Below, one piece after another: positions 1 through 63,067 of a DNA stretch of 63,067 nucleotides (positions are counted from its first letter, which is position 1; every line of letters begins with the position of its first letter). Made by a program: the position numbers and the translations under genes. Source of the stretch: Candidatus Gastranaerophilales bacterium. Lineage in GTDB: Bacteria > Cyanobacteriota > Vampirovibrionia > Gastranaerophilales > Gastranaerophilaceae. Below the pieces are notes generated by a model that saw only the letters and a list, made by a program, of their open reading frames with translations, was not told where the DNA came from and did no database searches. The DNA lies in contig JAFVFO010000020.1 in the NCBI GenBank assembly GCA_017475485.1, positions 1 to 63,067 on the forward strand, given 5' to 3'.

Positions 1-22
1 ACTTTGGCCTTTTTAGCATTCA
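1..22. repeat. Copy of a 22-nt direct repeat at the window edge
   Basis: The first 22 bases are identical to positions 120-141, which form the right arm of the long palindrome at 86-144. Between the two copies, at about 32-72, lies a second small hairpin with CAAGC/GCTTG arms flanked by AAAATACC and GGTATTTT. The arrangement suggests either several related palindromes in tandem or one larger element cut by the window edge. No coding sequence overlaps it. Confidence 0.8.
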
Positions 23-85
23 GGTACGGTTTCAAAATACCCCACCAAGCTCCTCGCTTGCTGTGGTATTTTTCACACACCTTAT

Positions 86-144
86 GCATGAATACTAAAA
101 AGGCTCAAAGTTAACAAAAACTTTGGCCTTTTTAGCATTCATGC
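86..144. repeat. Long near-perfect palindrome (terminator-like hairpin)
   Basis: Arms at 86-112 and 119-144 pair over about 26 bases, with one bulged base and one C-A opposition that becomes a G-U wobble when read on the minus strand. The loop is about 6 nt. The wobble favours transcription leftward, that is, downstream of the candidate structured RNA at 148-345. No U-tract follows directly, so a classical terminator is not certain; a processing site or a repeated palindromic element is also possible. Confidence 0.6.
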
Positions 145-147
145 GAG

Positions 148-345
148 CAATTTTGTTTCCTGCCTAATCAGCAGGTGGGTGAGCGCCGGGGTGCATCCAT
201 TTCCTTTTTAAGCCCTGAAACTTTCGTTTCCCGGGAAGGTTTACTTCAAACACCTAGCATTGCCGAGCCGCGATACTTGGGCTTACGCTTACTCTCCCGG
301 TTAAATAAAATGTAGGAACAAAATTGTAAACCCGCACGAAGCTAA
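148..345 (-). ncRNA. Candidate structured RNA, possibly 6S RNA
   Basis: This stretch is clearly richer in G+C than its surroundings and has no open frame. The ends pair: 148-163 (CAATTTTGTTTCCTGC) with 312-326 (GTAGGAACAAAATTG), giving a rod closed at both ends. Internal helices include 159-163 with 171-175, 210-215 with 279-284, and a GAAAC/GUUUC hairpin at 217-230 that has a GNRA (GAAA) loop on the minus strand. A minus-strand -10 box TATAAT at 350-355 would start the RNA near 343. A long rod with a small hairpin in the 3' side resembles 6S RNA; I saw no SRP, tmRNA or RNase P signature. Family and strand are inference. Confidence 0.4.
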
Positions 346-349
346 TATT

Positions 350-355
350 ATTATA
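350..355 (-). promoter_or_regulatory. -10 box for the candidate structured RNA
   Basis: TATAAT read on the minus strand sits about 7 nt before the first base of the predicted rod-shaped RNA. No good -35 is visible 16-18 nt upstream. The same AT-rich stretch also separates the RNA from ppiC on the other strand, whose own -10 may be TAGAAT at 369-374. Confidence 0.4.
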
Positions 356-394
356 ACATATTTTGTGGTAGAATGTATATCGAAGGAGAGAAAA

Positions 395-763
395 ATGAAA
401 AAATTTTTATTAGTGACGGTATTAATTCTTGGAGTAATATTTATAACAAGTGCAAAGATAGGAGCAAGTATGAATCAAAATTATACGCAAGTTAGCGCAA
501 AACACATTTTGGTATCTTCCGAAAAAGAAGCCAAAGATTTAAAAGTTAAAATTGATAATTCGGAAATTAGCTTTGAAGACGCTGCAAAAGAGTATTCAAG
601 CTGTCCTTCGGGAAAGCAAGGCGGCGATCTTGGTTATTTTCCAAAAGGAGTTATGGTAAAACCTTTTGAAGACGCTGCGTTTTCTGCTGAAGTAAATAAA
701 GTTACAGACCCCGTTCAAACTCAGTTTGGCTGGCATTTAATTAAAGTAACGGATAGAAAATAA
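395..763 (+). CDS. PpiC-type peptidyl-prolyl cis-trans isomerase, membrane-anchored
   Basis: The 122-residue product has a hydrophobic N-terminal helix (about residues 4-20), which is a signal or anchor, followed by one parvulin rotamase domain (about 33-121). Family hallmarks are visible: the SAKHILVSSEKEA start, FEDAAKEYSSCPSG, GGDLGYFPKG and FGWHLIKV near the end. It should catalyse prolyl isomerisation in proteins outside the membrane. The ATG at 395 is chosen because AAGGAG lies at 383-388; an in-frame GTG at 365 has no ribosome site. The N-terminal chaperone arm of SurA/PrsA is absent, so this is a minimal parvulin. The permease gene follows after 19 nt. Confidence 0.9.
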   Translation: MKKFLLVTVLILGVIFITSAKIGASMNQNYTQVSAKHILVSSEKEAKDLKVKIDNSEISFEDAAKEYSSCPSGKQGGDLGYFPKGVMVKPFEDAAFSAEVNKVTDPVQTQFGWHLIKVTDRK

Positions 764-782
764 TAAAATCGGATGAATAAAC

Positions 783-2009
783 ATGATAGATTTCAAATCA
801 ACGCTAAGAATTGCGCTTAATTCTCTTAAGGTAAATAAAATGCGCTCTGCATTGACTTCTTTGGGGATTATTATCGGTGTTGCGGCAGTTATTATCATGC
901 TTGCAATAGGTTCTGGCGCAAATAAACAGGTGCAGGAAAATATGGAATCAATGGGGTCTAACCTTTTGACCATACGTTCCGCAACTGCAAAATCAGGCGG
1001 GATTTCAATGGGCATAGGTTCAAAACCTACTTTAAGCCTTAAAGACGCGGAAGCTATCAAAAAACAGGCGCGCGGAGTTGACGCTGTTGCGCCTGTTTTA
1101 AATTCATCAAAACAAGTAATGTATGGAAACCAAAACTGGTCAACTTCAATTTATGGCATTACAACACCATATCTATATGTAAAAAATTATGAAATTGAAT
1201 CAGGAAGGGCATTTAATTTTGAAGATGACAGAAATGCCGCAAAAGTTGCTATAATAGGCACAACGGTTGAGCGCGAATTATTTGGCGATATTAATTCAAT
1301 AGATAAAACAATTAGAATAGGAAATGTTCCCTTTAAGGTAATCGGAACTTTGAAATCAAAAGGGCAAATGGGCCCGATGGATCAAGATGATTTGATTTTT
1401 ATACCTATAACAACAGCTCAAAGAAAAGTATTCGGAACGGATTTTCCGGGTTCTGTCAGCCAAATTCTTGTAAAAGCGCTTTCTTTAGAAGATACGACAA
1501 TAGCGCAAAACGACATACAAGAAATTTTAAGAAGACGCCATAATCTTTCTAAAACTCAGGAAGATGATTTTGACATTAGAAATAGTGCGGAATTTCAGGA
1601 AAAAATGAAATCAACCGTTCAAACATTTGCAATATTATTAGCTTCCATTGCTTCCGTATCTTTAGTTGTAGGCGGTATCGGCATTATGAATATCATGCTT
1701 GTATCTGTAACGGAACGTACAAAAGAAATAGGTATTCGTATGGCAATAGGAGCAAGAGCACAGGATATAAGAATGCAATTTTTAATTGAAGCCCTTGTTT
1801 TATCCCTTATCGGCGGTCTTATAGGGGTTGTAATCGGTATTGTGATTGCAGTTCTTGTCGGAGCGATTTTTGCAACAAAAATTGTTATCTCAATTTCTCC
1901 GATACTGTTATCATTTGGTTTTTCAGGTCTTGTTGGTATTGGGTTTGGATATTACCCTGCTTATAAAGCGTCATTATTAAATCCGATTGACGCTTTGCGA
2001 TATGAATAA
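783..2009 (+). CDS. MacB/FtsX-family ABC transporter permease
   Basis: The 408-residue protein has the MacB permease plan: a first membrane helix at about 22-44, a long extracytoplasmic domain (MacB_PCD, about 45-270), then three helices (about 280-310, 330-360, 370-400). The FtsX signature is clear in GGIGIMNIMLVSVTERTKEI and IRMAIGARAQDI. Such permeases transmit ATP-driven motion to peptide, lipoprotein or antibiotic export. In E. coli MacB the ATPase is fused; here there is none in the polypeptide and none next door, so the partner must be encoded elsewhere. No strong ribosome site precedes the ATG. The gene abuts the convergent SDR gene directly. Confidence 0.88.
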   Translation: MIDFKSTLRIALNSLKVNKMRSALTSLGIIIGVAAVIIMLAIGSGANKQVQENMESMGSNLLTIRSATAKSGGISMGIGSKPTLSLKDAEAIKKQARGVDAVAPVLNSSKQVMYGNQNWSTSIYGITTPYLYVKNYEIESGRAFNFEDDRNAAKVAIIGTTVERELFGDINSIDKTIRIGNVPFKVIGTLKSKGQMGPMDQDDLIFIPITTAQRKVFGTDFPGSVSQILVKALSLEDTTIAQNDIQEILRRRHNLSKTQEDDFDIRNSAEFQEKMKSTVQTFAILLASIASVSLVVGGIGIMNIMLVSVTERTKEIGIRMAIGARAQDIRMQFLIEALVLSLIGGLIGVVIGIVIAVLVGAIFATKIVISISPILLSFGFSGLVGIGFGYYPAYKASLLNPIDALRYE

Positions 2010-2702
2010 TTAACAACCTATTGATAAACCGGCACAAAGGTTAATATTTTGCCCTGTTAAGCCTTTTGCGCTATCTGATATTAAATATTTACATAAATGC
2101 GCAATTTCATTTGGTTCTATAAAGCGTCTTTGCGGTGTTACATCAAGTACTTCCTGCTTTTCATCAGAAGTTAAAATATCGCATAAGGGTGTATTTACCC
2201 AGCCGGGGTTTATTTGATTAACCGTAATATTATTTTGGGCGGTTTCTAAGGCAAGTGCTCTTGTCAAACCTGATAGGGCAGATTTTGTAGCTGAATATAA
2301 TGAGGCATTTGCTTCTCCTACCATGGCGGAAATTGAACCTATATTAATTATTCTGCCCCAATTATTTTTTTTCATATATGGAATTGCAAGACTTGATAAT
2401 ATATACGCGGATTTAAAATTCAAATCAATTAAATAATCAATTTCATCTTGAGTTGTTTTTTCAATCGGATTATAAATATACTGTCCTGCACAATTAATTA
2501 AAACATCTATTCTAAAGTTAAAATATTCAATAGCTTTTGAAAAAAACTCTCTGCAATTTTTAGAGTCTGATAAATCGTAAGAAAAATAATTTTTAAGATT
2601 TAATTCCCTTCTTGCGCATAAAATGAGATTTTCATTTTCTAAACATTCTTTAATCGCACTGCCGATACCTGATGAAGCACCTGTTATGATAATATTTTTC
2701 AA
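2010..2702 (-). CDS. Short-chain dehydrogenase/reductase (FabG-like SDR)
   Basis: This 230-residue classical SDR shows the nucleotide-binding TGASSGIG motif at residues 7-14, NCAG near residue 70, and the active-site Ser with YSATK (Tyr-x-x-x-Lys) around residues 137-155. The C-terminal half has PGWVNTPL and the usual helical end. The fold and length fit 3-oxoacyl-ACP reductases and related NAD(P)H-dependent ketoreductases; the exact substrate cannot be read from sequence, and no fatty-acid genes are adjacent. Its ATG overlaps the end of the upstream small gene by 4 nt (ATGA), so the two are translationally coupled. Confidence 0.88.
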   Translation of the reverse strand: MKNIIITGASSGIGSAIKECLENENLILCARRELNLKNYFSYDLSDSKNCREFFSKAIEYFNFRIDVLINCAGQYIYNPIEKTTQDEIDYLIDLNFKSAYILSSLAIPYMKKNNWGRIINIGSISAMVGEANASLYSATKSALSGLTRALALETAQNNITVNQINPGWVNTPLCDILTSDEKQEVLDVTPQRRFIEPNEIAHLCKYLISDSAKGLTGQNINLCAGLSIGC

Positions 2703-3040
2703 TCGTCAAGCCCTTCAATTTTAATGTAGTGTGAGCTTAAAATTTTATCTGAAAATTCTCTTACAACCATATCGCGCTGACTTTCGTTCAAATCTCTTAA
2801 TGATTCTATTGCAAGATGTATATTGGGATTTTTATCGTACCAGCGTTTAAAATCGCGCGGATTGTAATTGCCTACTTCCTGAATGATTTTGGTATAGTCC
2901 CTATCTATCATATCAGAGGCTTTCATAATGATGTCAATTGCTATTTCGCACTGCACTTCAGGATCTAAATCTGCCAATAAGTTCATAAATGCGTTAAGGT
3001 ATTCGTCTTTTTCGTACCATCTCACAAATCTTTTTTTCAT
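2699..3040 (-). CDS. Small conserved-looking hypothetical protein coupled to the SDR
   Basis: I do not recognise this 113-residue charged, helical protein. It contains RFVRWYEKDEYLNAF near the start and the related stretch RDFKRWYDKNPNIHLAIESL in the middle, so a short W-Y-[ED]-K unit appears twice, suggesting an internal duplication. There is no signal peptide or membrane helix. The ATG at 3040 is preferred over an upstream in-frame TTG because a TATAAT box ends 6 nt before it, so the transcript would begin at the start codon itself. It ends inside the SDR start codon, implying a two-gene operon. Confidence 0.75.
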   Translation of the reverse strand: MKKRFVRWYEKDEYLNAFMNLLADLDPEVQCEIAIDIIMKASDMIDRDYTKIIQEVGNYNPRDFKRWYDKNPNIHLAIESLRDLNESQRDMVVREFSDKILSSHYIKIEGLDD

Positions 3041-3046
3041 AGGTTT

Positions 3047-3073
3047 ATTATAGCAAAAATTAATTATTTTCAA
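3047..3073 (-). promoter_or_regulatory. Promoter of the small gene/SDR operon (leaderless type)
   Basis: Read leftward, TTGAAA (3068-3073) is followed after 15 nt by TATAAT (3047-3052), then AAACCT and the ATG. The expected transcription start coincides with the A of the start codon, and there is no room for a Shine-Dalgarno site. Confidence 0.65.
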
Positions 3074-3101
3074 AAAACATTAAAAATTTTTAAAAAAGTG
3101 C

Positions 3102-3130
3102 TTGCGTCATGCCCTGATATTAAGTATAAT
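3102..3130 (+). promoter_or_regulatory. HU promoter
   Basis: TTGCGT at 3102-3107 and a consensus TATAAT at 3125-3130 are separated by exactly 17 nt. Transcription should start near 3137, leaving a leader of about 25 nt that includes the GAAAGGGG ribosome site of the HU gene. It diverges from the operon on the other strand. Confidence 0.8.
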
Positions 3131-3161
3131 CACCTTAAGAGATATAGAAAGGGGTTCTAAA

Positions 3162-3440
3162 ATGAACAAAGAAGAATTAGTACAAGAAATCACAAAAAAA
3201 GCTAAAGTTACCCAAAAAGACGCTGCAGAAGTATTAAACAGCTTAGTAGCAACAGTTCAAAAAACTGTAGCTAAAGGTGAAAAAGTTACTTTAGTTGGTT
3301 TCGGTACTTTTGAATCAAGAAAAAGAGCTGCCAGAACCGGTAGAAATCCTCAAACAGGTAAAGAAATTAAAATTGTAGCAAAAACAGTTCCGGCATTCTC
3401 AGCAGGTAAAAAATTCAAAGAAATGGTTAACAAAAAATAA
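3162..3440 (+). CDS. hup: HU-family DNA-binding protein
   Basis: The 92-residue product matches bacterial HU over its full length: MNKEELVQEI start, the dimerisation core, VTLVGFGTFESRKRAARTGR, and the DNA-gripping arm RNPQTGKEIKIVAKTVPAFSAGK. HU is a histone-like dimer that bends DNA and compacts the nucleoid. The ATG at 3162 has a good ribosome site (GAAAGGGG, 3147-3154) and gives the family's usual length; earlier in-frame starts would lie on the promoter. It is a single-gene transcript bounded by a strong promoter and terminator. Confidence 0.97.
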   Translation: MNKEELVQEITKKAKVTQKDAAEVLNSLVATVQKTVAKGEKVTLVGFGTFESRKRAARTGRNPQTGKEIKIVAKTVPAFSAGKKFKEMVNKK

Positions 3441-3464
3441 TTATTTCTTAGCGAATATAGATTT

Positions 3465-3494
3465 AACGCAGTGTATTTATACACTGCGTTTTAT
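3465..3494 (+). terminator. Rho-independent terminator of hup
   Basis: An 11-bp perfect stem (AACGCAGTGTA / TACACTGCGTT) with a 4-nt loop is followed by TTATTTTA. It lies 25 nt after the HU stop codon. Confidence 0.9.
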
Positions 3495-3507
3495 TTTACT
3501 ATATATG

Positions 3508-3540
3508 TATAATATTTTATTTCGGCTTTGATGATATAAT
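3508..3540 (+). promoter_or_regulatory. Possible promoter(s) for the 23-codon gene
   Basis: Two TATAAT boxes, at 3508-3513 and 3535-3540, lie 85-115 nt upstream of the small gene at 3625. Neither has a convincing -35 element. A start from either would give a leader of roughly 75-105 nt. Confidence 0.4.
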
Positions 3541-3624
3541 CTTTCTGCAATTGCAAATTGAAATAAGAATAAAGGCATAAAGATTTTAACGAAACATTTC
3601 AGCTAACTTTAGAAAGGAGGCGAT

Positions 3625-3696
3625 ATGTTAGTTGAAATCACAGCACAAGAGCTAATGCTGTTAATCACACTAGCTCTTGTTATCAAATCCCGTTAA
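3625..3696 (+). CDS. 23-residue hydrophobic peptide, candidate type I toxin
   Basis: The ATG is preceded by a near-perfect Shine-Dalgarno sequence (AAAGGAGG, 3613-3620). The peptide starts MLVEITAQELMLL, continues as a single hydrophobic helix (ITLALVI) and ends in KSR. A short charged N-terminus, one membrane-spanning helix and a basic tail resemble small holin-like type I toxins of the TxpA/BsrG kind. It stands alone in a 355-base gap, has a long AT-rich leader, and is followed by a GGGTG/CACCC hairpin. A promoter on the opposite strand (3741-3768) would make an RNA antisense to the whole gene. Function is inference; a leader-peptide role is unlikely because no gene follows on this strand. 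Confidence 0.5.
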   Translation: MLVEITAQELMLLITLALVIKSR

Positions 3697-3708
3697 TCCG
3701 GGTGGTAG

Positions 3709-3729
3709 AGGGTGTCGCTTCACCCTTTG
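3709..3729 (+). terminator. Hairpin after the 23-codon gene
   Basis: AGGGTG and CACCCT form a 6-bp stem around TCGCTT, followed by TTGCC and later short T-runs. It is a modest intrinsic terminator for the small gene. On the minus strand the same arms would form a stem-loop near the 5' end of the proposed antisense RNA. Confidence 0.5.
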
Positions 3730-3740
3730 CCTGTATTCTC

Positions 3741-3768
3741 ATTTTAACTCTTTTTCGGAGTTTTTCAA
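3741..3768 (-). promoter_or_regulatory. Candidate antisense promoter
   Basis: On the minus strand TTGAAA (3763-3768) and TAAAAT (3741-3746) are 16 nt apart. A transcript starting near 3734 would cross the terminator hairpin and the entire small gene in antisense. It lies just past the end of tyrS, so low-level read-through from tyrS could have the same effect. Confidence 0.45.
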
Positions 3769-3795
3769 GATGTATTTTTGCTATGTTTAACAAAA

Positions 3796-5007
3796 TTAAA
3801 TGTATGCTCTATGATAGATTTTTTTGCCTTTTGTAATCTTTACACCCTTCTTAAGTTGTTCGCGTGTAACTTTATAATCAAAAGAGGCTATCTTTTCTTC
3901 ATCAAGCGAAACCCCGCCTTGTTGTATAAGCCTTTTTGCTTCGCCTTTTGAAGAACACAATTTTGTTTCAACTAAAATATCAACCAAAGTTATTTCATCT
4001 TCTTGTAAATTGATTTTTGTTGAAGGCATATTTTCATCATCCGCGCCTTGAATAAAGATAGCTTTAGCCGTATTTTGCGCAATTTCCGCTTCTTTTGAGC
4101 CATGAACGAGAGATGTTAATTCATAGGCAAGAATTTCTTTCGCTTTATTTAATTCAGCACCTTGCCAAGAATCCATTTTATTAATTTCTTCTAAAGGAAG
4201 GAAAGTAAGCATTCTGATACATTTTAAGACATCTGCGTCTTCAACATTTCTCCAATATTGGTAAAAATCATATACGGAAGTTTTATTTTTATCAAGCCAA
4301 ACCGCACCGGATGAGGTTTTGCCCATTTTTTTGCCTTGCGAATTTAATAAAAGCGTAATAGTCATAGAATGAGCATCACGGCCTGTTTTTTTGCGTATTA
4401 AATCAGACCCTGCAAGCATATTTGACCATTGGTCATCTCCGCCAAATTGTAAATTGCAGTTATAATGCTCGTTCAAATAATAAAAATCATAAGCCTGCAT
4501 TATCATATAATTAAATTCTAAGAAACTCAAGCCATGTTCCATGCGTTGTTTGTAGCATTCCGCTCTTAGCATATTATTAACCGAAAAATGCGCCCCGACT
4601 TCTCTTAATAATTCAATATAATTTAATTTTAAAAGCCAATCGGCATTATTTACCATAATAGCTTTATTTTCACCAAATTCAATAAATCTTGAAATTTGTT
4701 TTTTGAAACATTCAACATTATGATTAATTGTTTCGGTTGTCATCATAGAGCGCATATCAGACCTTCCTGACGGGTCACCGATATGCCCTGTGCCGCCGCC
4801 CATTAGTACAATGGGGGTATTTCCCGCTAACTGTAATCTTTTCATTAAACATAAGGCCATAAAATGCCCCACATGCAAAGAGTCTGCTGTTGGGTCAAAA
4901 CCTATATAAAATTTGGCATTTCCGCCATTGATTAATCTTTTAACTTCATCAACATTTGTAATTTGCGCGATAAGCCCTCGCTGTTGTAGTTCTTCAAAAA
5001 TTCCCAT
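3796..5007 (-). CDS. tyrS: Tyrosyl-tRNA synthetase
   Basis: This 403-residue class I aminoacyl-tRNA synthetase charges tRNA-Tyr. The ATP-binding HIGH-type motif appears as HVGHF about residue 46, and the KMSKS-type loop as KMGKT about residue 228. GFDPTADSLHVGH and FGGDDQWSNMLAGSDLIRK are typical of TyrRS. The C-terminal 70 residues form an S4-like RNA-binding domain (ILVETKLCSSKGEAKRLIQQ). Length and start fit the family; AAGGAAAG precedes the ATG. It is transcribed alone, diverging from the TPR gene. Confidence 0.96.
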   Translation of the reverse strand: MGIFEELQQRGLIAQITNVDEVKRLINGGNAKFYIGFDPTADSLHVGHFMALCLMKRLQLAGNTPIVLMGGGTGHIGDPSGRSDMRSMMTTETINHNVECFKKQISRFIEFGENKAIMVNNADWLLKLNYIELLREVGAHFSVNNMLRAECYKQRMEHGLSFLEFNYMIMQAYDFYYLNEHYNCNLQFGGDDQWSNMLAGSDLIRKKTGRDAHSMTITLLLNSQGKKMGKTSSGAVWLDKNKTSVYDFYQYWRNVEDADVLKCIRMLTFLPLEEINKMDSWQGAELNKAKEILAYELTSLVHGSKEAEIAQNTAKAIFIQGADDENMPSTKINLQEDEITLVDILVETKLCSSKGEAKRLIQQGGVSLDEEKIASFDYKVTREQLKKGVKITKGKKIYHRAYI

Positions 5008-5122
5008 GGTCTTTCCTTATGTTTATTATTACTTCAATCATAATTTAGACCATGGATTTAATCAAGATTTCATTAATATATTTTGATGTACAAGTTGGTA
5101 TTTATATTAAAAATTCTTGTTG

Positions 5123-5128
5123 TATAAT
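5123..5128 (+). promoter_or_regulatory. -10 box of the TPR gene
   Basis: TATAAT lies 25 nt upstream of the ATG at 5153, and a Shine-Dalgarno-like AAGGGG follows at 5142-5147. There is no good -35 at the expected distance. Confidence 0.5.
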
Positions 5129-5152
5129 AAGGTAAAGTTATAAGGGGATTTT

Positions 5153-7306
5153 ATGAAGAAAAAATTAATTATATCTTTGGCTTTATTACTGTTTTTGAGT
5201 GTAAATGCGCAGGAAGTCAGCCAGCAGGATGTTCAAAGATTTTCGTCTTATTATTCTAACGGCATGGAATATTTAAAAAACCAGCAATATAGTTCTGCCA
5301 TAAGCGAATTCAGAAAAGTTTTAAGATTTTCTCCTTATGATTCAATTGTACAAAGTGCGCTTGCAAATGCGTATTATGCGCGCGGGCAGTATTACAGGCA
5401 AACTACAAAAGAAGTTAAAAAGGCAATCACAGATTATAAAAGTGCATATTTCTATGCAAAATTATGGTCAAAACAAGTTCCCGAAGGTGCTTTAAGCCAG
5501 CTTGCAAATAATTGCCAAAAAGAAATTGTTGAACTTGAAAAAAGAATTGAACAGGCTCAAAATATAGACTCAAGATTATTAAATGCTAAAATTTTGCGCG
5601 CGCAAGGCGAATTAGCGGCTTCAGGATATGACAATTATCAATTATTAAACAGTCGGTATTCTGAAATTTCCCATGAAAATTTAACAAATATTTATAAAAA
5701 TTTGAATAATATTTCACTTGCAATGGATTATGCAAAAGAAACCCTTGATATTAATCCTAAGAATGCAAAAATGCACTTTACTTACGGTGTAATGCTTGAT
5801 GAAGCGAAAAATTTTGAAGCAAGTATGGAACAATATAACTTAGCACTTCAATACGGTGATAATAGTCCTGAATTAATGGAAATTCTTGAAAACAAGTGGA
5901 CTCAAAATATTGTAAATAATCCGACAAATGCTCAAAATTATATAAATCTTGGTGCAATATATCAAAAGCAAGGGCACTATGACGGGGCAAAAAGCCAATA
6001 TTTAAAGGCAATGCAGTTGGATAATTCCGATGATACCGCTTATTATAACCTTGCTTCTTTATATATTGAACAAAAAAATTACCAAGGAGCTGTGGATACT
6101 TATAACAAGCTCTTAATGAGGCATCCTGATAGTATTGAAGTATTAAAATATAAAGCCCAAGCGTTGTATGACGCAAAAAGATATGATGAAGCCTTAAAAC
6201 AGTATGAAACTATCTTAAGCCTTGACAGTACAGATAAAGAAGCACGTCAAATGTCTGATGATATTATATATAATCGTTTTGAAGGTGATAAATTATTATC
6301 TTATCTTGGTACAATTGCCGCTAATAACCCTAAAAACTACGAAGCGCAGTTTAATTATGCTTATGAATTGCATAAAAATAAAAAATATATAACTGCAATT
6401 GAATACTATAAAAAAGCCCAAAACATTAATCCTTCTAAGGAAGAAACCTATATAAACTTAGCGCAGATTTATATTGAGCAAAAAGATTATAAAAAGGCAA
6501 TGGATATTTCGGAGCGCGGGCTTATGTTAATGCCTGAAAACCGTAATTTAAAGGGCTATTTGGCAGACGCAAAAAGTTATACCATGAATTTGGAATTTGA
6601 TGAAGCCACAAAATTATATGAAGCGGGTAAATATAAAGAAGCTCTGAATAAATATTTGTCGCTTCAAGAAAAAAATAAAGATGTTTATCTTGCAATAGCA
6701 GGCTGTTATTGGCAGATGAACGATTTTAAAAATGCAAATAAATACTATCTTGAAATTTTATCTAAAGAACCAAATAATAAAGACGCTCTTGTGAACAGTG
6801 CCTATGCTTATTATTCAATGAATGATACCGATAATGCAAAACAAATGGCGCAAAGAGTTCTAGCTCTTGATAAAACAGATAAAGAAGCATTGGAAATTAT
6901 TTCAAATATTGAACAATCGCAAAATTCGGAAATCTTAAACAACGCAATTGCTCAGTATGAAGCAGGTGATTACAACAATGCGCTAAGTACAGTCGGAAAA
7001 ATTCTTTCTAAAAAACAAGATGATGAGTGGGGTTTGTATTACAAGGGTTTGATTTTAGATGAAATGAAAAAGGCAAAAGAAGCAGCCTGGATATATAAAA
7101 CCTTAATTCAAAAACATCCTGATTTCATAAACGCATATTATTCTTTAGCTGTTAATCTTGATAATCAGGAAAATTACAAAGACGCTGTAGCAAATTATGA
7201 AAAGTTTATCAGTCTTTCAAAAGAAAAGAATGATATGACAACTTTTGCTTCTTCAAGAGTGACCGAATTAAAAAATTACCTAGGGCAGTTAAATGCCAAA
7301 AAATAA
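5153..7306 (+). CDS. Exported TPR-repeat protein
   Basis: The 717-residue protein starts with a signal peptide (MKKKLIISLALLLFLSVNAQ) and then consists almost wholly of tetratricopeptide repeats. Units such as YINLGAIYQKQGHYDGAKSQ and the following LDNSDDTAYYNLASLYIEQK recur about every 34 residues, 15 or more times, interrupted by helical stretches near residues 100-170 and 340-370. TPR arrays are scaffolds for protein-protein contacts; being exported, it probably organises a cell-envelope complex, but no partner can be named. Its last 14 nt overlap the dihydrouridine synthase gene, which suggests co-transcription rather than shared function. Confidence 0.85.
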   Translation: MKKKLIISLALLLFLSVNAQEVSQQDVQRFSSYYSNGMEYLKNQQYSSAISEFRKVLRFSPYDSIVQSALANAYYARGQYYRQTTKEVKKAITDYKSAYFYAKLWSKQVPEGALSQLANNCQKEIVELEKRIEQAQNIDSRLLNAKILRAQGELAASGYDNYQLLNSRYSEISHENLTNIYKNLNNISLAMDYAKETLDINPKNAKMHFTYGVMLDEAKNFEASMEQYNLALQYGDNSPELMEILENKWTQNIVNNPTNAQNYINLGAIYQKQGHYDGAKSQYLKAMQLDNSDDTAYYNLASLYIEQKNYQGAVDTYNKLLMRHPDSIEVLKYKAQALYDAKRYDEALKQYETILSLDSTDKEARQMSDDIIYNRFEGDKLLSYLGTIAANNPKNYEAQFNYAYELHKNKKYITAIEYYKKAQNINPSKEETYINLAQIYIEQKDYKKAMDISERGLMLMPENRNLKGYLADAKSYTMNLEFDEATKLYEAGKYKEALNKYLSLQEKNKDVYLAIAGCYWQMNDFKNANKYYLEILSKEPNNKDALVNSAYAYYSMNDTDNAKQMAQRVLALDKTDKEALEIISNIEQSQNSEILNNAIAQYEAGDYNNALSTVGKILSKKQDDEWGLYYKGLILDEMKKAKEAAWIYKTLIQKHPDFINAYYSLAVNLDNQENYKDAVANYEKFISLSKEKNDMTTFASSRVTELKNYLGQLNAKK

Positions 7307-8267
7307 GCTGAATATTAATGATATTAAGGTTATTCAAGCACCCTTGGCAGGGATATCGGATATTGTCTTTAGAGGACAGATAAGAAAATATTCCGATAGC
7401 TGTCTTATGACAACGGAGATGATTTCATCTGAAATGCTTTGCAATAATCCTAATCCGAGGATAATTCAATTTGAAGAATTTGAATACCCTCTTGCCTTTC
7501 AGCTTGTCGGGCATAAGGTTGATAAAATGGTTAAAGCTGCTAAAATTTTAGCACCTTATGCAAGCATGATTGATATAAATTGTGGATGTCCCGTTAAAAA
7601 AGTTGTTGTATCGCATGACGGTTCAGCCATGATGAAAACGCCTGAATTGGCTTGTGAAATATTAAGCGCAATTAAAGAGGCTACAGGGCTTATGGTTAGT
7701 GCTAAATTTCGCCTCGGTTGGTCGAAAACTCAGGAAAATTATATTGAATTTGCGCAATCGCTTGAAAAGGCAGGGGCCGACTTTGTAACTCTTCATGCAA
7801 GAACGCGCGCCGATATGTATCAGGGCAGTGCTGATTGGAATAAAATTAAACTTCTTGTTGATGAATTGAAAATACCTGTTTTTGCAAATGGTGATATTAA
7901 AACGCTTGATGACGCTAAAAAATGTCTTGAAATTACTAATGCAAAAGGTGTTTCAATAGGCAGGGGCATTATGGGCGATTTCAGCCTTCCGTATAGAATT
8001 GAAAAATATATTAACGAAGGTATAATTTTGCCTGAGCCTGATTTAGTTGAAAAAATTGCAATGCTTCGTGAGCATTTGCGCCTTGAAGTTATAAATATGG
8101 GCGAAATAAACGGTGTTAAATTTATGAGAAAATTTTATAATTATTATATTTCAAGCGTGAGAAATGCTTCTAAGTATCGCGCTAAACTTGTTATATTGGA
8201 AACGGAAAAAGAAATTAATAAAGTTTTAGATGAAATACTACATATACATTCTCTTGACTGTGTTTAA
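7293..8267 (+). CDS. dus: tRNA-dihydrouridine synthase (DusB-like)
   Basis: This 324-residue TIM-barrel flavoenzyme reduces uridine to dihydrouridine in the tRNA D-loop with NADPH. Signatures are APLAGISDIVFR at the start, DINCGCPVKKV containing the catalytic Cys (about residue 98), KFRLGW, THLHAR-like VTLHART, FANGDI and VSIGRGIMGD for FMN phosphate binding. Length fits the DusB group. The start lies inside the end of the TPR gene, and the 3' end overlaps the GIY-YIG gene by 38 nt, so three genes are packed head to tail. Confidence 0.93.
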   Translation: MPKNKLNINDIKVIQAPLAGISDIVFRGQIRKYSDSCLMTTEMISSEMLCNNPNPRIIQFEEFEYPLAFQLVGHKVDKMVKAAKILAPYASMIDINCGCPVKKVVVSHDGSAMMKTPELACEILSAIKEATGLMVSAKFRLGWSKTQENYIEFAQSLEKAGADFVTLHARTRADMYQGSADWNKIKLLVDELKIPVFANGDIKTLDDAKKCLEITNAKGVSIGRGIMGDFSLPYRIEKYINEGIILPEPDLVEKIAMLREHLRLEVINMGEINGVKFMRKFYNYYISSVRNASKYRAKLVILETEKEINKVLDEILHIHSLDCV

Positions 8268-8535
8268 TACTTTGTATTGCGGAATTACGCCCGATATGAA
8301 AAAGCGCTACAAAGCGCATATAGAAGGCAAGGGCGCTAAATATACAAAATCTCATAAGCCTAAAGGCATAATGTATGTTGATATTTTAGAAGATAAGTCA
8401 AGCGCCCTTAAAGAAGAATATAAAATTAAAAAAACTCTTAGCCGTTTAAAGAAAATGGAATTAATAAACAAAAATAAAGAAAAAACTGAAGAAATTTTAA
8501 AAAAACTTGATATGGCAGAATTTTTACAAACATAG
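8230..8535 (+). CDS. GIY-YIG domain protein (UPF0213/YhbQ type)
   Basis: The 101-residue product is one GIY-YIG nuclease domain: YYIYILLTVFN followed by LYCGITPDMKKRYKAH, where the second motif reads YCG instead of YIG, then KYTKSHKP and an EYKIKKTLSRLKKMELI helix typical of the small single-domain family. Members are thought to act on damaged or branched DNA, but the physiological role is not settled. The start codon lies 38 nt inside dus. The ATG gives the exact family N-terminus, so the overlap is probably real. Confidence 0.85.
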   Translation: MKYYIYILLTVFNTLYCGITPDMKKRYKAHIEGKGAKYTKSHKPKGIMYVDILEDKSSALKEEYKIKKTLSRLKKMELINKNKEKTEEILKKLDMAEFLQT

Positions 8536-8588
8536 ATAAAGTTGTCATATCCTAAAATTTAAGTTAGAATTTAATAAAGGGCATAAAA

Positions 8589-9395
8589 ATGAAATCGCCG
8601 AAAGAAATAAATTTAGAACAAAAAATACTTGAAAAGTTAAAACATCATCCTAACTGCTTGAAGTTGGCAAATTTTTTATTTGCCGATGAAGAACTGCAGG
8701 TTATGCAGGATTATGCAAATAATGTTTCAATAAAACGTCTTGGCTATAATGACCATGGGCCTGTACACATGCGTCAGGTTACAAATAATGCAATTAAAAT
8801 GCTTAATATTTTGAACCACGCAGGTATTAAAACCTCATTGGAACAAGAAGAAATAGGTACATTTGAAGATAGCATGTGCGCAATTATTCTTGCAGGTTTA
8901 ACCCATGACCTTGGTATGATGATAGGCAGGGATTCTCATGAACAAATGTCTGTTATTTTATCTCAGCCGATAATTGATAAGGCGTTAAAACATGTGTTCC
9001 CTGAAGATATCCAAAAAAGAACCATAATCAAGTCCCTTACGACGGAATCTATTATAGGGCACATGTCAAACAGAAAAATTCATTCCACTGAAGCCGGAAT
9101 TATTTTAATTGCGGATGGGTGCGATATGACAAAAGGCAGGGCAAGAATTCCTCTTGCGATTAACACTAATCCCAGAGTTGGTGATATTCACAAGTATTCT
9201 GCTTCTGCAATAGAACGTGTCGGGATTAAACCCGGCGAAAGAAAGCCTGTTAAGATTGTTATAGAAATGTCTGCCGAAGTAGGATTTTTCCAGATAGAAG
9301 AAGTATTATTGACAAAAGTAAATTCATCTCCGGCAAAAGTCTATGTGGAATTGTATGCAGGAGTTACGGGACAAGAATGTAAGTGCTATTTGTAA
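8589..9395 (+). CDS. HD-domain phosphohydrolase
   Basis: The 268-residue protein carries metal-binding HD residues: NDHGPVHMRQV (His pair, residues about 56-60), then GLTHDLGM with the HD doublet (about 106-107), and later conserved acidic/His positions in HSTEAGIILIADGCDMTKG. It should be a cytoplasmic metal-dependent phosphohydrolase; the substrate (nucleotide, cyclic nucleotide or other) is unknown. The C-terminal part (VKIVIEMSAEVGFFQIEEVL) looks like a small alpha/beta accessory domain. AAAGGG precedes the ATG. Archaeal-type HD proteins of similar length exist; no closer assignment is possible here. Confidence 0.82.
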   Translation: MKSPKEINLEQKILEKLKHHPNCLKLANFLFADEELQVMQDYANNVSIKRLGYNDHGPVHMRQVTNNAIKMLNILNHAGIKTSLEQEEIGTFEDSMCAIILAGLTHDLGMMIGRDSHEQMSVILSQPIIDKALKHVFPEDIQKRTIIKSLTTESIIGHMSNRKIHSTEAGIILIADGCDMTKGRARIPLAINTNPRVGDIHKYSASAIERVGIKPGERKPVKIVIEMSAEVGFFQIEEVLLTKVNSSPAKVYVELYAGVTGQECKCYL

Positions 9396-9463
9396 AATAA
9401 TTTATCTGTCAATACATATCAAATACGCCAATTCATGTCAAAACACTATAAAAATAAAAGAAA

Positions 9464-10810
9464 ATGTCAACAAAAGATTTAACGAAAGACAATCCGCTAA
9501 AGCTGATATTAGCGTTCATGTTGCCTATTTTTGCAGGTAATCTTTTCCAGCTTCTGTATAATTTTACAGACGCCGTTATAGTCGGGCGCGCCCTTGGGGT
9601 AGAAGCGTTAGGGGCGGTAGGGGTCACAACTCCTTTAATTTTTATGGTAATCAGCTTTGTTTTTGCAACTACTCAAGGCTTCAGCGTTGTTTTAGCGCAA
9701 AAATTCGGTGCGGAGCAATTTGATTTAGTTAAAAAATCTTATGCTTCTTCAATTTTGTTATCGGGAATATTAGCAGTATTTATCACGCTTTTAATATTGC
9801 CTAATACCGTTTTATTTTTAAAATTTTTAAATACGCCTTCTGAAATTTTGGATATGGCAAACAGCTACCTATCCATAATTTTTGGCGGGCTTTTTGCAAC
9901 AATATTTTACAACATGCTCTCTAACACAATAAGGGCGTTAGGAGATTCTAAAACCCCTTTATATTTTTTGATTTTATCTTCTGTTTTAAATATAGTTTTA
10001 GATTTGTTATTTGTTGTTAAATTAAATTTTTCCGTAGCGGGCGCTGCTTGGGCTACTGTTGTTTCTCAAATAATATCGGGGGTTTTATGTTTAATATTAA
10101 TGTGTTTAAAATTCCCTGTTTTAAAACTAAACCTTAACGATTGGAAATTAGATTGGAAATTTTTATATGAACATATAAGAATAGGCATTCCAATGGGAAT
10201 ACAGATTTCCATATTATCTATGGGAAAAATAATATTACAATACGTTTTAAACGGTTTCGGTACAAATGCAATTGCTGCATTTACAACAGGCATGAGGGTT
10301 GATCAAATATTTTATCAAATATATTTAGCACTTGGTATAACAATGGCGAATTATACGGCTCAAAACCATGGGGCAGGTAAAATTTCCAGAATTAAAAAGG
10401 GTGCTGAAATCAGCATGAGATTGGTTTTATTAATAACAATATTCTCTGTTGTAGTTCTTGGCTTCTTTGCGGATGAAATTGCTTCATTGTTTATGGAAAC
10501 ATCAAATCAGGAAGTTGTTGAACTTGCAGCATTATATTTACACATAATTATGATATTCTTGTTCTTCTTGGGTACATTACTTGTATTCAGAAATATCCTG
10601 CAAGGTATCGGCGAAGTGGGTGCACCTTTATTGTCAGGTGTGGTAGAATTAATTGTCAGAGGTGGAGCTGCAATATTTTTAGGTTATTATTTTAACTATA
10701 CAGGCATTTGTTTTGCAACACCTTTAGCATGGCTTGCAGGGGCGCTGGTGCTATTTGGCGGATATAAATTAAGCCTTAAGAGAAGATTAAAAAAATTAAA
10801 AAATAAATAA
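9464..10810 (+). CDS. MATE-family multidrug exporter
   Basis: This 448-residue membrane protein has twelve predicted helices arranged as two six-helix halves, typical of the multidrug and toxin extrusion family. The N-terminal NPLKLILAFMLPIFAGNLFQ and LYNFTDAVIVGR are the family's first-helix signatures, and the second half restarts at IRIGIPMGIQISILSMG. It should export cationic or aromatic compounds using Na+ or H+. No ribosome site is evident before the ATG (AATAAAAGAAAATG). A second, deleted copy of the same subfamily follows after only 2 nt. Confidence 0.93.
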   Translation: MSTKDLTKDNPLKLILAFMLPIFAGNLFQLLYNFTDAVIVGRALGVEALGAVGVTTPLIFMVISFVFATTQGFSVVLAQKFGAEQFDLVKKSYASSILLSGILAVFITLLILPNTVLFLKFLNTPSEILDMANSYLSIIFGGLFATIFYNMLSNTIRALGDSKTPLYFLILSSVLNIVLDLLFVVKLNFSVAGAAWATVVSQIISGVLCLILMCLKFPVLKLNLNDWKLDWKFLYEHIRIGIPMGIQISILSMGKIILQYVLNGFGTNAIAAFTTGMRVDQIFYQIYLALGITMANYTAQNHGAGKISRIKKGAEISMRLVLLITIFSVVVLGFFADEIASLFMETSNQEVVELAALYLHIIMIFLFFLGTLLVFRNILQGIGEVGAPLLSGVVELIVRGGAAIFLGYYFNYTGICFATPLAWLAGALVLFGGYKLSLKRRLKKLKNK

Positions 10811-10812
10811 TT

Positions 10813-11046
10813 ATGGCTTCAAAAGAACTTACAAAAGGCAATCCTTTAAAATTAATTATATGCTTTATGATACCCATATTTTCGGGCAATCTGTTTCAGC
10901 TTTTTTATAATTTTATAGACGCACTTATTGTAGGCAGGTTTATCGGTATTGACGCATTGGCTTCCGTTGGTGCAAGCGGTGCTTTTGTATTATTTTTAGG
11001 CTATAAAATAAGTCTTGCGAAAAATTTTAAAAAATTAAAAAACTAG
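10813..11046 (+). pseudogene. Internally deleted MATE paralog (N- and C-ends fused in frame)
   Basis: The 77-residue reading frame begins MASKELTKGNPLKLIICFMI and follows the first 55 or so residues of the upstream MATE protein. It then jumps straight to FVLFLGYKISLAKNFKKLKN, which matches the last 22 residues of that protein. About 370 residues are missing, and the join is in frame. The simplest account is tandem duplication of the exporter followed by deletion of the middle. The remnant keeps one full first helix and a short second one, so transport is impossible. The nucleotide sequence has diverged from the upstream gene, so the duplication is not recent. Confidence 0.85.
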
Positions 11047-11062
11047 TTCATTGAAAGTATTT

Positions 11063-11197
11063 TAATTAGTCAGTATTGACTAATTAGGTGTAAATTTGGT
11101 ATATAATTAGTCAGTGGTGACTAATTAAGTGTTAATTGGTCAGTATTGACTAATTAGGTGCAAAATAACCGCTTAATTAGTCATAAATGACTAATTA
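11063..11197. promoter_or_regulatory. Array of four palindromic operators upstream of hipBA
   Basis: Four copies of TAATTAGTCA-N4-TGACTAATTA occur at 11063-11086, 11104-11127, 11133-11156 (one base changed: TAATTGGTCA) and 11174-11197. Centre-to-centre spacings are 41, 29 and 41 bp, a symmetric arrangement. Copy 1 covers the likely -35 and copy 2 the -10. E. coli hipBA also has four operators bound by HipB, although of different sequence, so these are most likely sites for the HTH protein encoded immediately downstream. The last copy ends 11 nt before its ATG. Confidence 0.88.
11076..11107 (+). promoter_or_regulatory. hipBA promoter inside the operator array
   Basis: TTGACT (11076-11081), the right half of operator 1, is 18 nt from TATATA (11100-11105), which overlaps TATAAT (11102-11107) and the left edge of operator 2. 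Binding of the repressor to either copy would block RNA polymerase. Confidence 0.65.
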
Positions 11198-11207
11198 AAG
11201 GATAATT

Positions 11208-11546
11208 ATGAAAATTAAAGGAAATGAAAATAACAAGGCAATTTTATTAGAAATCGGGCAAAGAATAAAAGATAACAGAATTGCTCAAGAATCAACCCAG
11301 CACGAACTTGCCTTAAAATCAGGTGTTTCAGATAAAACAGTTGCAAGAATTGAAGCAGGTGATAATACAAAAATAGAAAATCTTTTAAACATTTTGCGCT
11401 CGCTTGGCTATCTTTCAAATATGGAGCTTTTAATTACCGAACAAAGCATCTCTCTTGAAGCAATGTATAAAAATACAAAAACAAGAAGTCGTGTTTCTAA
11501 TAAAAAAGAACAAAAACGGGGCTGGGTTTGGGGAGATGAAAAATGA
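11208..11546 (+). CDS. hipB: HipB-like XRE-family antitoxin/repressor
   Basis: The 112-residue protein has an N-terminal five-helix Cro/C1 (XRE) domain: IGQRIKDNRIAQESTQHELA then SGVSDKTVARIEAGDNTKIENLLNILRSLGY at about residues 17-66, followed by a basic flexible tail rich in Lys and Arg and ending RGWVWGDEK. In hipBA modules this protein neutralises the kinase HipA and represses the operon by binding upstream palindromes. The four operators just upstream and a 4-nt overlap (ATGA) with hipA fit that role exactly. AAAGGA is the ribosome site. Confidence 0.9.
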   Translation: MKIKGNENNKAILLEIGQRIKDNRIAQESTQHELALKSGVSDKTVARIEAGDNTKIENLLNILRSLGYLSNMELLITEQSISLEAMYKNTKTRSRVSNKKEQKRGWVWGDEK

Positions 11547-12820
11547 TTTTATCAAATGTATATCTTTGGGGTTCAAAAGTTGGAATTATAGCACAAGAAG
11601 ATGAACATAGCATTCCAAAATTCAGCTATGATAAGGATTTTATTTCAAGCGGTATAGAATTATCCCCTATTGTAATGCCTTTATCAAATAAAATATATTC
11701 ATTTCCAACCTTAAACAGTAAAACATTCTATTTATTACCCGGTTTAATTGCGGATTCTTTGCCTGACAGATATGGGAATAGATTAATTGAAAGATATCTT
11801 ATTCAACAAGGCAGAAAAATTGAAGATTTCAGTATAGTTGAAAGATTGCTATATACCGGAAAACGCGCCATGGGTGCGCTTGAATATATGCCTGAAAAAC
11901 AAATCGGCAAAACAAAAGATTCTTCAATTGATATAGACGCACTTGTAAAACTGGCTTCCGATATTTTATCCGAAAGAGAAAACATTAATATTAAGGTAAA
12001 AAATCCCACAATGGAGCAGATTATAAAAGTCGGAACATCTGCAGGCGGTATGAGGGCAAAGGCTGTTGTTGCATGGAATAAAGATACAAATGATATTCGC
12101 TCGGGGCAAATTGATAATCTTGAAGGTTATGAATATTGGATAATGAAATTTGACGGTGTTAAGGGAAATGTTGATGACCCTGAAACTGCTTCTTATACAA
12201 AAATAGAATATGCTTATTATTTAATGGCGCTGGCATGTAAAATTAATATGAACGAATGCAGGCTTTATGAAGAAAATTCAAGATTTCATTTTATGACAAA
12301 AAGATTTGACAGAATTGAAAACGGCCAAAAACTTCACATGCAGACACTTGGTGCAATTGCACACTATGATTATAATCTGGCCGGTGAATACAGCTATGAA
12401 GATGCTTTTTGGGTTATGAATAAATTAAATTTAGAGCAAAATGATATTGAACAATTCTATAGGAGAATGGTTTTTAATGTTATTGCAAGAAACCAAGATG
12501 ACCATGTTAAAAATATTTCATTTTTAATGGACAAAAAAGGCACTTGGACACTTTCTCCCGCTTATGATATGACTTATTCGTATAACCCAATTGGTGTTTG
12601 GACAAATAAACATCAGATGTTAATAAATAATAAATCGGAAGATATTTCTATGGATGATTTATTAAAATGTGCAAATTATATGAATATTAGCTCTATAAGG
12701 GCAAAAAATATTATAAAAGATGTTAAAGAAGGTGTTTCATCTTGGGAAGAATTTGCAAAAAAGGCCTTTATACCAAAAAAAGAAACAGAAGAAATCAGAA
12801 ATAATTTTGTTCTTTTGTAA
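11543..12820 (+). CDS. hipA: HipA-family Ser/Thr kinase toxin
   Basis: The 425-residue product has the HipA plan: an N-terminal Couple_hipA domain (SNVYLWGSKVGIIAQ to about residue 100), a glycine-rich loop VGTSAGGMRAKA near residue 170, and the C-terminal kinase core with the catalytic loop RNQDDHVKNISF (about 314-325) and metal-binding SPAYDMT (about 337). E. coli HipA phosphorylates glutamyl-tRNA synthetase and induces dormancy; the target of this one is unknown. All catalytic motifs are intact, so the toxin is probably active. It is translationally coupled to hipB. Confidence 0.93.
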   Translation: MILSNVYLWGSKVGIIAQEDEHSIPKFSYDKDFISSGIELSPIVMPLSNKIYSFPTLNSKTFYLLPGLIADSLPDRYGNRLIERYLIQQGRKIEDFSIVERLLYTGKRAMGALEYMPEKQIGKTKDSSIDIDALVKLASDILSERENINIKVKNPTMEQIIKVGTSAGGMRAKAVVAWNKDTNDIRSGQIDNLEGYEYWIMKFDGVKGNVDDPETASYTKIEYAYYLMALACKINMNECRLYEENSRFHFMTKRFDRIENGQKLHMQTLGAIAHYDYNLAGEYSYEDAFWVMNKLNLEQNDIEQFYRRMVFNVIARNQDDHVKNISFLMDKKGTWTLSPAYDMTYSYNPIGVWTNKHQMLINNKSEDISMDDLLKCANYMNISSIRAKNIIKDVKEGVSSWEEFAKKAFIPKKETEEIRNNFVLL

Positions 12821-12833
12821 AATAAGCTATAAT
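12805..12833 (+). promoter_or_regulatory. Leaderless-type promoter of the amidase gene
   Basis: TATAAT (12828-12833) is followed by ATTTTT and the ATG at 12840. A weak -35 TTTTGT (12805-12810) lies 17 nt upstream. No ribosome site fits in the 6 nt, so the mRNA should begin at the start codon. Confidence 0.6.
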
Positions 12834-12839
12834 ATTTTT

Positions 12840-14006
12840 ATGAAGAAATTATTTTATATCTTTTTTTTATTAATCTTTTCTTTTGCGCAAGGAATTGAAT
12901 TAAAAAATGTCGGTATTGCAAAGTATGCAGTTTTAGAGGTTAATCAAGACAGAACACCCTTGAGGGATAATTATAATGAAGACGCTAAAAGATTATCGCA
13001 TTTGTTTAAAGATACCGTACTTTTTGCTGATAAACAAACCGATAAATATTACAGAGTTGAACTTGAGCCTAAAAAATATGCTTGGATAAATAAAGAATTT
13101 GTTGAAGTGCAGGGAATAATTCCTGAAAAAAGATTTGAGGGGATACAAAAATTAATTTTTAAAACAGAGAAAGATAATTATGAATTAAAAATTATAACTC
13201 CTCAAAAAAGCGCATATACTTTAACAGAAGATAATGATAACTTAAAATTTAACTTATTTGATAACAGATTTGACCCGATAGAAGCCAAAATAACAAATTT
13301 GTCGGGCAGATTTCGTCTTAGTAATAAATTTGAAGATGAACTAAAAATTGATTTTAATAACGATAAAAAATTATTCGGTTACGGAATAAAAGCTACAGAA
13401 GAAGGCTATATTTTAAATATTAAACGCCCCCCTAAAATCAATAAAAAAAGACCCTTAAAAGGTATAAAAGTTGTTATTGACCCGGGCCATGGCGGATGTG
13501 AAAAGGGAGCTGTAGCATTTGGTTTGGAAGAAAAAAATATTAATCTTCAAATATCAAAAATATTAAGAAAAGAACTTAAAAAAAGAGGTGCAAAGGTTTA
13601 TATGACGCGCAAAAAAGATAAACAAGTTCCTCTTTATTCAAGAGTTGATTTTGCATTAGAAAAAAATGCGGATATTTTGTTGAGTATTCATCAAAATTCG
13701 CTTCCAAACCCAAAAGACGTTAATAAAAAGCATGGTGTCGGAACATATTATTATCATAATCAATCAAAACCCCTTGCGGCTTCAATACAAAAAAGACTGT
13801 TAGAAGCGACAGGTTTTATGGATGATAAGGTGAATAACCGTTCTTTTGCCTTAACTCGTCCCAGCGAGCAATTAAGCGTTTTAATTGAATGCGGTTATTT
13901 GATTTATAAGCCCGAAGCGGATAAATTAATTGATAAAAAATTTCAAAAAATGATTGCTCAAGCAATTGTAAAGGGTTGCGAAGATTGCCTTAGAGAAAAT
14001 TATTAA
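12840..14006 (+). CDS. Secreted N-acetylmuramoyl-L-alanine amidase (Amidase_3)
   Basis: The 388-residue protein starts with a signal peptide (MKKLFYIFFLLIFSFAQG), has an SH3-like or AMIN-type N-terminal region to about residue 200, and ends in a zinc amidase domain. Zinc ligands and catalytic residues are visible in VVIDPGHGG (His), the following Glu, LLSIHQNS (His) and VLIECGYL (catalytic Glu). It should cleave the amide bond between MurNAc and the stem peptide during cell separation. The start is set at 12840, where the signal peptide begins; an earlier in-frame start would place 40 basic residues within hipA. Confidence 0.92.
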   Translation: MKKLFYIFFLLIFSFAQGIELKNVGIAKYAVLEVNQDRTPLRDNYNEDAKRLSHLFKDTVLFADKQTDKYYRVELEPKKYAWINKEFVEVQGIIPEKRFEGIQKLIFKTEKDNYELKIITPQKSAYTLTEDNDNLKFNLFDNRFDPIEAKITNLSGRFRLSNKFEDELKIDFNNDKKLFGYGIKATEEGYILNIKRPPKINKKRPLKGIKVVIDPGHGGCEKGAVAFGLEEKNINLQISKILRKELKKRGAKVYMTRKKDKQVPLYSRVDFALEKNADILLSIHQNSLPNPKDVNKKHGVGTYYYHNQSKPLAASIQKRLLEATGFMDDKVNNRSFALTRPSEQLSVLIECGYLIYKPEADKLIDKKFQKMIAQAIVKGCEDCLRENY

Positions 14007-14021
14007 TTAAAAAAGCTAAAT

Positions 14022-14052
14022 AAACCGCAGTTATTAAATAACTGCGGGGTTT
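14022..14052. terminator. Bidirectional terminator between amidase and purB
   Basis: CCGCAGTTAT (14025-14034) pairs with ATAACTGCGG (14038-14047) around a 3-nt loop, flanked by AAA on one side and GGTTT on the other. It can end both convergent transcripts. Confidence 0.85.
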
Positions 14053-14087
14053 GTGCTTTGGTATGAGGGCTATATGCGCCCCCTTAA

Positions 14088-15362
14088 TCACATAAATCTT
14101 TCAAAGATTTTATCAATATTTTTTAAATATTTTTCCTGATTGAAGCAATCTTTTATTTCTTCTTCATTTAGGTGTTTTTTCATATTTTCTCTAAAGTCAC
14201 CATTATTATTAAATGCCTCAAGTGCTTCTTTTTGAACAATTTTATAGGCTTCTTCGCGTGTCATATTATGGTCTAATAATTTTAAAAGACAGCTTTGAGA
14301 ATATATAATACCGCCATATTTATCGGCATTTTTTAACATATTTTCTTCTTTAATAACAAGATTTTTTATAACGTTTAAAAATCTGTTCAGCATATAATCG
14401 ATTAAAATTGTTGAATCGGGGAAAATTATACGCTCAACTGATGAATGAGATATATCTCTTTCATGCCAAAGAGCAATATCTTCCATGGCACTTATTGAAT
14501 TGGCCCTTAAAATGCGTGCTAATCCCGATAAATTTTCGCTTGAAATCGGGTTTTTCTTATGAGGCATGGCGGATGAGCCTTTTTGTCCCGAGGCAAAACC
14601 TTCTTCAACTTCTGCAACTTCAAAACGCTGTAAGTGTCTGATTTCTATAGAAAAATTTTCTATTACACTGCCGATTAATGCAATTGCACAGATATATGCT
14701 GCGTGTCTGTCGCGTGCAATGATTTGGGTTGATATTTTTGCAGGGACTAATCCTAAAATTTCACAAGTTTTTTCTTCCACTAAAGGGTCGATATTTGAAT
14801 ATGTACCGCATGGGCCTGAAATTTGACCTGCTAAAATGTCATTTAGTGCATAATTAAACCTTCTTTGGGCACGATTTAACATATCAAGCAAATTTAATAA
14901 CTTAAATCCGAATGTTATAACCTCAGCGCCCATACCGTGCGAACGGCCTAAACACACTGTATTTTTGTGTTTTATTGCAAGTTCTTTTACTTCTTTAATC
15001 AGTTTATCAAGGTCATTATTGATGATTTTAGAAGCGTCTTTAATTTGAAGTGCAAATGCTGTATCTATAACATCAGAGCTTGTCAGGCCTTTATGGATGT
15101 ATGGAGAATATTTTTTGCCTACATTTTCATTAACATTTTCCAAAAATGCAATTACATCATGGCGCACTGTGCGCTCAATTTCATCAATTCTTTTAACATC
15201 AAATTTGGCCGTATTTTTTATATTTTCATAAACTTCAGGTGCAAAATTTCCTAATTCCACCTGAGCTTTAACTACCGCTAATTCTACATCCAGATAGTAT
15301 GAAAATTTCGACTTTAATTCCCAAATATCTGCAATTTCTTTTCTTGAATATCTGCTAATCAT
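14088..15362 (-). CDS. purB: Adenylosuccinate lyase
   Basis: This 424-residue member of the fumarase/aspartase superfamily carries out two purine steps: release of fumarate from SAICAR and from adenylosuccinate. The signature SSAMPHKKNPISSENL (flexible catalytic loop) lies near residue 265, with THKGLTSSDVIDTA and GRSHGMGAEV as the other two active-site regions. Length is close to the family norm. The ATG sits 6 nt after a TATAAT box located at the very end of rsmG, so purB probably has its own leaderless transcript. Confidence 0.95.
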   Translation of the reverse strand: MISRYSRKEIADIWELKSKFSYYLDVELAVVKAQVELGNFAPEVYENIKNTAKFDVKRIDEIERTVRHDVIAFLENVNENVGKKYSPYIHKGLTSSDVIDTAFALQIKDASKIINNDLDKLIKEVKELAIKHKNTVCLGRSHGMGAEVITFGFKLLNLLDMLNRAQRRFNYALNDILAGQISGPCGTYSNIDPLVEEKTCEILGLVPAKISTQIIARDRHAAYICAIALIGSVIENFSIEIRHLQRFEVAEVEEGFASGQKGSSAMPHKKNPISSENLSGLARILRANSISAMEDIALWHERDISHSSVERIIFPDSTILIDYMLNRFLNVIKNLVIKEENMLKNADKYGGIIYSQSCLLKLLDHNMTREEAYKIVQKEALEAFNNNGDFRENMKKHLNEEEIKDCFNQEKYLKNIDKIFERFM

Positions 15363-15368
15363 ATTTGA

Positions 15369-15398
15369 ATTATAGCATAATTACGAGCTTGCGTTCAA
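15369..15398 (-). promoter_or_regulatory. Leaderless-type promoter of purB
   Basis: On the minus strand TTGAAC (15393-15398), 18 nt, TATAAT (15369-15374), TCAAAT, then ATG at 15362. The promoter lies within the last codons of rsmG. Confidence 0.65.
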
Positions 15399-15990
15399 AA
15401 TTTTCATCAAGGGGTAATTCGTATGGAATAGTTTGAAATTCTACATTTTTATATTTCTTTTTGAATTCATCTATTTCATTTTGTACGGTTTTTGATTTAT
15501 AAATTAAAAACCGCCCCCCTTTTTTTAAATGTTTTTTTGAAAGTTCATAAATATCGCTGATTTTGCCTACTGCTCTTGAAACAATTAAATCTGCATTAAG
15601 AGGCTCAACATCTTCAATTCTTGAATAAAGTACTTCAAGATTATCCAGTTTTAAACTTTCTTTAATTTCTTTTATAAAATTAATTTTTTTAATTCTTGAA
15701 TCATTTGCAATAATTTTTTTATCTCTAAAGCAAATTGCAAGTATTACCCCCGGAAAACCGCCCCCTGTACCGATATCCAAAATATTTTTATGATTTTTAA
15801 AATCTTCCCATAAATTAATCGCCAAAGAATCATAAACATGTTTTTCAAAAAGCACTTTAGTATCGTTTTTACTCATTAAATTTGTATGAGAATTGTAATT
15901 TAAAAATAATTCTTCCCACTTTAACAGGTCTTTTTGAATTTCAAAAGGAAGATTGATGTTTAGGTTTTTTAAAATTTCAAAATCCGTCAT
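15370..15990 (-). CDS. rsmG: 16S rRNA (guanine-527-N7)-methyltransferase
   Basis: The 206-residue protein has the GidB/RsmG fold: an N-terminal helical part with NSHTNLMSKNDTKVLFEKHVYDSL, the SAM-binding loop DIGTGGGFPGVILAI (about residues 71-85), NDSRIKKINFI, and SRAVGKISDIYEL with the conserved Arg-Ala. It methylates G527 in the 530 loop of 16S rRNA; loss gives low-level streptomycin resistance in other bacteria. Its ATG overlaps the end of the upstream P-loop/TPR gene by 4 nt. Confidence 0.94.
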   Translation of the reverse strand: MTDFEILKNLNINLPFEIQKDLLKWEELFLNYNSHTNLMSKNDTKVLFEKHVYDSLAINLWEDFKNHKNILDIGTGGGFPGVILAICFRDKKIIANDSRIKKINFIKEIKESLKLDNLEVLYSRIEDVEPLNADLIVSRAVGKISDIYELSKKHLKKGGRFLIYKSKTVQNEIDEFKKKYKNVEFQTIPYELPLDENFERKLVIML

Positions 15991-18284
15991 TGCTGAAATT
16001 TACCTGCTATTACGTTGAAATTAACGCTGTTTAATCTCATTTTAATATCTTGAATGCGCGAATTAATTCTTGCTATATTTTCATCTTTTGAATTAGAACC
16101 AAGTGCTTTTTTGGCATTAAAGAAGCTGGTAAGCGCACGCTCATCTTCGCCTCTGTCGTAGTAAAATTCACCTGCTTCAAAATAAACAAGAGCAATTTTA
16201 AATGAATCATTGAGCTTTTTAGCGCTGTCAAGCGCCTGCTTGTAGTATCCTGTAGTATTTTTTGAATCAATGCGCGCATATAATCTTGCAAGTTCTTTTT
16301 GAGAATAATACATATTTTCTAAATCATTATTTTCACTGTCATATAGCAGCGCTAACTTTAGAAACTCGCTTGCTTCCTGATATTTAGATTGCTCCATATA
16401 AATTGAAGCTAAATTTGTTAAAGATATTGAATAGTAAGGATTTTCCGAATGTTCAGAGCTGATTGTGTAGTTTTTCTTGTAATATTTAACCGCATTTTCT
16501 ATATCGCCTGCTTCATCATACAAAATTGCAAGCCTGTAATAACTTTTAGAAGTTAATTCCTTGTTTTGTCCTAAAGATAAAGAAAGAGCATTTTCATAAT
16601 GCTTTGAAGCATTTTCAATATTACCTTGAGCTTCTTCAATTTCTCCGAGCTCAATGCTTGCAATTGCTCTGTATTTATCTGAATATGCTTCGTTAGCTAT
16701 AATTATCCTGAATTCTTCTTTTGCTATATCTGTTTTGTAGAGTTTTTTATTTAACTGTGCAATTAAACATTTTATTTCACATTCGCGTGAATCGCCCGTA
16801 GATATGGCGCAGTTAAGCGCATCTTTAAAATATTTTTGTGCAAATGATGATTCATTTAAGGCATCATAATTTTTTGCAATTAAAATGGATAATTCAATTT
16901 TAAATTCATCATCAAAATCAAGTGCCAATGCTTTTATAAGTTGTTCATTTGCTTCTTTATAGTGATATTTTTTTGATAATTCTCTTGCCTGATTAATTAA
17001 TTCAACAATGGCGCTTCTGTTTTTTTCTTTGTTTTCATCTTTTTTTGTATTTTGCAATATTTTTAAAGAAAAATTTTCTTTTTCCTGCTTTATGATTTTA
17101 TCTTTTCTTTCTTTGATTTTGTTGAATTTTTCAGACAGAGAATTTTTTTCTTTTGCTTTATTGTCTTCAAAATTAAAGCTCGACATTCCGATATAGGAAA
17201 ACGGCTTTTGCGATTGATAATTTACGCTTGGAATTAAATTGCTAAAAAGTTCAATCTCTTTTCTTATGGATTCTCTTGATAGCCTTAAAAGCCTGTCTTT
17301 GGGGCTTTTTGTTAATTCATTTTCATAAATATCGCTTAATTTTCTGTAATAATTAACCTTATCTTGTACGCTTAAACCTTCTTTAATGTAGTCTTTAAAA
17401 TAATCTTTTACATAAATTTCTTTGTCAAATTTGCTTATTAAAAAATTTCTTGATAAATAATCAATGTAGTTAATATTCCCAAGGCTATATTCTTCAATGA
17501 ATTCAGGGCTTACGGGGTGTGAAAGAATTGATAAAATTCTGAAAAATTCGCGATAGGTGCTTGGTGTTAAGGTAATGAATTTTGAAACAATAAAATGTTC
17601 AAAATTATCATCCCTGCGCTCAAATTCATTAATTAAATCAGGGATTGTTATACCTGTATTTGTGCAGTATTTAATGCTCATATTAAGGTATAATTCAAGC
17701 CCTTGGGTAATATAATAAAAACTTTCTTTTATATTTTCATCAAGAGGCTGAGTCAGAATTGTTAATTTAGATTTGAATTCTTCTTTTGAAATTTGTTCTA
17801 ATTTAAAAGACTGCATTCTTACGTTGTGGAATGTACTATTCTCGTTTCTTGAAACAATAATTATTTTTACATTGGAAAATCTTGCCAAATGGGATAAAAA
17901 ATCTGCAATTTCCGAATTTTTTTCAACTTTTTCAAAGTTTTCTACAATGATAATACAGTCGTTTTCAATAGTTTTAAAATAATGGCTTACTTTTTCCTTA
18001 AAATCTCCGGTTGTAAACTTTTTTAAAGATAATTTTCCCGCTAAAGAGAAGTCTTTTAATTCATCATAAAAATTCAACAAAAAATCATCAATAACGGAAT
18101 TTTCAAAGCAAAAGTGTCTGAATATAAGGTTTTCCTCGTTAAGCTCGGGTATAATTTTTTCAATTGTTTCACTTTTAGATGACCCCTTTGGCCCTGATAA
18201 GAAAAATAAGTCATAGGGGGATGTGGTAAAATTTATAATTTCGTTTATAATAGAGTTATTAAATTGAAAAAAGCCCTGATTCAT
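15987..18284 (-). CDS. P-loop ATPase with C-terminal TPR array (STAND-like)
   Basis: The 765-residue protein has an N-terminal NTPase: Walker A GPKGSSKSE at about residue 30, a Walker B-like CIIIVENFE at about 130, and VKIIIVSRNE at about 140 where STAND ATPases carry their sensor. A helical middle region (about 200-350) and a charged linker follow. The C-terminal half is a TPR array (for example YYRLAILYDEAGDIENAVKY and SLTNLASIYMEQSKYQEASE). This ordering is typical of signal-transducing STAND proteins, in which the repeats sense a ligand. No effector domain is visible. The start is set at the second in-frame Met (18284), which has a promoter 7 nt upstream. It forms an operon with rsmG. Confidence 0.78.
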   Translation of the reverse strand: MNQGFFQFNNSIINEIINFTTSPYDLFFLSGPKGSSKSETIEKIIPELNEENLIFRHFCFENSVIDDFLLNFYDELKDFSLAGKLSLKKFTTGDFKEKVSHYFKTIENDCIIIVENFEKVEKNSEIADFLSHLARFSNVKIIIVSRNENSTFHNVRMQSFKLEQISKEEFKSKLTILTQPLDENIKESFYYITQGLELYLNMSIKYCTNTGITIPDLINEFERRDDNFEHFIVSKFITLTPSTYREFFRILSILSHPVSPEFIEEYSLGNINYIDYLSRNFLISKFDKEIYVKDYFKDYIKEGLSVQDKVNYYRKLSDIYENELTKSPKDRLLRLSRESIRKEIELFSNLIPSVNYQSQKPFSYIGMSSFNFEDNKAKEKNSLSEKFNKIKERKDKIIKQEKENFSLKILQNTKKDENKEKNRSAIVELINQARELSKKYHYKEANEQLIKALALDFDDEFKIELSILIAKNYDALNESSFAQKYFKDALNCAISTGDSRECEIKCLIAQLNKKLYKTDIAKEEFRIIIANEAYSDKYRAIASIELGEIEEAQGNIENASKHYENALSLSLGQNKELTSKSYYRLAILYDEAGDIENAVKYYKKNYTISSEHSENPYYSISLTNLASIYMEQSKYQEASEFLKLALLYDSENNDLENMYYSQKELARLYARIDSKNTTGYYKQALDSAKKLNDSFKIALVYFEAGEFYYDRGEDERALTSFFNAKKALGSNSKDENIARINSRIQDIKMRLNSVNFNVIAGKFQQ

Positions 18285-18291
18285 AATACTT

Positions 18292-18320
18292 ATTTTATAA
18301 ATTAAGCCAAGTATTTGCAA
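18292..18320 (-). promoter_or_regulatory. Leaderless-type promoter of the P-loop/TPR gene
   Basis: TTGCAA (18315-18320), 17 nt, TAAAAT (18292-18297), AAGTATT, then ATG at 18284, all on the minus strand. Transcription would begin at or 1 nt before the ATG. Confidence 0.6.
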
Positions 18321-18500
18321 TAGGACAAATATTCGATTGATGTGTTGTTTAAGAAATAATATAGAGGCGCAAAAGCAGAATGGGTGTACATTTTACGCTA
18401 ATTATTATTTGTTAACATTTGTAAAAAACAGATAAAACAAAGAGCAAAATTTGTAATTTATAGTTTTTTATATACATGTGTTAGTTGTTTTGGAGCAATA

Positions 18501-19505
18501 ATGCCACAGGTTAATAGTGTAAATCTTGAAAGTATTCCTAAAAATACTTACGTTGTATCGAAGGAAGAAAAGAAAGAAAAATACTATAAGAATGAGCCCC
18601 ACATCCATAAACAAGGGCCTCTTACGGGGTTAAAGGCGGGAGCACACAAGTTTACCAATGATTTTCTTACTTATTTTCCAAAGGGATTTCAAGGGTCTAA
18701 AAATAGCGATTTCTATGAATTTTTATCATTAGGTATGGTTCCTTATGCGCTTGGAAGCATTGTTATGGTGCTTTTGTACGGTGTTAGTAATAAGCAATTG
18801 AGACTTGGCGACAAACCTCAAGCTATTATGAACATCAAAAACGTAGCGGCAGGAACTGCCCTATATGCGCTTGGCAGGTGGGTAACTCCAAAACTTTCAC
18901 ACACCATGCTCCATATTACAACCGGTATTCCTCTTGATTTGAAATATATCAACAAAGTAAACGAGCTTCCTGAACCCGGTCAGGAAAAGGGCCTTGTGAG
19001 AACGCAATACCCCGGAGTTTACGATTCCGTTCAATTCTACCGTTCGGATTTATTATCAAAAGACGCTGATTTGAACCATGGAAGCATTTATTATCATGAT
19101 GATAAAATTGCCAAAAAAGCAGGCTTTAAAGACGCGCATGACGCTTCAACAAATCAAATTGCAGGCCCGAAAATAAGAGGGGTAAAAGCAAGAGCTACAG
19201 CACTTGAAAACTTTGCAAAGTATATAACTGCAGGTACAGGTGTTGCAATGGGCTTCCAAAAGGCATTTTCCGAAATGAAAATGAATGAGCCAAAAACTTG
19301 GCTTAATACAATCAAAGAAGCATTTTTACAATTGTGGAACGGTACAGACAGAAATGCAATTACTAAAAATGCAGGTAAAGCAATGCTTATCTTAAGCGGT
19401 ATCGGAATAACTTTAAGCTGGCTTATTCCTACAATAGGATTTAAGAGAAATCCTGACACCATGAAGTCAACAGTTGACACCCAGAAAGATTACGAGGTGT
19501 GCTAA
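18501..19505 (+). CDS. Unrecognised membrane protein, first gene of the GH13 block
   Basis: I do not recognise this 334-residue protein. It begins MPQVNSVNLESIPK, very like the first residues of the GH13 protein two genes on (MPNVQSVNITVSPLL). Hydrophobic segments lie at about 72-96, 112-130, 238-255 and 293-312, so it probably spans the membrane two to four times. There is no signal peptide. The middle carries HGSIYYHDDKIAKKAGF and related polar stretches. GGAG serves as ribosome site. Its TAA overlaps the ATG of the next gene by one base, indicating strict coupling. It is likely a lineage-specific partner of the following genes. Confidence 0.75.
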   Translation: MPQVNSVNLESIPKNTYVVSKEEKKEKYYKNEPHIHKQGPLTGLKAGAHKFTNDFLTYFPKGFQGSKNSDFYEFLSLGMVPYALGSIVMVLLYGVSNKQLRLGDKPQAIMNIKNVAAGTALYALGRWVTPKLSHTMLHITTGIPLDLKYINKVNELPEPGQEKGLVRTQYPGVYDSVQFYRSDLLSKDADLNHGSIYYHDDKIAKKAGFKDAHDASTNQIAGPKIRGVKARATALENFAKYITAGTGVAMGFQKAFSEMKMNEPKTWLNTIKEAFLQLWNGTDRNAITKNAGKAMLILSGIGITLSWLIPTIGFKRNPDTMKSTVDTQKDYEVC

Positions 19506-22072
19506 TGACAAGAATAAGTCCTTTATTGCAAAATCAAATACAAGAACATAAAACAAGAAACTTAGAGCATGAAAAAATCTATGAAGATTTAAGACGTCAT
19601 GCCAATGATGTTCATCCTAATGCTCCTAAAGCAAGATTAATCAATGAAACATTATCTCAAAGTGTTGTTTCGTATTTTAAAGATACAAAACAAGACTTTG
19701 TAAACCTGAAAGATACTGTTAAAACAGGTAAAATGAGCGATAACAGCCTGGGAAGATTGAATGACTTAGGAATGAAAATAGGCGGTCTTTTAATTGCTTC
19801 TTTTCTTGCAATTCATTCAAAAAGCGCCAATGAATCCGCAATGCGTTTTGTTGGTACAGGTGCATTTTTCGCTTCAATGAAATTATGGCCAAAAATTTTC
19901 ATCAATCTTCCCGCTAAGTTAATCCATGGGGTTGATCCCGGCCAAAGATATATTTCCGCTCAAGGCGATAAAAAAGATTTCTATCTTGATAATCAATTCT
20001 TGCCTTGGGATATAACAGATATTAAAGATGAAAAAGAACAAAGACGCCACCAGAAAGTTACACTGCAAAACAGAACCCTTTGGATGGCAACTGCAGGTGC
20101 AGGCGTTCCTATTATGACGGCATTAATGTCTAACAGGTTAGAACCCGTTGTTGCAAGAACTATTGCACTTAATGCGGCACATAATGTAAATCATCATTCA
20201 AAAACAAAAGAAGGTCTGAAAGAATATGTTCAAGCTGCTCCTTCAATATTAAGAAACGAAGCTGAAATTCAAGCATTGTGCGAAGAATACGCACATGACC
20301 CGTTGAATCCGGAATTTGCGAAAAAACTTTCAAAATTAATGAAAATTCACGAATTCAAATTCAAAGATCCTGATTGGTCAAAAACCATTAACGCATTTTC
20401 TGTAAATGATTTCCAAAATTCTTTAGCGGAATTATGGAAAGAACAAGCACAGGTTACTTGTTCAACAGAAGCATTGGCACAACGTTTAAGAGAACTTACA
20501 ACTTCTCTTCCTCAAAATGCAATGGATATGTTTGATTATTTCGGCGAATTAAAAGAAGTGGCTTCTAATAATGTTGTTCGCTTGCTATCCGATAAAGATA
20601 TTCAAGATATAATTTCTGCAATTCCCGGTAATGAAAAGGGCACAGTCACATTCTCATATAGAGATTTAGAAAAATTAATCAGAGGTATAAGGTTACAAGA
20701 ATCTTTATTGGAATACCAAGAAAGGGCAAAAACAACACCTAAACTATTCAGCAAACCTTTCGCTTCTTATAATCTTGATTTAAGCAACGGTAATCTTTTA
20801 AATCTTGAACAGCAATTTAAAGACGCTCATATAATGATTGCAAAAGATGCCAATAAACAAAAAGTTGAATATGAACCTTTGTTAGACGGCACAAGACTTG
20901 CTAAAAGAGGTATAGATTCCGGTAATCAATCAGTTCAAAATTGGTTAAAGAGTTTTGAATGGAACGACAGAAGTTTCTTTAGCGTAATACAAGCATATAA
21001 CAGAGATGTAATTGCTCCTGTCAGAGGCAGAGTTTTAAGATACTTAAAACTTTCAAATCCTGTAGTCGGTTCTACGGCTGATTCTGTTTATACAAACGCT
21101 TATTCAAGAACAATGAAAAACTTGTTTAATAAATTAGGCTACGGAATTGATTCTAACCACAAACATTTACAACAGGTAATGGATTTCTTCAAAATCCATA
21201 TCTTACATCAAAATGATAAAATCGTAAAAGCAAGACCCGGCGCATGTGTAAAAGATATCGTTGAACAAGATAAATCGGTTTGCGCACAAAGCCTTGTTAA
21301 CTTCTTTAAATCTTTAGTTAAAGATGTTGAATTTGGCAGTGTAGAATATAATCATATTATTGAAGATTTAACTCAAAGCCAATTAACATATTCTGAATTA
21401 AGAGCTGCAGATGTTGTAGCAAACAGAGAAAATATCTCGTTTATAGAAAAACGCGGTATTCATCCTACTCTTGATAAAGCTGTTTTAGGAAACGGAAGCG
21501 GTTCAATGGCTAACATTCTTGCAAATTATGCTTCCGAACAAAAAACAAATATCAATGCTATTATTTCAAGATTAGCTGTTTGTACAAACTTTGAATCAAG
21601 ATTAAAAGAAGGTTTAATCAAAATTGATAACGTAGATTTAAAAGAACTTCCCGAATTATTAGCGGTTGCAAGATCTTTAATATATGAAGGATGTGTTTCT
21701 CAAACAGTTATCAATAATTCGGCAGGCACTTTAAATACTTCAAATTATATGAAGGTTGCTGAAGCTATTTATTCTAAAGAAGCCTTTGAAAATGAGCCTG
21801 TATTTGTTAAACAAAGTGTTGCAAAAGTACTTGAATACATAAGAAAAAATTCAGACTTCCAAGCCAATGATAAATATCTTGCAAACGGTGATTTAGTCGG
21901 CCTTGTAAAAGATTATGCAACTAAATTATATCCGGGCTTAAAATGGATGAAAAAAGTCGGAATTGTGGCAATTATTTTGGCTGCCGGTACTTTATTAATA
22001 CAGCCCTTCTTTGGAAATATCAAAAAAGAATTTTCAAAAGAAGACGCTAAAGGAAAAGGAGGTGCTAACTAA
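19505..22072 (+). CDS. Unrecognised large membrane-associated protein
   Basis: The 855-residue product has no family I can name. It begins MTRISPLLQNQI, sharing the SPLL tag with the next gene. Hydrophobic segments at about 88-108 (GLLIASFLAIHS), 185-205 (MATAGAGVPIMTALM) and at the C-terminus about 825-843 (VGIVAIILAAGTLLIQPFFG) suggest a membrane protein with a soluble, mostly helical domain of some 600 residues between the last two. The ATG at 19505 overlaps the previous stop (TAATG); an upstream GTG is possible but sits on GAGGTG, the ribosome site. Its own stop overlaps the next ATG in the same way. Confidence 0.78.
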   Translation: MTRISPLLQNQIQEHKTRNLEHEKIYEDLRRHANDVHPNAPKARLINETLSQSVVSYFKDTKQDFVNLKDTVKTGKMSDNSLGRLNDLGMKIGGLLIASFLAIHSKSANESAMRFVGTGAFFASMKLWPKIFINLPAKLIHGVDPGQRYISAQGDKKDFYLDNQFLPWDITDIKDEKEQRRHQKVTLQNRTLWMATAGAGVPIMTALMSNRLEPVVARTIALNAAHNVNHHSKTKEGLKEYVQAAPSILRNEAEIQALCEEYAHDPLNPEFAKKLSKLMKIHEFKFKDPDWSKTINAFSVNDFQNSLAELWKEQAQVTCSTEALAQRLRELTTSLPQNAMDMFDYFGELKEVASNNVVRLLSDKDIQDIISAIPGNEKGTVTFSYRDLEKLIRGIRLQESLLEYQERAKTTPKLFSKPFASYNLDLSNGNLLNLEQQFKDAHIMIAKDANKQKVEYEPLLDGTRLAKRGIDSGNQSVQNWLKSFEWNDRSFFSVIQAYNRDVIAPVRGRVLRYLKLSNPVVGSTADSVYTNAYSRTMKNLFNKLGYGIDSNHKHLQQVMDFFKIHILHQNDKIVKARPGACVKDIVEQDKSVCAQSLVNFFKSLVKDVEFGSVEYNHIIEDLTQSQLTYSELRAADVVANRENISFIEKRGIHPTLDKAVLGNGSGSMANILANYASEQKTNINAIISRLAVCTNFESRLKEGLIKIDNVDLKELPELLAVARSLIYEGCVSQTVINNSAGTLNTSNYMKVAEAIYSKEAFENEPVFVKQSVAKVLEYIRKNSDFQANDKYLANGDLVGLVKDYATKLYPGLKWMKKVGIVAIILAAGTLLIQPFFGNIKKEFSKEDAKGKGGAN

Positions 22073-23967
22073 TGCCTAATGTTCAATCGGTCAATATAAC
22101 CGTTAGTCCTCTTTTAGCAAAAACACTTAATATTAAAGCAGATAACAATACAAAAACAAATACTGTTGAACCCCAAACAACTACTGTTGTAGGTTGGAGT
22201 CCTCTTTTAGTTAAAAGCATTCTTGCTCAAAATAAGCAAATTTTGCCTGCAAACGGCATAGTTAATGTTAATACGCCTGCCTCAAACAGAGTTCAAGGCT
22301 ATCATAACGATTTAAAAGATATGCTGACGCATAATAAGGCAAATATTTTAGCTGTTATTCCAAGAATTATGAACGCGCAGGATAAAGACGGAAATGAACT
22401 TATCCAAGGGGATGAAGTATCCGGTAATTTTGTTAATGCGGTAGCACGTCTTGATGAAATTAAAGATTTAGGCTTTAACTGTCAGCATGTTCTTCCTATT
22501 CATCCGCCGGGAAAAATACATGCTATGGGTACGGCAGGTTCTTTATATGCGCCTTTAGATTTTCTTACGCTTGACCCTGAGTTAGTTGATGAAAATCCGC
22601 CTTATGAAGCAAGAAAAAGAATTGAAGAATTATATGAACAAAAAACGGGTAAAAAACTTCTGAAAATGGATAAAAATGACCCCGAAGTTGCTTTTGCTCA
22701 GTGTAAATATTATGTTGATGAATGCCACAAACGCGGGATTAAGCTAATGCTTGATTTACCTTCCTGTGCTTCTGTTGATTTTGCACGCATGCACCCTGAA
22801 ATGATGGCTGTAGGTGCGGACGGCAGGGAAAAAGTTCCGCAAGGCTGGCAGGATATCAGAATGCTAAGACCTTTTGAAAATGAAAAAACAAGAGAACTAA
22901 ATAAATCCGTACTTGATTTACATAAAAAATATGTAGATATGGCAATAGACCTCGGTTTTGACGGTATCAGGGCAGACGTAGGCAGGGCAAAACCTGTTGA
23001 ATTTTGGAATGTAATAATTAATTATTCACATGCCAAAGACCCGCAATTTGCTTGGCTTGCAGAAACATACACCCATGAAGACGCTTCTCCGCAGTTGAAT
23101 ATGCCTTATGACAGACCTCAAGAGCTTTTAGAAGTAGGTTTTGATTCATATTACGGTCAATACCACATATATAACGATTGGACAACCGCTCAGCAGTTAT
23201 ATGATTATGTAAAAGAAAATATTGATATGAATAATGAAATCAAATCTCCAAAATCATTAATAGGTTCTTTTGCAACACATGATGATGTTTCTCCTATGTT
23301 ATATGGCGGTGCGCCTTGGGTAATGTACACAACGGTTTTACAAACAATGCTTCCGCAAGTAAATCCGTATATGACAGACGGTGTTCAAACAGGCGATTTC
23401 TATATCTTCCCTTATGACCATGCACTTGTCAGAGATTCCGAAACGGATAACCACGAATGTACGGTTCATACCGGCCGTATGGATATATTCAACAAATCAA
23501 GAAAACCCGGCGGAAGTTTCCCGCAGATAGCAGAAGTTGTAAAATCAGCATTCTCATTAAGAAATAACAATTACAACGAAGTCAACAAAGATACTCCATA
23601 TAAATTGCAAATGACAAATCCGCAGGATGTATTAACAAAAGGCTCATTTATTATATTGCCGACAAACAACCCCGAAATTGTTGCATTTGCAAGACATAAA
23701 GACGGTAAAACACTTCTATTTATCGGTAATAGAAACGTAAATAAAGCTGTTGGCGGTACTATTGAAATCCCCGGTTTAAAAGATAGCCAGAAATTCCACA
23801 ATTTAATACCTGCTTACGGCGAAGAATGTAAATTCCAAAATAATCAAAACGGCTCAATCAATGTAGAACTCGGAAAATCCAGAGCATGCGTGTTTGAAAT
23901 TGATGATGCCAATATTGAAAGATTATCTAACTCTCAAAATGTTCTTCAACAACACTATCTTAACTAA
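22072..23967 (+). CDS. Divergent GH13 (alpha-amylase clan) enzyme
   Basis: The 631-residue protein has the GH13 (beta/alpha)8 barrel. Region II is GFDGIRADVGRAKP (nucleophile Asp), region III FAWLAETYTHED (acid/base Glu) and region IV FATHDDVSP (third Asp), so the catalytic triad is present. Region I reads IKLMLDLPSCAS, lacking the usual Asn-His, and region IV has THDD instead of NHD. It has no signal peptide. Residues 12-16 and 43-47 carry two copies of an SPLL motif before the barrel. Substrate cannot be read; alpha-glucan hydrolysis or transfer is likely. It is coupled to the preceding gene by a one-base overlap. Confidence 0.85.
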   Translation: MPNVQSVNITVSPLLAKTLNIKADNNTKTNTVEPQTTTVVGWSPLLVKSILAQNKQILPANGIVNVNTPASNRVQGYHNDLKDMLTHNKANILAVIPRIMNAQDKDGNELIQGDEVSGNFVNAVARLDEIKDLGFNCQHVLPIHPPGKIHAMGTAGSLYAPLDFLTLDPELVDENPPYEARKRIEELYEQKTGKKLLKMDKNDPEVAFAQCKYYVDECHKRGIKLMLDLPSCASVDFARMHPEMMAVGADGREKVPQGWQDIRMLRPFENEKTRELNKSVLDLHKKYVDMAIDLGFDGIRADVGRAKPVEFWNVIINYSHAKDPQFAWLAETYTHEDASPQLNMPYDRPQELLEVGFDSYYGQYHIYNDWTTAQQLYDYVKENIDMNNEIKSPKSLIGSFATHDDVSPMLYGGAPWVMYTTVLQTMLPQVNPYMTDGVQTGDFYIFPYDHALVRDSETDNHECTVHTGRMDIFNKSRKPGGSFPQIAEVVKSAFSLRNNNYNEVNKDTPYKLQMTNPQDVLTKGSFIILPTNNPEIVAFARHKDGKTLLFIGNRNVNKAVGGTIEIPGLKDSQKFHNLIPAYGEECKFQNNQNGSINVELGKSRACVFEIDDANIERLSNSQNVLQQHYLN

Positions 23968-24015
23968 AAGTTATTGAAGAAAAAATGAGGGAAATTAAAC
24001 AGTAAGGAAAAAGCT

Positions 24016-27000
24016 ATGGATTTATCATTTAATAAAGTAAAAGATGTGCAACATGTTAAAAATCAGCCCGCATTCAAAGGTGTAAAGGGTGAATTTAACA
24101 TGAATAATAATCCGGTGTTTAAGTTTAACCCTCCGCCGTTCGATAAGGAAAACGAAAAAGTTACACTGGAATTTGTACTTCTTGATTACAATGAAGATAA
24201 AAATCAAATGGAAGAACCCTTTAAACAAAGTGTTACTTCTAAAGATTTTGACGGTGATAAACCTTTAAGGATTTCTCAAGAATATTTAAAAAAAGTTAAT
24301 GCAAAAGGTTTTGCATATAGATATAAAATTTCCAAAAAAGATAAACCGGAAGATGTAAGGTACTTTTTAGACAGTTTTGCAAAAATCAAAACCCGTGATA
24401 CTCAGGAAAAATTTAACCTTGTAAGACTTGGCGACGGTTATCAAATTGATCCTAAAATGGGTGCTATGCGCCACAGCTTCTTAGATTCAGACGCAATTTT
24501 AGATGCTACCGGTAAATTAAATACAACAGATAAGCATAAAACAAGAAACCACTTTAACAAATTAGGCGGTTCCACCAAGGGTTTAATAGAATTATTAAAA
24601 ACAGGCGAATTAGACCCATACAGATACATTATTTCAACTCCGGATATAGGAAATGACCCGACATCAAGCCATAGATATTGGCCTAATAACCTTTATCAAA
24701 CCGCAAATATGCAAGATTTCAAAGATTTGAACTATGAATTATTTATTCGCGGTAAAGGCTATGTTGCAGACGGTGCATTTACCGACCAATCATTGCAATC
24801 GCCAATGTTTCAGCATGTTTTAAAATGGGGCAAAAAATCTCCGTTCTATCACATGTTCAAAACTGACGGTTCAAACCAAATTATGCTCGGTATTTTGCCG
24901 AATGATATTAAAGAAAACGAAGACAGCGCATACAACCACATAGGTGTAAGGCTTGTAAATAATCCGAACAGTGCTGAGTATGATAAAACAAAACCGATTT
25001 TATTACAATTTTATGATGACAGATTGTCCTCAATTGAACAAAGAAATGATACAACGCGTTTAATTGACGCTTATGACAGTCTTCCTGAAGATATATTTGA
25101 AATTACTCATAATGATGATTCCGTATATCCTTTCTATTTTGAAATGGATCCCGTGTCATTGCCTGATGTTAAGGAAAAATTAGCATTATTTAAAGATAAA
25201 AACGCTATTTTATTAAGTGAAATAAACGAAATTATGGGAAAATCCAAATTCCTTGATTTCGGCCCGTTTGCAGTGGCAGAAGACAGACACCATGCCGCAA
25301 ATGCAACCTTCTGGGACGGCAATCGCGATATCGTTAAATTTAATCTTTCAAATCCTAAAGATTTTGTTGACGGCGAAATGAGCGATAAAAACAGAGAAGG
25401 CATGGAAAATGCAAGAAACTATCTGTACGGTGTTGCGCGTTTCCATACAGAAGCAATTGAAAGCGACTTGTTGTTAAGAAGTACAAAATTAACCAAGCCG
25501 GAAAGAATAAAAGTAGCAAAAGCAAACGGTGTAGAAGATATTAATTCAATACTGTTTACTAAAAATCAATCTCACTTCCCGATTTTAGAAAGAAACAAAA
25601 AAGCGGGCGAATATATTTCGGAATTTCCGTTGCAATCATTGGAAACAAGTCCTGAATTAAGTGCAATTTTTGCAGAACCTCAATTTAATAAGGAATTTTT
25701 GGAAGAAGAAGAATTTTTTGAACGTTATTCAATTGAAAAAGACGGTTCATTCAGAAAAATTCATCCCGAAGATTATTTCAATGAAGACAAATTCCAAAAT
25801 AATAATGCTTATGCTCAAATGTTTAAACTTGTTGAAGGTACAATCAACAATGTATTGACAACAATACCCGAAAAAAATCAAGACGGGCATGGAAGCTATA
25901 AAAAATATGTTGTTAAGGTTTTTGCAAATGAAATAATAAGATATATAATTGCATCTTCTCTAAACCCTAACTGTGTTAATGAAAAAGGGGAAGTTGACCT
26001 TGAGGAATTAAAGAAAGTTACCTTAAAATCTTTAGCACCTAATGCAAAATCTCCGGAAGATGAGCGCAAACAGGTTATAAATAAAATTAAAGCAGGCATG
26101 AAAAATGTCGATATGCGCCCTATTGAAGCAAAACTTGTTAATGAATTACATAATGTTTCACTGTCAAGTTTTAAAGACGCTGAAACCTTGCTATTGCAAT
26201 GTAATGCAGGTTTAAACTGGAGATTTGACGCAGCTAAAGATATAGGCGACTTAGATTCTGTTCGTGCAGGTTCAAAAGATTTTAAAGATATATGGGACGG
26301 CCCCGAAGGAGTCAGCACCTTCTGGCATGATTTCATTAAAACGGTTAAAGAATATAATCCTTCTTCATATATTATTGCAGAACTTACTGACTTATGGAGT
26401 TTTTATAGCGGTGATAATGAAGAAGTACAGCTTGCATTTGATAAAAACGGTATAAATCCTTCCGTAAAAGAAGCTAATTTCCTTATTGATATCGGTGCTA
26501 CAACTAATTCTAACTACGGACAGTATTTTAATAAATTATCTTGCTTTTTAGGGGTAAATCCTGAAAAGGCTTATGACGGAATGAATGACCCTGTAGGACG
26601 TGCGGGCAATTTAGGCCAATTAAGAGGCGCTGTCAATGAATTTATCGGTTCATCACAGCCTTCAAGTGCTTTATTAACTCACATGTTCTTTGATAACCAT
26701 GATAAGCCGAGATTACTTCACTGCCTGCCTTTGAATATGCAGTTATTCTTGTGTGATACGGATAATAAATCTAAAAATTTATCCGATTATATTAAAAAAT
26801 TACCTCAAAATGAGCAGACAGCATTTATCGAAAGAACAAAAAATTTAACAAACAGAGAAGATTTCACCCAGATAAATCCAATGGCTTTGGCTGTAGGCTT
26901 TATGTTTGAAGATGAAATTGATAAAACAAATGCCTCTGAAGAAGATAAAGCAAAATTAAAACAAGCACTCAGAGAGCTTGTCAACGGTCAAAAAACATCA

Positions 27001-28068
27001 AAATCAAGACCAAACTTCAAAAGAGCCAAATCATTCGGTACAAAACCCTATGAAATAACCATAAGAGAAATGTATAAACGTGCAGGTTTGACTTCTAATT
27101 TAGATGAAGATGTTAAAGATTTCCATTCTTCAATGATGAAGCCTTCAATGGAATACCTTGAAAGATTGTGGCAGGTTATGAATGCAATTGTCGGTACACC
27201 GACATTGTTTAACGGCACAGAATTTGCTCAAACTGGTTATGAAACATTAAATAAGAATGTTTATGTTGATAACAGAAATCAAATTCTTCATGATTTGAAA
27301 AATGACCCGAGATATAAAGATATGTTTGATAGGATGTATGCAGCATCTGACCTTTATAACCAGCCTCAAATGAGCGCAATAAGGGAAGGTTTCCCTGTAT
27401 TATGCAAGGTTAATCCGCCAAAAGGTGCTAAGTTTGACTTCAAAGGTGCAAATCAAGGTGCACTTGAATATTTTGTATCTCAAATTTCAAGCCATGGCGG
27501 TTTAGAACATGTTGATGAGCTTTTCAAAGATGACAAAGTGCCGACACCTGATGAAATTACAAAAGAATTAGGCATTGCATCTGATAACAATAATCCCAAA
27601 AATCTTGAAAAATACTATAAAGACGGCACATTGAAAGAATTTTACAACTTTAAACAAAGTACCAAAAATGCTGTTTCGTTCCTGCCGGTGTTCAAATATG
27701 ACGATAAAGGTTCAAAGGTTTTAAGTATTATTACAAATAATGGCATACCTCAAGGCGAATATGCTTATAAAGCCTCGGGAAATGTTACATTGAATACTAA
27801 TTTAGAAATAGAATCTATTGATGTTGTTGATGATAACAATCAATCCCCGCTTCCTGAAGGTACTAAGTTAAAGAAAAAAGTATATTCAAACGGCAAATAT
27901 GAAACCGAAAAAGACGAAAAAGGAAACGATATTATATATGCAATTAAGGATAAACAGCTTGTAAGGGCTGACGGGCAGAAAATCAAGTTTGAAGATACGG
28001 TTGTAAACTTCTTTGTAGATAAAACACCCTCTATTGTTCGCGGGCCTCAAAACCCTGTTATTCAATAA
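24016..28068 (+). CDS. Very large GH13-like protein
   Basis: This 1350-residue protein carries GH13 active-site regions spread over a long chain: region I-like GYVADGAFTDQSLQSP (about 248-263), then a 480-residue insertion, region II NAGLNWRFDAAKDIG (about 733), region III SYIIAELTDLW (about 783) and region IV MFFDNHDKPRLL (about 893). The three catalytic acids are kept. The N-terminus has HVKNQPAFKGVKG, the FKG tag seen in other proteins of this lineage, and no signal peptide. The C-terminal 250 residues look like a beta-sandwich, as GH13 enzymes often have. It is the last gene of the block, 48 nt after the smaller GH13 gene, with its own AAGGAAAA site. It ends 11 nt inside the convergent gene. 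Confidence 0.8.
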   Translation: MDLSFNKVKDVQHVKNQPAFKGVKGEFNMNNNPVFKFNPPPFDKENEKVTLEFVLLDYNEDKNQMEEPFKQSVTSKDFDGDKPLRISQEYLKKVNAKGFAYRYKISKKDKPEDVRYFLDSFAKIKTRDTQEKFNLVRLGDGYQIDPKMGAMRHSFLDSDAILDATGKLNTTDKHKTRNHFNKLGGSTKGLIELLKTGELDPYRYIISTPDIGNDPTSSHRYWPNNLYQTANMQDFKDLNYELFIRGKGYVADGAFTDQSLQSPMFQHVLKWGKKSPFYHMFKTDGSNQIMLGILPNDIKENEDSAYNHIGVRLVNNPNSAEYDKTKPILLQFYDDRLSSIEQRNDTTRLIDAYDSLPEDIFEITHNDDSVYPFYFEMDPVSLPDVKEKLALFKDKNAILLSEINEIMGKSKFLDFGPFAVAEDRHHAANATFWDGNRDIVKFNLSNPKDFVDGEMSDKNREGMENARNYLYGVARFHTEAIESDLLLRSTKLTKPERIKVAKANGVEDINSILFTKNQSHFPILERNKKAGEYISEFPLQSLETSPELSAIFAEPQFNKEFLEEEEFFERYSIEKDGSFRKIHPEDYFNEDKFQNNNAYAQMFKLVEGTINNVLTTIPEKNQDGHGSYKKYVVKVFANEIIRYIIASSLNPNCVNEKGEVDLEELKKVTLKSLAPNAKSPEDERKQVINKIKAGMKNVDMRPIEAKLVNELHNVSLSSFKDAETLLLQCNAGLNWRFDAAKDIGDLDSVRAGSKDFKDIWDGPEGVSTFWHDFIKTVKEYNPSSYIIAELTDLWSFYSGDNEEVQLAFDKNGINPSVKEANFLIDIGATTNSNYGQYFNKLSCFLGVNPEKAYDGMNDPVGRAGNLGQLRGAVNEFIGSSQPSSALLTHMFFDNHDKPRLLHCLPLNMQLFLCDTDNKSKNLSDYIKKLPQNEQTAFIERTKNLTNREDFTQINPMALAVGFMFEDEIDKTNASEEDKAKLKQALRELVNGQKTSKSRPNFKRAKSFGTKPYEITIREMYKRAGLTSNLDEDVKDFHSSMMKPSMEYLERLWQVMNAIVGTPTLFNGTEFAQTGYETLNKNVYVDNRNQILHDLKNDPRYKDMFDRMYAASDLYNQPQMSAIREGFPVLCKVNPPKGAKFDFKGANQGALEYFVSQISSHGGLEHVDELFKDDKVPTPDEITKELGIASDNNNPKNLEKYYKDGTLKEFYNFKQSTKNAVSFLPVFKYDDKGSKVLSIITNNGIPQGEYAYKASGNVTLNTNLEIESIDVVDDNNQSPLPEGTKLKKKVYSNGKYETEKDEKGNDIIYAIKDKQLVRADGQKIKFEDTVVNFFVDKTPSIVRGPQNPVIQ

Positions 28069-29530
28069 TATCAACATTAAAATCGTCTTTTAAAGCCTCT
28101 ATTATATGGGGGTTAATAATTATGTGCGAACAACTTGAAAGATATATTTTAACATTTTTATCCAAAAGTAAAAATACGTTATAAAGGCTTTCTAAGTCGC
28201 AATGCGGGAAAAATATTGTTGTTTTGATGTTTTGCGTCCTTAGTTTTTCTATTGCGTTTAACATAATATCAGATTCTAATGGTGTTGAAAAATGAACAAT
28301 TTTTTTATTTTGATATTCTTCAAAAATCTTTTTAGAATCAAGATTACCTGCAATGATAACTGTTTCTTGCGGGTTTTTTATTATATCATTTATAATACCG
28401 TTAATTTTTTCTAAATCATAGCTTATATTCAGCTGAGTCTTTTTGTTGTGTTTTAAAAAGCCTTCATGCTTCATTGCCGAATTTATAACAGGAATGTAGT
28501 CATTATTTTTAATATCATTCACTTTTGAAAAAGAAATAACTTTTGAAGAATAGATATCTCCCTTATAAAGGCTGTCTATTTTTTGCAAGAAATTTTTTGT
28601 AATTAAAATTGTTCCTTCAAATTTTGAAAAGTCGTATTGAGCGTCATTTACGCCCCAGTGGCCTTTAAGGAATTTATTATTTTGAAAATAAGGGTAAAAA
28701 TGCGCTAAAAAAAGGCTTCCGTTTGTATAGACATTAATATCTTTTTGCAGGTTTTCGACTGTTTTTAAAATATTTTCAAGTTCATTTAAGTCATCACCCG
28801 AAACCAATATTGCATGCCCTTTAAATTCATCTAAGGAAATCTGCGCATTTTGCTTTTTGCCGTAGCGTTGTTCAAGCACTTCAAATAATTTTCTTTTAAG
28901 GTTTAGTGCAACAGGGCAAAATTCCTGAATGCGTCTTTTTATTTTTTCAATTCTTATGGAATATGCGTTAGTAAGCGCGAAAAACCTTAAAACTTCATAA
29001 TCGTATTTTGTGTAATTAGGCTCATATTGTTTTATTTTAGATATAATTACTGCGCTTAGTTTTGCAAATAAAGTTATTAATTCAAATAATGATTGTTTAG
29101 ATTTATCTGAGGCTTTTGATTTATTAATGGAATTTATTTGCGCAAGTTCAACAATTTGCGTGATTGTTGTTTTTTCACTTATTTCAATATTTGTTTTTAA
29201 AATTTCGCAAGGAAGCTCGTTATTTGCGCAGTATTTTATATATCTGTTTTTGAGTTCATTTTTCACTTTATTGATTTTATTTATAACATCTAAATATTTT
29301 TTTTCATTCAAACTTGTATTTATTAAAAATAATGATAATTTTTCTAAACATTCTTTTTGCGCTTCTTCATCAAGAAAATTAAATTCCTTCATTTTTACAA
29401 GATAAAAAACCGCTTCTCTGATTTTATATAATAAAACATCATATAAAGCACTTGTTACAGGGTGCACCGAGCATGCTCCCGACATAGAGCAAGAGGATTT
29501 TTCCGCTATATTTTTAAAATATTTATACAT
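28058..29530 (-). CDS. Degenerate hybrid-cluster-protein (HCP) relative
   Basis: The 490-residue product follows hybrid cluster proteins (hydroxylamine/NO-detoxifying enzymes) from end to end: GACSVHPVTSALYDVLLYKI near the start, ILVSGDDLNELENIL and INVYTNGSLFLAHFYPYF in the middle, and the C-terminal IIINPHIIEALKDDFNVDII. Metal ligands are largely gone. The N-terminal four-Cys cluster is reduced to CSMSGAC, the usual SGHDL reads SGDDL, and the TNC-type persulfide Cys position reads ITKNFL. It therefore probably binds no hybrid cluster and may be structural or regulatory. The family assignment rests on motif order; a search would settle it. It is transcribed away from a Cys-rich protein gene. 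Confidence 0.7.
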   Translation of the reverse strand: MYKYFKNIAEKSSCSMSGACSVHPVTSALYDVLLYKIREAVFYLVKMKEFNFLDEEAQKECLEKLSLFLINTSLNEKKYLDVINKINKVKNELKNRYIKYCANNELPCEILKTNIEISEKTTITQIVELAQINSINKSKASDKSKQSLFELITLFAKLSAVIISKIKQYEPNYTKYDYEVLRFFALTNAYSIRIEKIKRRIQEFCPVALNLKRKLFEVLEQRYGKKQNAQISLDEFKGHAILVSGDDLNELENILKTVENLQKDINVYTNGSLFLAHFYPYFQNNKFLKGHWGVNDAQYDFSKFEGTILITKNFLQKIDSLYKGDIYSSKVISFSKVNDIKNNDYIPVINSAMKHEGFLKHNKKTQLNISYDLEKINGIINDIIKNPQETVIIAGNLDSKKIFEEYQNKKIVHFSTPLESDIMLNAIEKLRTQNIKTTIFFPHCDLESLYNVFLLLDKNVKIYLSSCSHIIINPHIIEALKDDFNVDIIE

Positions 29531-29561
29531 AACATGAGTTTATTTGAATTATTTAAAAAAA

Positions 29562-29583
29562 TAATTACCAAATAGGGTAATTA
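29562..29583. promoter_or_regulatory. Palindrome in a divergent promoter region
   Basis: TAATTACC (29562-29569) and GGTAATTA (29576-29583) form an 8-bp inverted repeat with a 6-nt spacer. It lies 32 nt upstream of the HCP-like gene and upstream of the promoter of the Cys-rich gene, a good position for a shared regulator. The regulator is unknown. Confidence 0.5.
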
Positions 29584-29607
29584 GAGTAGTACATATAAAG
29601 GATTAAA

Positions 29608-29636
29608 TTGAAAAAAAGTAAAATATGTATCATAAT
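29608..29636 (+). promoter_or_regulatory. Promoter of the Cys-rich small gene
   Basis: TTGAAA (29608-29613), a 17-nt spacer and CATAAT (29631-29636) match the consensus well. Transcription would start near 29643, giving a leader of about 47 nt with GAGGGTAGG before the start codon. Confidence 0.7.
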
Positions 29637-29689
29637 ATGATTATAGATTAGTGTTGAATTATAAAGGCGATACAAGAGGGTAGGAAAAA

Positions 29690-29956
29690 TTGTTTGATAG
29701 CGACAATTATGAATATTTTGAATGCAAAACTAACGGTGTGATTTCTGATTCTATTGTGCAAAACTGGACTCCAAGTGCGCTTGATTGTTACAAGCTCAAC
29801 TGCGAATGCGCGCAGTGCCCTATTGCACACAGGCATTATTCATTCAAATGTAAGATGAAATATATTGTTGATATTTTGCTTAAAACAAAAGGACTTCCTG
29901 ATGAAGAAAGCATTTTAAATCCGCCCGAATTACAAAAGGAGAATATAGTTGCTTAA
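29690..29956 (+). CDS. Cys-rich small protein, unrecognised
   Basis: The 88-residue product has a compact cysteine cluster: CYKLNCECAQCPIAHRHYSF followed by KCKMKYIVDILL. With Cys12 this makes six or more potential ligands arranged C-x4-C-x-C-x2-C-x10-C, suited to a zinc or iron-sulfur site. The start is TTG, chosen because GAGGGTAGG lies 7 nt upstream and no ATG is available in frame. There is no signal or membrane helix, so it is cytoplasmic. It diverges from the HCP-like gene and shares its control region. Its specific role is unknown. Confidence 0.75.
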   Translation: MFDSDNYEYFECKTNGVISDSIVQNWTPSALDCYKLNCECAQCPIAHRHYSFKCKMKYIVDILLKTKGLPDEESILNPPELQKENIVA

Positions 29957-29958
29957 TT

Positions 29959-30393
29959 TTATCTTGTTCTGTTTAAGAAAGATTTTAGTGCGTCGTTCTT
30001 ATTGTTTGGTGTTGATAAATCAAGATTTTCAAGCTCCTCGAAATCTTGTGAAATAAATGCACTTGAATAAAACTTTTTAACAAAAAGCAGAATTAAATAT
30101 AATATAATGGCGCAAAAACCGACTCCTGCCATGGTTTTTAAAAATAAACCTATTACTTTTTTGCCTTCTTTTGCAGGGTCAGGTATTACGCTTTGCTTTA
30201 CTTTTTTTGTATCTATTGGTTCAATATCAAGGTCTTGAACATTAATTTCGTTTTGAATAAGTTCAATTTCGCCGTTTTTAGATATATCTCTTGCAATAGG
30301 AATTGTATCCTTTGCTTTAATTGCAATTGAAGGAGCAGATAAAAAACATCCCAATAGTATTACTGCAATAGAGCTATGAAGCAGTTTTAGCAC
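29959..30393 (-). CDS. Small membrane protein at the end of the RNase E/G operon
   Basis: The 144-residue protein has a signal-like N-terminal helix (LLHSSIAVILLGCFLSAPSIA), an acidic extracytoplasmic stretch, one clear membrane helix at about 85-107 (TMAGVGFCAIILYLILLFVKKF) and a short cytoplasmic tail with many acidic residues. I cannot assign a family; the plan loosely resembles FliO-type proteins, but there are no flagellar genes nearby. Its start lies 20 nt inside the rne gene, so it is co-transcribed with it. It ends 2 nt from the convergent Cys-rich gene. Confidence 0.65.
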   Translation of the reverse strand: MLKLLHSSIAVILLGCFLSAPSIAIKAKDTIPIARDISKNGEIELIQNEINVQDLDIEPIDTKKVKQSVIPDPAKEGKKVIGLFLKTMAGVGFCAIILYLILLFVKKFYSSAFISQDFEELENLDLSTPNNKNDALKSFLNRTR

Positions 30394-32206
30394 CTTTTAC
30401 TCTCCTTGTTCTTTTTTTGGGTTCTTCTTTATTTTCGAGATTTTCTTCTTTTTTCTTTGTTTTTTTGGCTTTTCTTGATAATTTCTTTGGTTCTTCCTGA
30501 GGTTTATTTTCCTGTTCTTCTTTTGTTTCGATTTGTGTTTCCTGCTTTATTTCTTCTTTAGTTTCTTCTTTTACTTCTTCTTTTACTTCTTCTTTGGCTT
30601 TTGCTTTTCTGTTAGTGCGTTTTTTAGGTTTTTCAATTTCTTCTTTATTTTCTTGTAATACTTCATCAGGAACTACAGTTTCAGGTTCTGTATTTTGAAT
30701 TTTAGGCTGTTCTTGAATTTCAGGTTTTGTTTCCGGTGCTTCTATAATAACATCTTTAATTAAATCATCAATTAATTCATTAACTTTTGCTTTTGAAAGC
30801 GGTTCTTGAGGTAACTGATTTTGGTTATTATTCTGCTGATTTTGGTTATTCAATCTGTTTTTATTTTTATTTCTTTTGTCGAATTTATTATTTTTATGGT
30901 TGTTTTGAGGTGCGCTTTCAGGGGCATTTGAGAAGTTTGCATTGAAAGGCCCTTTGATTTTATTCATTTTGGCTCTATTTTCACCGATTGCAGTCGGAGT
31001 TGAGAATTTAAAATCATCTATAATAAAGCCTTGACCATGGCAGTGTTCACACTTTTTGGTAAATATTTCGCATAAGCTCTGCCCTTGTCTGTGTCTTGTT
31101 AATTCTACAAGACCAAGGTCAGATAACTGCCCTATTTGCGGTTTTGCTTTGTCTTTTTCTAAGGCAAGCTCAAAATGTTCCAGCAAAGCTAATTTATCCA
31201 TGCGCGATACCATATCAATAAAATCTATTACAACCATACCGCCTATATTTCTTAATTTTAGTTGACGCGCAATTTCATCTGCGGCCTGCATATTTGTTTT
31301 TAGTATGGTTTCTGCTTGATTTGAAGAAGATGTAAATTTGCCGGAGTTAACATCAACTACCGTAAGCGCTTCTGTTTGCTGAATGAATAAATATCCGCCT
31401 AAAGGAAGATTTACCTTTGTATTTAAGGCGCTCATGATTTCTTTATTTACTCCCGTTGCAACTAACAAAGGGTCTTGACCTTTGTGCAGTGAAACTTTTA
31501 TTTGCATATTCCAATGCTGCAGTAATTGAGTGGTTCTATGGAGTGCAAATGCTGTGTCAACAATAATTTCTTCAACTTCGCTATCTGCCGCTTCTCTTAT
31601 GACACGATATAATAAATCTTGGTCGCGATATAAAAGAGTGGGCGGAGTCGCGCTATCTGCCGCATTTACTATAGAATTCCATTTTTCCAATAATATTTCC
31701 AAATCTTCTTGAATTTCAGAATCTGTTTGGCCTTGGGCTTCTGTTCTGACAATTACACCTACACCTACGGGCTTTAATAAACTTACAATTGATTTTAGCC
31801 TTGCACGTTCTTTTTGAGAGGTGATTTTTTTGGAAACGTTTACACCTTTTTCGTCAGGCAGTAAAACCAAAAATCTGCCGGGGAGAGATAGTGCTGTTGT
31901 TACCCTTGGGCCTTTGTGGCCTGTGGGTTCTTTTACTACTTGAACAATTAATTTTTGATTAGGTTTAACTTTTTCTTTTAAAGTGCCTTTGCCCATGATG
32001 TCGTCTGTGTGGATAAAGCCCATTCTATCTGACATTCCGACATCAACAAATGCTGCTTCAATTGAAGGAAGAATGTTATCAACGCGTGATAAATATACAT
32101 CTCCCAATAAAACATCTCCTTTTGATACAAAAAATTCGCAAACCTTGTTATCCTCTAAAAGTGCTGCTATGTTATCTTTTTCAGAGATTATAATTTTCTT
32201 TGTCAT
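30374..32206 (-). CDS. rne: Ribonuclease E/G family protein
   Basis: The 610-residue protein has the RNase E/G catalytic half: an S1 RNA-binding domain (about 35-120, with AAFVDVGMSDRMGFIH), the DNase I-like core with the metal-binding acids in VVDVNSGKF and GGMVVIDFIDM (about 300-330), and the zinc-link CEHCHGQG (about 385). It should initiate mRNA decay and rRNA processing. The C-terminal 190 residues are a low-complexity tail, first Asn/Gln-rich and then Lys/Glu repeats (KEEVKEEVKEETKEEIKQ), comparable in position to the degradosome scaffold of RNase E but of different sequence. AAGGAT precedes the ATG. It overlaps the downstream membrane protein gene. Confidence 0.92.
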   Translation of the reverse strand: MTKKIIISEKDNIAALLEDNKVCEFFVSKGDVLLGDVYLSRVDNILPSIEAAFVDVGMSDRMGFIHTDDIMGKGTLKEKVKPNQKLIVQVVKEPTGHKGPRVTTALSLPGRFLVLLPDEKGVNVSKKITSQKERARLKSIVSLLKPVGVGVIVRTEAQGQTDSEIQEDLEILLEKWNSIVNAADSATPPTLLYRDQDLLYRVIREAADSEVEEIIVDTAFALHRTTQLLQHWNMQIKVSLHKGQDPLLVATGVNKEIMSALNTKVNLPLGGYLFIQQTEALTVVDVNSGKFTSSSNQAETILKTNMQAADEIARQLKLRNIGGMVVIDFIDMVSRMDKLALLEHFELALEKDKAKPQIGQLSDLGLVELTRHRQGQSLCEIFTKKCEHCHGQGFIIDDFKFSTPTAIGENRAKMNKIKGPFNANFSNAPESAPQNNHKNNKFDKRNKNKNRLNNQNQQNNNQNQLPQEPLSKAKVNELIDDLIKDVIIEAPETKPEIQEQPKIQNTEPETVVPDEVLQENKEEIEKPKKRTNRKAKAKEEVKEEVKEETKEEIKQETQIETKEEQENKPQEEPKKLSRKAKKTKKKEENLENKEEPKKRTRRVKGAKTAS

Positions 32207-32219
32207 AGTTAAATCCTTT

Positions 32220-32888
32220 TTAAATATTTCTCATACTGTCATCGAAAAAGTTCACCCTTTTGATTGTGAATTCAGTATCTTTGAATAAAGATTTTAAAAA
32301 TTCATCCGCACGCAGTGCAGGAATTGTATCGGATTGACCTGTTTTTAAGATAAAACTTAAAGTATTGTCATCTTTCAATTCAAGTGTTTTAAGGGAATTT
32401 CGATAATTAACTGTTTTTATTATACCTTTTTTAGTTTTCTTCTCGATTAAAATTTCATCAGAAGATAAACAATTATCTATAATATATCTTATTTCATTAA
32501 AATTGTAAATACTTTTTTTGATTTTTGCTATATATTGCGCCCATTGGCAAAAATTCTCCAAGGACTTGGCTTCATTTTCTTTTGGGGAAGTAAGCTCTAT
32601 AATATCAAGCCCTTTAGGTGAATTTTTTTTAAAATTTTCAACAAATCCGGAAGGCAGAGCCTCGTTTGTTTGAAAATTTACAAGCTCGCAATTTGATTCT
32701 ATAAAAATCGGAAGCGCAGGCGAATAGGATACTTTGGGCATTTTATTAAAGCCTTCGGATAAAATCAGCTTCAATTCACATCTTCTAAAAATTTTTAAAA
32801 TTAAACTTTGCCAATCAAGATGCGAAATAAACCTCAAAGCGCCGTTTTTAGTTAATTTAAGTCTGTATTTATAAATTTCTTTTTGCAT
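32220..32888 (-). CDS. DUF2344 protein (radical-SAM-linked, TIGR03936 type)
   Basis: The 222-residue product opens with YRLKLTKNGALRFISHLDWQ and contains FNKMPKVSYSPALPIFIESN, both typical of the DUF2344 family. In many bacteria this family is fused to, or encoded next to, a radical SAM protein and RNase E/G, as here with rne 13 nt downstream. Its biochemical role is not established; a part in tRNA or rRNA modification has been proposed only from context. No radical SAM gene is present in the window. It is the first gene of the rne operon. Confidence 0.85.
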   Translation of the reverse strand: MQKEIYKYRLKLTKNGALRFISHLDWQSLILKIFRRCELKLILSEGFNKMPKVSYSPALPIFIESNCELVNFQTNEALPSGFVENFKKNSPKGLDIIELTSPKENEAKSLENFCQWAQYIAKIKKSIYNFNEIRYIIDNCLSSDEILIEKKTKKGIIKTVNYRNSLKTLELKDDNTLSFILKTGQSDTIPALRADEFLKSLFKDTEFTIKRVNFFDDSMRNI

Positions 32889-33102
32889 TATTGATAATTT
32901 AAGATTAACATTTTTATAGAAAAAACGCTCAGAAAGTTAAAATTCTTAATATTTATGCAAAAATGTAAATATTTGCTTACTCTTTGTTTTAAAAGATATA
33001 AGGTTAGTTTAACGATACAAGAAAGCAAAAAAGAAAAGTATTGATTTTCTTAAAAATCAGTATGGAAGCCATTTTCCCGTTAGTTATAGTTTTAATAAAA
33101 AT

Positions 33103-34228
33103 ATGTCACTGCCAAAAATTTCATTTAAAGGTTGCGACAAGACGGATTTTGCCCATAAAACAAACAGAAGTTTTACTAATCAAGAGCTTTCTTTGCTTTT
33201 GGAAGATGAGTTAAATAACAAAATTATTTACGATTGGGATATAGCAGAACCAGCCTCTCTTGACAGAAAAACGGAGGTTGAACTGCCGGATATTATAAAA
33301 AAATATCAAGCAAATTTATATGGTGCGCAAATTGTTTAAAATCTTGAACCCGAAGAAAAAAAGAGGCCTTTATTCTTCTTGATAAAGGGGCTAAAGTACA
33401 GCATATAAAATATTTATTAACTCTTAACGATAAGCAGAAGCAAAGAGCTATGGAATTGATTAATTCCTTTGGTTTTACTGTAAATGAACTTATAGAATTA
33501 ATTAATTTATCTGATGAAATACATGAAAAAGTAAAAAAAGCGCTTCAAGTTAACGGGTGCAATATCTATGAAGCAATTTCGTTATCCGCTTTTTGTGATG
33601 ATAAGTTTCAAATGGCGCTTCAATTGTCATCTTTAGGTTTTCATTGCCAGCATATAAGAACAATTTTAAAAAACGGTTTTTCTGATTATAATCGTGCACC
33701 GGAGCTTTCTCTCGGCAGAAATATAGAACCGATGAGAGTTATGAATATTATTAATATTGAAAATCAAAAAAGGCGCAAAAACGTTGTTGATACAAAACTG
33801 GATGATGATGAAGTCGGAATATATGCGCAAATAAGCCCTTCAATCGGGTATTTTGGAAGATTTATCGGTATTGTACGGGGTTGATATTGATGATATTGAT
33901 AATATGAGCTTCAATCAAAAATTAGAGCTGAATAAAATAATATGCAATGCTTTATGAAAAAATTTCATATAAAACCTCATTAAGCCAATTGAGAGATGAT
34001 GAAACGCTTATAATCCATGGTAAAAAAATCTCGCAAAAAACACTCAAAGAAACTGTTAAAAATGCTCAAGACAGATTATTAAATGCGGATTATCACAATG
34101 AAGTAAATGTGTATAAGCCAAAAATTAATTCTTTTATAGCAAAAGTTAATTCACTGGAGGAAATACCTGAAAAATTCTTACAATTTGCAAAAGATAATGA
34201 CCTTGTTATATTTTTACTCGGTTCTTAA
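33103..34228 (+). pseudogene. Decayed FKG-tagged lineage-specific protein gene
   Basis: A protein beginning MSLPKISFKGCDKTDFAHKT can be followed through at least four frame changes. The first frame stops at TAA 33337; NLEPEEKK continues just after it in the same frame. Coding then resumes in another frame from about 33360 (EAFILLDKGAKVQHIKYLL) and runs to 33884. Another frame takes over near 33850 (LSVLYGVDIDDIDNMSF), stopping at a TGA near 33955, and the last part (LYEKISYKTSLSQLRDDET) uses the third frame to 34228. Together they would give roughly 370 residues. The N-terminal ISFKG tag is typical of surface- or lineage-specific proteins in this group. I do not know the intact protein's function. 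Confidence 0.8.
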
Positions 34229-34377
34229 AAATTGTATTTTGAATTAAATTGCTTGCGCAGTTTAATAAAATCATCAAGATTTTCTATGGTTTTTGAAATT
34301 TGCTCTCTTTTAATTTCTTTTATAAGGTGTTCTAAAACCTTGTTATTTATGTATTTTTCTTCAAAAAGTTCTTCCAT
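34225..34377 (-). CDS. 50-residue hypothetical protein
   Basis: This short reading frame (MEELFEEKYINNKVLEHLIK to RKQFNSKYNF) is helical and strongly charged, with a codon pattern like its neighbours. A TATAAT box at 34385-34390 (minus strand) lies 7 nt before the ATG, the same geometry as the other leaderless genes here. It ends by overlapping the last codon of the decayed FKG gene on the other strand. I do not recognise it. The opposite-strand frame (34232-34432) is less protein-like. Confidence 0.5.
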   Translation of the reverse strand: MEELFEEKYINNKVLEHLIKEIKREQISKTIENLDDFIKLRKQFNSKYNF

Positions 34378-34567
34378 GGCTTTAATTATATATTATTTCC
34401 GAATTTTAAGGCTAAAAGTTAAGATAATGTAATATTTCGCGCAATTTTTTATATGTTTTTATTTTATTAATATGCGATTTTTCAACAAGATACTACGATA
34501 CAAAAACATAAACAATAAAGGAAAAGAATAGCATACTACTATAGACTGATATCAAGAGAGCTTTTTC
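34378..34567. other. Gap between the 50-residue gene and the NrtR-like gene
   Basis: Apart from the -10 box of the 50-residue gene at its left edge, this AT-rich stretch of 190 bases shows no convincing gene, terminator or repeat. Confidence 0.5.
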
Positions 34568-35254
34568 TTATGAGAAGAAATGACCTCTTTTTGAATCAAG
34601 CGTAATTCTGTCAAATGAATATAAAGCTGCGGGGCGTTTAGATACGGATTTTGTAAATTCGTTTGTTTCAACCAAAATATTGGATGAAAGCATTTTCTTT
34701 CTGAAATTTCTTTTGTCGAGAGTTTTTTTCAAAATTAATTCATAAGATTTTTGTAATTCTGTTAAAGTGAACTTTTTAGGCAGTAATTGAAATGCTATAG
34801 GGCATAATTCAAGACGTTCACGCGTTCTTTTAAGAGAATATTCAATAATTTCCTTGTGGTCAAATGCTAATGGCGGTAATTTTTCAATATCATGCCATTG
34901 AATATCCGCAACACCTTGCGCATCTTTCATATCAATTTTAATATCTTCCGCCCTTAACAGTGCAAAATAAGCACATGTTATGACACGAGTATTAGGATAT
35001 CTTAACGGGTCGCCGAATGTATATAATTGTTCTAAGTAGATATTTGAAACGGTTGTTTTTTCTTTTAAAACACGAAGCGCCGCATCATCAATATTTTCCG
35101 ATAATCTTATAAATCCGCCGGGGATTGACCATTTGCCCTTGAAGGGTTCATTTACACGTTTAACCAAAAGAACTTTTAACTTGTTTTGGTGAATTGTTAA
35201 AATTACGACATCGACTGTAACTTCGTGTGTTTTTGTTTCATTGTATATCCTCAT
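34568..35254 (-). CDS. NrtR-like regulator (degenerate Nudix plus winged helix)
   Basis: The 228-residue protein has an N-terminal Nudix fold (about 10-145) and a C-terminal winged-helix part (about 150-228: FTLTELQKSYELILKKTLDKRNFRKKML and RPAALYSFD), the plan of NrtR, which represses NAD biosynthesis genes and responds to ADP-ribose. The Nudix box GGFIRLSENIDDAALRVLKE lacks the RExxEE acids (it reads RVLKEK), so hydrolysis is unlikely and a sensor role is favoured. The ATG at 35254 lies exactly 6 nt after TATTAT; an earlier TTG would start inside the promoter. No NAD gene is next to it in the window. Confidence 0.8.
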   Translation of the reverse strand: MRIYNETKTHEVTVDVVILTIHQNKLKVLLVKRVNEPFKGKWSIPGGFIRLSENIDDAALRVLKEKTTVSNIYLEQLYTFGDPLRYPNTRVITCAYFALLRAEDIKIDMKDAQGVADIQWHDIEKLPPLAFDHKEIIEYSLKRTRERLELCPIAFQLLPKKFTLTELQKSYELILKKTLDKRNFRKKMLSSNILVETNEFTKSVSKRPAALYSFDRITLDSKRGHFFS

Positions 35255-35260
35255 ACATCT

Positions 35261-35289
35261 ATAATACAACAAATACCGATTAATGGCAA
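35261..35289 (-). promoter_or_regulatory. Leaderless-type promoter of the NrtR-like gene
   Basis: On the minus strand TTGCCA (35284-35289), 17 nt, TATTAT (35261-35266), AGATGT, then ATG at 35254. It is the best-formed of the leaderless promoters in the window, with both hexamers 5 of 6 to consensus. Confidence 0.7.
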
Positions 35290-35305
35290 GATTTACACTT
35301 AATAT

Positions 35306-36496
35306 TTAGTTCTGTTTTAATATGTTTCCAAGCATATAAATCGAGCCGCAGATTACTTTTAGACCTTCCATGTTTTTAATTTCATTTAATGAATTAAAAT
35401 TGTATTTTTCTGCTTCAAATTCTTTATCTGATTCTTCAAATTTTAATGCGTTGGGATAATCAAATTCTATGAAATACAGCTTATCTTCCTTGTGTTTTAA
35501 TATTTTAAGCATATTTTTATAATCTTTATTTTTCAAACAGCCGAAGAAAAATGTTTTTTTGATATCTTTAAAATTCTCATCCAAGAAATTTCTTAAACTT
35601 TGAATACCGCTTGGATTGTGCGAAGAATCAATTAATATATTATTTTCAGGGTCATATTCAAGCCTGTAGGGCCAAGAAACATTTTTAAGCGCCTTTTTTA
35701 TTATTTCTTGTTTTATTTTAAGATGTTTAAGTGCACCCAGTGCTAAAGCAAGGTTTTGAGCCTGATGAGCGCCTAAAAGGTTAAATTCATACTCTTTTTT
35801 ATTAATTCTTGCAATATTGCGCCCATTATTAAATTCAACTGTAACATCAGGTATTTCAATTAATTTAGCTTTTAATTCTTCCGTCTTTTCCTTTATTTTT
35901 TCAAAACCTTTATTATCCGAAGAAACCGCAACATGCGTATTAGCTTTAATAATACCTGCTTTTTGACTTGCGATTTCCTCAATGGTATTGCCAAGACGTT
36001 CCGTATGGTCAAAATCAATTGATGTGATAACTGTGCTGTCAGGCTTTTTGATGACATTTGTAGCATCATATAACCCTCCAAGCCCTGTTTCAATTACCGC
36101 GTAATCAACTTGTTTTATATAAAAATAATAAAATCCGACAGCTGTTAAAAGTTCAAATTCGCTAAGTTCTATATTATTTTTTTTGGCAAGTTCATCAACC
36201 TCGTTAATTAACTTATCAAAAATATAGTTTGAAATTTTTTCATTATTGACTGTAATTCTTTCTTCGTATTCAAAAATATGAGGGCTTGTATATAAGCCTG
36301 TTTTGTAGCCTGCTTCGATTAAAATTTGATTAATTATTTTACAGGTTGAGCCTTTTCCGTTAGTTCCCGCAACATGGATTACTTTATAAGAATTTTGCGG
36401 ATTGCCTAAAATTTTTAATATTTTTTCAATACGTTCCAATCCAAGCGTGATGTGAAATTTTTCGTGGCTTTTTAAAATTTCTAATGCTTTTTTCAT
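35306..36496 (-). CDS. folC: Folylpolyglutamate synthase / dihydrofolate synthase
   Basis: The 396-residue Mur-ligase-superfamily enzyme adds glutamate to folates. It shows the P-loop HVAGTNGKGSTCKI at residues 42-55, GLYTSPHIFEYEERI, and TGLGGLYDATNVI with SIDFDHTERLG for Mg-ATP binding, then the C-terminal ligand domain with LIDSSHNPSG. Length is near the family norm of 420. Its ATG overlaps the end of murG by 4 nt, so it is the last gene of the cell-wall operon. Confidence 0.93.
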   Translation of the reverse strand: MKKALEILKSHEKFHITLGLERIEKILKILGNPQNSYKVIHVAGTNGKGSTCKIINQILIEAGYKTGLYTSPHIFEYEERITVNNEKISNYIFDKLINEVDELAKKNNIELSEFELLTAVGFYYFYIKQVDYAVIETGLGGLYDATNVIKKPDSTVITSIDFDHTERLGNTIEEIASQKAGIIKANTHVAVSSDNKGFEKIKEKTEELKAKLIEIPDVTVEFNNGRNIARINKKEYEFNLLGAHQAQNLALALGALKHLKIKQEIIKKALKNVSWPYRLEYDPENNILIDSSHNPSGIQSLRNFLDENFKDIKKTFFFGCLKNKDYKNMLKILKHKEDKLYFIEFDYPNALKFEESDKEFEAEKYNFNSLNEIKNMEGLKVICGSIYMLGNILKQN

Positions 36497-37614
36497 TGTT
36501 TTGTTGCCTTTTTAATTTCCCCTGCAATATTAACTGCTGCGTCTGTTTTGGCGCATTTATACGCATTATATGCTAAGTCGGATAATAATTTTTTATCATT
36601 AATTAAATTCAAAACCATTTCATATAAAGAGTCATTATTGCAATCTTTATCTTCAAGCATTAGCGCCATTTTGTTATCAACAAAACTTTGCGCATTTTTC
36701 TTTTGATGATTAGCAGCTGCATAAGGATAGGGTATTAAAATTGCACCCAAACCCGAAGCGCATATTTCAGATAATGACAATGAGCCGGCGCGCGAAATCA
36801 CAAGGTCGCTTGATAATAAAGCAAGGTACATTTTTTCAAAATACGGCTGCAATACAAGATTATCAGGCAATTCTTCAAATTCATCCAAGATTTTTCTTGT
36901 AACTTCGTCAAAATTCTTTTTGCCTGTCTGCCAAAGAATTTCATAACCTTCCTTGTTTGCAAATTCTTTTAAAATTTTAAATGATGAGTTGTTGATTGTC
37001 CTTGCGCCTAATGAACCGCCCATAATTAAAATTGTAAACGCGTCTTTAAGGGATAACTCCGCCCTTGCCTGCTTTTTGGAAATAGTTTTAAATTCCTGCC
37101 TTATAGGGTTTCCGTTAATTTGAATATTTTTAGATTTTATGTACTTTTTTGCACCTTCAAATGCTAATGATACGCTTTTGGCGTTTCTTGCAAAAAATCT
37201 TGTGACAATTCCGGGGTGAATGTCGCAGTCATGGAGCACATAAGGAATTTTTAAAAATAAAGCGCAAAATAAAATAGGTGCGCAGACATAACCGCCTGTT
37301 GCAAAAATTACGGAAGGCTTATATTCAAAAACATACATCATTGCTCTAAGGCAGGATACAAAAAGCCCGAAAGCCCATGAAATAAATTCAAAACTTAATT
37401 TTCTGGGCATACCTTTCGCACTGTAGCTTAAAAAGTTGTAACCGTTTTTTGAAGCGATTTCATATTCTAAGTTTTTTTTGTTGCCTAAATAATAAATATC
37501 TTCATTATCAATACCTTGATTTTTTAATTCGTCAATAACCGCTACGGCAGGATATATGTGACCGCCTGTACCCCCGCCTGTTATAAAATATGTGGTTTTT
37601 TTATTATTGAACAT
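36493..37614 (-). CDS. murG: UDP-GlcNAc:lipid I N-acetylglucosaminyltransferase
   Basis: The 373-residue GT-B glycosyltransferase converts lipid I to lipid II at the cytoplasmic face of the membrane. The N-terminal GGGTGGHIYPAVAV loop and ATGGYVCAPI bind the acceptor, and the C-terminal domain has ILIMGGSLGARTIN, SRAGSLSLSEI and PYPYAAANHQKKNA, where the donor binds. All family motifs are present. It overlaps ftsW by 11 nt and folC by 4 nt. Confidence 0.95.
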   Translation of the reverse strand: MFNNKKTTYFITGGGTGGHIYPAVAVIDELKNQGIDNEDIYYLGNKKNLEYEIASKNGYNFLSYSAKGMPRKLSFEFISWAFGLFVSCLRAMMYVFEYKPSVIFATGGYVCAPILFCALFLKIPYVLHDCDIHPGIVTRFFARNAKSVSLAFEGAKKYIKSKNIQINGNPIRQEFKTISKKQARAELSLKDAFTILIMGGSLGARTINNSSFKILKEFANKEGYEILWQTGKKNFDEVTRKILDEFEELPDNLVLQPYFEKMYLALLSSDLVISRAGSLSLSEICASGLGAILIPYPYAAANHQKKNAQSFVDNKMALMLEDKDCNNDSLYEMVLNLINDKKLLSDLAYNAYKCAKTDAAVNIAGEIKKATKQ

Positions 37615-38752
37615 AATGAACTATCCTTTGGACTCTTTTTTTGGAGATATTAATTAAAACCCCTATCATACATAATGATACAAACAGGCTTGAACCGCCA
37701 TAGCTGATAAACGGAAGCGGAATACCGGTTGCAGGTACAAAAGAGCTTGCAACGGACATATTTGTAAACGCTTGAAAACAAATTGAAAAAGTTATTCCGA
37801 TTGCTAAAATTTTACCGAACATATCGGGACATTTTTTAGCTATAATAAAGCCTCTGTGTAAAAATACACCGAATAAGCAAATTAAAAAGAAACATCCTAA
37901 AAAGCCGAATTCTTCTCCTATGATTGCAAAAATGAAGTCCGTATGCCCTTCGGGAAGCCAGGAAAGTTTTTGTTTTGAATTCCCAAAACCTACCCCGAAA
38001 AACCCGCCGGTTGAAAAAGCTACCATGGATTGAATAATATTATAGCCCGAACCAAGTGCATCCATAAAAGGATTCCACCAAACTTTAATACGCTGTAATT
38101 GATAATCTCTTATTGTTGTTGCAACTATTAAAATTCCGCCTATAATGCCTGATGTGATAATTTTTGTAGAACCGCCCGCCACATAATACATTGCAAGTGC
38201 AGTTACAATAAGCAAAATAATCATAGACAAATTCGGCTGTTTATAAATTAAAAGAAGCATTATCGCAAACATAAAATAAAAAGGATATTTATCGGAATCT
38301 ACAATATTGCAATTTTTAGAAAACAATGTTGCAAAATAAAGCACCAATGCCGGTTTTGCCATTTCAGAGGGCTGAAATTGCAATGGCCCCAGCACGAGCC
38401 ACCTTTTTGCTTCGTTGACAGTTACACCTAAAGGGGTGAATTGCACCAACAAAAGCGCCCCTAAAACTACAAGCGTTAAAACTCCGGCAAAGGGTTTTAA
38501 TCTTTTGTAGTCAAATTTAGAAAAAAACCATGCACCTATAATTCCCGCTACAAGCCATATTAATTGTTTTAACGTAAAAGAAAACGGGTTATCGCCAAGC
38601 CCTATGGCCTTTGGTGCGGAAGCTGAAAATACTGCCATTAAACCAAATACAATTATAAAAACCACTGCAACAATTAAAATATTCTCGGCCGGAGTTCTTG
38701 TATAGGTTGTATTTGTATGTGTAGTATATTGTTTATTTTTTTGATAGTACAT
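37604..38752 (-). CDS. ftsW: Lipid II polymerase / cell-division protein FtsW
   Basis: The SEDS-family protein has about ten membrane helices. Diagnostic stretches are WLVLGPLQFQPSEMAKPALV, the large loop with ESD-type residues, GFGNSKQKLSWLPEGHTDFIFAIIGEEFG, and the C-terminal GIPLPFISYGGSSL. It polymerises glycan strands at the division site with a class B penicillin-binding protein. I choose the ATG at 38752, which gives a 382-residue product; two upstream in-frame starts (to 38809) would extend it into murD. Position between murD and murG is the usual dcw order and supports FtsW over RodA. Confidence 0.92.
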   Translation of the reverse strand: MYYQKNKQYTTHTNTTYTRTPAENILIVAVVFIIVFGLMAVFSASAPKAIGLGDNPFSFTLKQLIWLVAGIIGAWFFSKFDYKRLKPFAGVLTLVVLGALLLVQFTPLGVTVNEAKRWLVLGPLQFQPSEMAKPALVLYFATLFSKNCNIVDSDKYPFYFMFAIMLLLIYKQPNLSMIILLIVTALAMYYVAGGSTKIITSGIIGGILIVATTIRDYQLQRIKVWWNPFMDALGSGYNIIQSMVAFSTGGFFGVGFGNSKQKLSWLPEGHTDFIFAIIGEEFGFLGCFFLICLFGVFLHRGFIIAKKCPDMFGKILAIGITFSICFQAFTNMSVASSFVPATGIPLPFISYGGSSLFVSLCMIGVLINISKKRVQRIVHYVQ

Positions 38753-40070
38753 AGTTTTTAAATGCTTCCCCTCGTTTTTCATAGCTTTCAAACATGTCAA
38801 AACTTGCACATGCCGGTGATAATAATACTATGTCGGGTCTGTCCAGAGATGCTATATCAATTGCTTCTTCAAGTGTTTTTGAACAAACTATATCCATGTA
38901 TCCGTTTTCAGATAATTCATCCCTGAATCTTTTTGTTGCTTCTCCTATTAAAACTACTTTGGAGATTTTTTGTTTTACGGCTTCGATAAAATCTTTAAGG
39001 CTTGTTTTTTTATCTCTGCCCCCTGCAATTAATACAACTTTTTGATTTTCAAATGAATTTATTGCAACAATACTTGCTTCGGGGTTTGTACCTTTTGAAT
39101 CGTTATAATAAGCCGTTCCTTCTATTGTTCTGACAAATTCAAGCCTGTGTTCAATTGCTTTGAATGTTTTAAGTGCTTCTTTAACGGTATTATTTTCCAT
39201 ACCGATTATTTTTGCACTTAATATTGCACACATTGCATTTTGAATGTTGTGTGAGCCTACAATTTGAAGTTCTTTTGTATCAATTATTTCTTCATCATTA
39301 AAATATATTTTATTGTTTTTTAGATATGCTTGATTTTCAACATTTTGTTTATCTAATGAAAAATAATATACTTTTGCTTTGATTTCATTACCCAATGAGC
39401 GTACTTTTTCATCATCATAATTTAAAATGGCAAAATCATTTTCTGACATATTTCTAAAAGGTTTTGCTTTTGCTTCAAAATAATTTTCCATTGTTTTGTG
39501 CCACAAAATATGGTCAGGTGTTAGATTTGTGAAAATACCTATTTTAGGAGCAAGTGTCGGTGAATAATAAAGCTGATATGAGCTTGCTTCAATTGCGTAA
39601 TATTCAACTCCTTTATCAAGGTATTCAATAGGACTTATGCCGATATTTCCGCAGTATGGCGCAAAATATTTTTGAGATAAAATATGTGAAACAAGCGCTG
39701 TTGTTGTTGTTTTACCGTTTGTTCCCGTAATTAATACTATTTTTTTGTTATCAAATTTTGAAACATATTCAAGGTCTGAAAAATATTCAATATTTTTTTC
39801 GTTAAGTTTTTTTAAAACAGGTGCGTCAGTTGGAATTGAAGGGCTTAAAATGCAAAATTTCGCACCTTCGATAAATTCGTCGCTATGGCCTTCAAACTCT
39901 ATTTTAATACCTTTTTTTCTTAATTCTTCAACCTGCGCAATTTGTTTATCTGCCATTTTGGAGTTTTCGGAAATATAGACATCTGCCCCTTTTTCAATAA
40001 AATATTTTGCAGATGCTATTCCTGTTGTTGAAAAGCCGAGAATTAGTATTTTTTTATCTTTTAAATCCAT
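38733..40070 (-). CDS. murD: UDP-MurNAc-L-Ala:D-Glu ligase
   Basis: The 445-residue Mur ligase adds D-glutamate to UDP-MurNAc-L-alanine in the cytoplasm. The N-terminal Rossmann part (ILILGFSTTGIASAKYFIEKG) binds the nucleotide sugar, the central domain has the P-loop LITGTNGKTTTTALV and the ATP/metal motifs FTNLTPDHILWH, and the third domain has YNDSKGTNPEASIVAI. It starts 3 nt after mraY ends, and its end overlaps ftsW. Confidence 0.95.
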   Translation of the reverse strand: MDLKDKKILILGFSTTGIASAKYFIEKGADVYISENSKMADKQIAQVEELRKKGIKIEFEGHSDEFIEGAKFCILSPSIPTDAPVLKKLNEKNIEYFSDLEYVSKFDNKKIVLITGTNGKTTTTALVSHILSQKYFAPYCGNIGISPIEYLDKGVEYYAIEASSYQLYYSPTLAPKIGIFTNLTPDHILWHKTMENYFEAKAKPFRNMSENDFAILNYDDEKVRSLGNEIKAKVYYFSLDKQNVENQAYLKNNKIYFNDEEIIDTKELQIVGSHNIQNAMCAILSAKIIGMENNTVKEALKTFKAIEHRLEFVRTIEGTAYYNDSKGTNPEASIVAINSFENQKVVLIAGGRDKKTSLKDFIEAVKQKISKVVLIGEATKRFRDELSENGYMDIVCSKTLEEAIDIASLDRPDIVLLSPACASFDMFESYEKRGEAFKNYVLSKK

Positions 40071-40073
40071 AAT

Positions 40074-41039
40074 CTATTGCCCGCTAAAATAATATAAAAC
40101 CACTGCGCCTATTGCAAATATTAATGTTATTAACGTAAAAACTACTACGATTTTGTTTTCAGACCAGCCCGATAATTCAAAATGATGATGAATAGGACTC
40201 ATTTTAAAAACACGTTTTCCTGTTAATTTGAAACTTGTTACCTGTATCATAACAGATAATGTTTCGCAAATGAAAATTATTGCAATAGGTATTAACCATA
40301 ATTCAAATTTCCCCATAATGGCAATTGTTGCAAGTAATCCGCCAAGTGCCAAAGAGCCTGTATCCCCCATAAAGATTTTGGCGGGTTTTTTGTTAAAATA
40401 CAAAAAACCAAGGCATGAAGCGCTCGCGGTAATTGAAATAATGGCTAAATCTATATTGTTATTTAAGTAGCAAATGATAGCGCAGGCTAAAAAAGCAATA
40501 ACGGAAGAACTTGCACACAAACCATCCAGCCCGTCTGTTAAATTTGTGGCATTAGATGCGCCAACCATCATAAAAACAACAAATATAGGATAAAACCACC
40601 CTAAATCGAGGCTAAAATTTAAAAAAGTTACTGCAGTTTGTCCTGAAAAAATTATATAAAAAGCAGGAAGCATTGCGACTGCAATTTGAAGCATTAATTT
40701 TGCACGCGCAGAAAGTCCGAGATTATGCTGTGCTTTTATTTTTTTAATGTCATCTTCAAAGCCTGTAAAACAATAAAAAATTAAAGTCATTAAAACAATT
40801 AAAGCACTTGTTGTGGCCTTTTGCGCCATAAACAAAGCTGCTAGAGAACCGAGTATAATTGAGGCAATAATAAATACTCCGCCTGTTGTCGGGGTTTTTT
40901 CTTTATAAGCATGCATTGAGGCAACTTCTTCTCTTATATATTGTGAATAGGCCTTTTTTTTCATAAAGTCAATATACGGAATTCCGAATAATAAACACAG
41001 AACAAGGGCAATTAAGCCTGCAACACTAATCATTATCAT
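40074..41039 (-). CDS. mraY: Phospho-MurNAc-pentapeptide transferase
   Basis: The 321-residue polytopic enzyme makes lipid I by transferring phospho-MurNAc-pentapeptide to undecaprenyl phosphate. Ten helices are predicted. Family motifs: KTPTTGGVFII, the aspartates in GFEDDIKKI, NATNLTDGLDGLC, FMGDTGSLALGG and the C-terminal MSPIHHHFELSGW that binds the uracil or phosphate. It overlaps murF by 4 nt (ATGA). Confidence 0.96.
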   Translation of the reverse strand: MIMISVAGLIALVLCLLFGIPYIDFMKKKAYSQYIREEVASMHAYKEKTPTTGGVFIIASIILGSLAALFMAQKATTSALIVLMTLIFYCFTGFEDDIKKIKAQHNLGLSARAKLMLQIAVAMLPAFYIIFSGQTAVTFLNFSLDLGWFYPIFVVFMMVGASNATNLTDGLDGLCASSSVIAFLACAIICYLNNNIDLAIISITASASCLGFLYFNKKPAKIFMGDTGSLALGGLLATIAIMGKFELWLIPIAIIFICETLSVMIQVTSFKLTGKRVFKMSPIHHHFELSGWSENKIVVVFTLITLIFAIGAVVLYYFSGQ

Positions 41040-42370
41040 TTTAAAACCCCTTTTAATGTATCAATTATCTGTTCAAATTTCATGGAACGCGACGCTTTCA
41101 AAAGTATTGTAGCACATGACGGCGCATTTGAGGCAATATATTGTGCGCATTGTTCATTGTTTTCAAATTCTTTAGAATTCAAAGTGGTATTTCTTGCAAT
41201 ATATTTTGCAAGATTACCTATTGTATAAAGCTCTATATCTTTATATTGAGATAAAAATTCACCGATTTGTTTGTGATACATTATTGAATCTTTGCCCAGT
41301 TCGCCCATATCGCCCAACACTAATACAATCGGTTTTTTATAGATTGCAAGGAAAGTTTTTAAAACAGCATTCATACTCTCAGGGTTTGCGTTATAGCTGT
41401 CGTTAATTATAGTGAAATCTTTAAGTTGAGTTTTTTCCCAGCGTTTTTCTATAGGTTTATAATTAAGAAGCCCTTTTTGAATATTTTCAGTTGTTATACC
41501 GAGGTACATTCCGGCTTCTATAACCAAAAGAGCATTTGAAATATTATATTCTCCGGGTTGAGTTATTTGATAATCAACCCCTTTGTACCTGAATTTGGTT
41601 AAATCTACCGAGATTTCAATATTTGTAACATCTTTTATATCGGTAAATATTTTTTTGCCTTCATATTTAAGATTATTTTTAATTTTTGAAGAATTTACAC
41701 CTATAAAAAGTCCGTCAGGCTTTAAATTAGAAGCTATTTCGCATTTGGCATGCGCTATATTTTCAATTGTTCCAAGGCGTTCAACATGGGCTGAACCTAT
41801 ATTTGAAATAATGCCCACATCGGGATTTGAATAATTAGATAATAGTTCAATTTCACCTAAATTCCTCATGCCCATTTCAACAATTGCAATTTCCGTATCA
41901 TTTGGCATATTAAACATTGTTTCGCATAAACCGATTTCATTATTATGATTTAAAATGGTTTTATGGGTTTTTAATTGGGTTGAAAATACGCTGTAGAGCA
42001 TTTCTTTGGTTGTTGTTTTACCGCATGAGCCTGTTATTGCAATAACGCGGGGATTGATTTTGTTTCTGATATATTTCGATAGCTCTAAATAGCTTACAAG
42101 GGCATTTTTAACATATAATACAAAATTTGCATTTTTATTTATTTTGAATTTATCCTGTGTAAAATAACCGCAAGCACCTAATTCAACCGCTTTATCTATG
42201 AAATTATGGCCGTCAAAATTCTCCCCTCTTAAAGGAAGATATACATCATTAGGGCATAATTTTCTTGTATCTGTTGAAATAGAAAATAATGCCTTTTCAT
42301 CTTAATTATCGCTTTTATATAAAACTTCGCAATCCAAGCAATTTATTAAATCTTGAAAATTGAATTGCAT
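41036..42370 (-). CDS. murF: UDP-MurNAc-tripeptide:D-Ala-D-Ala ligase, with an in-frame TAA at codon 23
   Basis: From the ATG at 42370 (ribosome site AAAGGA) the frame reads MQFNFQDLINCLDCEVLYKS, then DN and TAA at 42304-42302. It continues in the same frame with SISTDTRKLCPNDVYLPLRG, GENFDGHNFIDKAVELGACG and the P-loop ITGSCGKTTTKEM. The rest is a normal MurF: AIVEMGMRNLGEIE, NDSYNANPESM and VLGDMGELG. Ignoring the stop gives 444 residues, the family length, so no residues are missing. The first in-frame Met after the stop (42001) comes after most of the P-loop and cannot rescue function. It is either a sequencing error, a mutation tolerated by read-through, or initiation at a non-standard codon. 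MurF is normally essential. Confidence 0.8.
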
Positions 42371-42390
42371 TTATCCTTTTCTCCCAAAAT

Positions 42391-42418
42391 ATTCTATATA
42401 ATAATTCTAAAACATCAA
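42391..42418 (-). promoter_or_regulatory. Promoter of the murF-mraY-murD-ftsW-murG-folC operon
   Basis: On the minus strand TTGATG (42413-42418) and TAGAAT (42391-42396) are 16 nt apart. Transcription would begin near 42384, about 14 nt before the murF ATG, with AAAGGA between. Confidence 0.6.
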
Positions 42419-42424
42419 TAACAT

Positions 42425-43282
42425 TTAACAAGTTAAGTTTTCTAAAATATCATCAATATTTTGAACCCTTATTATATCAGGACGCGATTTAAAATATGTT
42501 AACTGCCTTTTGGCAAAATTCCTTGTGTGCTGTTTGATTTTATCTATTGCAAAGTCAATATTTTCATATTCAAAAAATTCCTTATAGCCGATTGTATTTT
42601 CAAGGATTTTTGAATTGGGATAGCGCGCTTTATTTTTCTGCCACTCTTCATAAAGTCCTTGCTCTATCATTTTATCAACTCTTAAATTTATTCTTTCATA
42701 GAGCTTTTCGCGTTCAATATCGGTCATAAACCATTGGGCGGTATAAAAATCATTGATTTTATGCTTATATTCGCTTATCGGGTAGCCTAAAAATTCGCAC
42801 ATTTCAATAGAGCGGATAATTTTATCTTTGTTATTCGGATGAACTTCGCTTGCACGCTTGAAATCGAGCGCATTTAATTTTTCCCAAAGGGTTTTGGTAT
42901 CTAAAATTTCTAATTCTTTTCTTAATTCCGTATTTTTAGGGCACTCAATAAGTTCGTATTCTGATAATAAACTTTTTATATAAAACCAAGTTCCCCCCGA
43001 AATTATTATATCAGAAGATGTATTATCAAGAATTTTTTTGGCTTCCGATACAAAATCACCTGCCGAGAATTCTTTTTCGGGTTCTAAAATATCAATTAAA
43101 TGATGAACAATCCCTTCTTTTTCTTTTTCATCAGGCTTTGCGGATACTATATCTAAATTTTTATAAACAATTCTTGAATCGGCGCAAATTATTTGTGCAT
43201 TAAGTTTCTTCGCTAATGCTATTGACAGTTTCGTTTTCCCCGAGGCTGTTGCACCTGTCAGGACAATTATTTTTCGCTTCAT
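42425..43282 (-). CDS. miaA: tRNA dimethylallyltransferase
   Basis: The 285-residue enzyme transfers a dimethylallyl group to A37 of tRNAs reading UNN codons. The P-loop LTGATASGKTKLSIAL is at residues 7-22, followed by IICADSRIVYKNLDI (DSxQ-type motif with Arg-Ile in place of the usual Arg-Gln), and GGTWFYIKSLL. It is somewhat shorter than the usual 300-315. The ATG lies 83 nt inside the membrane protein gene upstream, an unusually long overlap on the same strand. Confidence 0.92.
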   Translation of the reverse strand: MKRKIIVLTGATASGKTKLSIALAKKLNAQIICADSRIVYKNLDIVSAKPDEKEKEGIVHHLIDILEPEKEFSAGDFVSEAKKILDNTSSDIIISGGTWFYIKSLLSEYELIECPKNTELRKELEILDTKTLWEKLNALDFKRASEVHPNNKDKIIRSIEMCEFLGYPISEYKHKINDFYTAQWFMTDIEREKLYERINLRVDKMIEQGLYEEWQKNKARYPNSKILENTIGYKEFFEYENIDFAIDKIKQHTRNFAKRQLTYFKSRPDIIRVQNIDDILENLTC

Positions 43283-44069
43283 AATAGTAAAATATTAACA
43301 TAACCACATAAGAGATGAAATAAATATAAATTAATAAGAAGACAACCGATAAAATCGAATTTTTTGCAAAACCTGCATTCAAAAAGGCTAAAATTGCATT
43401 TAGCATGTATATGAAAATGCTTATTCCGATTGCATTAAAGAAATTTTTAAATAAAAATTTTAGCCCTTCCAATATTGCGATAAACGGGCGCAGAAAGGCA
43501 TTTTTTTTGTTATTTATTAATGCCGGAAAATAAAACAAAGATAAGAAGTTAAAAATGGCAACTCCGGCAATTATACAGATGTTCCAACCGTATATGATAT
43601 ATTTTTGGTTGATGTTGAGATTATTGAAATATTCAACAAAGTTGCTGTTTTCAATTGCCATTTTATTCAAATCTTCTAAAAAGAAATTAATATCTCCAAA
43701 AAAATTAAGAGCAGTTAATTGAGCTAAAAATATTGTAATAAATACAAAAACTATATATAAAGCAATGCCTAAAACGCTTGATATGATGTTTTTGCCAACA
43801 CCTTCCAGAAATATAGAATAGAAATTTTTTTCTTTAATTTTTTCTGTTTGGCAAGTTTCTTTAATAACTTCAAACCAACCCGAGAAAAATATAAATACCA
43901 ATGCAAAAAGGCAGAATATTAATGCCTGCGCTATTAATTTAGCCTGTGCACTAAGAATGCTTGAAGCCAAAAGATTAGCCCCGATTAGAAATAATACCAA
44001 AAATAAAGTAATAGAAGGATTATCAACTATACACTTAAAAGACTTTTTAATAGAATCAATCAGTACCAT
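43200..44069 (-). CDS. Polytopic membrane protein, unrecognised
   Basis: The 289-residue protein has about six hydrophobic segments (near 18-36, 44-62, 95-122, 155-180, 200-228 and 236-262) and a polar C-terminal tail with two Cys (NNCPDRCNSLG). The opening SIKKSFKCIVDNPSITLFLV resembles the cytoplasmic start of DUF4013/YckC-like membrane proteins, but I would not assign a family. The ribosome site AAGAGGAAA is good. Its tail is translated from bases that also encode the miaA P-loop. Confidence 0.75.
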   Translation of the reverse strand: MVLIDSIKKSFKCIVDNPSITLFLVLFLIGANLLASSILSAQAKLIAQALIFCLFALVFIFFSGWFEVIKETCQTEKIKEKNFYSIFLEGVGKNIISSVLGIALYIVFVFITIFLAQLTALNFFGDINFFLEDLNKMAIENSNFVEYFNNLNINQKYIIYGWNICIIAGVAIFNFLSLFYFPALINNKKNAFLRPFIAILEGLKFLFKNFFNAIGISIFIYMLNAILAFLNAGFAKNSILSVVFLLIYIYFISYVVMLIFYYYEAKNNCPDRCNSLGENETVNSISEET

Positions 44070-44201
44070 ATTTCCTCTTAAATTTTCTTTTATTTAATTT
44101 AATCATATATCGCAAAATATAAAATACAAGGTAAGAATTGTTAAGATTTGATTATATTTTAAGTTAATAAATTTTCTTACATTTAAGAGGCTAAAAGACT
44201 G

Positions 44202-44450
44202 TTATTTCAGGGTTTCAATAAAGTCGTTAATTTCTTTAAAATTAAAGAAATCATAAAGTGTTATATCAAGTGCAATGCAGATTTTTAATATAGTCAGATT
44301 TCTCGGTTCTTTCATTCCTCTTTCAATTTCGCTTAATCCGCCTTTTGAAATTCCGCTTTGATATGCAAGCTGTTCAATAGTAAGGTTATGTTGAAGCCTT
44401 AGATATTTTATTCTTGTGCAAAGTATTTTATTGAATTCAGAATTTTTCAC
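44202..44450 (-). CDS. Single-domain XRE-family transcription factor
   Basis: The 82-residue product is one Cro/C1-type helix-turn-helix: IKYLRLQHNLTIEQLAYQSG, then ISKGGLSEIERGMKEPRNLTI, and a helix ending in LYDFFNF. The start is GTG. It lies divergent from the MerR-type gene, with the operator-like palindrome at 44515-44530 between them, so it may regulate that intergenic region. No partner toxin is encoded next to it. Confidence 0.85.
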   Translation of the reverse strand: MKNSEFNKILCTRIKYLRLQHNLTIEQLAYQSGISKGGLSEIERGMKEPRNLTILKICIALDITLYDFFNFKEINDFIETLK

Positions 44451-44484
44451 AATTAATATAACTTCATAAATAGAAACATCTAGC

Positions 44485-44511
44485 TTGATAATAGCGATAC
44501 TTAAATATAAT
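44485..44511 (+). promoter_or_regulatory. Promoter of the HspR-like gene
   Basis: TTGATA (44485-44490) and TATAAT (44506-44511), 15 nt apart. The expected start near 44518 lies within the palindrome at 44515-44530. Confidence 0.6.
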
Positions 44512-44514
44512 ATA

Positions 44515-44530
44515 GTTCACATGTGTGAAC
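44515..44530. promoter_or_regulatory. Operator-like palindrome GTTCACA-TG-TGTGAAC
   Basis: Two perfect 7-nt arms with a 2-nt centre cover the transcription start of the MerR-type gene, between it and the divergent XRE gene. It is a good candidate for autoregulation by either protein. It does not match the published HAIR element of HspR (CTTGAGT-N7-ACTCAAG). Confidence 0.65.
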
Positions 44531-44556
44531 TTAAAAATCAGGTTGAAGGGTTGATT

Positions 44557-44925
44557 ATGAACAAACAATATTCGCAAAATCCCCTAGTTCCAATTGGTCA
44601 ATTGGCTGAGTTCTTAAAAATTCATCCCAGAACTTTAAGAATATATGAAGATGAAAAAATTTTAATCCCGAAACGTTCTTGCGGTAACAGAAGATTATAC
44701 AGCATTGCCGATATAGAAAAGGCGAAACTGATTTTGTTTTTAACAAGAAACCTTGCCCTTAATTTATCGGGTGTTAAAGTAATTTTGGAAATATTTAAAA
44801 AAATAAATATTGTGCCTGAAAATTACCTTAATTTTATTAATGAAATTGCAAAATCGGCAAATATTAAACAAGATGAAAATATTTTAAAAACTTCAAGACG
44901 CGGAAGAAATAAAAATTCGTGTTAA
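44557..44925 (+). CDS. MerR-family regulator, HspR-like
   Basis: The 122-residue protein has an N-terminal MerR winged helix: VPIGQLAEFLKIHPRTLRIYEDEKILIPKRSCGNRRLYS (about residues 11-50), then IADIEKAKLILFLTRNLALNLSGVKVIL as the second helical pair. The HPRTLRIYE element and the NLSGVKVIL stretch are closest to HspR, the heat-shock repressor that controls dnaK and clpB operons. clpB lies two genes downstream, which supports the idea. There is no effector-binding domain, only a short basic tail. The ATG with GAAGGG is preferred over the upstream in-frame ATG at 44521. Confidence 0.8.
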   Translation: MNKQYSQNPLVPIGQLAEFLKIHPRTLRIYEDEKILIPKRSCGNRRLYSIADIEKAKLILFLTRNLALNLSGVKVILEIFKKINIVPENYLNFINEIAKSANIKQDENILKTSRRGRNKNSC

Positions 44926-44928
44926 AAT
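44923..44928 (+). promoter_or_regulatory. Leaderless-type -10 box of uvrA
   Basis: TAAAAT is followed by TTCATT and the ATG at 44935. It overlaps the stop codon of the MerR-type gene. No clear -35 is visible, so it is a weaker case than the others. Confidence 0.5.
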
Positions 44929-44934
44929 TTCATT

Positions 44935-47760
44935 ATGAATAATTTTATTGAAATATATGGTGCAAACCAGCATAACCTTAATAATGTAAATCTTAAAATT
45001 CCAAAAAATGAATTAACCGTATTTACCGGCGTATCAGGTTCGGGTAAAAGTTCATTGGCATTCGATACAATATTTGCCGAAGGGCAGAGAAGATATGTTG
45101 AAAGTTTATCAGTATATGCGCGTCAATTTTTAGGTCAAATGGATAAGCCTGATGTTGAGCGCATTGACGGGTTATCCCCTGCTGTTTCAATTGATCAGAA
45201 GTCAACATCTAATAATCCACGCTCAACTGTCGGCACAATAACAGAAATTTACGATTATTTAAGATTATTATATGCTCGTATCGGCGTTCCTCATTGTCCT
45301 AAATGCGGAGAAGAAATTAAGCCTCAAACTATTGATGAAATAGTTGAAACTATTATGAAAATGCCCGAGGGAACAAAAATTCAAATTTTATCTCCCATAA
45401 TACGTTCTAAAAAAGGTGAATACAAGCAAACCTTGCAGGGGCTGCTCTCGGAAGGCTTTATGAGGGTTAGGGCAGACGGAGTTATATATAACCTTGAAGA
45501 AGATGAAATTGAATTAAATAAAACAACCAAACACACAATTGATATAGTTGTCGATAGAATTATTGTTAAAGAAAGCGCCAAATCAAGAATTTTCGATTCC
45601 GTACAAACCGCACTTCTGCGCTCTGACGGGCTTTTAATTGTAAATAAACTTGAAAATAATGAAGATATAATATTCTCAGAAAAACTGGCATGCCCCAATT
45701 GCAATATCAGTTTTGAAGAATTAACCCCTCGTTTGATGAGTTTCAATAACCCTTATGGCGCATGTCCCGTGTGTAACGGTATCGGAGCACATTTTGAAAT
45801 ATCGCCTGACCTTGTTGTTCCGGATAGTGAAAAAAGTTTGGCGCAAGGTGCTATATACCCTTGGGCAAGAACTCAAAACCCATATTATTCCGACGTATTA
45901 AAAAGCGTATGTGAACATTATAATATTGATTTTAATGCTCCTTTTAAATCATTATCACCTGCACAAAAAGGAATAATTCTATACGGCAACGGGGATGAAA
46001 GAATTAAAATGTATTATGCCGATTTCGGCACAAAACATTACAGAACCCATATTATGGCATATATGGGCGTAATTCCGTATTTAACAAAAAAATATGAATC
46101 TGATTCCGATATTGTAAGAGCGGAAATTGAAAAATATATGATTCAAAATCCTTGCAAGGCTTGCGGGGGCGGAAGATTAAATAAATTTGCACTTTCTGTT
46201 ACGGTTAATAATAAAAATATTTTTGAACTCTGCTCAATGCCTATAAATAAAGAGTATGAATTTATTCAAGAATTATATTTAATTTTGGATGATTTTAAAT
46301 TACAAATAGCACGCCAAATTTTAGATGAAATAAGAGCAAGATTAAAATTTTTAATTGATGTAGGCCTTGGTTACCTTACTTTAGCGCGCTCATCGGGGAC
46401 TTTATCGGGCGGTGAAGCCCAGAGAATACGCCTTGCAACGCAAATCGGAAGCGGTTTATCGGGTGTTTTATATGTCTTGGATGAACCTTCAATCGGCTTG
46501 CATTCAAGAGATAACGATATGCTTATTCAAACTCTTTTGAAATTGAGGAATTTAGGCAATACTTTAATCGTTGTTGAACATGATGAAGACACTATGCGTC
46601 AGGCCGATTATATTGTTGATATCGGGCCTTATGCGGGTGTTAAAGGCGGAAATATTGTTGCCCAAGGGTCTTTAGAAGACATCAAAAAAGAAAAAAATTC
46701 TCTGACAGGTCAATATTTATCAGGAAAAAGAAAAATTGAAGTGCCGTCTGAGCGAAGAATGGGTAACGGAGAATTTTTAGAAGTTAAAAATGCACATCTT
46801 AATAATTTAAAAAACATTGATGTCAATATTCCCTTAGGTAAAATTGTAGCCGTAACCGGTGTATCGGGCTCAGGCAAATCAACGCTTGTAACAGATATTA
46901 TATCTGAATATGCGCGCCATACTTTATTAAAAAATAAACCTAAACCACAGGGAGTTGATGAAATAAAAGGTTTTAAAAATATTGATAAACTTGTTATAGT
47001 TGATCAATCGCCAATCGGAAGAACACCGAGGTCTAATCCTGCAACTTATACTGATGTTTTTACGCATATTCGTGAATTGTTTTCTCAAACCCCCGAAGCA
47101 AAGATGAGAGGCTATAAACAAGGCAGATTTTCTTTTAATGTTAAAGGCGGAAGATGTGAAAAATGTTCAGGCGACGGGCTTATAAAAATCGAGATGAACT
47201 TTTTATCGGATGTTTATGTTACATGTGATGTTTGTAAGGGTAAACGATATAATCAGGAAACTTTGGAAGTTAAATATAAAGGTAAAAATATAGCGGAAGT
47301 TCTTGGTATGAGCGTTGCCGAGGCTTTAGAATTTTTTAAAAATGTTCCTAAAATTGCAAATCGTTTACAAACACTATATGACGTGGGCTTAGACTATATA
47401 AAATTGGGGCAATCCGCAACAACTCTATCAGGCGGAGAAGCTCAGAGAGTTAAACTTGCGCTTGAATTGAATAAAAGAGCAACCGGAAAAACATTGTATG
47501 TTTTAGATGAACCTTCAACAGGGTTACATTTTTATGATATTGATAAATTAATGAAAATGCTCTCTCAGCTTGCAGATTCAGGTAATACCATTTTAATTAT
47601 TGAACATAATATGGATATAATTAAATGCGCGGATTGGATAATTGACCTTGGCCCCGAAGGTGGGGACGGGGGCGGAAGCGTTGTATTTTCGGGCACTCCT
47701 GAAGCAATAGTTAAACATAAAACAAGCTACACCGGAAAATTCTTAAAAAAATATTTGTAA
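44935..47760 (+). CDS. uvrA: Excinuclease ABC subunit A
   Basis: The 941-residue protein is a full-length UvrA, the damage-recognition ATPase of nucleotide excision repair. It has two ABC modules: Walker A GVSGSGKSSLAFD (about 32-44) and GVSGSGKSTLVTD (about 640), with signature loops TLSGGEAQRIRLA and TLSGGEAQRVKLA and Walker B LYVLDEPSIGL and LYVLDEPSTGL. Zinc modules are present at CPNCNISFEE with CPVCNG and at CEKCSGDG with CDVCKGKRY. It follows the MerR-type gene by 9 nt and has its own -10 box. Confidence 0.97.
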   Translation: MNNFIEIYGANQHNLNNVNLKIPKNELTVFTGVSGSGKSSLAFDTIFAEGQRRYVESLSVYARQFLGQMDKPDVERIDGLSPAVSIDQKSTSNNPRSTVGTITEIYDYLRLLYARIGVPHCPKCGEEIKPQTIDEIVETIMKMPEGTKIQILSPIIRSKKGEYKQTLQGLLSEGFMRVRADGVIYNLEEDEIELNKTTKHTIDIVVDRIIVKESAKSRIFDSVQTALLRSDGLLIVNKLENNEDIIFSEKLACPNCNISFEELTPRLMSFNNPYGACPVCNGIGAHFEISPDLVVPDSEKSLAQGAIYPWARTQNPYYSDVLKSVCEHYNIDFNAPFKSLSPAQKGIILYGNGDERIKMYYADFGTKHYRTHIMAYMGVIPYLTKKYESDSDIVRAEIEKYMIQNPCKACGGGRLNKFALSVTVNNKNIFELCSMPINKEYEFIQELYLILDDFKLQIARQILDEIRARLKFLIDVGLGYLTLARSSGTLSGGEAQRIRLATQIGSGLSGVLYVLDEPSIGLHSRDNDMLIQTLLKLRNLGNTLIVVEHDEDTMRQADYIVDIGPYAGVKGGNIVAQGSLEDIKKEKNSLTGQYLSGKRKIEVPSERRMGNGEFLEVKNAHLNNLKNIDVNIPLGKIVAVTGVSGSGKSTLVTDIISEYARHTLLKNKPKPQGVDEIKGFKNIDKLVIVDQSPIGRTPRSNPATYTDVFTHIRELFSQTPEAKMRGYKQGRFSFNVKGGRCEKCSGDGLIKIEMNFLSDVYVTCDVCKGKRYNQETLEVKYKGKNIAEVLGMSVAEALEFFKNVPKIANRLQTLYDVGLDYIKLGQSATTLSGGEAQRVKLALELNKRATGKTLYVLDEPSTGLHFYDIDKLMKMLSQLADSGNTILIIEHNMDIIKCADWIIDLGPEGGDGGGSVVFSGTPEAIVKHKTSYTGKFLKKYL

Positions 47761-47833
47761 ATTATTAAAATAATATTAATTTTGGAAATTTCTAAAAATA
47801 ACCTTATATAATTATATATGTGAGGCGATTAAT

Positions 47834-50398
47834 ATGTTTGACAATTTAACTGATTCAACAAAAGAAATAGTATATAATGCTCAAAATACGGCTATTGAAA
47901 ATCATAATACAATGCTTGAGCCTATACATATTTTATATTCAATGATACAAAGTTCATCTGAAAGCGCACAAGCATTGTTTAGAGAATTGAAATTGAATAC
48001 CGCTATTTTTCAAGATGATGTTAAAAATATGCTTAACAGTTTGCCTAAAGCAGGCGAAAGCACTTATGAAGTATATTTTTCAAAACCATGTCTTGCGTTG
48101 TTCGATTCTGCCAATCAAAAAGCTAAACAGTTAAAAGACAAATTTATTTCTCCGGAGCATATTTTGCTTGCCTTGACAAGCGTTGAAAATGATTTAAAAC
48201 GAATAATCGACAAATATTCAATTACTGAAATTAACGTTTTAAACGCTATGAAAAAAATAAGAGGTGATAAAAAAGTGGATAATAAAAATGCAGATGAAGA
48301 TTATAAAATTCTTGAAAAATTTTCGGCTGATTTAACGGCGCGTGCGCGCGAGGGCAAATTAGACCCCGTAATCGGGCGAGATGAAGAAATAAGAAGAATT
48401 ATTCAAGTCTTAAACAGAAGAACAAAAAATAACCCCTGTTTAATAGGTGAAGCAGGTGTCGGCAAAACCGCAATTGTCGAAGGGCTTGCACAGCGTATAG
48501 TTCGCGGCGATGTGCCTGAAAGCCTTAAAGATACAACTTTAATTTCTCTTGATATGGGAGCATTAATTGCAGGTGCTAAATATCGAGGTGAATTTGAAGA
48601 ACGTCTTAAAAAAGTTTTAAAAGAGGTTGAAAAATCCGACGGTCAAATCATTATGTTTATTGATGAACTCCATACTGTTGTCGGTGCAGGGGGTCAAGAA
48701 GGTACAGGCGATGCCGGAAACCTTTTAAAACCAATGCTGGCTCGCGGTGCAATCAGAACAGTTGGGGCTACAACGGTTAATGAATACAGAAAATATATTG
48801 AAAAAGACCCTGCGCTTGAAAGACGTTTTCAGCCTATTTTGGTTGACGAACCCTCTGTTGATGATACTATATCTATCTTGCGCGGTTTAAAAGATAAATA
48901 TGAAGTTCACCATGGAATCAGAATTAAAGATTCGGCATTGGTTGCAGCAGCAAAACTTTCAAGCAGATATATAGCAGACAGATACCTGCCTGATAAAGCA
49001 ATTGACCTTGTTGATGAAGCGGCTTCGGCGGTTAGAATTGAAATTGATTCAATGCCTGAAGAACTTGATAAATTGGAACGTCAAAAACTTCAATTGCAAA
49101 TTGAGCTTCAAAGTTTAAAAGATGATAATGATTCTGAAAAAATTTCTAAAGTTCAAAAAATGCTTGATGAGGTAAATTCCAAAGCTGAAGTTTTAAAAAC
49201 CCAATGGGAAAAAGAAAAATCATCCATTAAAGGTGAAGCGGGAATTAAAGAAGAAATTGAGAAGGTTAAACACCAAATTGAACAAGCTCAAAGAGATTAC
49301 AATCTTGAATTAGCCGCAAAATTGCAATATGGTGAACTTCCAAAGTTAATGGAAGAATTAAAAAATTGCAAATCGTCTGAAAAGAAAAATACTTTATTAA
49401 AAGAAGAAATAGATGAAGAAGATATAGCTGAAATTATTTCCAAATGGACAGGTGTTCCGGTATCTAAACTTGTTGAAGAAGAATCTCAGAAATTGCTTGA
49501 AATGGAAAATACTCTGCATAGGCAAGTTATAGGTCAAGACGAAGCAGTCAGCGTTATTTCCGATTCTATAAGACGTGCAAGAAGCGGTTTATCTGACCCG
49601 AAAAGGCCAATCGGAACATTTTTATTCTTAGGGCCTACGGGTGTGGGTAAAACCGAATTGGCCAAAGCATTAGCTAAATTTATGTTTTTAGATGAAGATT
49701 CTTTAATCAGAATTGATATGTCTGAATATATGGAAAAGCATAGCGTTGCAAGGTTAATTGGTGCTCCCCCGGGATATGTCGGCTATGATGAAGGTGGGCA
49801 ACTTACTCAAGCTGTTCGCAAAAAACCTTATAGCGTTATTCTTTTTGATGAAATTGAAAAAGCGCACCCTGATGTATTTAATTTAATGCTTCAAATATTT
49901 GATGACGGCAGATTGACCGACTCAAAAGGTAAAACGGTAGATTTTAAAAATACTATTATAATTTTGACATCAAATATCGGCTCAAATATTATCCTGGATA
50001 ATGCCTTATCAGGAAATACCAATAAGGAACAAACTAAAGAAGAAATCATGGGTAAATTAAGGGAATATTTTAAGCCTGAATTTTTAAACAGGATTGATGA
50101 AACAATATTCTTTGATGCTTTAACGCTTGATAATTTATCTAAAATTGTTGATATTCAGGTTCAATATTTAAAGAATTTATTAGCTGAAAGAAAAATTGAA
50201 ATCACAATTACGCCTGAAGCCAAAGAACATCTTGCCCTTCAAGGCTATAATCCTATGTATGGCGCGCGGCCATTAAAACGTACAATTCGTCAATTAATTG
50301 AAAATCCGCTGTCCAAGGCACTTTTAAAAGGTGAATTTCAAGATGGGGATACAATTAAAATTGATTTAGCTGATGACAAAATTGTATTTTTAAAGTAG
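47834..50398 (+). CDS. clpB: Protein disaggregase ClpB
   Basis: The 854-residue AAA+ chaperone has an N-terminal double Clp repeat (about 1-145), AAA-1 with Walker [14 protein letters not shown] and Walker [15 protein letters not shown], a full coiled-coil middle domain of about 120 residues ([19 protein letters not shown] to about 520), and AAA-2 with [14 protein letters not shown] and [12 protein letters not shown]. The full-length middle domain and the length of about 855 residues distinguish ClpB from ClpC/ClpA. It rescues aggregated proteins with DnaK. TGAGGCG is the ribosome site. The HspR-like gene upstream may control it. Confidence 0.95.
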
Positions 50399-50457
50399 CG
50401 CCAATAAAAATTATACTTTTCGGTAATGAAAAGGTTATTTAAAAAAGATAATATATA

Positions 50458-50543
50458 AATGGGTCAGATGTTACCTGTTGCCTTTAGTAAGGACTATTAG
50501 CGGTATTGCTTATGACAGGTTGTTTTTAAACATCTGACCCATT
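50458..50543. repeat. 86-nt long hairpin, MITE/REP-like or bidirectional terminator
   Basis: Perfect 15-nt arms AATGGGTCAGATGTT (50458-50472) and AACATCTGACCCATT (50529-50543) enclose a second pair ACCTGT/ACAGGT (50473-50478 with 50515-50520) and a small CCTT/AAGG hairpin (50481-50492). It fills the space between the convergent clpB and gltD genes. The terminal inverted repeats ending in GGGTCAG resemble palindromes mobilised by IS200/REP-type transposases, so it could be a non-autonomous mobile element. It would also stop transcription from both sides. Confidence 0.6.
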
Positions 50544-50547
50544 CTAT

Positions 50548-51921
50548 TTATGATAAAGCCTCTATAATTGTTTTGGCCGCTCTTTTTCCTGCGCCCATAG
50601 CATTAATAGCGGTTGAAGGCCCTAAAGGTGCTACATCTCCGCCTGCATAAACAGATTGAAGCGAAGTTTCGCCTTTTTCATTAATTACTATATAGCCTTT
50701 ATCATCTGTATTGAGTTCTAAATTTTCTTGTTCTGTTGAACGCTGTATAATCGGGTTTGGCCCTGTTCCGAGAGAAACTATTACGCTATCAAGCTCGATA
50801 TCAACAAATTTTCCTGTTCCTACGGGTCTTTGCCTGCCTGACGCGTCAGGTTCACCAAGCTCCATAATTTCAAATTTCATAGATTTTACAAATCCGTCTT
50901 CGCCTTCTATTTCAACAGGGGCGCGAAGGAATTGAAAATCTATACCTTCTTCTTTTGCATGGCGAATTTCTTCTAATCTTGCAGGAAGTTCGCGTTCCGT
51001 TCTTCTGTAAAATACATAAACTTTTTCATAACCTACCCTGACCGCTGTTCTTGCTGCATCCATTGCAACATTACCCCCGCCTATGATTGCGGCAATTTTA
51101 CCGATTTTTAATGGTGTGGGGGTATCAGCACTATCCGCATGCATTAAATTAACGCGGGTTAAAAATTCATTAGCCGAATATACACCGTTTAAATTTTCGC
51201 CTTTTATATTCATCATTTTAGGTAAACCTGCACCGGAACAAATGAAAATTGCGCTGTAGCCTTCATCTTTTAGCTGCTGTATTGTGATTGATTTACCTAC
51301 AACAACATTTTTGTAAAATTTAACACCCATGTTTTTCAGCGCTTCAATTTCTCTGTCTAAAACAAATCTCGGAAGTCTGAAAGGCGGTATGCCATATCTT
51401 AAAACACCGCCAAACTCATGCAATGCTTCAAAAACAGATACTTCAAAACCTGCATTTCTAAGGTCTGCCGCAGCAGACATTCCTGCACAGCCTGAGCCTA
51501 CAATTGCAACCTTTTTACCGTTTGGCACAATTGTTTTTGTTTTTGCGGACGTATTATCTCCGACATATCTTTCTAATGCGCCTATTGCAATGCTTTGACC
51601 TTTTAAGCCTAAAATACAGCTTCCTTCGCATTGTTTTTCCTGCGGGCATACACGTCCGCAAACACTGGGAAGCATACTTGATTGTCTTATTACATCTCCT
51701 GCTTTATCAAGATTTCCTTCCTTCACTTCTTTAATGAATGAAGGAATATCAATTGATACAGGGCATGCACCTTTACACCTTGCATTTTTACAGTTTAAAC
51801 AGCGTGAAGCCTCAAGATGAGCTTGTTCGGGTGTAAAATTTTCCTCGACCGCTTCAAAATTATGACGTCTTTCAAATTTATCCTGTTCTTTTGGTTTTTG
51901 TCTTTCGATTTTTTCAACCAT
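50548..51921 (-). CDS. gltD: GltD/NfnB-type NADPH flavoprotein (glutamate synthase small subunit-like)
   Basis: The 457-residue protein has an N-terminal double [4Fe-4S] domain with CLNCKNARCKGACP and SVCGRVCPQEKQCEGSC, an FAD-binding loop VAIVGSGCAGMSAAADLRNAG (about 150) and an NADPH loop AAIIGGGNVAMDAARTAVR (about 295). This is the layout of the GltB-independent glutamate synthase small-subunit family, which also includes NfnB and sulfide dehydrogenase subunits. Which reaction applies depends on the partner, and none is next to it. The start at 51921 follows AAAGGAG; an upstream in-frame extension of 17 residues lies over the promoter of the divergent gene. Confidence 0.85.
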   Translation of the reverse strand: MVEKIERQKPKEQDKFERRHNFEAVEENFTPEQAHLEASRCLNCKNARCKGACPVSIDIPSFIKEVKEGNLDKAGDVIRQSSMLPSVCGRVCPQEKQCEGSCILGLKGQSIAIGALERYVGDNTSAKTKTIVPNGKKVAIVGSGCAGMSAAADLRNAGFEVSVFEALHEFGGVLRYGIPPFRLPRFVLDREIEALKNMGVKFYKNVVVGKSITIQQLKDEGYSAIFICSGAGLPKMMNIKGENLNGVYSANEFLTRVNLMHADSADTPTPLKIGKIAAIIGGGNVAMDAARTAVRVGYEKVYVFYRRTERELPARLEEIRHAKEEGIDFQFLRAPVEIEGEDGFVKSMKFEIMELGEPDASGRQRPVGTGKFVDIELDSVIVSLGTGPNPIIQRSTEQENLELNTDDKGYIVINEKGETSLQSVYAGGDVAPLGPSTAINAMGAGKRAAKTIIEALS

Positions 51922-51994
51922 TAGACTAACTCCTTTTAAAATATCAATAATTTTATTGTATAATAAAAACAATATTTTGTTTAAAGGTATTAAT

Positions 51995-52786
51995 GTGGCA
52001 AAAGTAAAACTTTGGATATCTGATATAGACGGAACTTTAATGAATTATGACGGCTCTGTTACGGAAAAAATGAAAGAGCTTATCAAAAAAATTAATTCTT
52101 CAAGTGCAAAACTTGTCTTGGCTACGGGAAGAATGTTTATGGGTGCAAGGCATGCTCAAAAAAGATTTAATCTTTCAGGGCCTGTTGTATGTTATCAGGG
52201 GGCTGTTGTTCGAGATGAAGAAAAAATTTTATGGCAATCCCCGATAAAAAATGAATTAGTACCCGAAATAATTGATTATTTAAGGAAAAAGAAAATCCAT
52301 ACACATCTTTACTGCTTTGATACATTGTATATTGAAGATGACGATAAACGCATTATGTCTGAATATTGCGACGGCAGAGGAACAACATATAAGGTTGTAA
52401 ATTTTGACGAAATACAATATAAGGATGTACCTAAAATCCTTGCAGTTATTGAAAATAAAGATTTAATGAAAGAAGTTAAAAAGGAATTATCCGAAAAATA
52501 TAAAGGAATTTTGACTATTGTTCAAAGCTCTTTAAAATATTTAGAAATTACCGATTTACATGCTTCTAAGGGTGAAGCCCTCAAATTTTTAAAAAAATAC
52601 TGGAATTTGTCGGATTGTGAGGTTATTGCCTCGGGTGATCAGGATAACGACATTGAAATGCTTAAAGAAGCACATTATAAAGTATGCGTTGGAAATAATT
52701 CAAAAGGACTTTATGATATAGCAAATTATCATTCTAAAAGCGTTGACAGCAATGAACTTGTTGATATTGTAGAAGGATTAATATGA
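51995..52786 (+). CDS. HAD-superfamily phosphatase (Cof type)
   Basis: The 263-residue product has the HAD motifs: WISDIDGTLMNYDG (nucleophile Asp at residue about 9), VLATGRMFMGARHA (motif II Thr), the Lys of SKGEALKFLKKY and ASGDQDNDIEMLKEAHYKVCVGN (motif IV). The inserted C2B cap domain places it with Cof/YbiV-like sugar-phosphate or flavin phosphatases. The start is GTG (51995) with AAAGGT at 51983; it overlaps ispF by 4 nt. Confidence 0.9.
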   Translation: MAKVKLWISDIDGTLMNYDGSVTEKMKELIKKINSSSAKLVLATGRMFMGARHAQKRFNLSGPVVCYQGAVVRDEEKILWQSPIKNELVPEIIDYLRKKKIHTHLYCFDTLYIEDDDKRIMSEYCDGRGTTYKVVNFDEIQYKDVPKILAVIENKDLMKEVKKELSEKYKGILTIVQSSLKYLEITDLHASKGEALKFLKKYWNLSDCEVIASGDQDNDIEMLKEAHYKVCVGNNSKGLYDIANYHSKSVDSNELVDIVEGLI

Positions 52787-53253
52787 GAATTGGTATAGGG
52801 TATGATATTCATAAACTTGCGCAAAATCGCGATTTAATTTTGGGCGGGGTGAAAATACCTTTTGAATTAGGGCTTTTTGGGCATTCTGACGCTGATGTTT
52901 TAATTCATGCAATAATAGACGCTATTTTAGGCGCGCTTGCTTTGCGCGATATCGGATATCATTTTCCGGATACAGACCCAAAATACAAAAATGCCGATAG
53001 TATGGAATTATTAAAAGAAACAAAAAAATTAATTAAAGGCTATAAAATTGCAAATATTGATTCAAATATAATCTGTCAAAAGCCGAAGCTAAAGGATTAT
53101 ATTGAAGATATGAGAAAAAACATAGCTTCCGTACTTGAATTAGATATTAATCAAATTTCCATAAAAGCAAAAACCAACGAATCTCTTGACTCCGTTGGTT
53201 CTTGTAAAGCTATTTCATCTCAGGCCGTTATATTAATACAATCCGAAAGCTAA
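52783..53253 (+). CDS. ispF: 2-C-methyl-D-erythritol 2,4-cyclodiphosphate synthase
   Basis: The 156-residue enzyme of the MEP isoprenoid pathway is complete: GIGYDIHKL (metal ligands Asp and His) and GHSDADVLIHAIIDAILGALALRDIG with the third His, YHFPDTDPKY, and the C-terminal KAKTNESLDSVGSCKAISSQAVILI. It forms a zinc trimer. The start overlaps the HAD gene by 4 nt, and its end overlaps the convergent small gene by 21 nt. Confidence 0.96.
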   Translation: MRIGIGYDIHKLAQNRDLILGGVKIPFELGLFGHSDADVLIHAIIDAILGALALRDIGYHFPDTDPKYKNADSMELLKETKKLIKGYKIANIDSNIICQKPKLKDYIEDMRKNIASVLELDINQISIKAKTNESLDSVGSCKAISSQAVILIQSES

Positions 53254-53622
53254 TCTTTGATAACTGCCGAATGCTACAAGGCTGTCCATGCCGTCCCTCT
53301 CTTTGACAGGACTTGTTGTTTGTGCAGCGGGGTAAAAATATCCGCTTTGCGCATACAGTGTTTCGTCATCTTGAGTCTGCACTTTGTCTTTAGCTGCGTT
53401 TTCAAGTTGTTCTACAGCTTCTTTCAGACATTCCCTTGCGTCTGTAGTTGAAATTCCGTAAGTTTGAGCTATACGGTTAATATAGTTAGAAGGGCTGAAT
53501 GCTCTTGGCAGTCCTTGCTCAACAAGAGCTTTAACAATTTCTTCACGCTTGCTTGAATCTAAGGCTTCCTCTGCCCTTAGAGTTTTATCTTCCGTATTTG
53601 AAATTGCGTGAATTTGTGTCAT
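53233..53622 (-). CDS. Hypothetical protein
   Basis: I do not recognise this 129-residue, mostly helical soluble protein (LDSSKREEIVKALVEQGLPR, then ISTTDARECLKEAVEQLENA). It has a glycine- and tyrosine-containing C-terminal tail. The region from about 40 to 75 could be a small helical bundle, with FSPSNYINRIAQTYGIST reminiscent of a turn between helices. AAAGGT lies before the ATG. It is transcribed alone, convergent with ispF. Confidence 0.65.
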   Translation of the reverse strand: MTQIHAISNTEDKTLRAEEALDSSKREEIVKALVEQGLPRAFSPSNYINRIAQTYGISTTDARECLKEAVEQLENAAKDKVQTQDDETLYAQSGYFYPAAQTTSPVKERDGMDSLVAFGSYQRLAFGLY

Positions 53623-53731
53623 TTAGTATCGACCTTTAACTATCTACACTTATATAAAAACATTTAAAACCACAGTATTTCAATAGTATATACTTTTTTA
53701 ACATAAGTTAACATTTGTGTAACATAAACTC

Positions 53732-53759
53732 TTGCCAAAAAAACTTGATTTAGTATGAT
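53732..53759 (+). promoter_or_regulatory. Promoter of the rpsE-adk block
   Basis: TTGCCA (53732-53737) and TATGAT (53754-53759) are 16 nt apart. A start near 53767 gives a leader of about 110 nt that contains the hairpin at 53785-53837. Confidence 0.6.
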
Positions 53760-53784
53760 AATACATGTCAGAAAATCCCAACAT

Positions 53785-53837
53785 CGAACATAAAAAAACG
53801 CTTTTTACAAAAAGTGCTTTTTTGGTGTTCGTTTTTT
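53785..53837 (+). terminator. Attenuator-like hairpin in the rpsE leader
   Basis: CGAACA (53785-53790) pairs with TGTTCG (53826-53831), and an inner A-rich strand pairs with a T-rich one around GCTTTTTACAAAAAGTGC, giving one long stem-loop followed immediately by TTTTTTG. It has all features of an intrinsic terminator yet lies between the promoter and the ribosomal protein gene, so read-through must be regulated. Alternatively it ends the transcript of an unseen small RNA. Confidence 0.65.
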
Positions 53838-53875
53838 GTATAAAAATGAAAAATTAGTAATGAAAGGTAATAAAC

Positions 53876-54526
53876 GTGGAAGAAAACAAAGAAATTCAAG
53901 CTGAAGTTCAAGAAGCAATTGAAACGGTTGAAGAAACCGTAGAAACAGAAGCTAATGAACAAGCTGTTGAAGAAGAAAAAGAAACAAAAAGACCCCAAAG
54001 AAAATCAAGAAGAAGAAAAATCGAAACAGTTGAACCGGCTGAATCCGAATGGAAAGAACAAGTTGTTCAAATCAGACGTGTAACCAAAGTTGTTAAAGGC
54101 GGTAAGAAATTATCTTTCCGTGCAATTGTTATCGTAGGTAATAAAAAAGGCCAAGTTGGTATGGGTGTTGCAAAAGCTGCAGAAGTTATTATTGCAATTC
54201 AAAAAGCTGTTGCCGATGCTCGCAAAAACCTTGTTACAGTGCCTATATTTAATACAACAATTCCTCATGAAATTACGGGAAAATCAGGTGCGGGTTCTGT
54301 TAAATTAAAACCTGCTTCAAAAGGTACAGGTGTTATCGCAGGTGGTGCGGTTCGTGCAGTATTGGAACTTTCCGGTGTTGAAAATATCTTATCAAAATCC
54401 TTAGGTTCTAAATCACCTTTGAATGCTGCAAATGCTACATTAAATGCCCTTAAATCTTTAAGAACATTTAAAGATGTTGCGTCTGTTCGCGGTATATCAG
54501 TTAAAGAAATGTTAGGCAATAAATAA
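53876..54526 (+). CDS. rpsE: 30S ribosomal protein S5
   Basis: The C-terminal 165 residues are a normal S5 ([20 protein letters not shown], then [28 protein letters not shown] and [16 protein letters not shown]). The protein is 216 residues because of an N-terminal extension of about 50 residues, acidic at first ([19 protein letters not shown]) and then basic ([11 protein letters not shown]). The start is GTG with GAAAGG 9-14 nt upstream. It opens a block normally preceded by L18/L6/S8; those are not here, so the spc operon is split before S5 in this genome. Confidence 0.94.
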
Positions 54527-54544
54527 TTTTAAGGAAATATAAAA

Positions 54545-54730
54545 ATGAAGGATAAAACAGTAAAAATTAAACAGGTAAAAAGCACAATCGGTGCTTCAAA
54601 AGACCAAATTAAAGTGGTTCGTGCACTTGGCTTAAAGAAAAAAGACCAGGTTGTTGAACATGTAGCAAGTGCTACTATTATGGGTATGGTTAACAAAGTA
54701 CCTCACATTGTATCTATTGTAGAAGAATAA
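54545..54730 (+). CDS. rpmD: 50S ribosomal protein L30
   Basis: The 61-residue L30 (KIKQVKSTIGASKDQIKVVR, LGLKKKDQVVEH) has the family length and lies 18 nt after rpsE, as in most spc operons. The last residues (NKVPHIVSIVEE) are typical. Confidence 0.94.
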   Translation: MKDKTVKIKQVKSTIGASKDQIKVVRALGLKKKDQVVEHVASATIMGMVNKVPHIVSIVEE

Positions 54731-54745
54731 GGAAGGTAAAATATA

Positions 54746-55189
54746 ATGTTAAGTTTAGAAGATATAAAACCACAAGTTGGTGCAACACACTCTAAAAAAC
54801 GTAAAGGCAGAGGCATTGCTTCCGGCATGGGTAAAACTGCCTGCCGTGGTAATAACGGTGAAGGCCAACGTTCAGGAAACAGCCATAAACGCGGTTTTGA
54901 AGGCGGTCAAATGCCCTCTTATCGTCAAATGCCTAAATTAAAAGGTTTTAAAAATAAATTCAGAGTTGAATCTGCTTCAATTAATGTATCGGTATTAAAT
55001 AATATTGATAGTGAAACTATAGATTTAGCTTATTTGCAATCAAATAAAAAAGCATCTTCTACCGCTTTAGCTTTAAGAATTCTTGGAAATGGTGAAATTA
55101 CAAAGGCTGTTACAGTAAGAGCTAACTATTTCAGCCCGAGCGCAAAAGAAAAAATTGAAGCAGCTGGTGGAAAGGCAGAATTAATATAA
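54746..55189 (+). CDS. rplO: 50S ribosomal protein L15
   Basis: The 147-residue protein shows L15's glycine/arginine-rich N-terminus (KKRKGRGIASGMGKTACRGN, KRGFEGGQMPSYRQMPKLKG) that threads into the 23S rRNA, and the compact C-terminal fold. It has GGAAGG before the ATG and its last base is the first base of the secY ATG (TAATG). Confidence 0.95.
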   Translation: MLSLEDIKPQVGATHSKKRKGRGIASGMGKTACRGNNGEGQRSGNSHKRGFEGGQMPSYRQMPKLKGFKNKFRVESASINVSVLNNIDSETIDLAYLQSNKKASSTALALRILGNGEITKAVTVRANYFSPSAKEKIEAAGGKAELI

Positions 55190-56529
55190 TGCAGCAAAAT
55201 GTAGATTCCAATCAAGTTGTGCAAAATTTAATGGCCAGCTGGCAGGCAAGCGGATTAAAGCAAAAATTAATTTTCACATTTGTAATTATTGCGCTGTTCC
55301 GCTTGGGTGCGCAACTTCCTATATACGGTATTGATAATCGAGTATTTCAAGACCTTGCGTCGGGAAATAACTTGATTGGGTTTTTAGATATGTTTTCAGG
55401 CGGTGCTTTGGGTAAAGTTTCAATATTTGCTCTTGGTATCGGGCCGTTTATCACATCTTCAATTATTATGCAGTTAATGGCTGTTATCATTCCTTCTTTG
55501 GAGCGTGCTCAAAAAGAAGACGGTGAAGCGGGCAGACGAAAAATACAGCAGTTAACAAGGTTGTTTACGGTTGCTTTGGCGCTGTTTCAATCGGTAGTGT
55601 TTTCACTTGCTTTGTATAAATTACCCCATGCAATAATGCCGGGAGTTAACCCTGCGATGTTTTTTGTGGGTTCGGCAGTTGCCTTAACGGCAGGTGCAAT
55701 AATTGTTATGTGGCTTGCAGAGTTGATAACTGAAAAAGGCGTAGGTAACGGCGGTTCTTTATTAATCTTTGTGGGTATTATTGCAGGTATTCCGCTGTAT
55801 TGTAACAGTGCTGCAACGCAATTAACAAAAGACCCTGCTACAAGGCTTCCGTTTTTAATTCTAATGGCAATTTTTGTTGCGGCAATTATATTTGTTATAA
55901 TTTTGCACGAAGCAGCAAGAAAAGTCCCTGTTGTATCTGCAAGAAGACAGGTAGGAAACAAAGTATATGGCGGGGGGAATACAAATATTCCTTTCAAATT
56001 AAATCCGGGCGGTGTTATGCCTATTATCTTTGCGGTTGCAATATTATTATTCCCCGCAACGGTTTTAGGGTTTGTTGAACACATGCAAATTCAAAATGTT
56101 ATACTTGCCGGAATATTTAAAAAGCTCAGTTTCCTATTTTCGGCTTCAAGCCCTGCTTACCATGCAATATATTTTGTTTTAATTGTTGTGTTAACATTTT
56201 TCTACGCTTCAATTATTCCTTCAATGCAGCCAAAAGAAATTGCAAACAACTTAAAAAAATACGGTTCTGCAATTCCGGGTGTTAAACCGGGTAAACCTAC
56301 AGCCGATAAATTAAATGAAATTTTATCAAGAATTACATTTATTGGCGCTATTGCCCTTGGTATAATTGCATTAATACCTACAGTAGCTACAAATGTTACG
56401 GGAATTGACGCATTCAGGGGTATCGGGGCTACAAGTCTTATCATCCTCGTTGGTGTAGCACTTGATTTTATAAATCAAATAAAAACTCATCTGCTGGCTA
56501 AAAACTACGAGAGCTTTTTACAGCAATAA
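55189..56529 (+). CDS. secY: Preprotein translocase subunit SecY
   Basis: The 446-residue channel protein has ten membrane helices. The first cytoplasmic helix is followed by LIFTFVIIALFRLGAQLPIYGID, the plug region with FLDMFSGGALGKVSIFALGI, the conserved GIGPFITSSIIMQL, EDGEAGRRKIQQLTR, NGGSLLIFVGI and the C-terminal GPGKPT-like GVKPGKPTADKL loop. It forms the protein-conducting pore with SecE and SecG. It is coupled to rplO and followed by a strong terminator. Confidence 0.96.
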   Translation: MQQNVDSNQVVQNLMASWQASGLKQKLIFTFVIIALFRLGAQLPIYGIDNRVFQDLASGNNLIGFLDMFSGGALGKVSIFALGIGPFITSSIIMQLMAVIIPSLERAQKEDGEAGRRKIQQLTRLFTVALALFQSVVFSLALYKLPHAIMPGVNPAMFFVGSAVALTAGAIIVMWLAELITEKGVGNGGSLLIFVGIIAGIPLYCNSAATQLTKDPATRLPFLILMAIFVAAIIFVIILHEAARKVPVVSARRQVGNKVYGGGNTNIPFKLNPGGVMPIIFAVAILLFPATVLGFVEHMQIQNVILAGIFKKLSFLFSASSPAYHAIYFVLIVVLTFFYASIIPSMQPKEIANNLKKYGSAIPGVKPGKPTADKLNEILSRITFIGAIALGIIALIPTVATNVTGIDAFRGIGATSLIILVGVALDFINQIKTHLLAKNYESFLQQ

Positions 56530-56540
56530 ATAACAAATAG

Positions 56541-56568
56541 AAGGTGCTGAAACCTCAGCACCTTTTTT
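56541..56568 (+). terminator. Strong terminator between secY and adk
   Basis: AAGGTGCTGA and TCAGCACCTT form a perfect 10-bp stem with a 4-nt loop, followed by TTTT. It lies only 15 nt before the adk ATG, so adk needs read-through or a promoter within secY. Confidence 0.9.
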
Positions 56569-56583
56569 AGAAGGATAAAATAA

Positions 56584-57249
56584 ATGAAAAAAGTATTTAT
56601 ATTTTTAGGCCCGCCCGGTTCAGGCAAGGGAACACAAACTTCGCGTTTGGCAGATAAGTTATCCATACCGCACATTGATACAGGCTCTCTTTTGAGAAAA
56701 AATATAGAAGATAATACGGAACTCGGTAAAATTGCAAAAGGTTATATAGATAAAGGACATCTTGTACCTTTGAATGTTGTTGCAAGTGTAATAGAAGACA
56801 GAATTAAAAAAGAAGACTGCAATAACGGCTATATTTTAGACGGTTATCCGCGCTCTATTGAACAAGCGCAGGAACTTGTTAATATTTTAGACAGAGTTGG
56901 TAAATACAGCTTGAAAGATGACGCTGTTGCAATATATTTTGATATTGATAATGAAATATTAATTCAAAGATTGATAAATCGTCGTTCTTGCCCTAAATGC
57001 GGTACTATTTATAATCTCATATCTAATCCGCCTAAAATAATGGATTATTGCGATATTTGTGATACAAAATTAATCACTCGCAAAGACGATAACGAAGAAA
57101 CGGCAAGAGAGCGATTTGTTACTTACGAAAAAGAAACTGCTCCTTTGTATGAATATTTTAAACAAATGGGTATTTTAAAAGAAATAGATGCCGATAAACC
57201 TATTTCTGAAATTTGGGAAGATTTAAAAGAACTTTTTTTGGAAGAATAA
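56584..57249 (+). CDS. adk: Adenylate kinase
   Basis: The 221-residue enzyme interconverts ATP plus AMP and two ADP. The P-loop FLGPPGSGKGTQTSRLADKL is at residues 6-25, DGYPRSIEQAQEL is the AMP site, and the LID is the long zinc-binding form with CPKCGTIYN and CDICDTKL. AGAAGGAT is the ribosome site. In most bacteria adk follows secY and precedes map; map is absent here. Confidence 0.96.
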   Translation: MKKVFIFLGPPGSGKGTQTSRLADKLSIPHIDTGSLLRKNIEDNTELGKIAKGYIDKGHLVPLNVVASVIEDRIKKEDCNNGYILDGYPRSIEQAQELVNILDRVGKYSLKDDAVAIYFDIDNEILIQRLINRRSCPKCGTIYNLISNPPKIMDYCDICDTKLITRKDDNEETARERFVTYEKETAPLYEYFKQMGILKEIDADKPISEIWEDLKELFLEE

Positions 57250-57255
57250 AACAAC

Positions 57256-57288
57256 AGTCCGGTTTGTATGATTGCGCCGGACTTTTTA
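57256..57288 (+). terminator. Terminator of adk
   Basis: AGTCCGG and CCGGACT form a 7-bp stem around a 14-nt loop, followed by TTTTTAG, 6 nt after the adk stop codon. Confidence 0.85.
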
Positions 57289-57349
57289 GCTTTTTTTGGC
57301 AATTTTTTATAACGTTTCGTTTTATAAAATTATATAAGAAGGGAAAGTT

Positions 57350-59161
57350 ATGAAAGTTAATGCCGTTAATTCTAATGTTTTAAATAATAATACTCAAAAG
57401 TCTAATCGAAAAATAAACCAATCGAATTTTGACAGCGTTTCTTTTAGCTCAATGAAAAAAAATCAATTCAATGGGATTGATTTAGCGGTAGTTAATAAAT
57501 TTAAAGCGCCGATTGAAAGATTTGACGGCAGGGAAGATTTGCAAAACTGGTGCAAAAATAAAATTCAAGAATTTAATAAAGATTATAAAGCAAAAAATGA
57601 AGATACAACTGTTCAAAGAAATGCTATATTGAGCGAGTGGCGCAATTATTTTGCAAAAGAAAATAAGGAATATACGCCTTCTCAAATGCTTTTAATCTTT
57701 GACGGTATTACGAAAAATCTGAACTATGATAATGACAATATACCCCCTGTTTTAAATAAGCGTGTTCTGGCGGATACAATTCAGCAAATTGAACATGAGC
57801 TTCGTGCAGACAGAAGTTTTAGTTTTAATTTCGGCAAAATTTATGCAAATAATTTAAGGGAATATTATGTATCTGATAATGAAACAGGTAACGGAAAAGA
57901 TTATACAGGCTGGATTATTATACCTTCAAAAGAACATGACCCCTTAAATTTTGAAACAAATGTTGAAAAATTACAGGCTTTATCTCATAAAAGCTGGTGT
58001 ACAAAAAGTCAAATGGCGCAGTCGTATCTGGAAAAAGGCGATTTTCATATTTATATGGAAGAAGGTAAGCCAAAGCTCGGTGTAAGGTTTGATGAATTTG
58101 ATGAAATAGCTGAAATTCAAGGTGAAAAAAACAATACAAAAATTCCGCACAGCTATTTGGATATAGCAAAAAAACATGTCGAAGAAGGCGAATATTATCT
58201 TAGTGCAGACGCTGAAACGGAATTCAGAGAAGCCGAATATAAAAAAGATAAAATAAATGCCTTTTTGGAAAAACATAAAGATATTAAAAATTATTCAACA
58301 GAACAGATTTTATCTGCTGTCGGAATAGAATATGAAGTTGATAAAAAAGATAACAAAATTATATTACAGCATTATTCACAGCCTCGAGATTTTAGTTTTG
58401 ATGATATAGGAATTGATGAAAATAAATTGTTTGCAAGAATAAAAATGATTAAAAACGGTGCAGATTTATTTGATTCAAATCTTAATAATCTTGGTGCGCT
58501 TGAATATATCAGGGGCGAATATAGCTTTGTAGGCACTAAATTGAAGTCTTTAGGCAATCTTAGAGAATTAAAAAGCGAAGATTTCAGATACCTTGGTAAT
58601 GTATCGGATTTTGACAGTGTAAGAAAAATTAACGGTGATGTAAGTTATGATACTTTTGCTGATATACCTGCATTTAAGGATAAGACGGTTATTTTGCCTT
58701 CTGTAAGAAGCATAGAAGGAAGTGTTAATTTAAGCGGATTAAAAAAGGTTGATTTGACTTCACTTGAACAAGTTGCGGGAGATTTCGATATTTCAAATAC
58801 CAAAAAGGTTCGTTTGGATAATTTAAGAGCTGTATATGGCGATGCTGATTTTTCTAATGCAGGACTATATAGGCTGGATAAATTACAAAAGGTTGAAGGG
58901 GATGTATTTTTGAACAATTGTCCCGTTAAAGATTTATCTTCCCTTAAATCGGCAGATGAAGTATATTTAGACGGCTCAAGCGTTATAAAAATAGGAATAC
59001 CCGGTATATTGGATGATGATGACGATTTTTGTTTTTCCGATAGCTTCTTAGATGATTTTGAATATGACAGTAAAGATAAATTTAGTTCCTATTCTAATCC
59101 TTGGGGCAGCGGTTATGATGAAGGATTAAATTCTATAATAGATAGATATAGAAAGTTATAA
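57350..59161 (+). CDS. Repeat protein with a Trp-Cys core domain, lineage-specific
   Basis: The 603-residue product begins with a polar, Asn-rich stretch and the tag FDSVSFSS...NQFNG, related to the FKG-type openings seen elsewhere in the window. A middle domain (about 200-275) contains SHKSWCTKSQMAQSYLEKGD, then FHIYMEEGKPKLGVRF, EIQGEKNNTKIP and SYLDIAKKH. The C-terminal third (about 390-560) consists of degenerate short repeats of the leucine-rich type (LKKVDLTSLEQVAGDFDISN, then LRAVYGDADFSNAG). There is no signal peptide. The domain pairing looks like a host- or phage-interacting protein, but this is inference. It has its own terminator and GAAGGGAAA ribosome site. Confidence 0.75.
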   Translation: MKVNAVNSNVLNNNTQKSNRKINQSNFDSVSFSSMKKNQFNGIDLAVVNKFKAPIERFDGREDLQNWCKNKIQEFNKDYKAKNEDTTVQRNAILSEWRNYFAKENKEYTPSQMLLIFDGITKNLNYDNDNIPPVLNKRVLADTIQQIEHELRADRSFSFNFGKIYANNLREYYVSDNETGNGKDYTGWIIIPSKEHDPLNFETNVEKLQALSHKSWCTKSQMAQSYLEKGDFHIYMEEGKPKLGVRFDEFDEIAEIQGEKNNTKIPHSYLDIAKKHVEEGEYYLSADAETEFREAEYKKDKINAFLEKHKDIKNYSTEQILSAVGIEYEVDKKDNKIILQHYSQPRDFSFDDIGIDENKLFARIKMIKNGADLFDSNLNNLGALEYIRGEYSFVGTKLKSLGNLRELKSEDFRYLGNVSDFDSVRKINGDVSYDTFADIPAFKDKTVILPSVRSIEGSVNLSGLKKVDLTSLEQVAGDFDISNTKKVRLDNLRAVYGDADFSNAGLYRLDKLQKVEGDVFLNNCPVKDLSSLKSADEVYLDGSSVIKIGIPGILDDDDDFCFSDSFLDDFEYDSKDKFSSYSNPWGSGYDEGLNSIIDRYRKL

Positions 59162-59163
59162 TT

Positions 59164-59185
59164 AAAGCGGGCTTAGGCCCGCTTT
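59164..59185. terminator. Bidirectional terminator
   Basis: AAAGCGGGC and GCCCGCTTT form a 9-bp stem with a TTAG loop between two convergent genes. Confidence 0.85.
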
Positions 59186-59190
59186 AGATT

Positions 59191-59571
59191 TTATTGTAAT
59201 GCTTTTTTCTGATTATTATAAAGGTTAATTTGTCTTTCTAAGGTTTTTACTTTCAGGGTTCTTTCTGTTTCCGTAATATTTTTATCTTTTTTAACCGCAG
59301 TTAATTCTTTATTTAATTCGGTTAATTTTGAATCAATTTGTTTTAATTTTTCTGCTTTTTTGGCTGCGGCAGTTGTTGCTTGAGCTTTTTGTTGACTTTC
59401 TATATCTTGTTTAACGGCAGTTTTAACATCTTTTGCTGTTGTTTTAACTGCTGATTTTGTGTTTGCAATATCTTGTTTTACCGCGCTTTTAACTGCAGAA
59501 CCAAAACTTGCCCCAAAAGAAACGCTTGTTGCCATAGTCATCATAAGTGCTATTGTTAATATTTTTTTCAT
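59191..59571 (-). CDS. Small secreted coiled-coil protein
   Basis: The 126-residue protein has a cleavable signal peptide (MKKILTIALMMTMATSVSFG), then a region with a repeated SAVKQDI / TAVKQDI element (residues about 25-62) and a long Lys/Glu coiled coil (KKAEKLKQIDSKLTELNKEL onwards). It is probably a periplasmic or surface structural protein; no family is recognised. GGAGAG before the ATG. Similar small Lys-rich exported proteins are common in this lineage. Its promoter was not found. Confidence 0.75.
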   Translation of the reverse strand: MKKILTIALMMTMATSVSFGASFGSAVKSAVKQDIANTKSAVKTTAKDVKTAVKQDIESQQKAQATTAAAKKAEKLKQIDSKLTELNKELTAVKKDKNITETERTLKVKTLERQINLYNNQKKALQ

Positions 59572-59674
59572 AATTCTCTCCTTTTATTTCAAAAGTATTT
59601 TAGTACCTTTTGAATATATTTTCAAGTGGTGTTACCTATGTTTTATAGAACGATTTTTGATATAAAAAGTTCAT

Positions 59675-60979
59675 TTATTTTAATTTTTTTATATTATAAA
59701 TTACCCTTGAACCGGTGATAATTGACGCGCTGAATAATGCAAGGGCCAAACCAAGCCAAAAGCCTTCCAAGACAATATTTTTACAATATGCCATATAAAG
59801 CCCGAGGGGTATTGCAATTAATAAATAAGCAAAAAGCATTGTCAGCATAATAATTTTTGTATCTTTTAAACCTTTTAAAATACCGACGCATGCGCCTTGC
59901 AGACCGTCAAAAAATAAAAACGCCATTGCTATTTTAAGAATTTTTTCAGATAAAATTAAAACCTCGTTATCTTTTGAAAATATTGCTATTATTTGATTGT
60001 GCCATAAAATAAGCACAATAAATGTTATTGCGCAAACCGTTAAAACAAGTATGATATTTGCAATTGAATATTTTATTATGTTATTTTTATCTTTTGCACC
60101 GTTAAAATAGCCGATTTTAACCGAAGCGGAATTTGTTATTGATAAAACAATCATAAAAGTAAAATTTGCAAGACATAAAATTATATTATGAACAGCAGCA
60201 AATAAAGAAGAAAATTTGCCGATTATTATTGCCGTTAAGTTAAATCCTAAAAATTCAAAAAACATAGCTAAAGAAATCGGCATGCCGACTTTTAAAAGGT
60301 CTTTTATATATTTTTTTGAAACTGTGAATTTGTTTTTTAATAAAGGAATGCAATATATTAAAATTATTACAGCCACAATTGTTCTGGATAATAATGTGGC
60401 AATTGAAAGCCCCACAACCCCCATGGCAGGTATATTTCCATATCCAAAGGTAAGAATAATATTTAAAATAGTATTTAAAATTACCATAAAAAGCATTAGA
60501 AAGTTTGTAAATTTAACATGCTCGAATGCTTGTAAAAATTCTTTTACGGCAGTAAAAATTGCCACAGGAAATATACTTGGTGCGCAGATTGCAATGTATT
60601 TTTTTATATCGGGAAGCATATCAGGGCTTAAATTGATTAAATCAATATTATATAAAAATATTTCAATAAATAAGAAAAACGGTACAGATACAATAAGTGA
60701 AAAAAGAAGGGTTAATTTAAAATATCTTTTTGAAGGGATTTTTTGGCCTCTGAAATTTGAAATTACGGGACTGACGCTTAAAATTAAACCAATTGCGCCG
60801 ATAATTATTGTCATTACTATAGCAGAAGCAACACTTATTGCGCCAAGTGCTACGGTCGAATATCTGCCTGCAACAATGGTGTCTGAAAAGCTGATTAAAA
60901 TTTGCGCCAAATTACCGCCCAAAATAGGCAATGCAAGTTTGATTAAATCTGAAAAAATGGGTCTGTAAGTTTTTATCAT
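59675..60979 (-). CDS. MATE-family exporter (second type)
   Basis: The 434-residue protein has twelve helices in two six-helix halves (the second restarting at LLKVGMPISLAMFFEFLGFN). Typical MATE features are LALPILGGNLAQILISFSD and TIVAGRYSTVALGAISVA. Its sequence differs clearly from the MATE at 9464, so it belongs to another subfamily. It overlaps the upstream oxidase gene by 4 nt, suggesting a two-gene operon. Confidence 0.9.
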   Translation of the reverse strand: MIKTYRPIFSDLIKLALPILGGNLAQILISFSDTIVAGRYSTVALGAISVASAIVMTIIIGAIGLILSVSPVISNFRGQKIPSKRYFKLTLLFSLIVSVPFFLFIEIFLYNIDLINLSPDMLPDIKKYIAICAPSIFPVAIFTAVKEFLQAFEHVKFTNFLMLFMVILNTILNIILTFGYGNIPAMGVVGLSIATLLSRTIVAVIILIYCIPLLKNKFTVSKKYIKDLLKVGMPISLAMFFEFLGFNLTAIIIGKFSSLFAAVHNIILCLANFTFMIVLSITNSASVKIGYFNGAKDKNNIIKYSIANIILVLTVCAITFIVLILWHNQIIAIFSKDNEVLILSEKILKIAMAFLFFDGLQGACVGILKGLKDTKIIMLTMLFAYLLIAIPLGLYMAYCKNIVLEGFWLGLALALFSASIITGSRVIYNIKKLK

Positions 60980-62355
60980 AAACTTTTACCCGTATTAAAA
61001 ATATCTTTTGGGTCTAATAATTTTTTAATTTCTTTCATTAAATTGTAGGCATTTTTTTCTATAGCATTTTTAAGATATTTTTGTTTATGAGTACCTATGC
61101 CATGTTCACCTGACAAAGTGCCGTTAATTGAAAGCGCGTAATAAAATAATTCATCTTTTAATTTTTCAAAATTATCTTTTTCATATTTTAAATCAAGTGC
61201 GAAATTTGGATGTATGTTGCCATCGGCGATATGCCCCATGGTGGCTGTTATTATATTATATTTTTTAGATAATTGCGCTATTTTATTAATTGTATCAACA
61301 ATTTTATCGCGCGGAACAACGATATCTTCCGTAATAACATTGGGTTTCAATTGGGTTAATGCCGAAAATGCGCTTCTTCTCGCGCGCCAGATTTCTTCAT
61401 TTTCCTGCTCATTTTTTGTTTGGGTAATATTTTTTGCATTATTTTTTAATAAAATTTCTTTTAAAATCTTTTTTTCGTTATTAACATTTTCTAAAAATCC
61501 GTCCAATTCTATTAAAAGCATTGCTTCTTTATCAACTAAAAAGTTACAAGGGTTAAATTTTTCAATTGTTTGAAGAGTTATTTTATCAATTAAATCAATA
61601 GTAGAAGGAATTAAACCTTTGTTTATAATTTCATTTGAACACTTGCCGGCTTCTTGCAGAGTGTCAAAATAAGCTAAAGTTAAAAGACGGGTTTGCGTTT
61701 TTGGCAGAAGTTTTAAGGTTGCCTTTGTAATAAGGCCCAATGTACCTTCTGAACCAACAAAAAGGCTTGTTAAATTGTAGCCTGTAACATTTTTGGATAA
61801 ATCTTTTGCGGTTTCAATGATTTCCCCGTTTGATAAAACCACTTCTAAATTAATAATATAATCTTTTGTATTGCCGTATTTGAAGGTTCGAGGGCCGCCC
61901 GAACACAACCCTATAGCACCGCCTATTGTTGAAACGGCCAAATTAGAAGGATCGGGCGGGAAGAAAAGGCCGTATTTATCAAGCTCTTTGTTTAAATCTC
62001 CTATAACAACATTAGGTTCTACAATTGCCGTTAAATTAGTTTTGTTAATTTGAATTATTTTATTCATAAAAGAAAAATGAACAATGATAGAATTTTCTAT
62101 AGGACGTGTTGAGCCGCAATGGTTTGTACCTTGTGCACGTGCAACAATTGAAACATGATATTTAGAGGCAACTTTAACAATATCCGATACTTCTTTTTTA
62201 TTGCGCGGAAAAACCACAGCCAAAGGCAAAATCATCTTTTCAGGGTTTTGAGATGTGTCGTGCGCATAGACATATAAATCTTCTTTTTTAGAAAGAAAAT
62301 TATGAGGAGCAATATGTTTTAATTCCTGTAAAAATTTTTTGTGATTTAAAGTCAT
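60976..62355 (-). CDS. FAD-linked oxidase, GlcD/D-lactate dehydrogenase type
   Basis: The 459-residue flavoprotein has the PCMH-type FAD domain (VVFPRNKKEVSDIVKVASKY, ARAQGTNHCGSTRPIENSI, PPDPSNLAVSTIGGAIGLCS) and the FAD_oxidase_C cap with a C-terminal LSGEHGIGTHKQKYL loop. It should oxidise a 2-hydroxy acid (glycolate or D-lactate). The iron-sulfur partner GlcF and GlcE are not next to it, so it probably works as a single-subunit enzyme or with a partner elsewhere. A TAAAAT box lies 6 nt before the ATG (62362-62367); AGGG also falls in that gap. Confidence 0.9.
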   Translation of the reverse strand: MTLNHKKFLQELKHIAPHNFLSKKEDLYVYAHDTSQNPEKMILPLAVVFPRNKKEVSDIVKVASKYHVSIVARAQGTNHCGSTRPIENSIIVHFSFMNKIIQINKTNLTAIVEPNVVIGDLNKELDKYGLFFPPDPSNLAVSTIGGAIGLCSGGPRTFKYGNTKDYIINLEVVLSNGEIIETAKDLSKNVTGYNLTSLFVGSEGTLGLITKATLKLLPKTQTRLLTLAYFDTLQEAGKCSNEIINKGLIPSTIDLIDKITLQTIEKFNPCNFLVDKEAMLLIELDGFLENVNNEKKILKEILLKNNAKNITQTKNEQENEEIWRARRSAFSALTQLKPNVITEDIVVPRDKIVDTINKIAQLSKKYNIITATMGHIADGNIHPNFALDLKYEKDNFEKLKDELFYYALSINGTLSGEHGIGTHKQKYLKNAIEKNAYNLMKEIKKLLDPKDIFNTGKSL

Positions 62356-62361
62356 AACCCT

Positions 62362-62367
62362 ATTTTA
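62362..62367 (-). promoter_or_regulatory. Leaderless-type -10 box of the GlcD-type gene
   Basis: TAAAAT on the minus strand, then AGGGTT and the ATG at 62355. No good -35 is visible; AGGG might instead act as a very close ribosome site. Confidence 0.4.
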
Positions 62368-62431
62368 TTACAAACATGGTTTAAAGGATTAAATTTGTGG
62401 TATTATATAAAAGTATTTGAAGGAGTTAATT

Positions 62432-62881
62432 ATGAAAAAAATATTATATACTTTGCTTGTAAGCTGTTTTATGAGTATGGCGCTTGCTGCTGATGTTGAT
62501 TTTTCATCGGTTGTAAAATCTACATCAATGCCGTCTGACGCCGAAATTTGGGCTGTTGTTTCAAAATTTAATTTTGATAAAGAGCAAAAAGAAGCAATTT
62601 TCAAAGAAACAAAAAGAAAATTACAGGTCATGTATGCTTCTAAAAATACGGCTTCAACCAATGCACAATTGAACCAATCTTTAAATAAGGTAAAAAGCGA
62701 CTCCGCAGTCAATGAATATATGGATAGCTCAATGAAAAATGAAGTATTGCAAGGTGTTTCATCATTGCCTTCAACAGCTTCAACAAAAACACAAACCTCT
62801 AAAACAACAACGAACGCTTCTAATGCAAGAAAAGAGCAATTCTCTTCAAAATCATTTAAAGCACAAAAACAGTCAAAATAG
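62432..62881 (+). CDS. Small secreted Ser/Thr/Lys-rich protein
   Basis: The 149-residue protein has a signal peptide (MKKILYTLLVSCFMSMALAA), a short helical region (SDAEIWAVVSKFNFDKEQ) and a low-complexity tail of Ser, Thr, Lys, Asn and Gln. The ATG at 62432 has GAAGGAG 9-15 nt upstream and coincides with the start of the signal peptide; an in-frame ATG 15 nt earlier overlaps that ribosome site. No family is recognised; an envelope or surface role is likely. Confidence 0.75.
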   Translation: MKKILYTLLVSCFMSMALAADVDFSSVVKSTSMPSDAEIWAVVSKFNFDKEQKEAIFKETKRKLQVMYASKNTASTNAQLNQSLNKVKSDSAVNEYMDSSMKNEVLQGVSSLPSTASTKTQTSKTTTNASNARKEQFSSKSFKAQKQSK

Positions 62882-63067
62882 CTATCTTACTATTATTTCA
62901 AATTCATCTCCGCCTGAGTGTTTTAAGCGAACATTCTTTTTAGAATGTATTGTAATAAGGGATTTTACCTTGCAATCAGTATATCTTGACGCTTCAGGAT
63001 ATATGTAAAACAAGTGGAATGTGCGCTCTGTATCATTTAAAAGCAAGATTTTTTTTGATTTAAAAAA
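62882..63067 (-). CDS. C-terminal end of a protein that leaves the window
   Basis: An open frame enters from the right edge and ends at TAG 62884-62882. It encodes at least 61 residues (NDTERTFHLFYIYPEASRYT, then VKSLITIHSKKNVRLKHSGG and EFEIIVR). The segment looks like real protein (mixed beta and charged residues) and no other explanation of the stretch is apparent. The N-terminus lies outside the window, and I do not recognise the family. It ends against the convergent secreted-protein gene. Confidence 0.6.
   Translation of the reverse strand, partial: FFKSKKILLLNDTERTFHLFYIYPEASRYTDCKVKSLITIHSKKNVRLKHSGGDEFEIIVR

Follow-up and report, generated by a model that had tools for sequence, protein, structure and literature searches.

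The window analysed here, a stretch of 63,067 nucleotides from a Candidatus Gastranaerophilales bacterium, carries a block of four co-directional genes, A, B, C, and D, which is a real, core cassette of the Gastranaerophilales. The Gastranaerophilales are gut relatives of the cyanobacteria that form a non-photosynthetic branch and are known mainly from assembled metagenomes. Our current hypothesis, to which we give a probability of roughly 55%, is that the four products form a membrane-anchored, alpha-glucan-processing complex, in which C would be a glucanotransferase-type enzyme, D a cyclomaltodextrinase-like partner, and A and B the anchor of these two enzymes, probably on the cytoplasmic face. 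The organisation of the cassette is well supported, while the chemistry, the topology, and the complex itself are predictions drawn from sequence comparison.

The layout of the genes is compact (Table 1). The stop codon of A (19503-19505) and the ATG of B, which starts at 19505, overlap by one base within a TAATG (19503-19507), and the same arrangement is found between B and C, where the B stop occupies 22070-22072 and the C ATG begins at 22072 (TAATG, 22070-22074). D follows C after 48 nt. The list of open reading frames also holds an alternative start for B, a GTG at 19499, which yields a longer protein than the ATG form. The preliminary description of this DNA had reported the TAATG overlaps and the 48-nt gap before the fourth gene, and both are borne out by the sequence. 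It had also spoken of two large membrane proteins, which is true of B (857 aa from the GTG) and not of A, at just 334 aa.

Table 1. Features of the four-gene cassette, in window coordinates. G382 is a class-level relative described in the text.
Feature	Position	Strand	Basis
Gene A, 334 aa, membrane protein paralogous to B	18501..19505	+	ORF
A, four hydrophobic segments, aa 74-92, 115-133, 234-252, 294-312	18720..19436	+	alignment-averaged hydropathy
Gene B, membrane protein of 855 aa (ATG start) or 857 aa (GTG start at 19499)	19505..22072	+	ORF
B, hydrophobic segments 1-3, aa 87-105, 117-135, 193-211 (counted from GTG)	19757..20131	+	alignment-averaged hydropathy
B, hydrophobic segment 4, aa 820-838 (counted from GTG)	21956..22012	+	alignment-averaged hydropathy
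Gene C, 631 aa, predicted GH13 enzyme near AmyB, maltosyltransferase, and GlgE	22072..23967	+	ORF, profile matches
C, predicted catalytic nucleophile D302	22975..22977	+	invariant in 94/94 distinct C and the G382 fusion
C, predicted catalytic partners E331 and D404	23062-23064 and 23281-23283	+	invariant in 94/94 distinct C and the G382 fusion
Gene D, 1350 aa, predicted GH13 enzyme, two large insertions	24016..28068	+	ORF, profile matches
D, N-terminal F-K-G motif (F20, G22)	24073..24081	+	F20 and G22 in 47/47 aligned D
D, first insertion, approximate	24880..25302	+	gap in 1sma alignment; limits by eye
D, second insertion, approximate	25465..26190	+	gap in 1sma alignment; limits by eye
D, predicted catalytic nucleophile D738	26227..26229	+	invariant in 47/47
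D, predicted catalytic partners E789 and D896	26380-26382 and 26701-26703	+	invariant in 47/47

In single-sequence searches of 59 genomes from 24 genera, the window's own included, A was detected in 50 genomes, B in 51, C in 52, and D in 49. All four genes are present in 48 of the 59; seven genomes have none of them, that is, no match to A, B, C, or D at E <= 0.001 (G036, G042, G044, G047, G052, G053, and G058), and four have some (G032, G043, G051, and G054, with completeness of 75% for G032 and 66% for G051). Since G047 is 99% complete and two other genomes of its genus carry all four genes, the cassette seems to have been lost there as a whole. It should be noted that the C search also picks up an exported sister of C, which was the sole such protein seen in G032, that the D match in G038 is a fragment (2.5e-9), and that five of the six genomes of the same order with none of the genes (all but G053) have weak profile matches to other, shorter GH13 proteins, which were left uncounted. 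Searched against 386 genomes of the phylum, the B profile gave matches in 176, among them 171 of the 172 genomes of the window's family (f1), where the one miss is G399. The family count leaves out a spurious match in G166 and the matches in G040, G041, G046, and G382, which lie outside the family, and its denominator assumes that no family member is among the 190 further unmatched genomes of a list ordered by kinship. G166 was rejected as a distant carrier of B, as its frame is 81 residues long with three stops inside the match. No C or D match was found in the other class-level genomes searched (eight of f9, one of f11, and one of f8). The viral_contigs scan gave 47 pattern matches and zero encoded relatives, and a phage origin was rejected on this result.

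The arrangement of the genes is similarly conserved. Named public genomes encode 371 relatives of C, of which the best 80 were examined; the titles of these 80 are mostly Candidatus Gastranaerophilales, uncultured bacterium, Cyanobacteria, or Melainabacteria, with a single Fusobacterium sp. CAG:439 among them. The order A-B-C on one strand recurs in 77 of these best 80 loci, and in the other three (L083, L124, and L137) the contig ends within the cassette, which argues that the arrangement exceeds chance. The 77 loci and the window together make up 78 triads, of which 51 have their nearest B start at -1. For C, 28 triads have the nearest start at -1, and another 37 have it at -14, -8, or -4. 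D is next to A-B-C in 52 triads. Linkage of D is looser: at least seven of the 59 genomes (G029, G033, G034, G035, G040, G045, and G048) have D at a separate site from A-B-C, and the unlinked D adjoins a gene for S-adenosylhomocysteine hydrolase in L032 and L039. A search of G399 for B, C, and D showed that it keeps D (1.3e-224) but lacks B and has, for C, just a C-like protein of 520 residues. The four genes, treated at the outset as one lineage-specific unit, are conserved together in related genomes, and in the genomes searched they belong to the order Gastranaerophilales plus one class-level relative.

Hydropathy averaged over alignments gives four peaks in A and four in B. These hydrophobic segments are moderate, and under four pass the cut in many single sequences; with a stricter cut, 28 of 44 A sequences retain two segments and 38 of 66 B sequences retain three. 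The charges flanking the segments of B do not fix its topology. Between segments 3 and 4, B carries a long, variable, and probably helical insert, where A has about 40 residues. A comparison of A with B by hhalign scored 96.1% (E 2.8e-9, 198 columns); a narrower alignment of B brought this to 87.3% (E 3.8e-6), and eight control comparisons (A or B versus BacA, reversed rows, a TPR neighbour, C, and D) scored 0.1 to 0.9%. In addition, the B profile finds the A protein of G382 at 2.6e-6, and a search of 1633 proteins with the A profile brings up three B proteins at E<1e-3, the best unrelated protein standing at 0.38. These comparisons support that A and B are paralogues. The homology rests on the profile-profile comparison and on the A of G382; the best ordinary A reaches 0.011 with the B profile, beside 0.018 for an unrelated protein.

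Neither protein could be convincingly assigned to a family. Pfam matches none of 44 A members, and at E<=0.01 it matches two of 27 B members, one to VMAP-M1 and one to HetE-N, which we regard as fortuitous hits to the helical insert. Among PDB sequences, the A profile has its best match at 0.16, to designed proteins, and the B profile at 0.0015 to importin beta-3, followed by designed helical proteins, over the same insert. When searched at E<=1 against Pfam and NCBIfam, the latter with the window proteins only, the window's A, B, and D gave sub-threshold noise or nothing. A and B would therefore be two related membrane proteins not described before and without a convincing known family, in agreement with the preliminary description, which had recognised no family for either.

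The best evidence for a membrane-tethered enzyme, good though single, comes from the class-level relative G382, whose genome is one contig. In this genome, a single continuous ORF of 1030 residues matches the B profile with its first half (4.3e-28, genome search) and the C profile with its second half (1.5e-105). The gene for A (379 aa) is located just upstream and overlaps the fusion ORF by 4 nt, and D (1355 aa) adjoins, divergent from A and the fusion. This natural fusion, seen in one genome, suggests that B and C work bound together. Its GH13 domain comes after the fourth hydrophobic segment of B and the KTSRRRK that follows it, a strongly positive stretch which suggests that the domain lies on the cytoplasmic side.

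The solved relatives found with the C profile are led by 4gkl (1.6e-24), 1gju (1.2e-21), 3dhu (8.7e-19), and the GlgE 3zss (6e-16). We take 4gkl to be T. neapolitana AmyB and 3dhu an L. plantarum enzyme, both maltogenic amylases of subfamily GH13_48, and 1gju is presumably the T. maritima maltosyltransferase (maltodextrin glycosyltransferase). Against Pfam and NCBIfam at E<=1, the window's C gives weak alpha-amylase-type matches, below every cut-off. PF00128 matches 13 of 19 C members and 13 of 26 D members at E<=0.01, the window's own C and D being without a match, and it exceeds its curated cut-off in five proteins of other genomes; weak matches to hDGE_amylase (glucanotransferase) occur in 6 of 19 C members. 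All 94 distinct C sequences, as well as the G382 fusion, have the region II arginine R300 and the triad D302, E331, and D404, and by these residues C is a GH13 enzyme with an intact catalytic triad. An Asn-His pair in region I is typical of most GH13 enzymes. The corresponding position in C is altered, with Ser-Cys in 93 of 94 sequences and Gly-Cys in one, and region IV (THDD) is altered as well, with THD in 93 and SHD in one. Close kinship between C and D was rejected, as profile comparison gave 0.4% and 22.7%, leaving at most two distant GH13 members.

The motifs of C were compared with those of its nearest relatives. With GH13_48, which supplies its best and third profile matches (4gkl and 3dhu), C has in common the LPIxPxG..GTxGSxYA region and a GXR at the start of CSR-II. 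The accessible text of PMC11239784 gives as GH13_48 features an NH at the end of CSR-I and NHD, and reports a Cys before the nucleophile in 81% of GH13_48 and GH13_49 together, with Ala and Val replacing it in members. In contrast, C is without the CSR-I Asn-His, has THD for NHD, and is encoded beside a membrane protein or joined to one in a single chain. The residue before its nucleophile is A, S, or V in 19 aligned rows and never C, A and V being found in members as well. An assignment to GH13_48 was rejected because the NH of CSR-I and the NHD are both missing in the 94 sequences. C also resembles GlgE (GH13_3; 3zss and 5cgm), in a region I without Asn-His and a KPxxFW after the nucleophile. 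The GlgE phosphate-binding residues are N352, K355, Y357, and N395 in S. coelicolor numbering, according to the accessible text of PMC4526890. However, these residues are not kept in C, nor does C have room for the N-terminal domains of GlgE. The window's C has K254, Q257, W259, and V303 at these positions, and across the 94 C sequences N does not occur at 254, K occurs at 257 in three, and 259 and 303 are always W and V. We therefore rejected C as a GlgE, given that the phosphate-binding residues are absent from the window's C and only the Lys recurs (3/94). The second-best match, 1gju, likewise has a region I without Asn-His, but the middle of 1gju does not align with C, and we know of no membrane partner of 1gju. 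Since both the GlgE phosphate residues and the GH13_48 NH and NHD are missing, C is best placed between the known subfamilies, nearest to maltogenic amylase, maltosyltransferase, and GlgE. The likeliest chemistry would be the transfer or release of maltosyl or longer units. Hydropathy revealed no hydrophobic segments of C's own. The window's genome also encodes a sister of C whose N-terminus resembles a signal peptide.

For D, the best profile matches are 2wc7 (1e-13), 1sma, 1ea9, and 1j0h, labelled alpha amylase, maltogenic amylase, cyclomaltodextrinase, and neopullulanase, all of which we take to be members of subfamily GH13_20. Enzymes of the GH13_20 type carry an N-terminal CBM34 and MPKLN in region V. 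D is like this maltogenic amylase/neopullulanase/cyclomaltodextrinase group in its profile matches and differs in having about 380 extra residues in two blocks, an N-terminal F-x-G, and a region I without Asn-His (26 of 26 aligned rows). Pfam recognises no carbohydrate-binding module in 26 members, and at the place matching region V, the window's D reads DIVKFN. In the alignment with 1sma, the first stretch alone is significant by itself, and the other stretches are colinear but weak. The excess over 1sma amounts to approximately 137 and 243 residues, which flank the region-V-like motif. Searched with Pfam in 26 members, the insertions matched no other family except for one marginal SpoIVA_C match. 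The region II arginine R736 and the triad D738, E789, and D896 occur in all 47 aligned D sequences, that of G382 among them, and by these residues D is a GH13 enzyme with an intact triad. Its activity would be cyclomaltodextrinase/neopullulanase-like. One of 46 D sequences has a hydrophobic segment of its own.

Several claims of the preliminary description concern the two enzymes. The three catalytic acids that it had seen in both are retained throughout. Of the altered region I and IV motifs, those of region I hold for C and D and that of region IV for C (THDD), whereas region IV of D (DNHD) is ordinary. Its insertion of about 480 residues within the barrel of D corresponds to the distance of about 475 residues between regions I and II, but the excess relative to 1sma falls into the two blocks given above. 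The absence of signal peptides was confirmed by a simple hydropathy test of the named loci, with a hydrophobic N-terminus in 0 of 80 C and 0 of 53 D.

Of 66 distinct D sequences, 58 have an F-x-G-type motif within their first 80 residues by a regex test. Among 1205 proteins of the fetched loci, 74 contain FKG within the first 40 residues, the next four bins holding 22, 4, 7, and 2, and the 74 include many D orthologues and some BacA or AdoHcyase. For the window's own genome, a sample of 227 proteins has FKG or FGG in 9 in the first bin, then in 7, 2, and 4. As a general tag, N-terminal F-K-G was set aside and is at most a lead, as it is hardly enriched in the own-genome sample and the locus count is inflated by D orthologues.

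The cassette is found in genomes that have general glycogen genes elsewhere. GT5-family and phosphorylase-family genes were above the Pfam cut-off in 13 of 13 genomes tested, with the best GT5 match weak in G041 (7e-18) and G058 (1e-18). The window's genome has one GT5 gene above the NCBIfam glgA cut-off, and GlgX-like and branching/TreZ-like genes below theirs. After D, on the same strand, lie a branching/TreZ-like GH13 gene in G041 and a sucrose-symporter-like transporter gene in G382 (below the TIGR01301 cut-off; SUC1 at 8.8e-27 among solved sequences). An ATPase-TPR gene is divergent beside A in 49 of 78 triads, and no glycosyltransferase gene is next to the cassette within the window. Two early papers on the lineage predict starch and glycogen fermentation (PMC3787301, PMC4040986), and their accessible text does not mention the cassette. 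Among the matches listed by a literature search on glycogen and GH13 in the lineage, which had most subscription journals outside its reach, none has a title or abstract opening that describes it.

In the mechanism we propose, the paralogous A and B would form the anchor or scaffold, possibly as an A-B heteromer. C is very likely tethered to this anchor, covalently in one relative and elsewhere via overlapping, probably translationally coupled genes. Most likely, C would act on maltodextrin or glycogen by transferring or releasing glucan units of maltosyl size or longer, and its nearest relatives and missing phosphate site suggest that it does so without using maltose 1-phosphate. D would be its cyclomaltodextrinase/neopullulanase-like GH13 partner with large insertions, and both enzymes are probably located on the cytoplasmic side, where they would work alongside the ordinary glycogen enzymes. 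The preliminary description had suggested an intracellular, membrane-linked alpha-glucan pathway. Here, "membrane-linked" has been strengthened by the natural B-C fusion in one genome; "intracellular" fits the lack of signal peptides, the cytoplasmic placement still being predicted; and "alpha-glucan" agrees with the GH13 membership and intact catalytic residues, with the activity itself predicted. Counting against this mechanism are the single occurrence of the fusion, the moderate hydrophobic segments, the unlinked D in at least seven of the 59 genomes, G399 without B, and the seven genomes without the cassette, as well as the missing PF00128 match of the window's own C and D and the one significant stretch in the alignment of D to 1sma.

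Some of these observations would also suit a view in which C and D are soluble glycogen enzymes of the cytoplasm, co-transcribed with two membrane proteins unrelated to their function, and no complex is formed. D can be unlinked or, in G399, kept without B, hydrophobic segments are absent from C and D save for one D of 46, and general glycogen-family genes are present elsewhere in these genomes. We consider this explanation unlikely, as it is opposed by the B-C fusion in G382, the gene overlap kept across the order, and the joint absence of all four genes in seven of 59 genomes. It is quite unlikely that C and D, or C alone, act outside of the cytoplasm after being carried across by A/B or by a route that reads the F-x-G. 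The signal-peptide-like N-terminus of C's sister, the conserved motif of D, and the flanking charges of B, which leave its topology unsettled, would be in keeping with export; however, C and D themselves are without signal peptides, the KTSRRRK after segment 4 of the fusion points to the cytoplasm, and the F-x-G tag is hardly enriched in the window's own genome sample. Transferases among C's nearest relatives and the fusion to a membrane protein would also be expected of a membrane alpha-glucan synthase/exporter, in which C and D extend or trim chains that A/B passes across. This we find improbable given only four moderate hydrophobic segments per protein and no glycosyltransferase adjoining the cassette in the window, and to our knowledge there is no surface glucan in the Gastranaerophilales.

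Arrangements of a GH13 domain with a membrane protein have precedents in the fungal alpha-glucan synthase Ags1 and the amino-acid transporter heavy chains rBAT/4F2hc, where GH13 domains are joined to or partnered with membrane proteins; the present cassette is similar in arrangement and differs in that its anchor would be an undescribed paralogue pair. The heavy chains rBAT and 4F2hc are named as GH13_35 and GH13_34 in the accessible text of PMC11239784. That C and D are likewise non-catalytic transporter subunits, as their membrane partners and the altered region I in both might hint, is very improbable, since the invariant catalytic triads speak against such subunits; both enzymes are probably active.

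A more far-reaching version of the hypothesis, which we regard as doubtful, is that GH13 transglycosylases build or remodel a polymer at the membrane and that A/B passes the polymer or its products across, in place of the usual glycosyltransferase. If true, A/B would be a new membrane-protein family forming a lineage-specific alpha-glucan station, a GH13-based synthase/translocator. Regardless, the cassette probably encodes a starch- or glycogen-handling complex held at the membrane by the A/B pair. The presence of B in 171 of the 172 genomes of the family, together with a membrane pair without known relatives, points to core biology of the lineage that is absent from the family databases tried, and the natural fusion makes directly testable the claim that starch or glycogen chemistry is organised at the membrane.

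The GH13 enzyme D carries an N-terminal F-K-G motif behind a polar tail. The more general form, F-x-G, was present in all 47 aligned D sequences and in 7 of the 97 distinct sequences of C, the second GH13 enzyme of the cassette. Several proteins unrelated to the four cassette proteins also carry the motif near the N terminus, and it is possibly a tag common to all of these; among proteins sampled from the window's genome, however, it showed hardly any enrichment.

Locations of the features discussed (L, fetched locus; G, surveyed genome; G000, the window's own)
Feature	Location	Genome	Remark
ATPase-TPR protein	window 15987-18320	G000	divergent from A
F-K-G motif of D	window 24073-24081	G000	
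Prismane/CO-dehydrogenase family match	window 28058-29530	G000	over 490 residues; convergent to D
603-residue protein	window 57350-59161	G000	
Further F-K-G entries	L061:1048-2688; L166:4198-5685; L174:7496-8482; L160:395-3136; L127:13401-15182; L113:16975-19587		
Third divergent GH13	L044:2297-4651	G041	TreZ/branching-like
Third divergent GH13	L155:6017-8422	G000:C25	TreZ/branching-like
Shorter C paralogue	L061:6265-7779	G000:C55	
C in two ORFs	L048:5830-7484	G055	243 + 318 aa
Two proteins immediately after C	L042:10564-14483	G040	629 + 627 residues

Kin of the ATPase-like, TPR-containing protein beside the membrane-protein gene A adjoin A in 49 of the 78 A-B-C sets. Its TPR part matched the MalT-like TPR model of Pfam below the model's cut-off, and this neighbor is a possible regulator. 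At the far end of the cassette, the prismane/CO-dehydrogenase-family gene and the end of D overlap by 11 bases. The 603-residue protein starts with a polar tail and matches Recep_L_domain weakly.

The third GH13, whose assignment is based on scores below curated cut-offs, immediately follows D in G041 and is located away from D in the window's genome. The two-part C of G055 reflects either disruption of the gene or a misassembly. The two G040 proteins are identical over their first 70 residues and have an EF-hand-like start. The shorter paralogue of C has a strongly hydrophobic, signal-peptide-like N terminus and may be the exported counterpart of C, its tethered sister.
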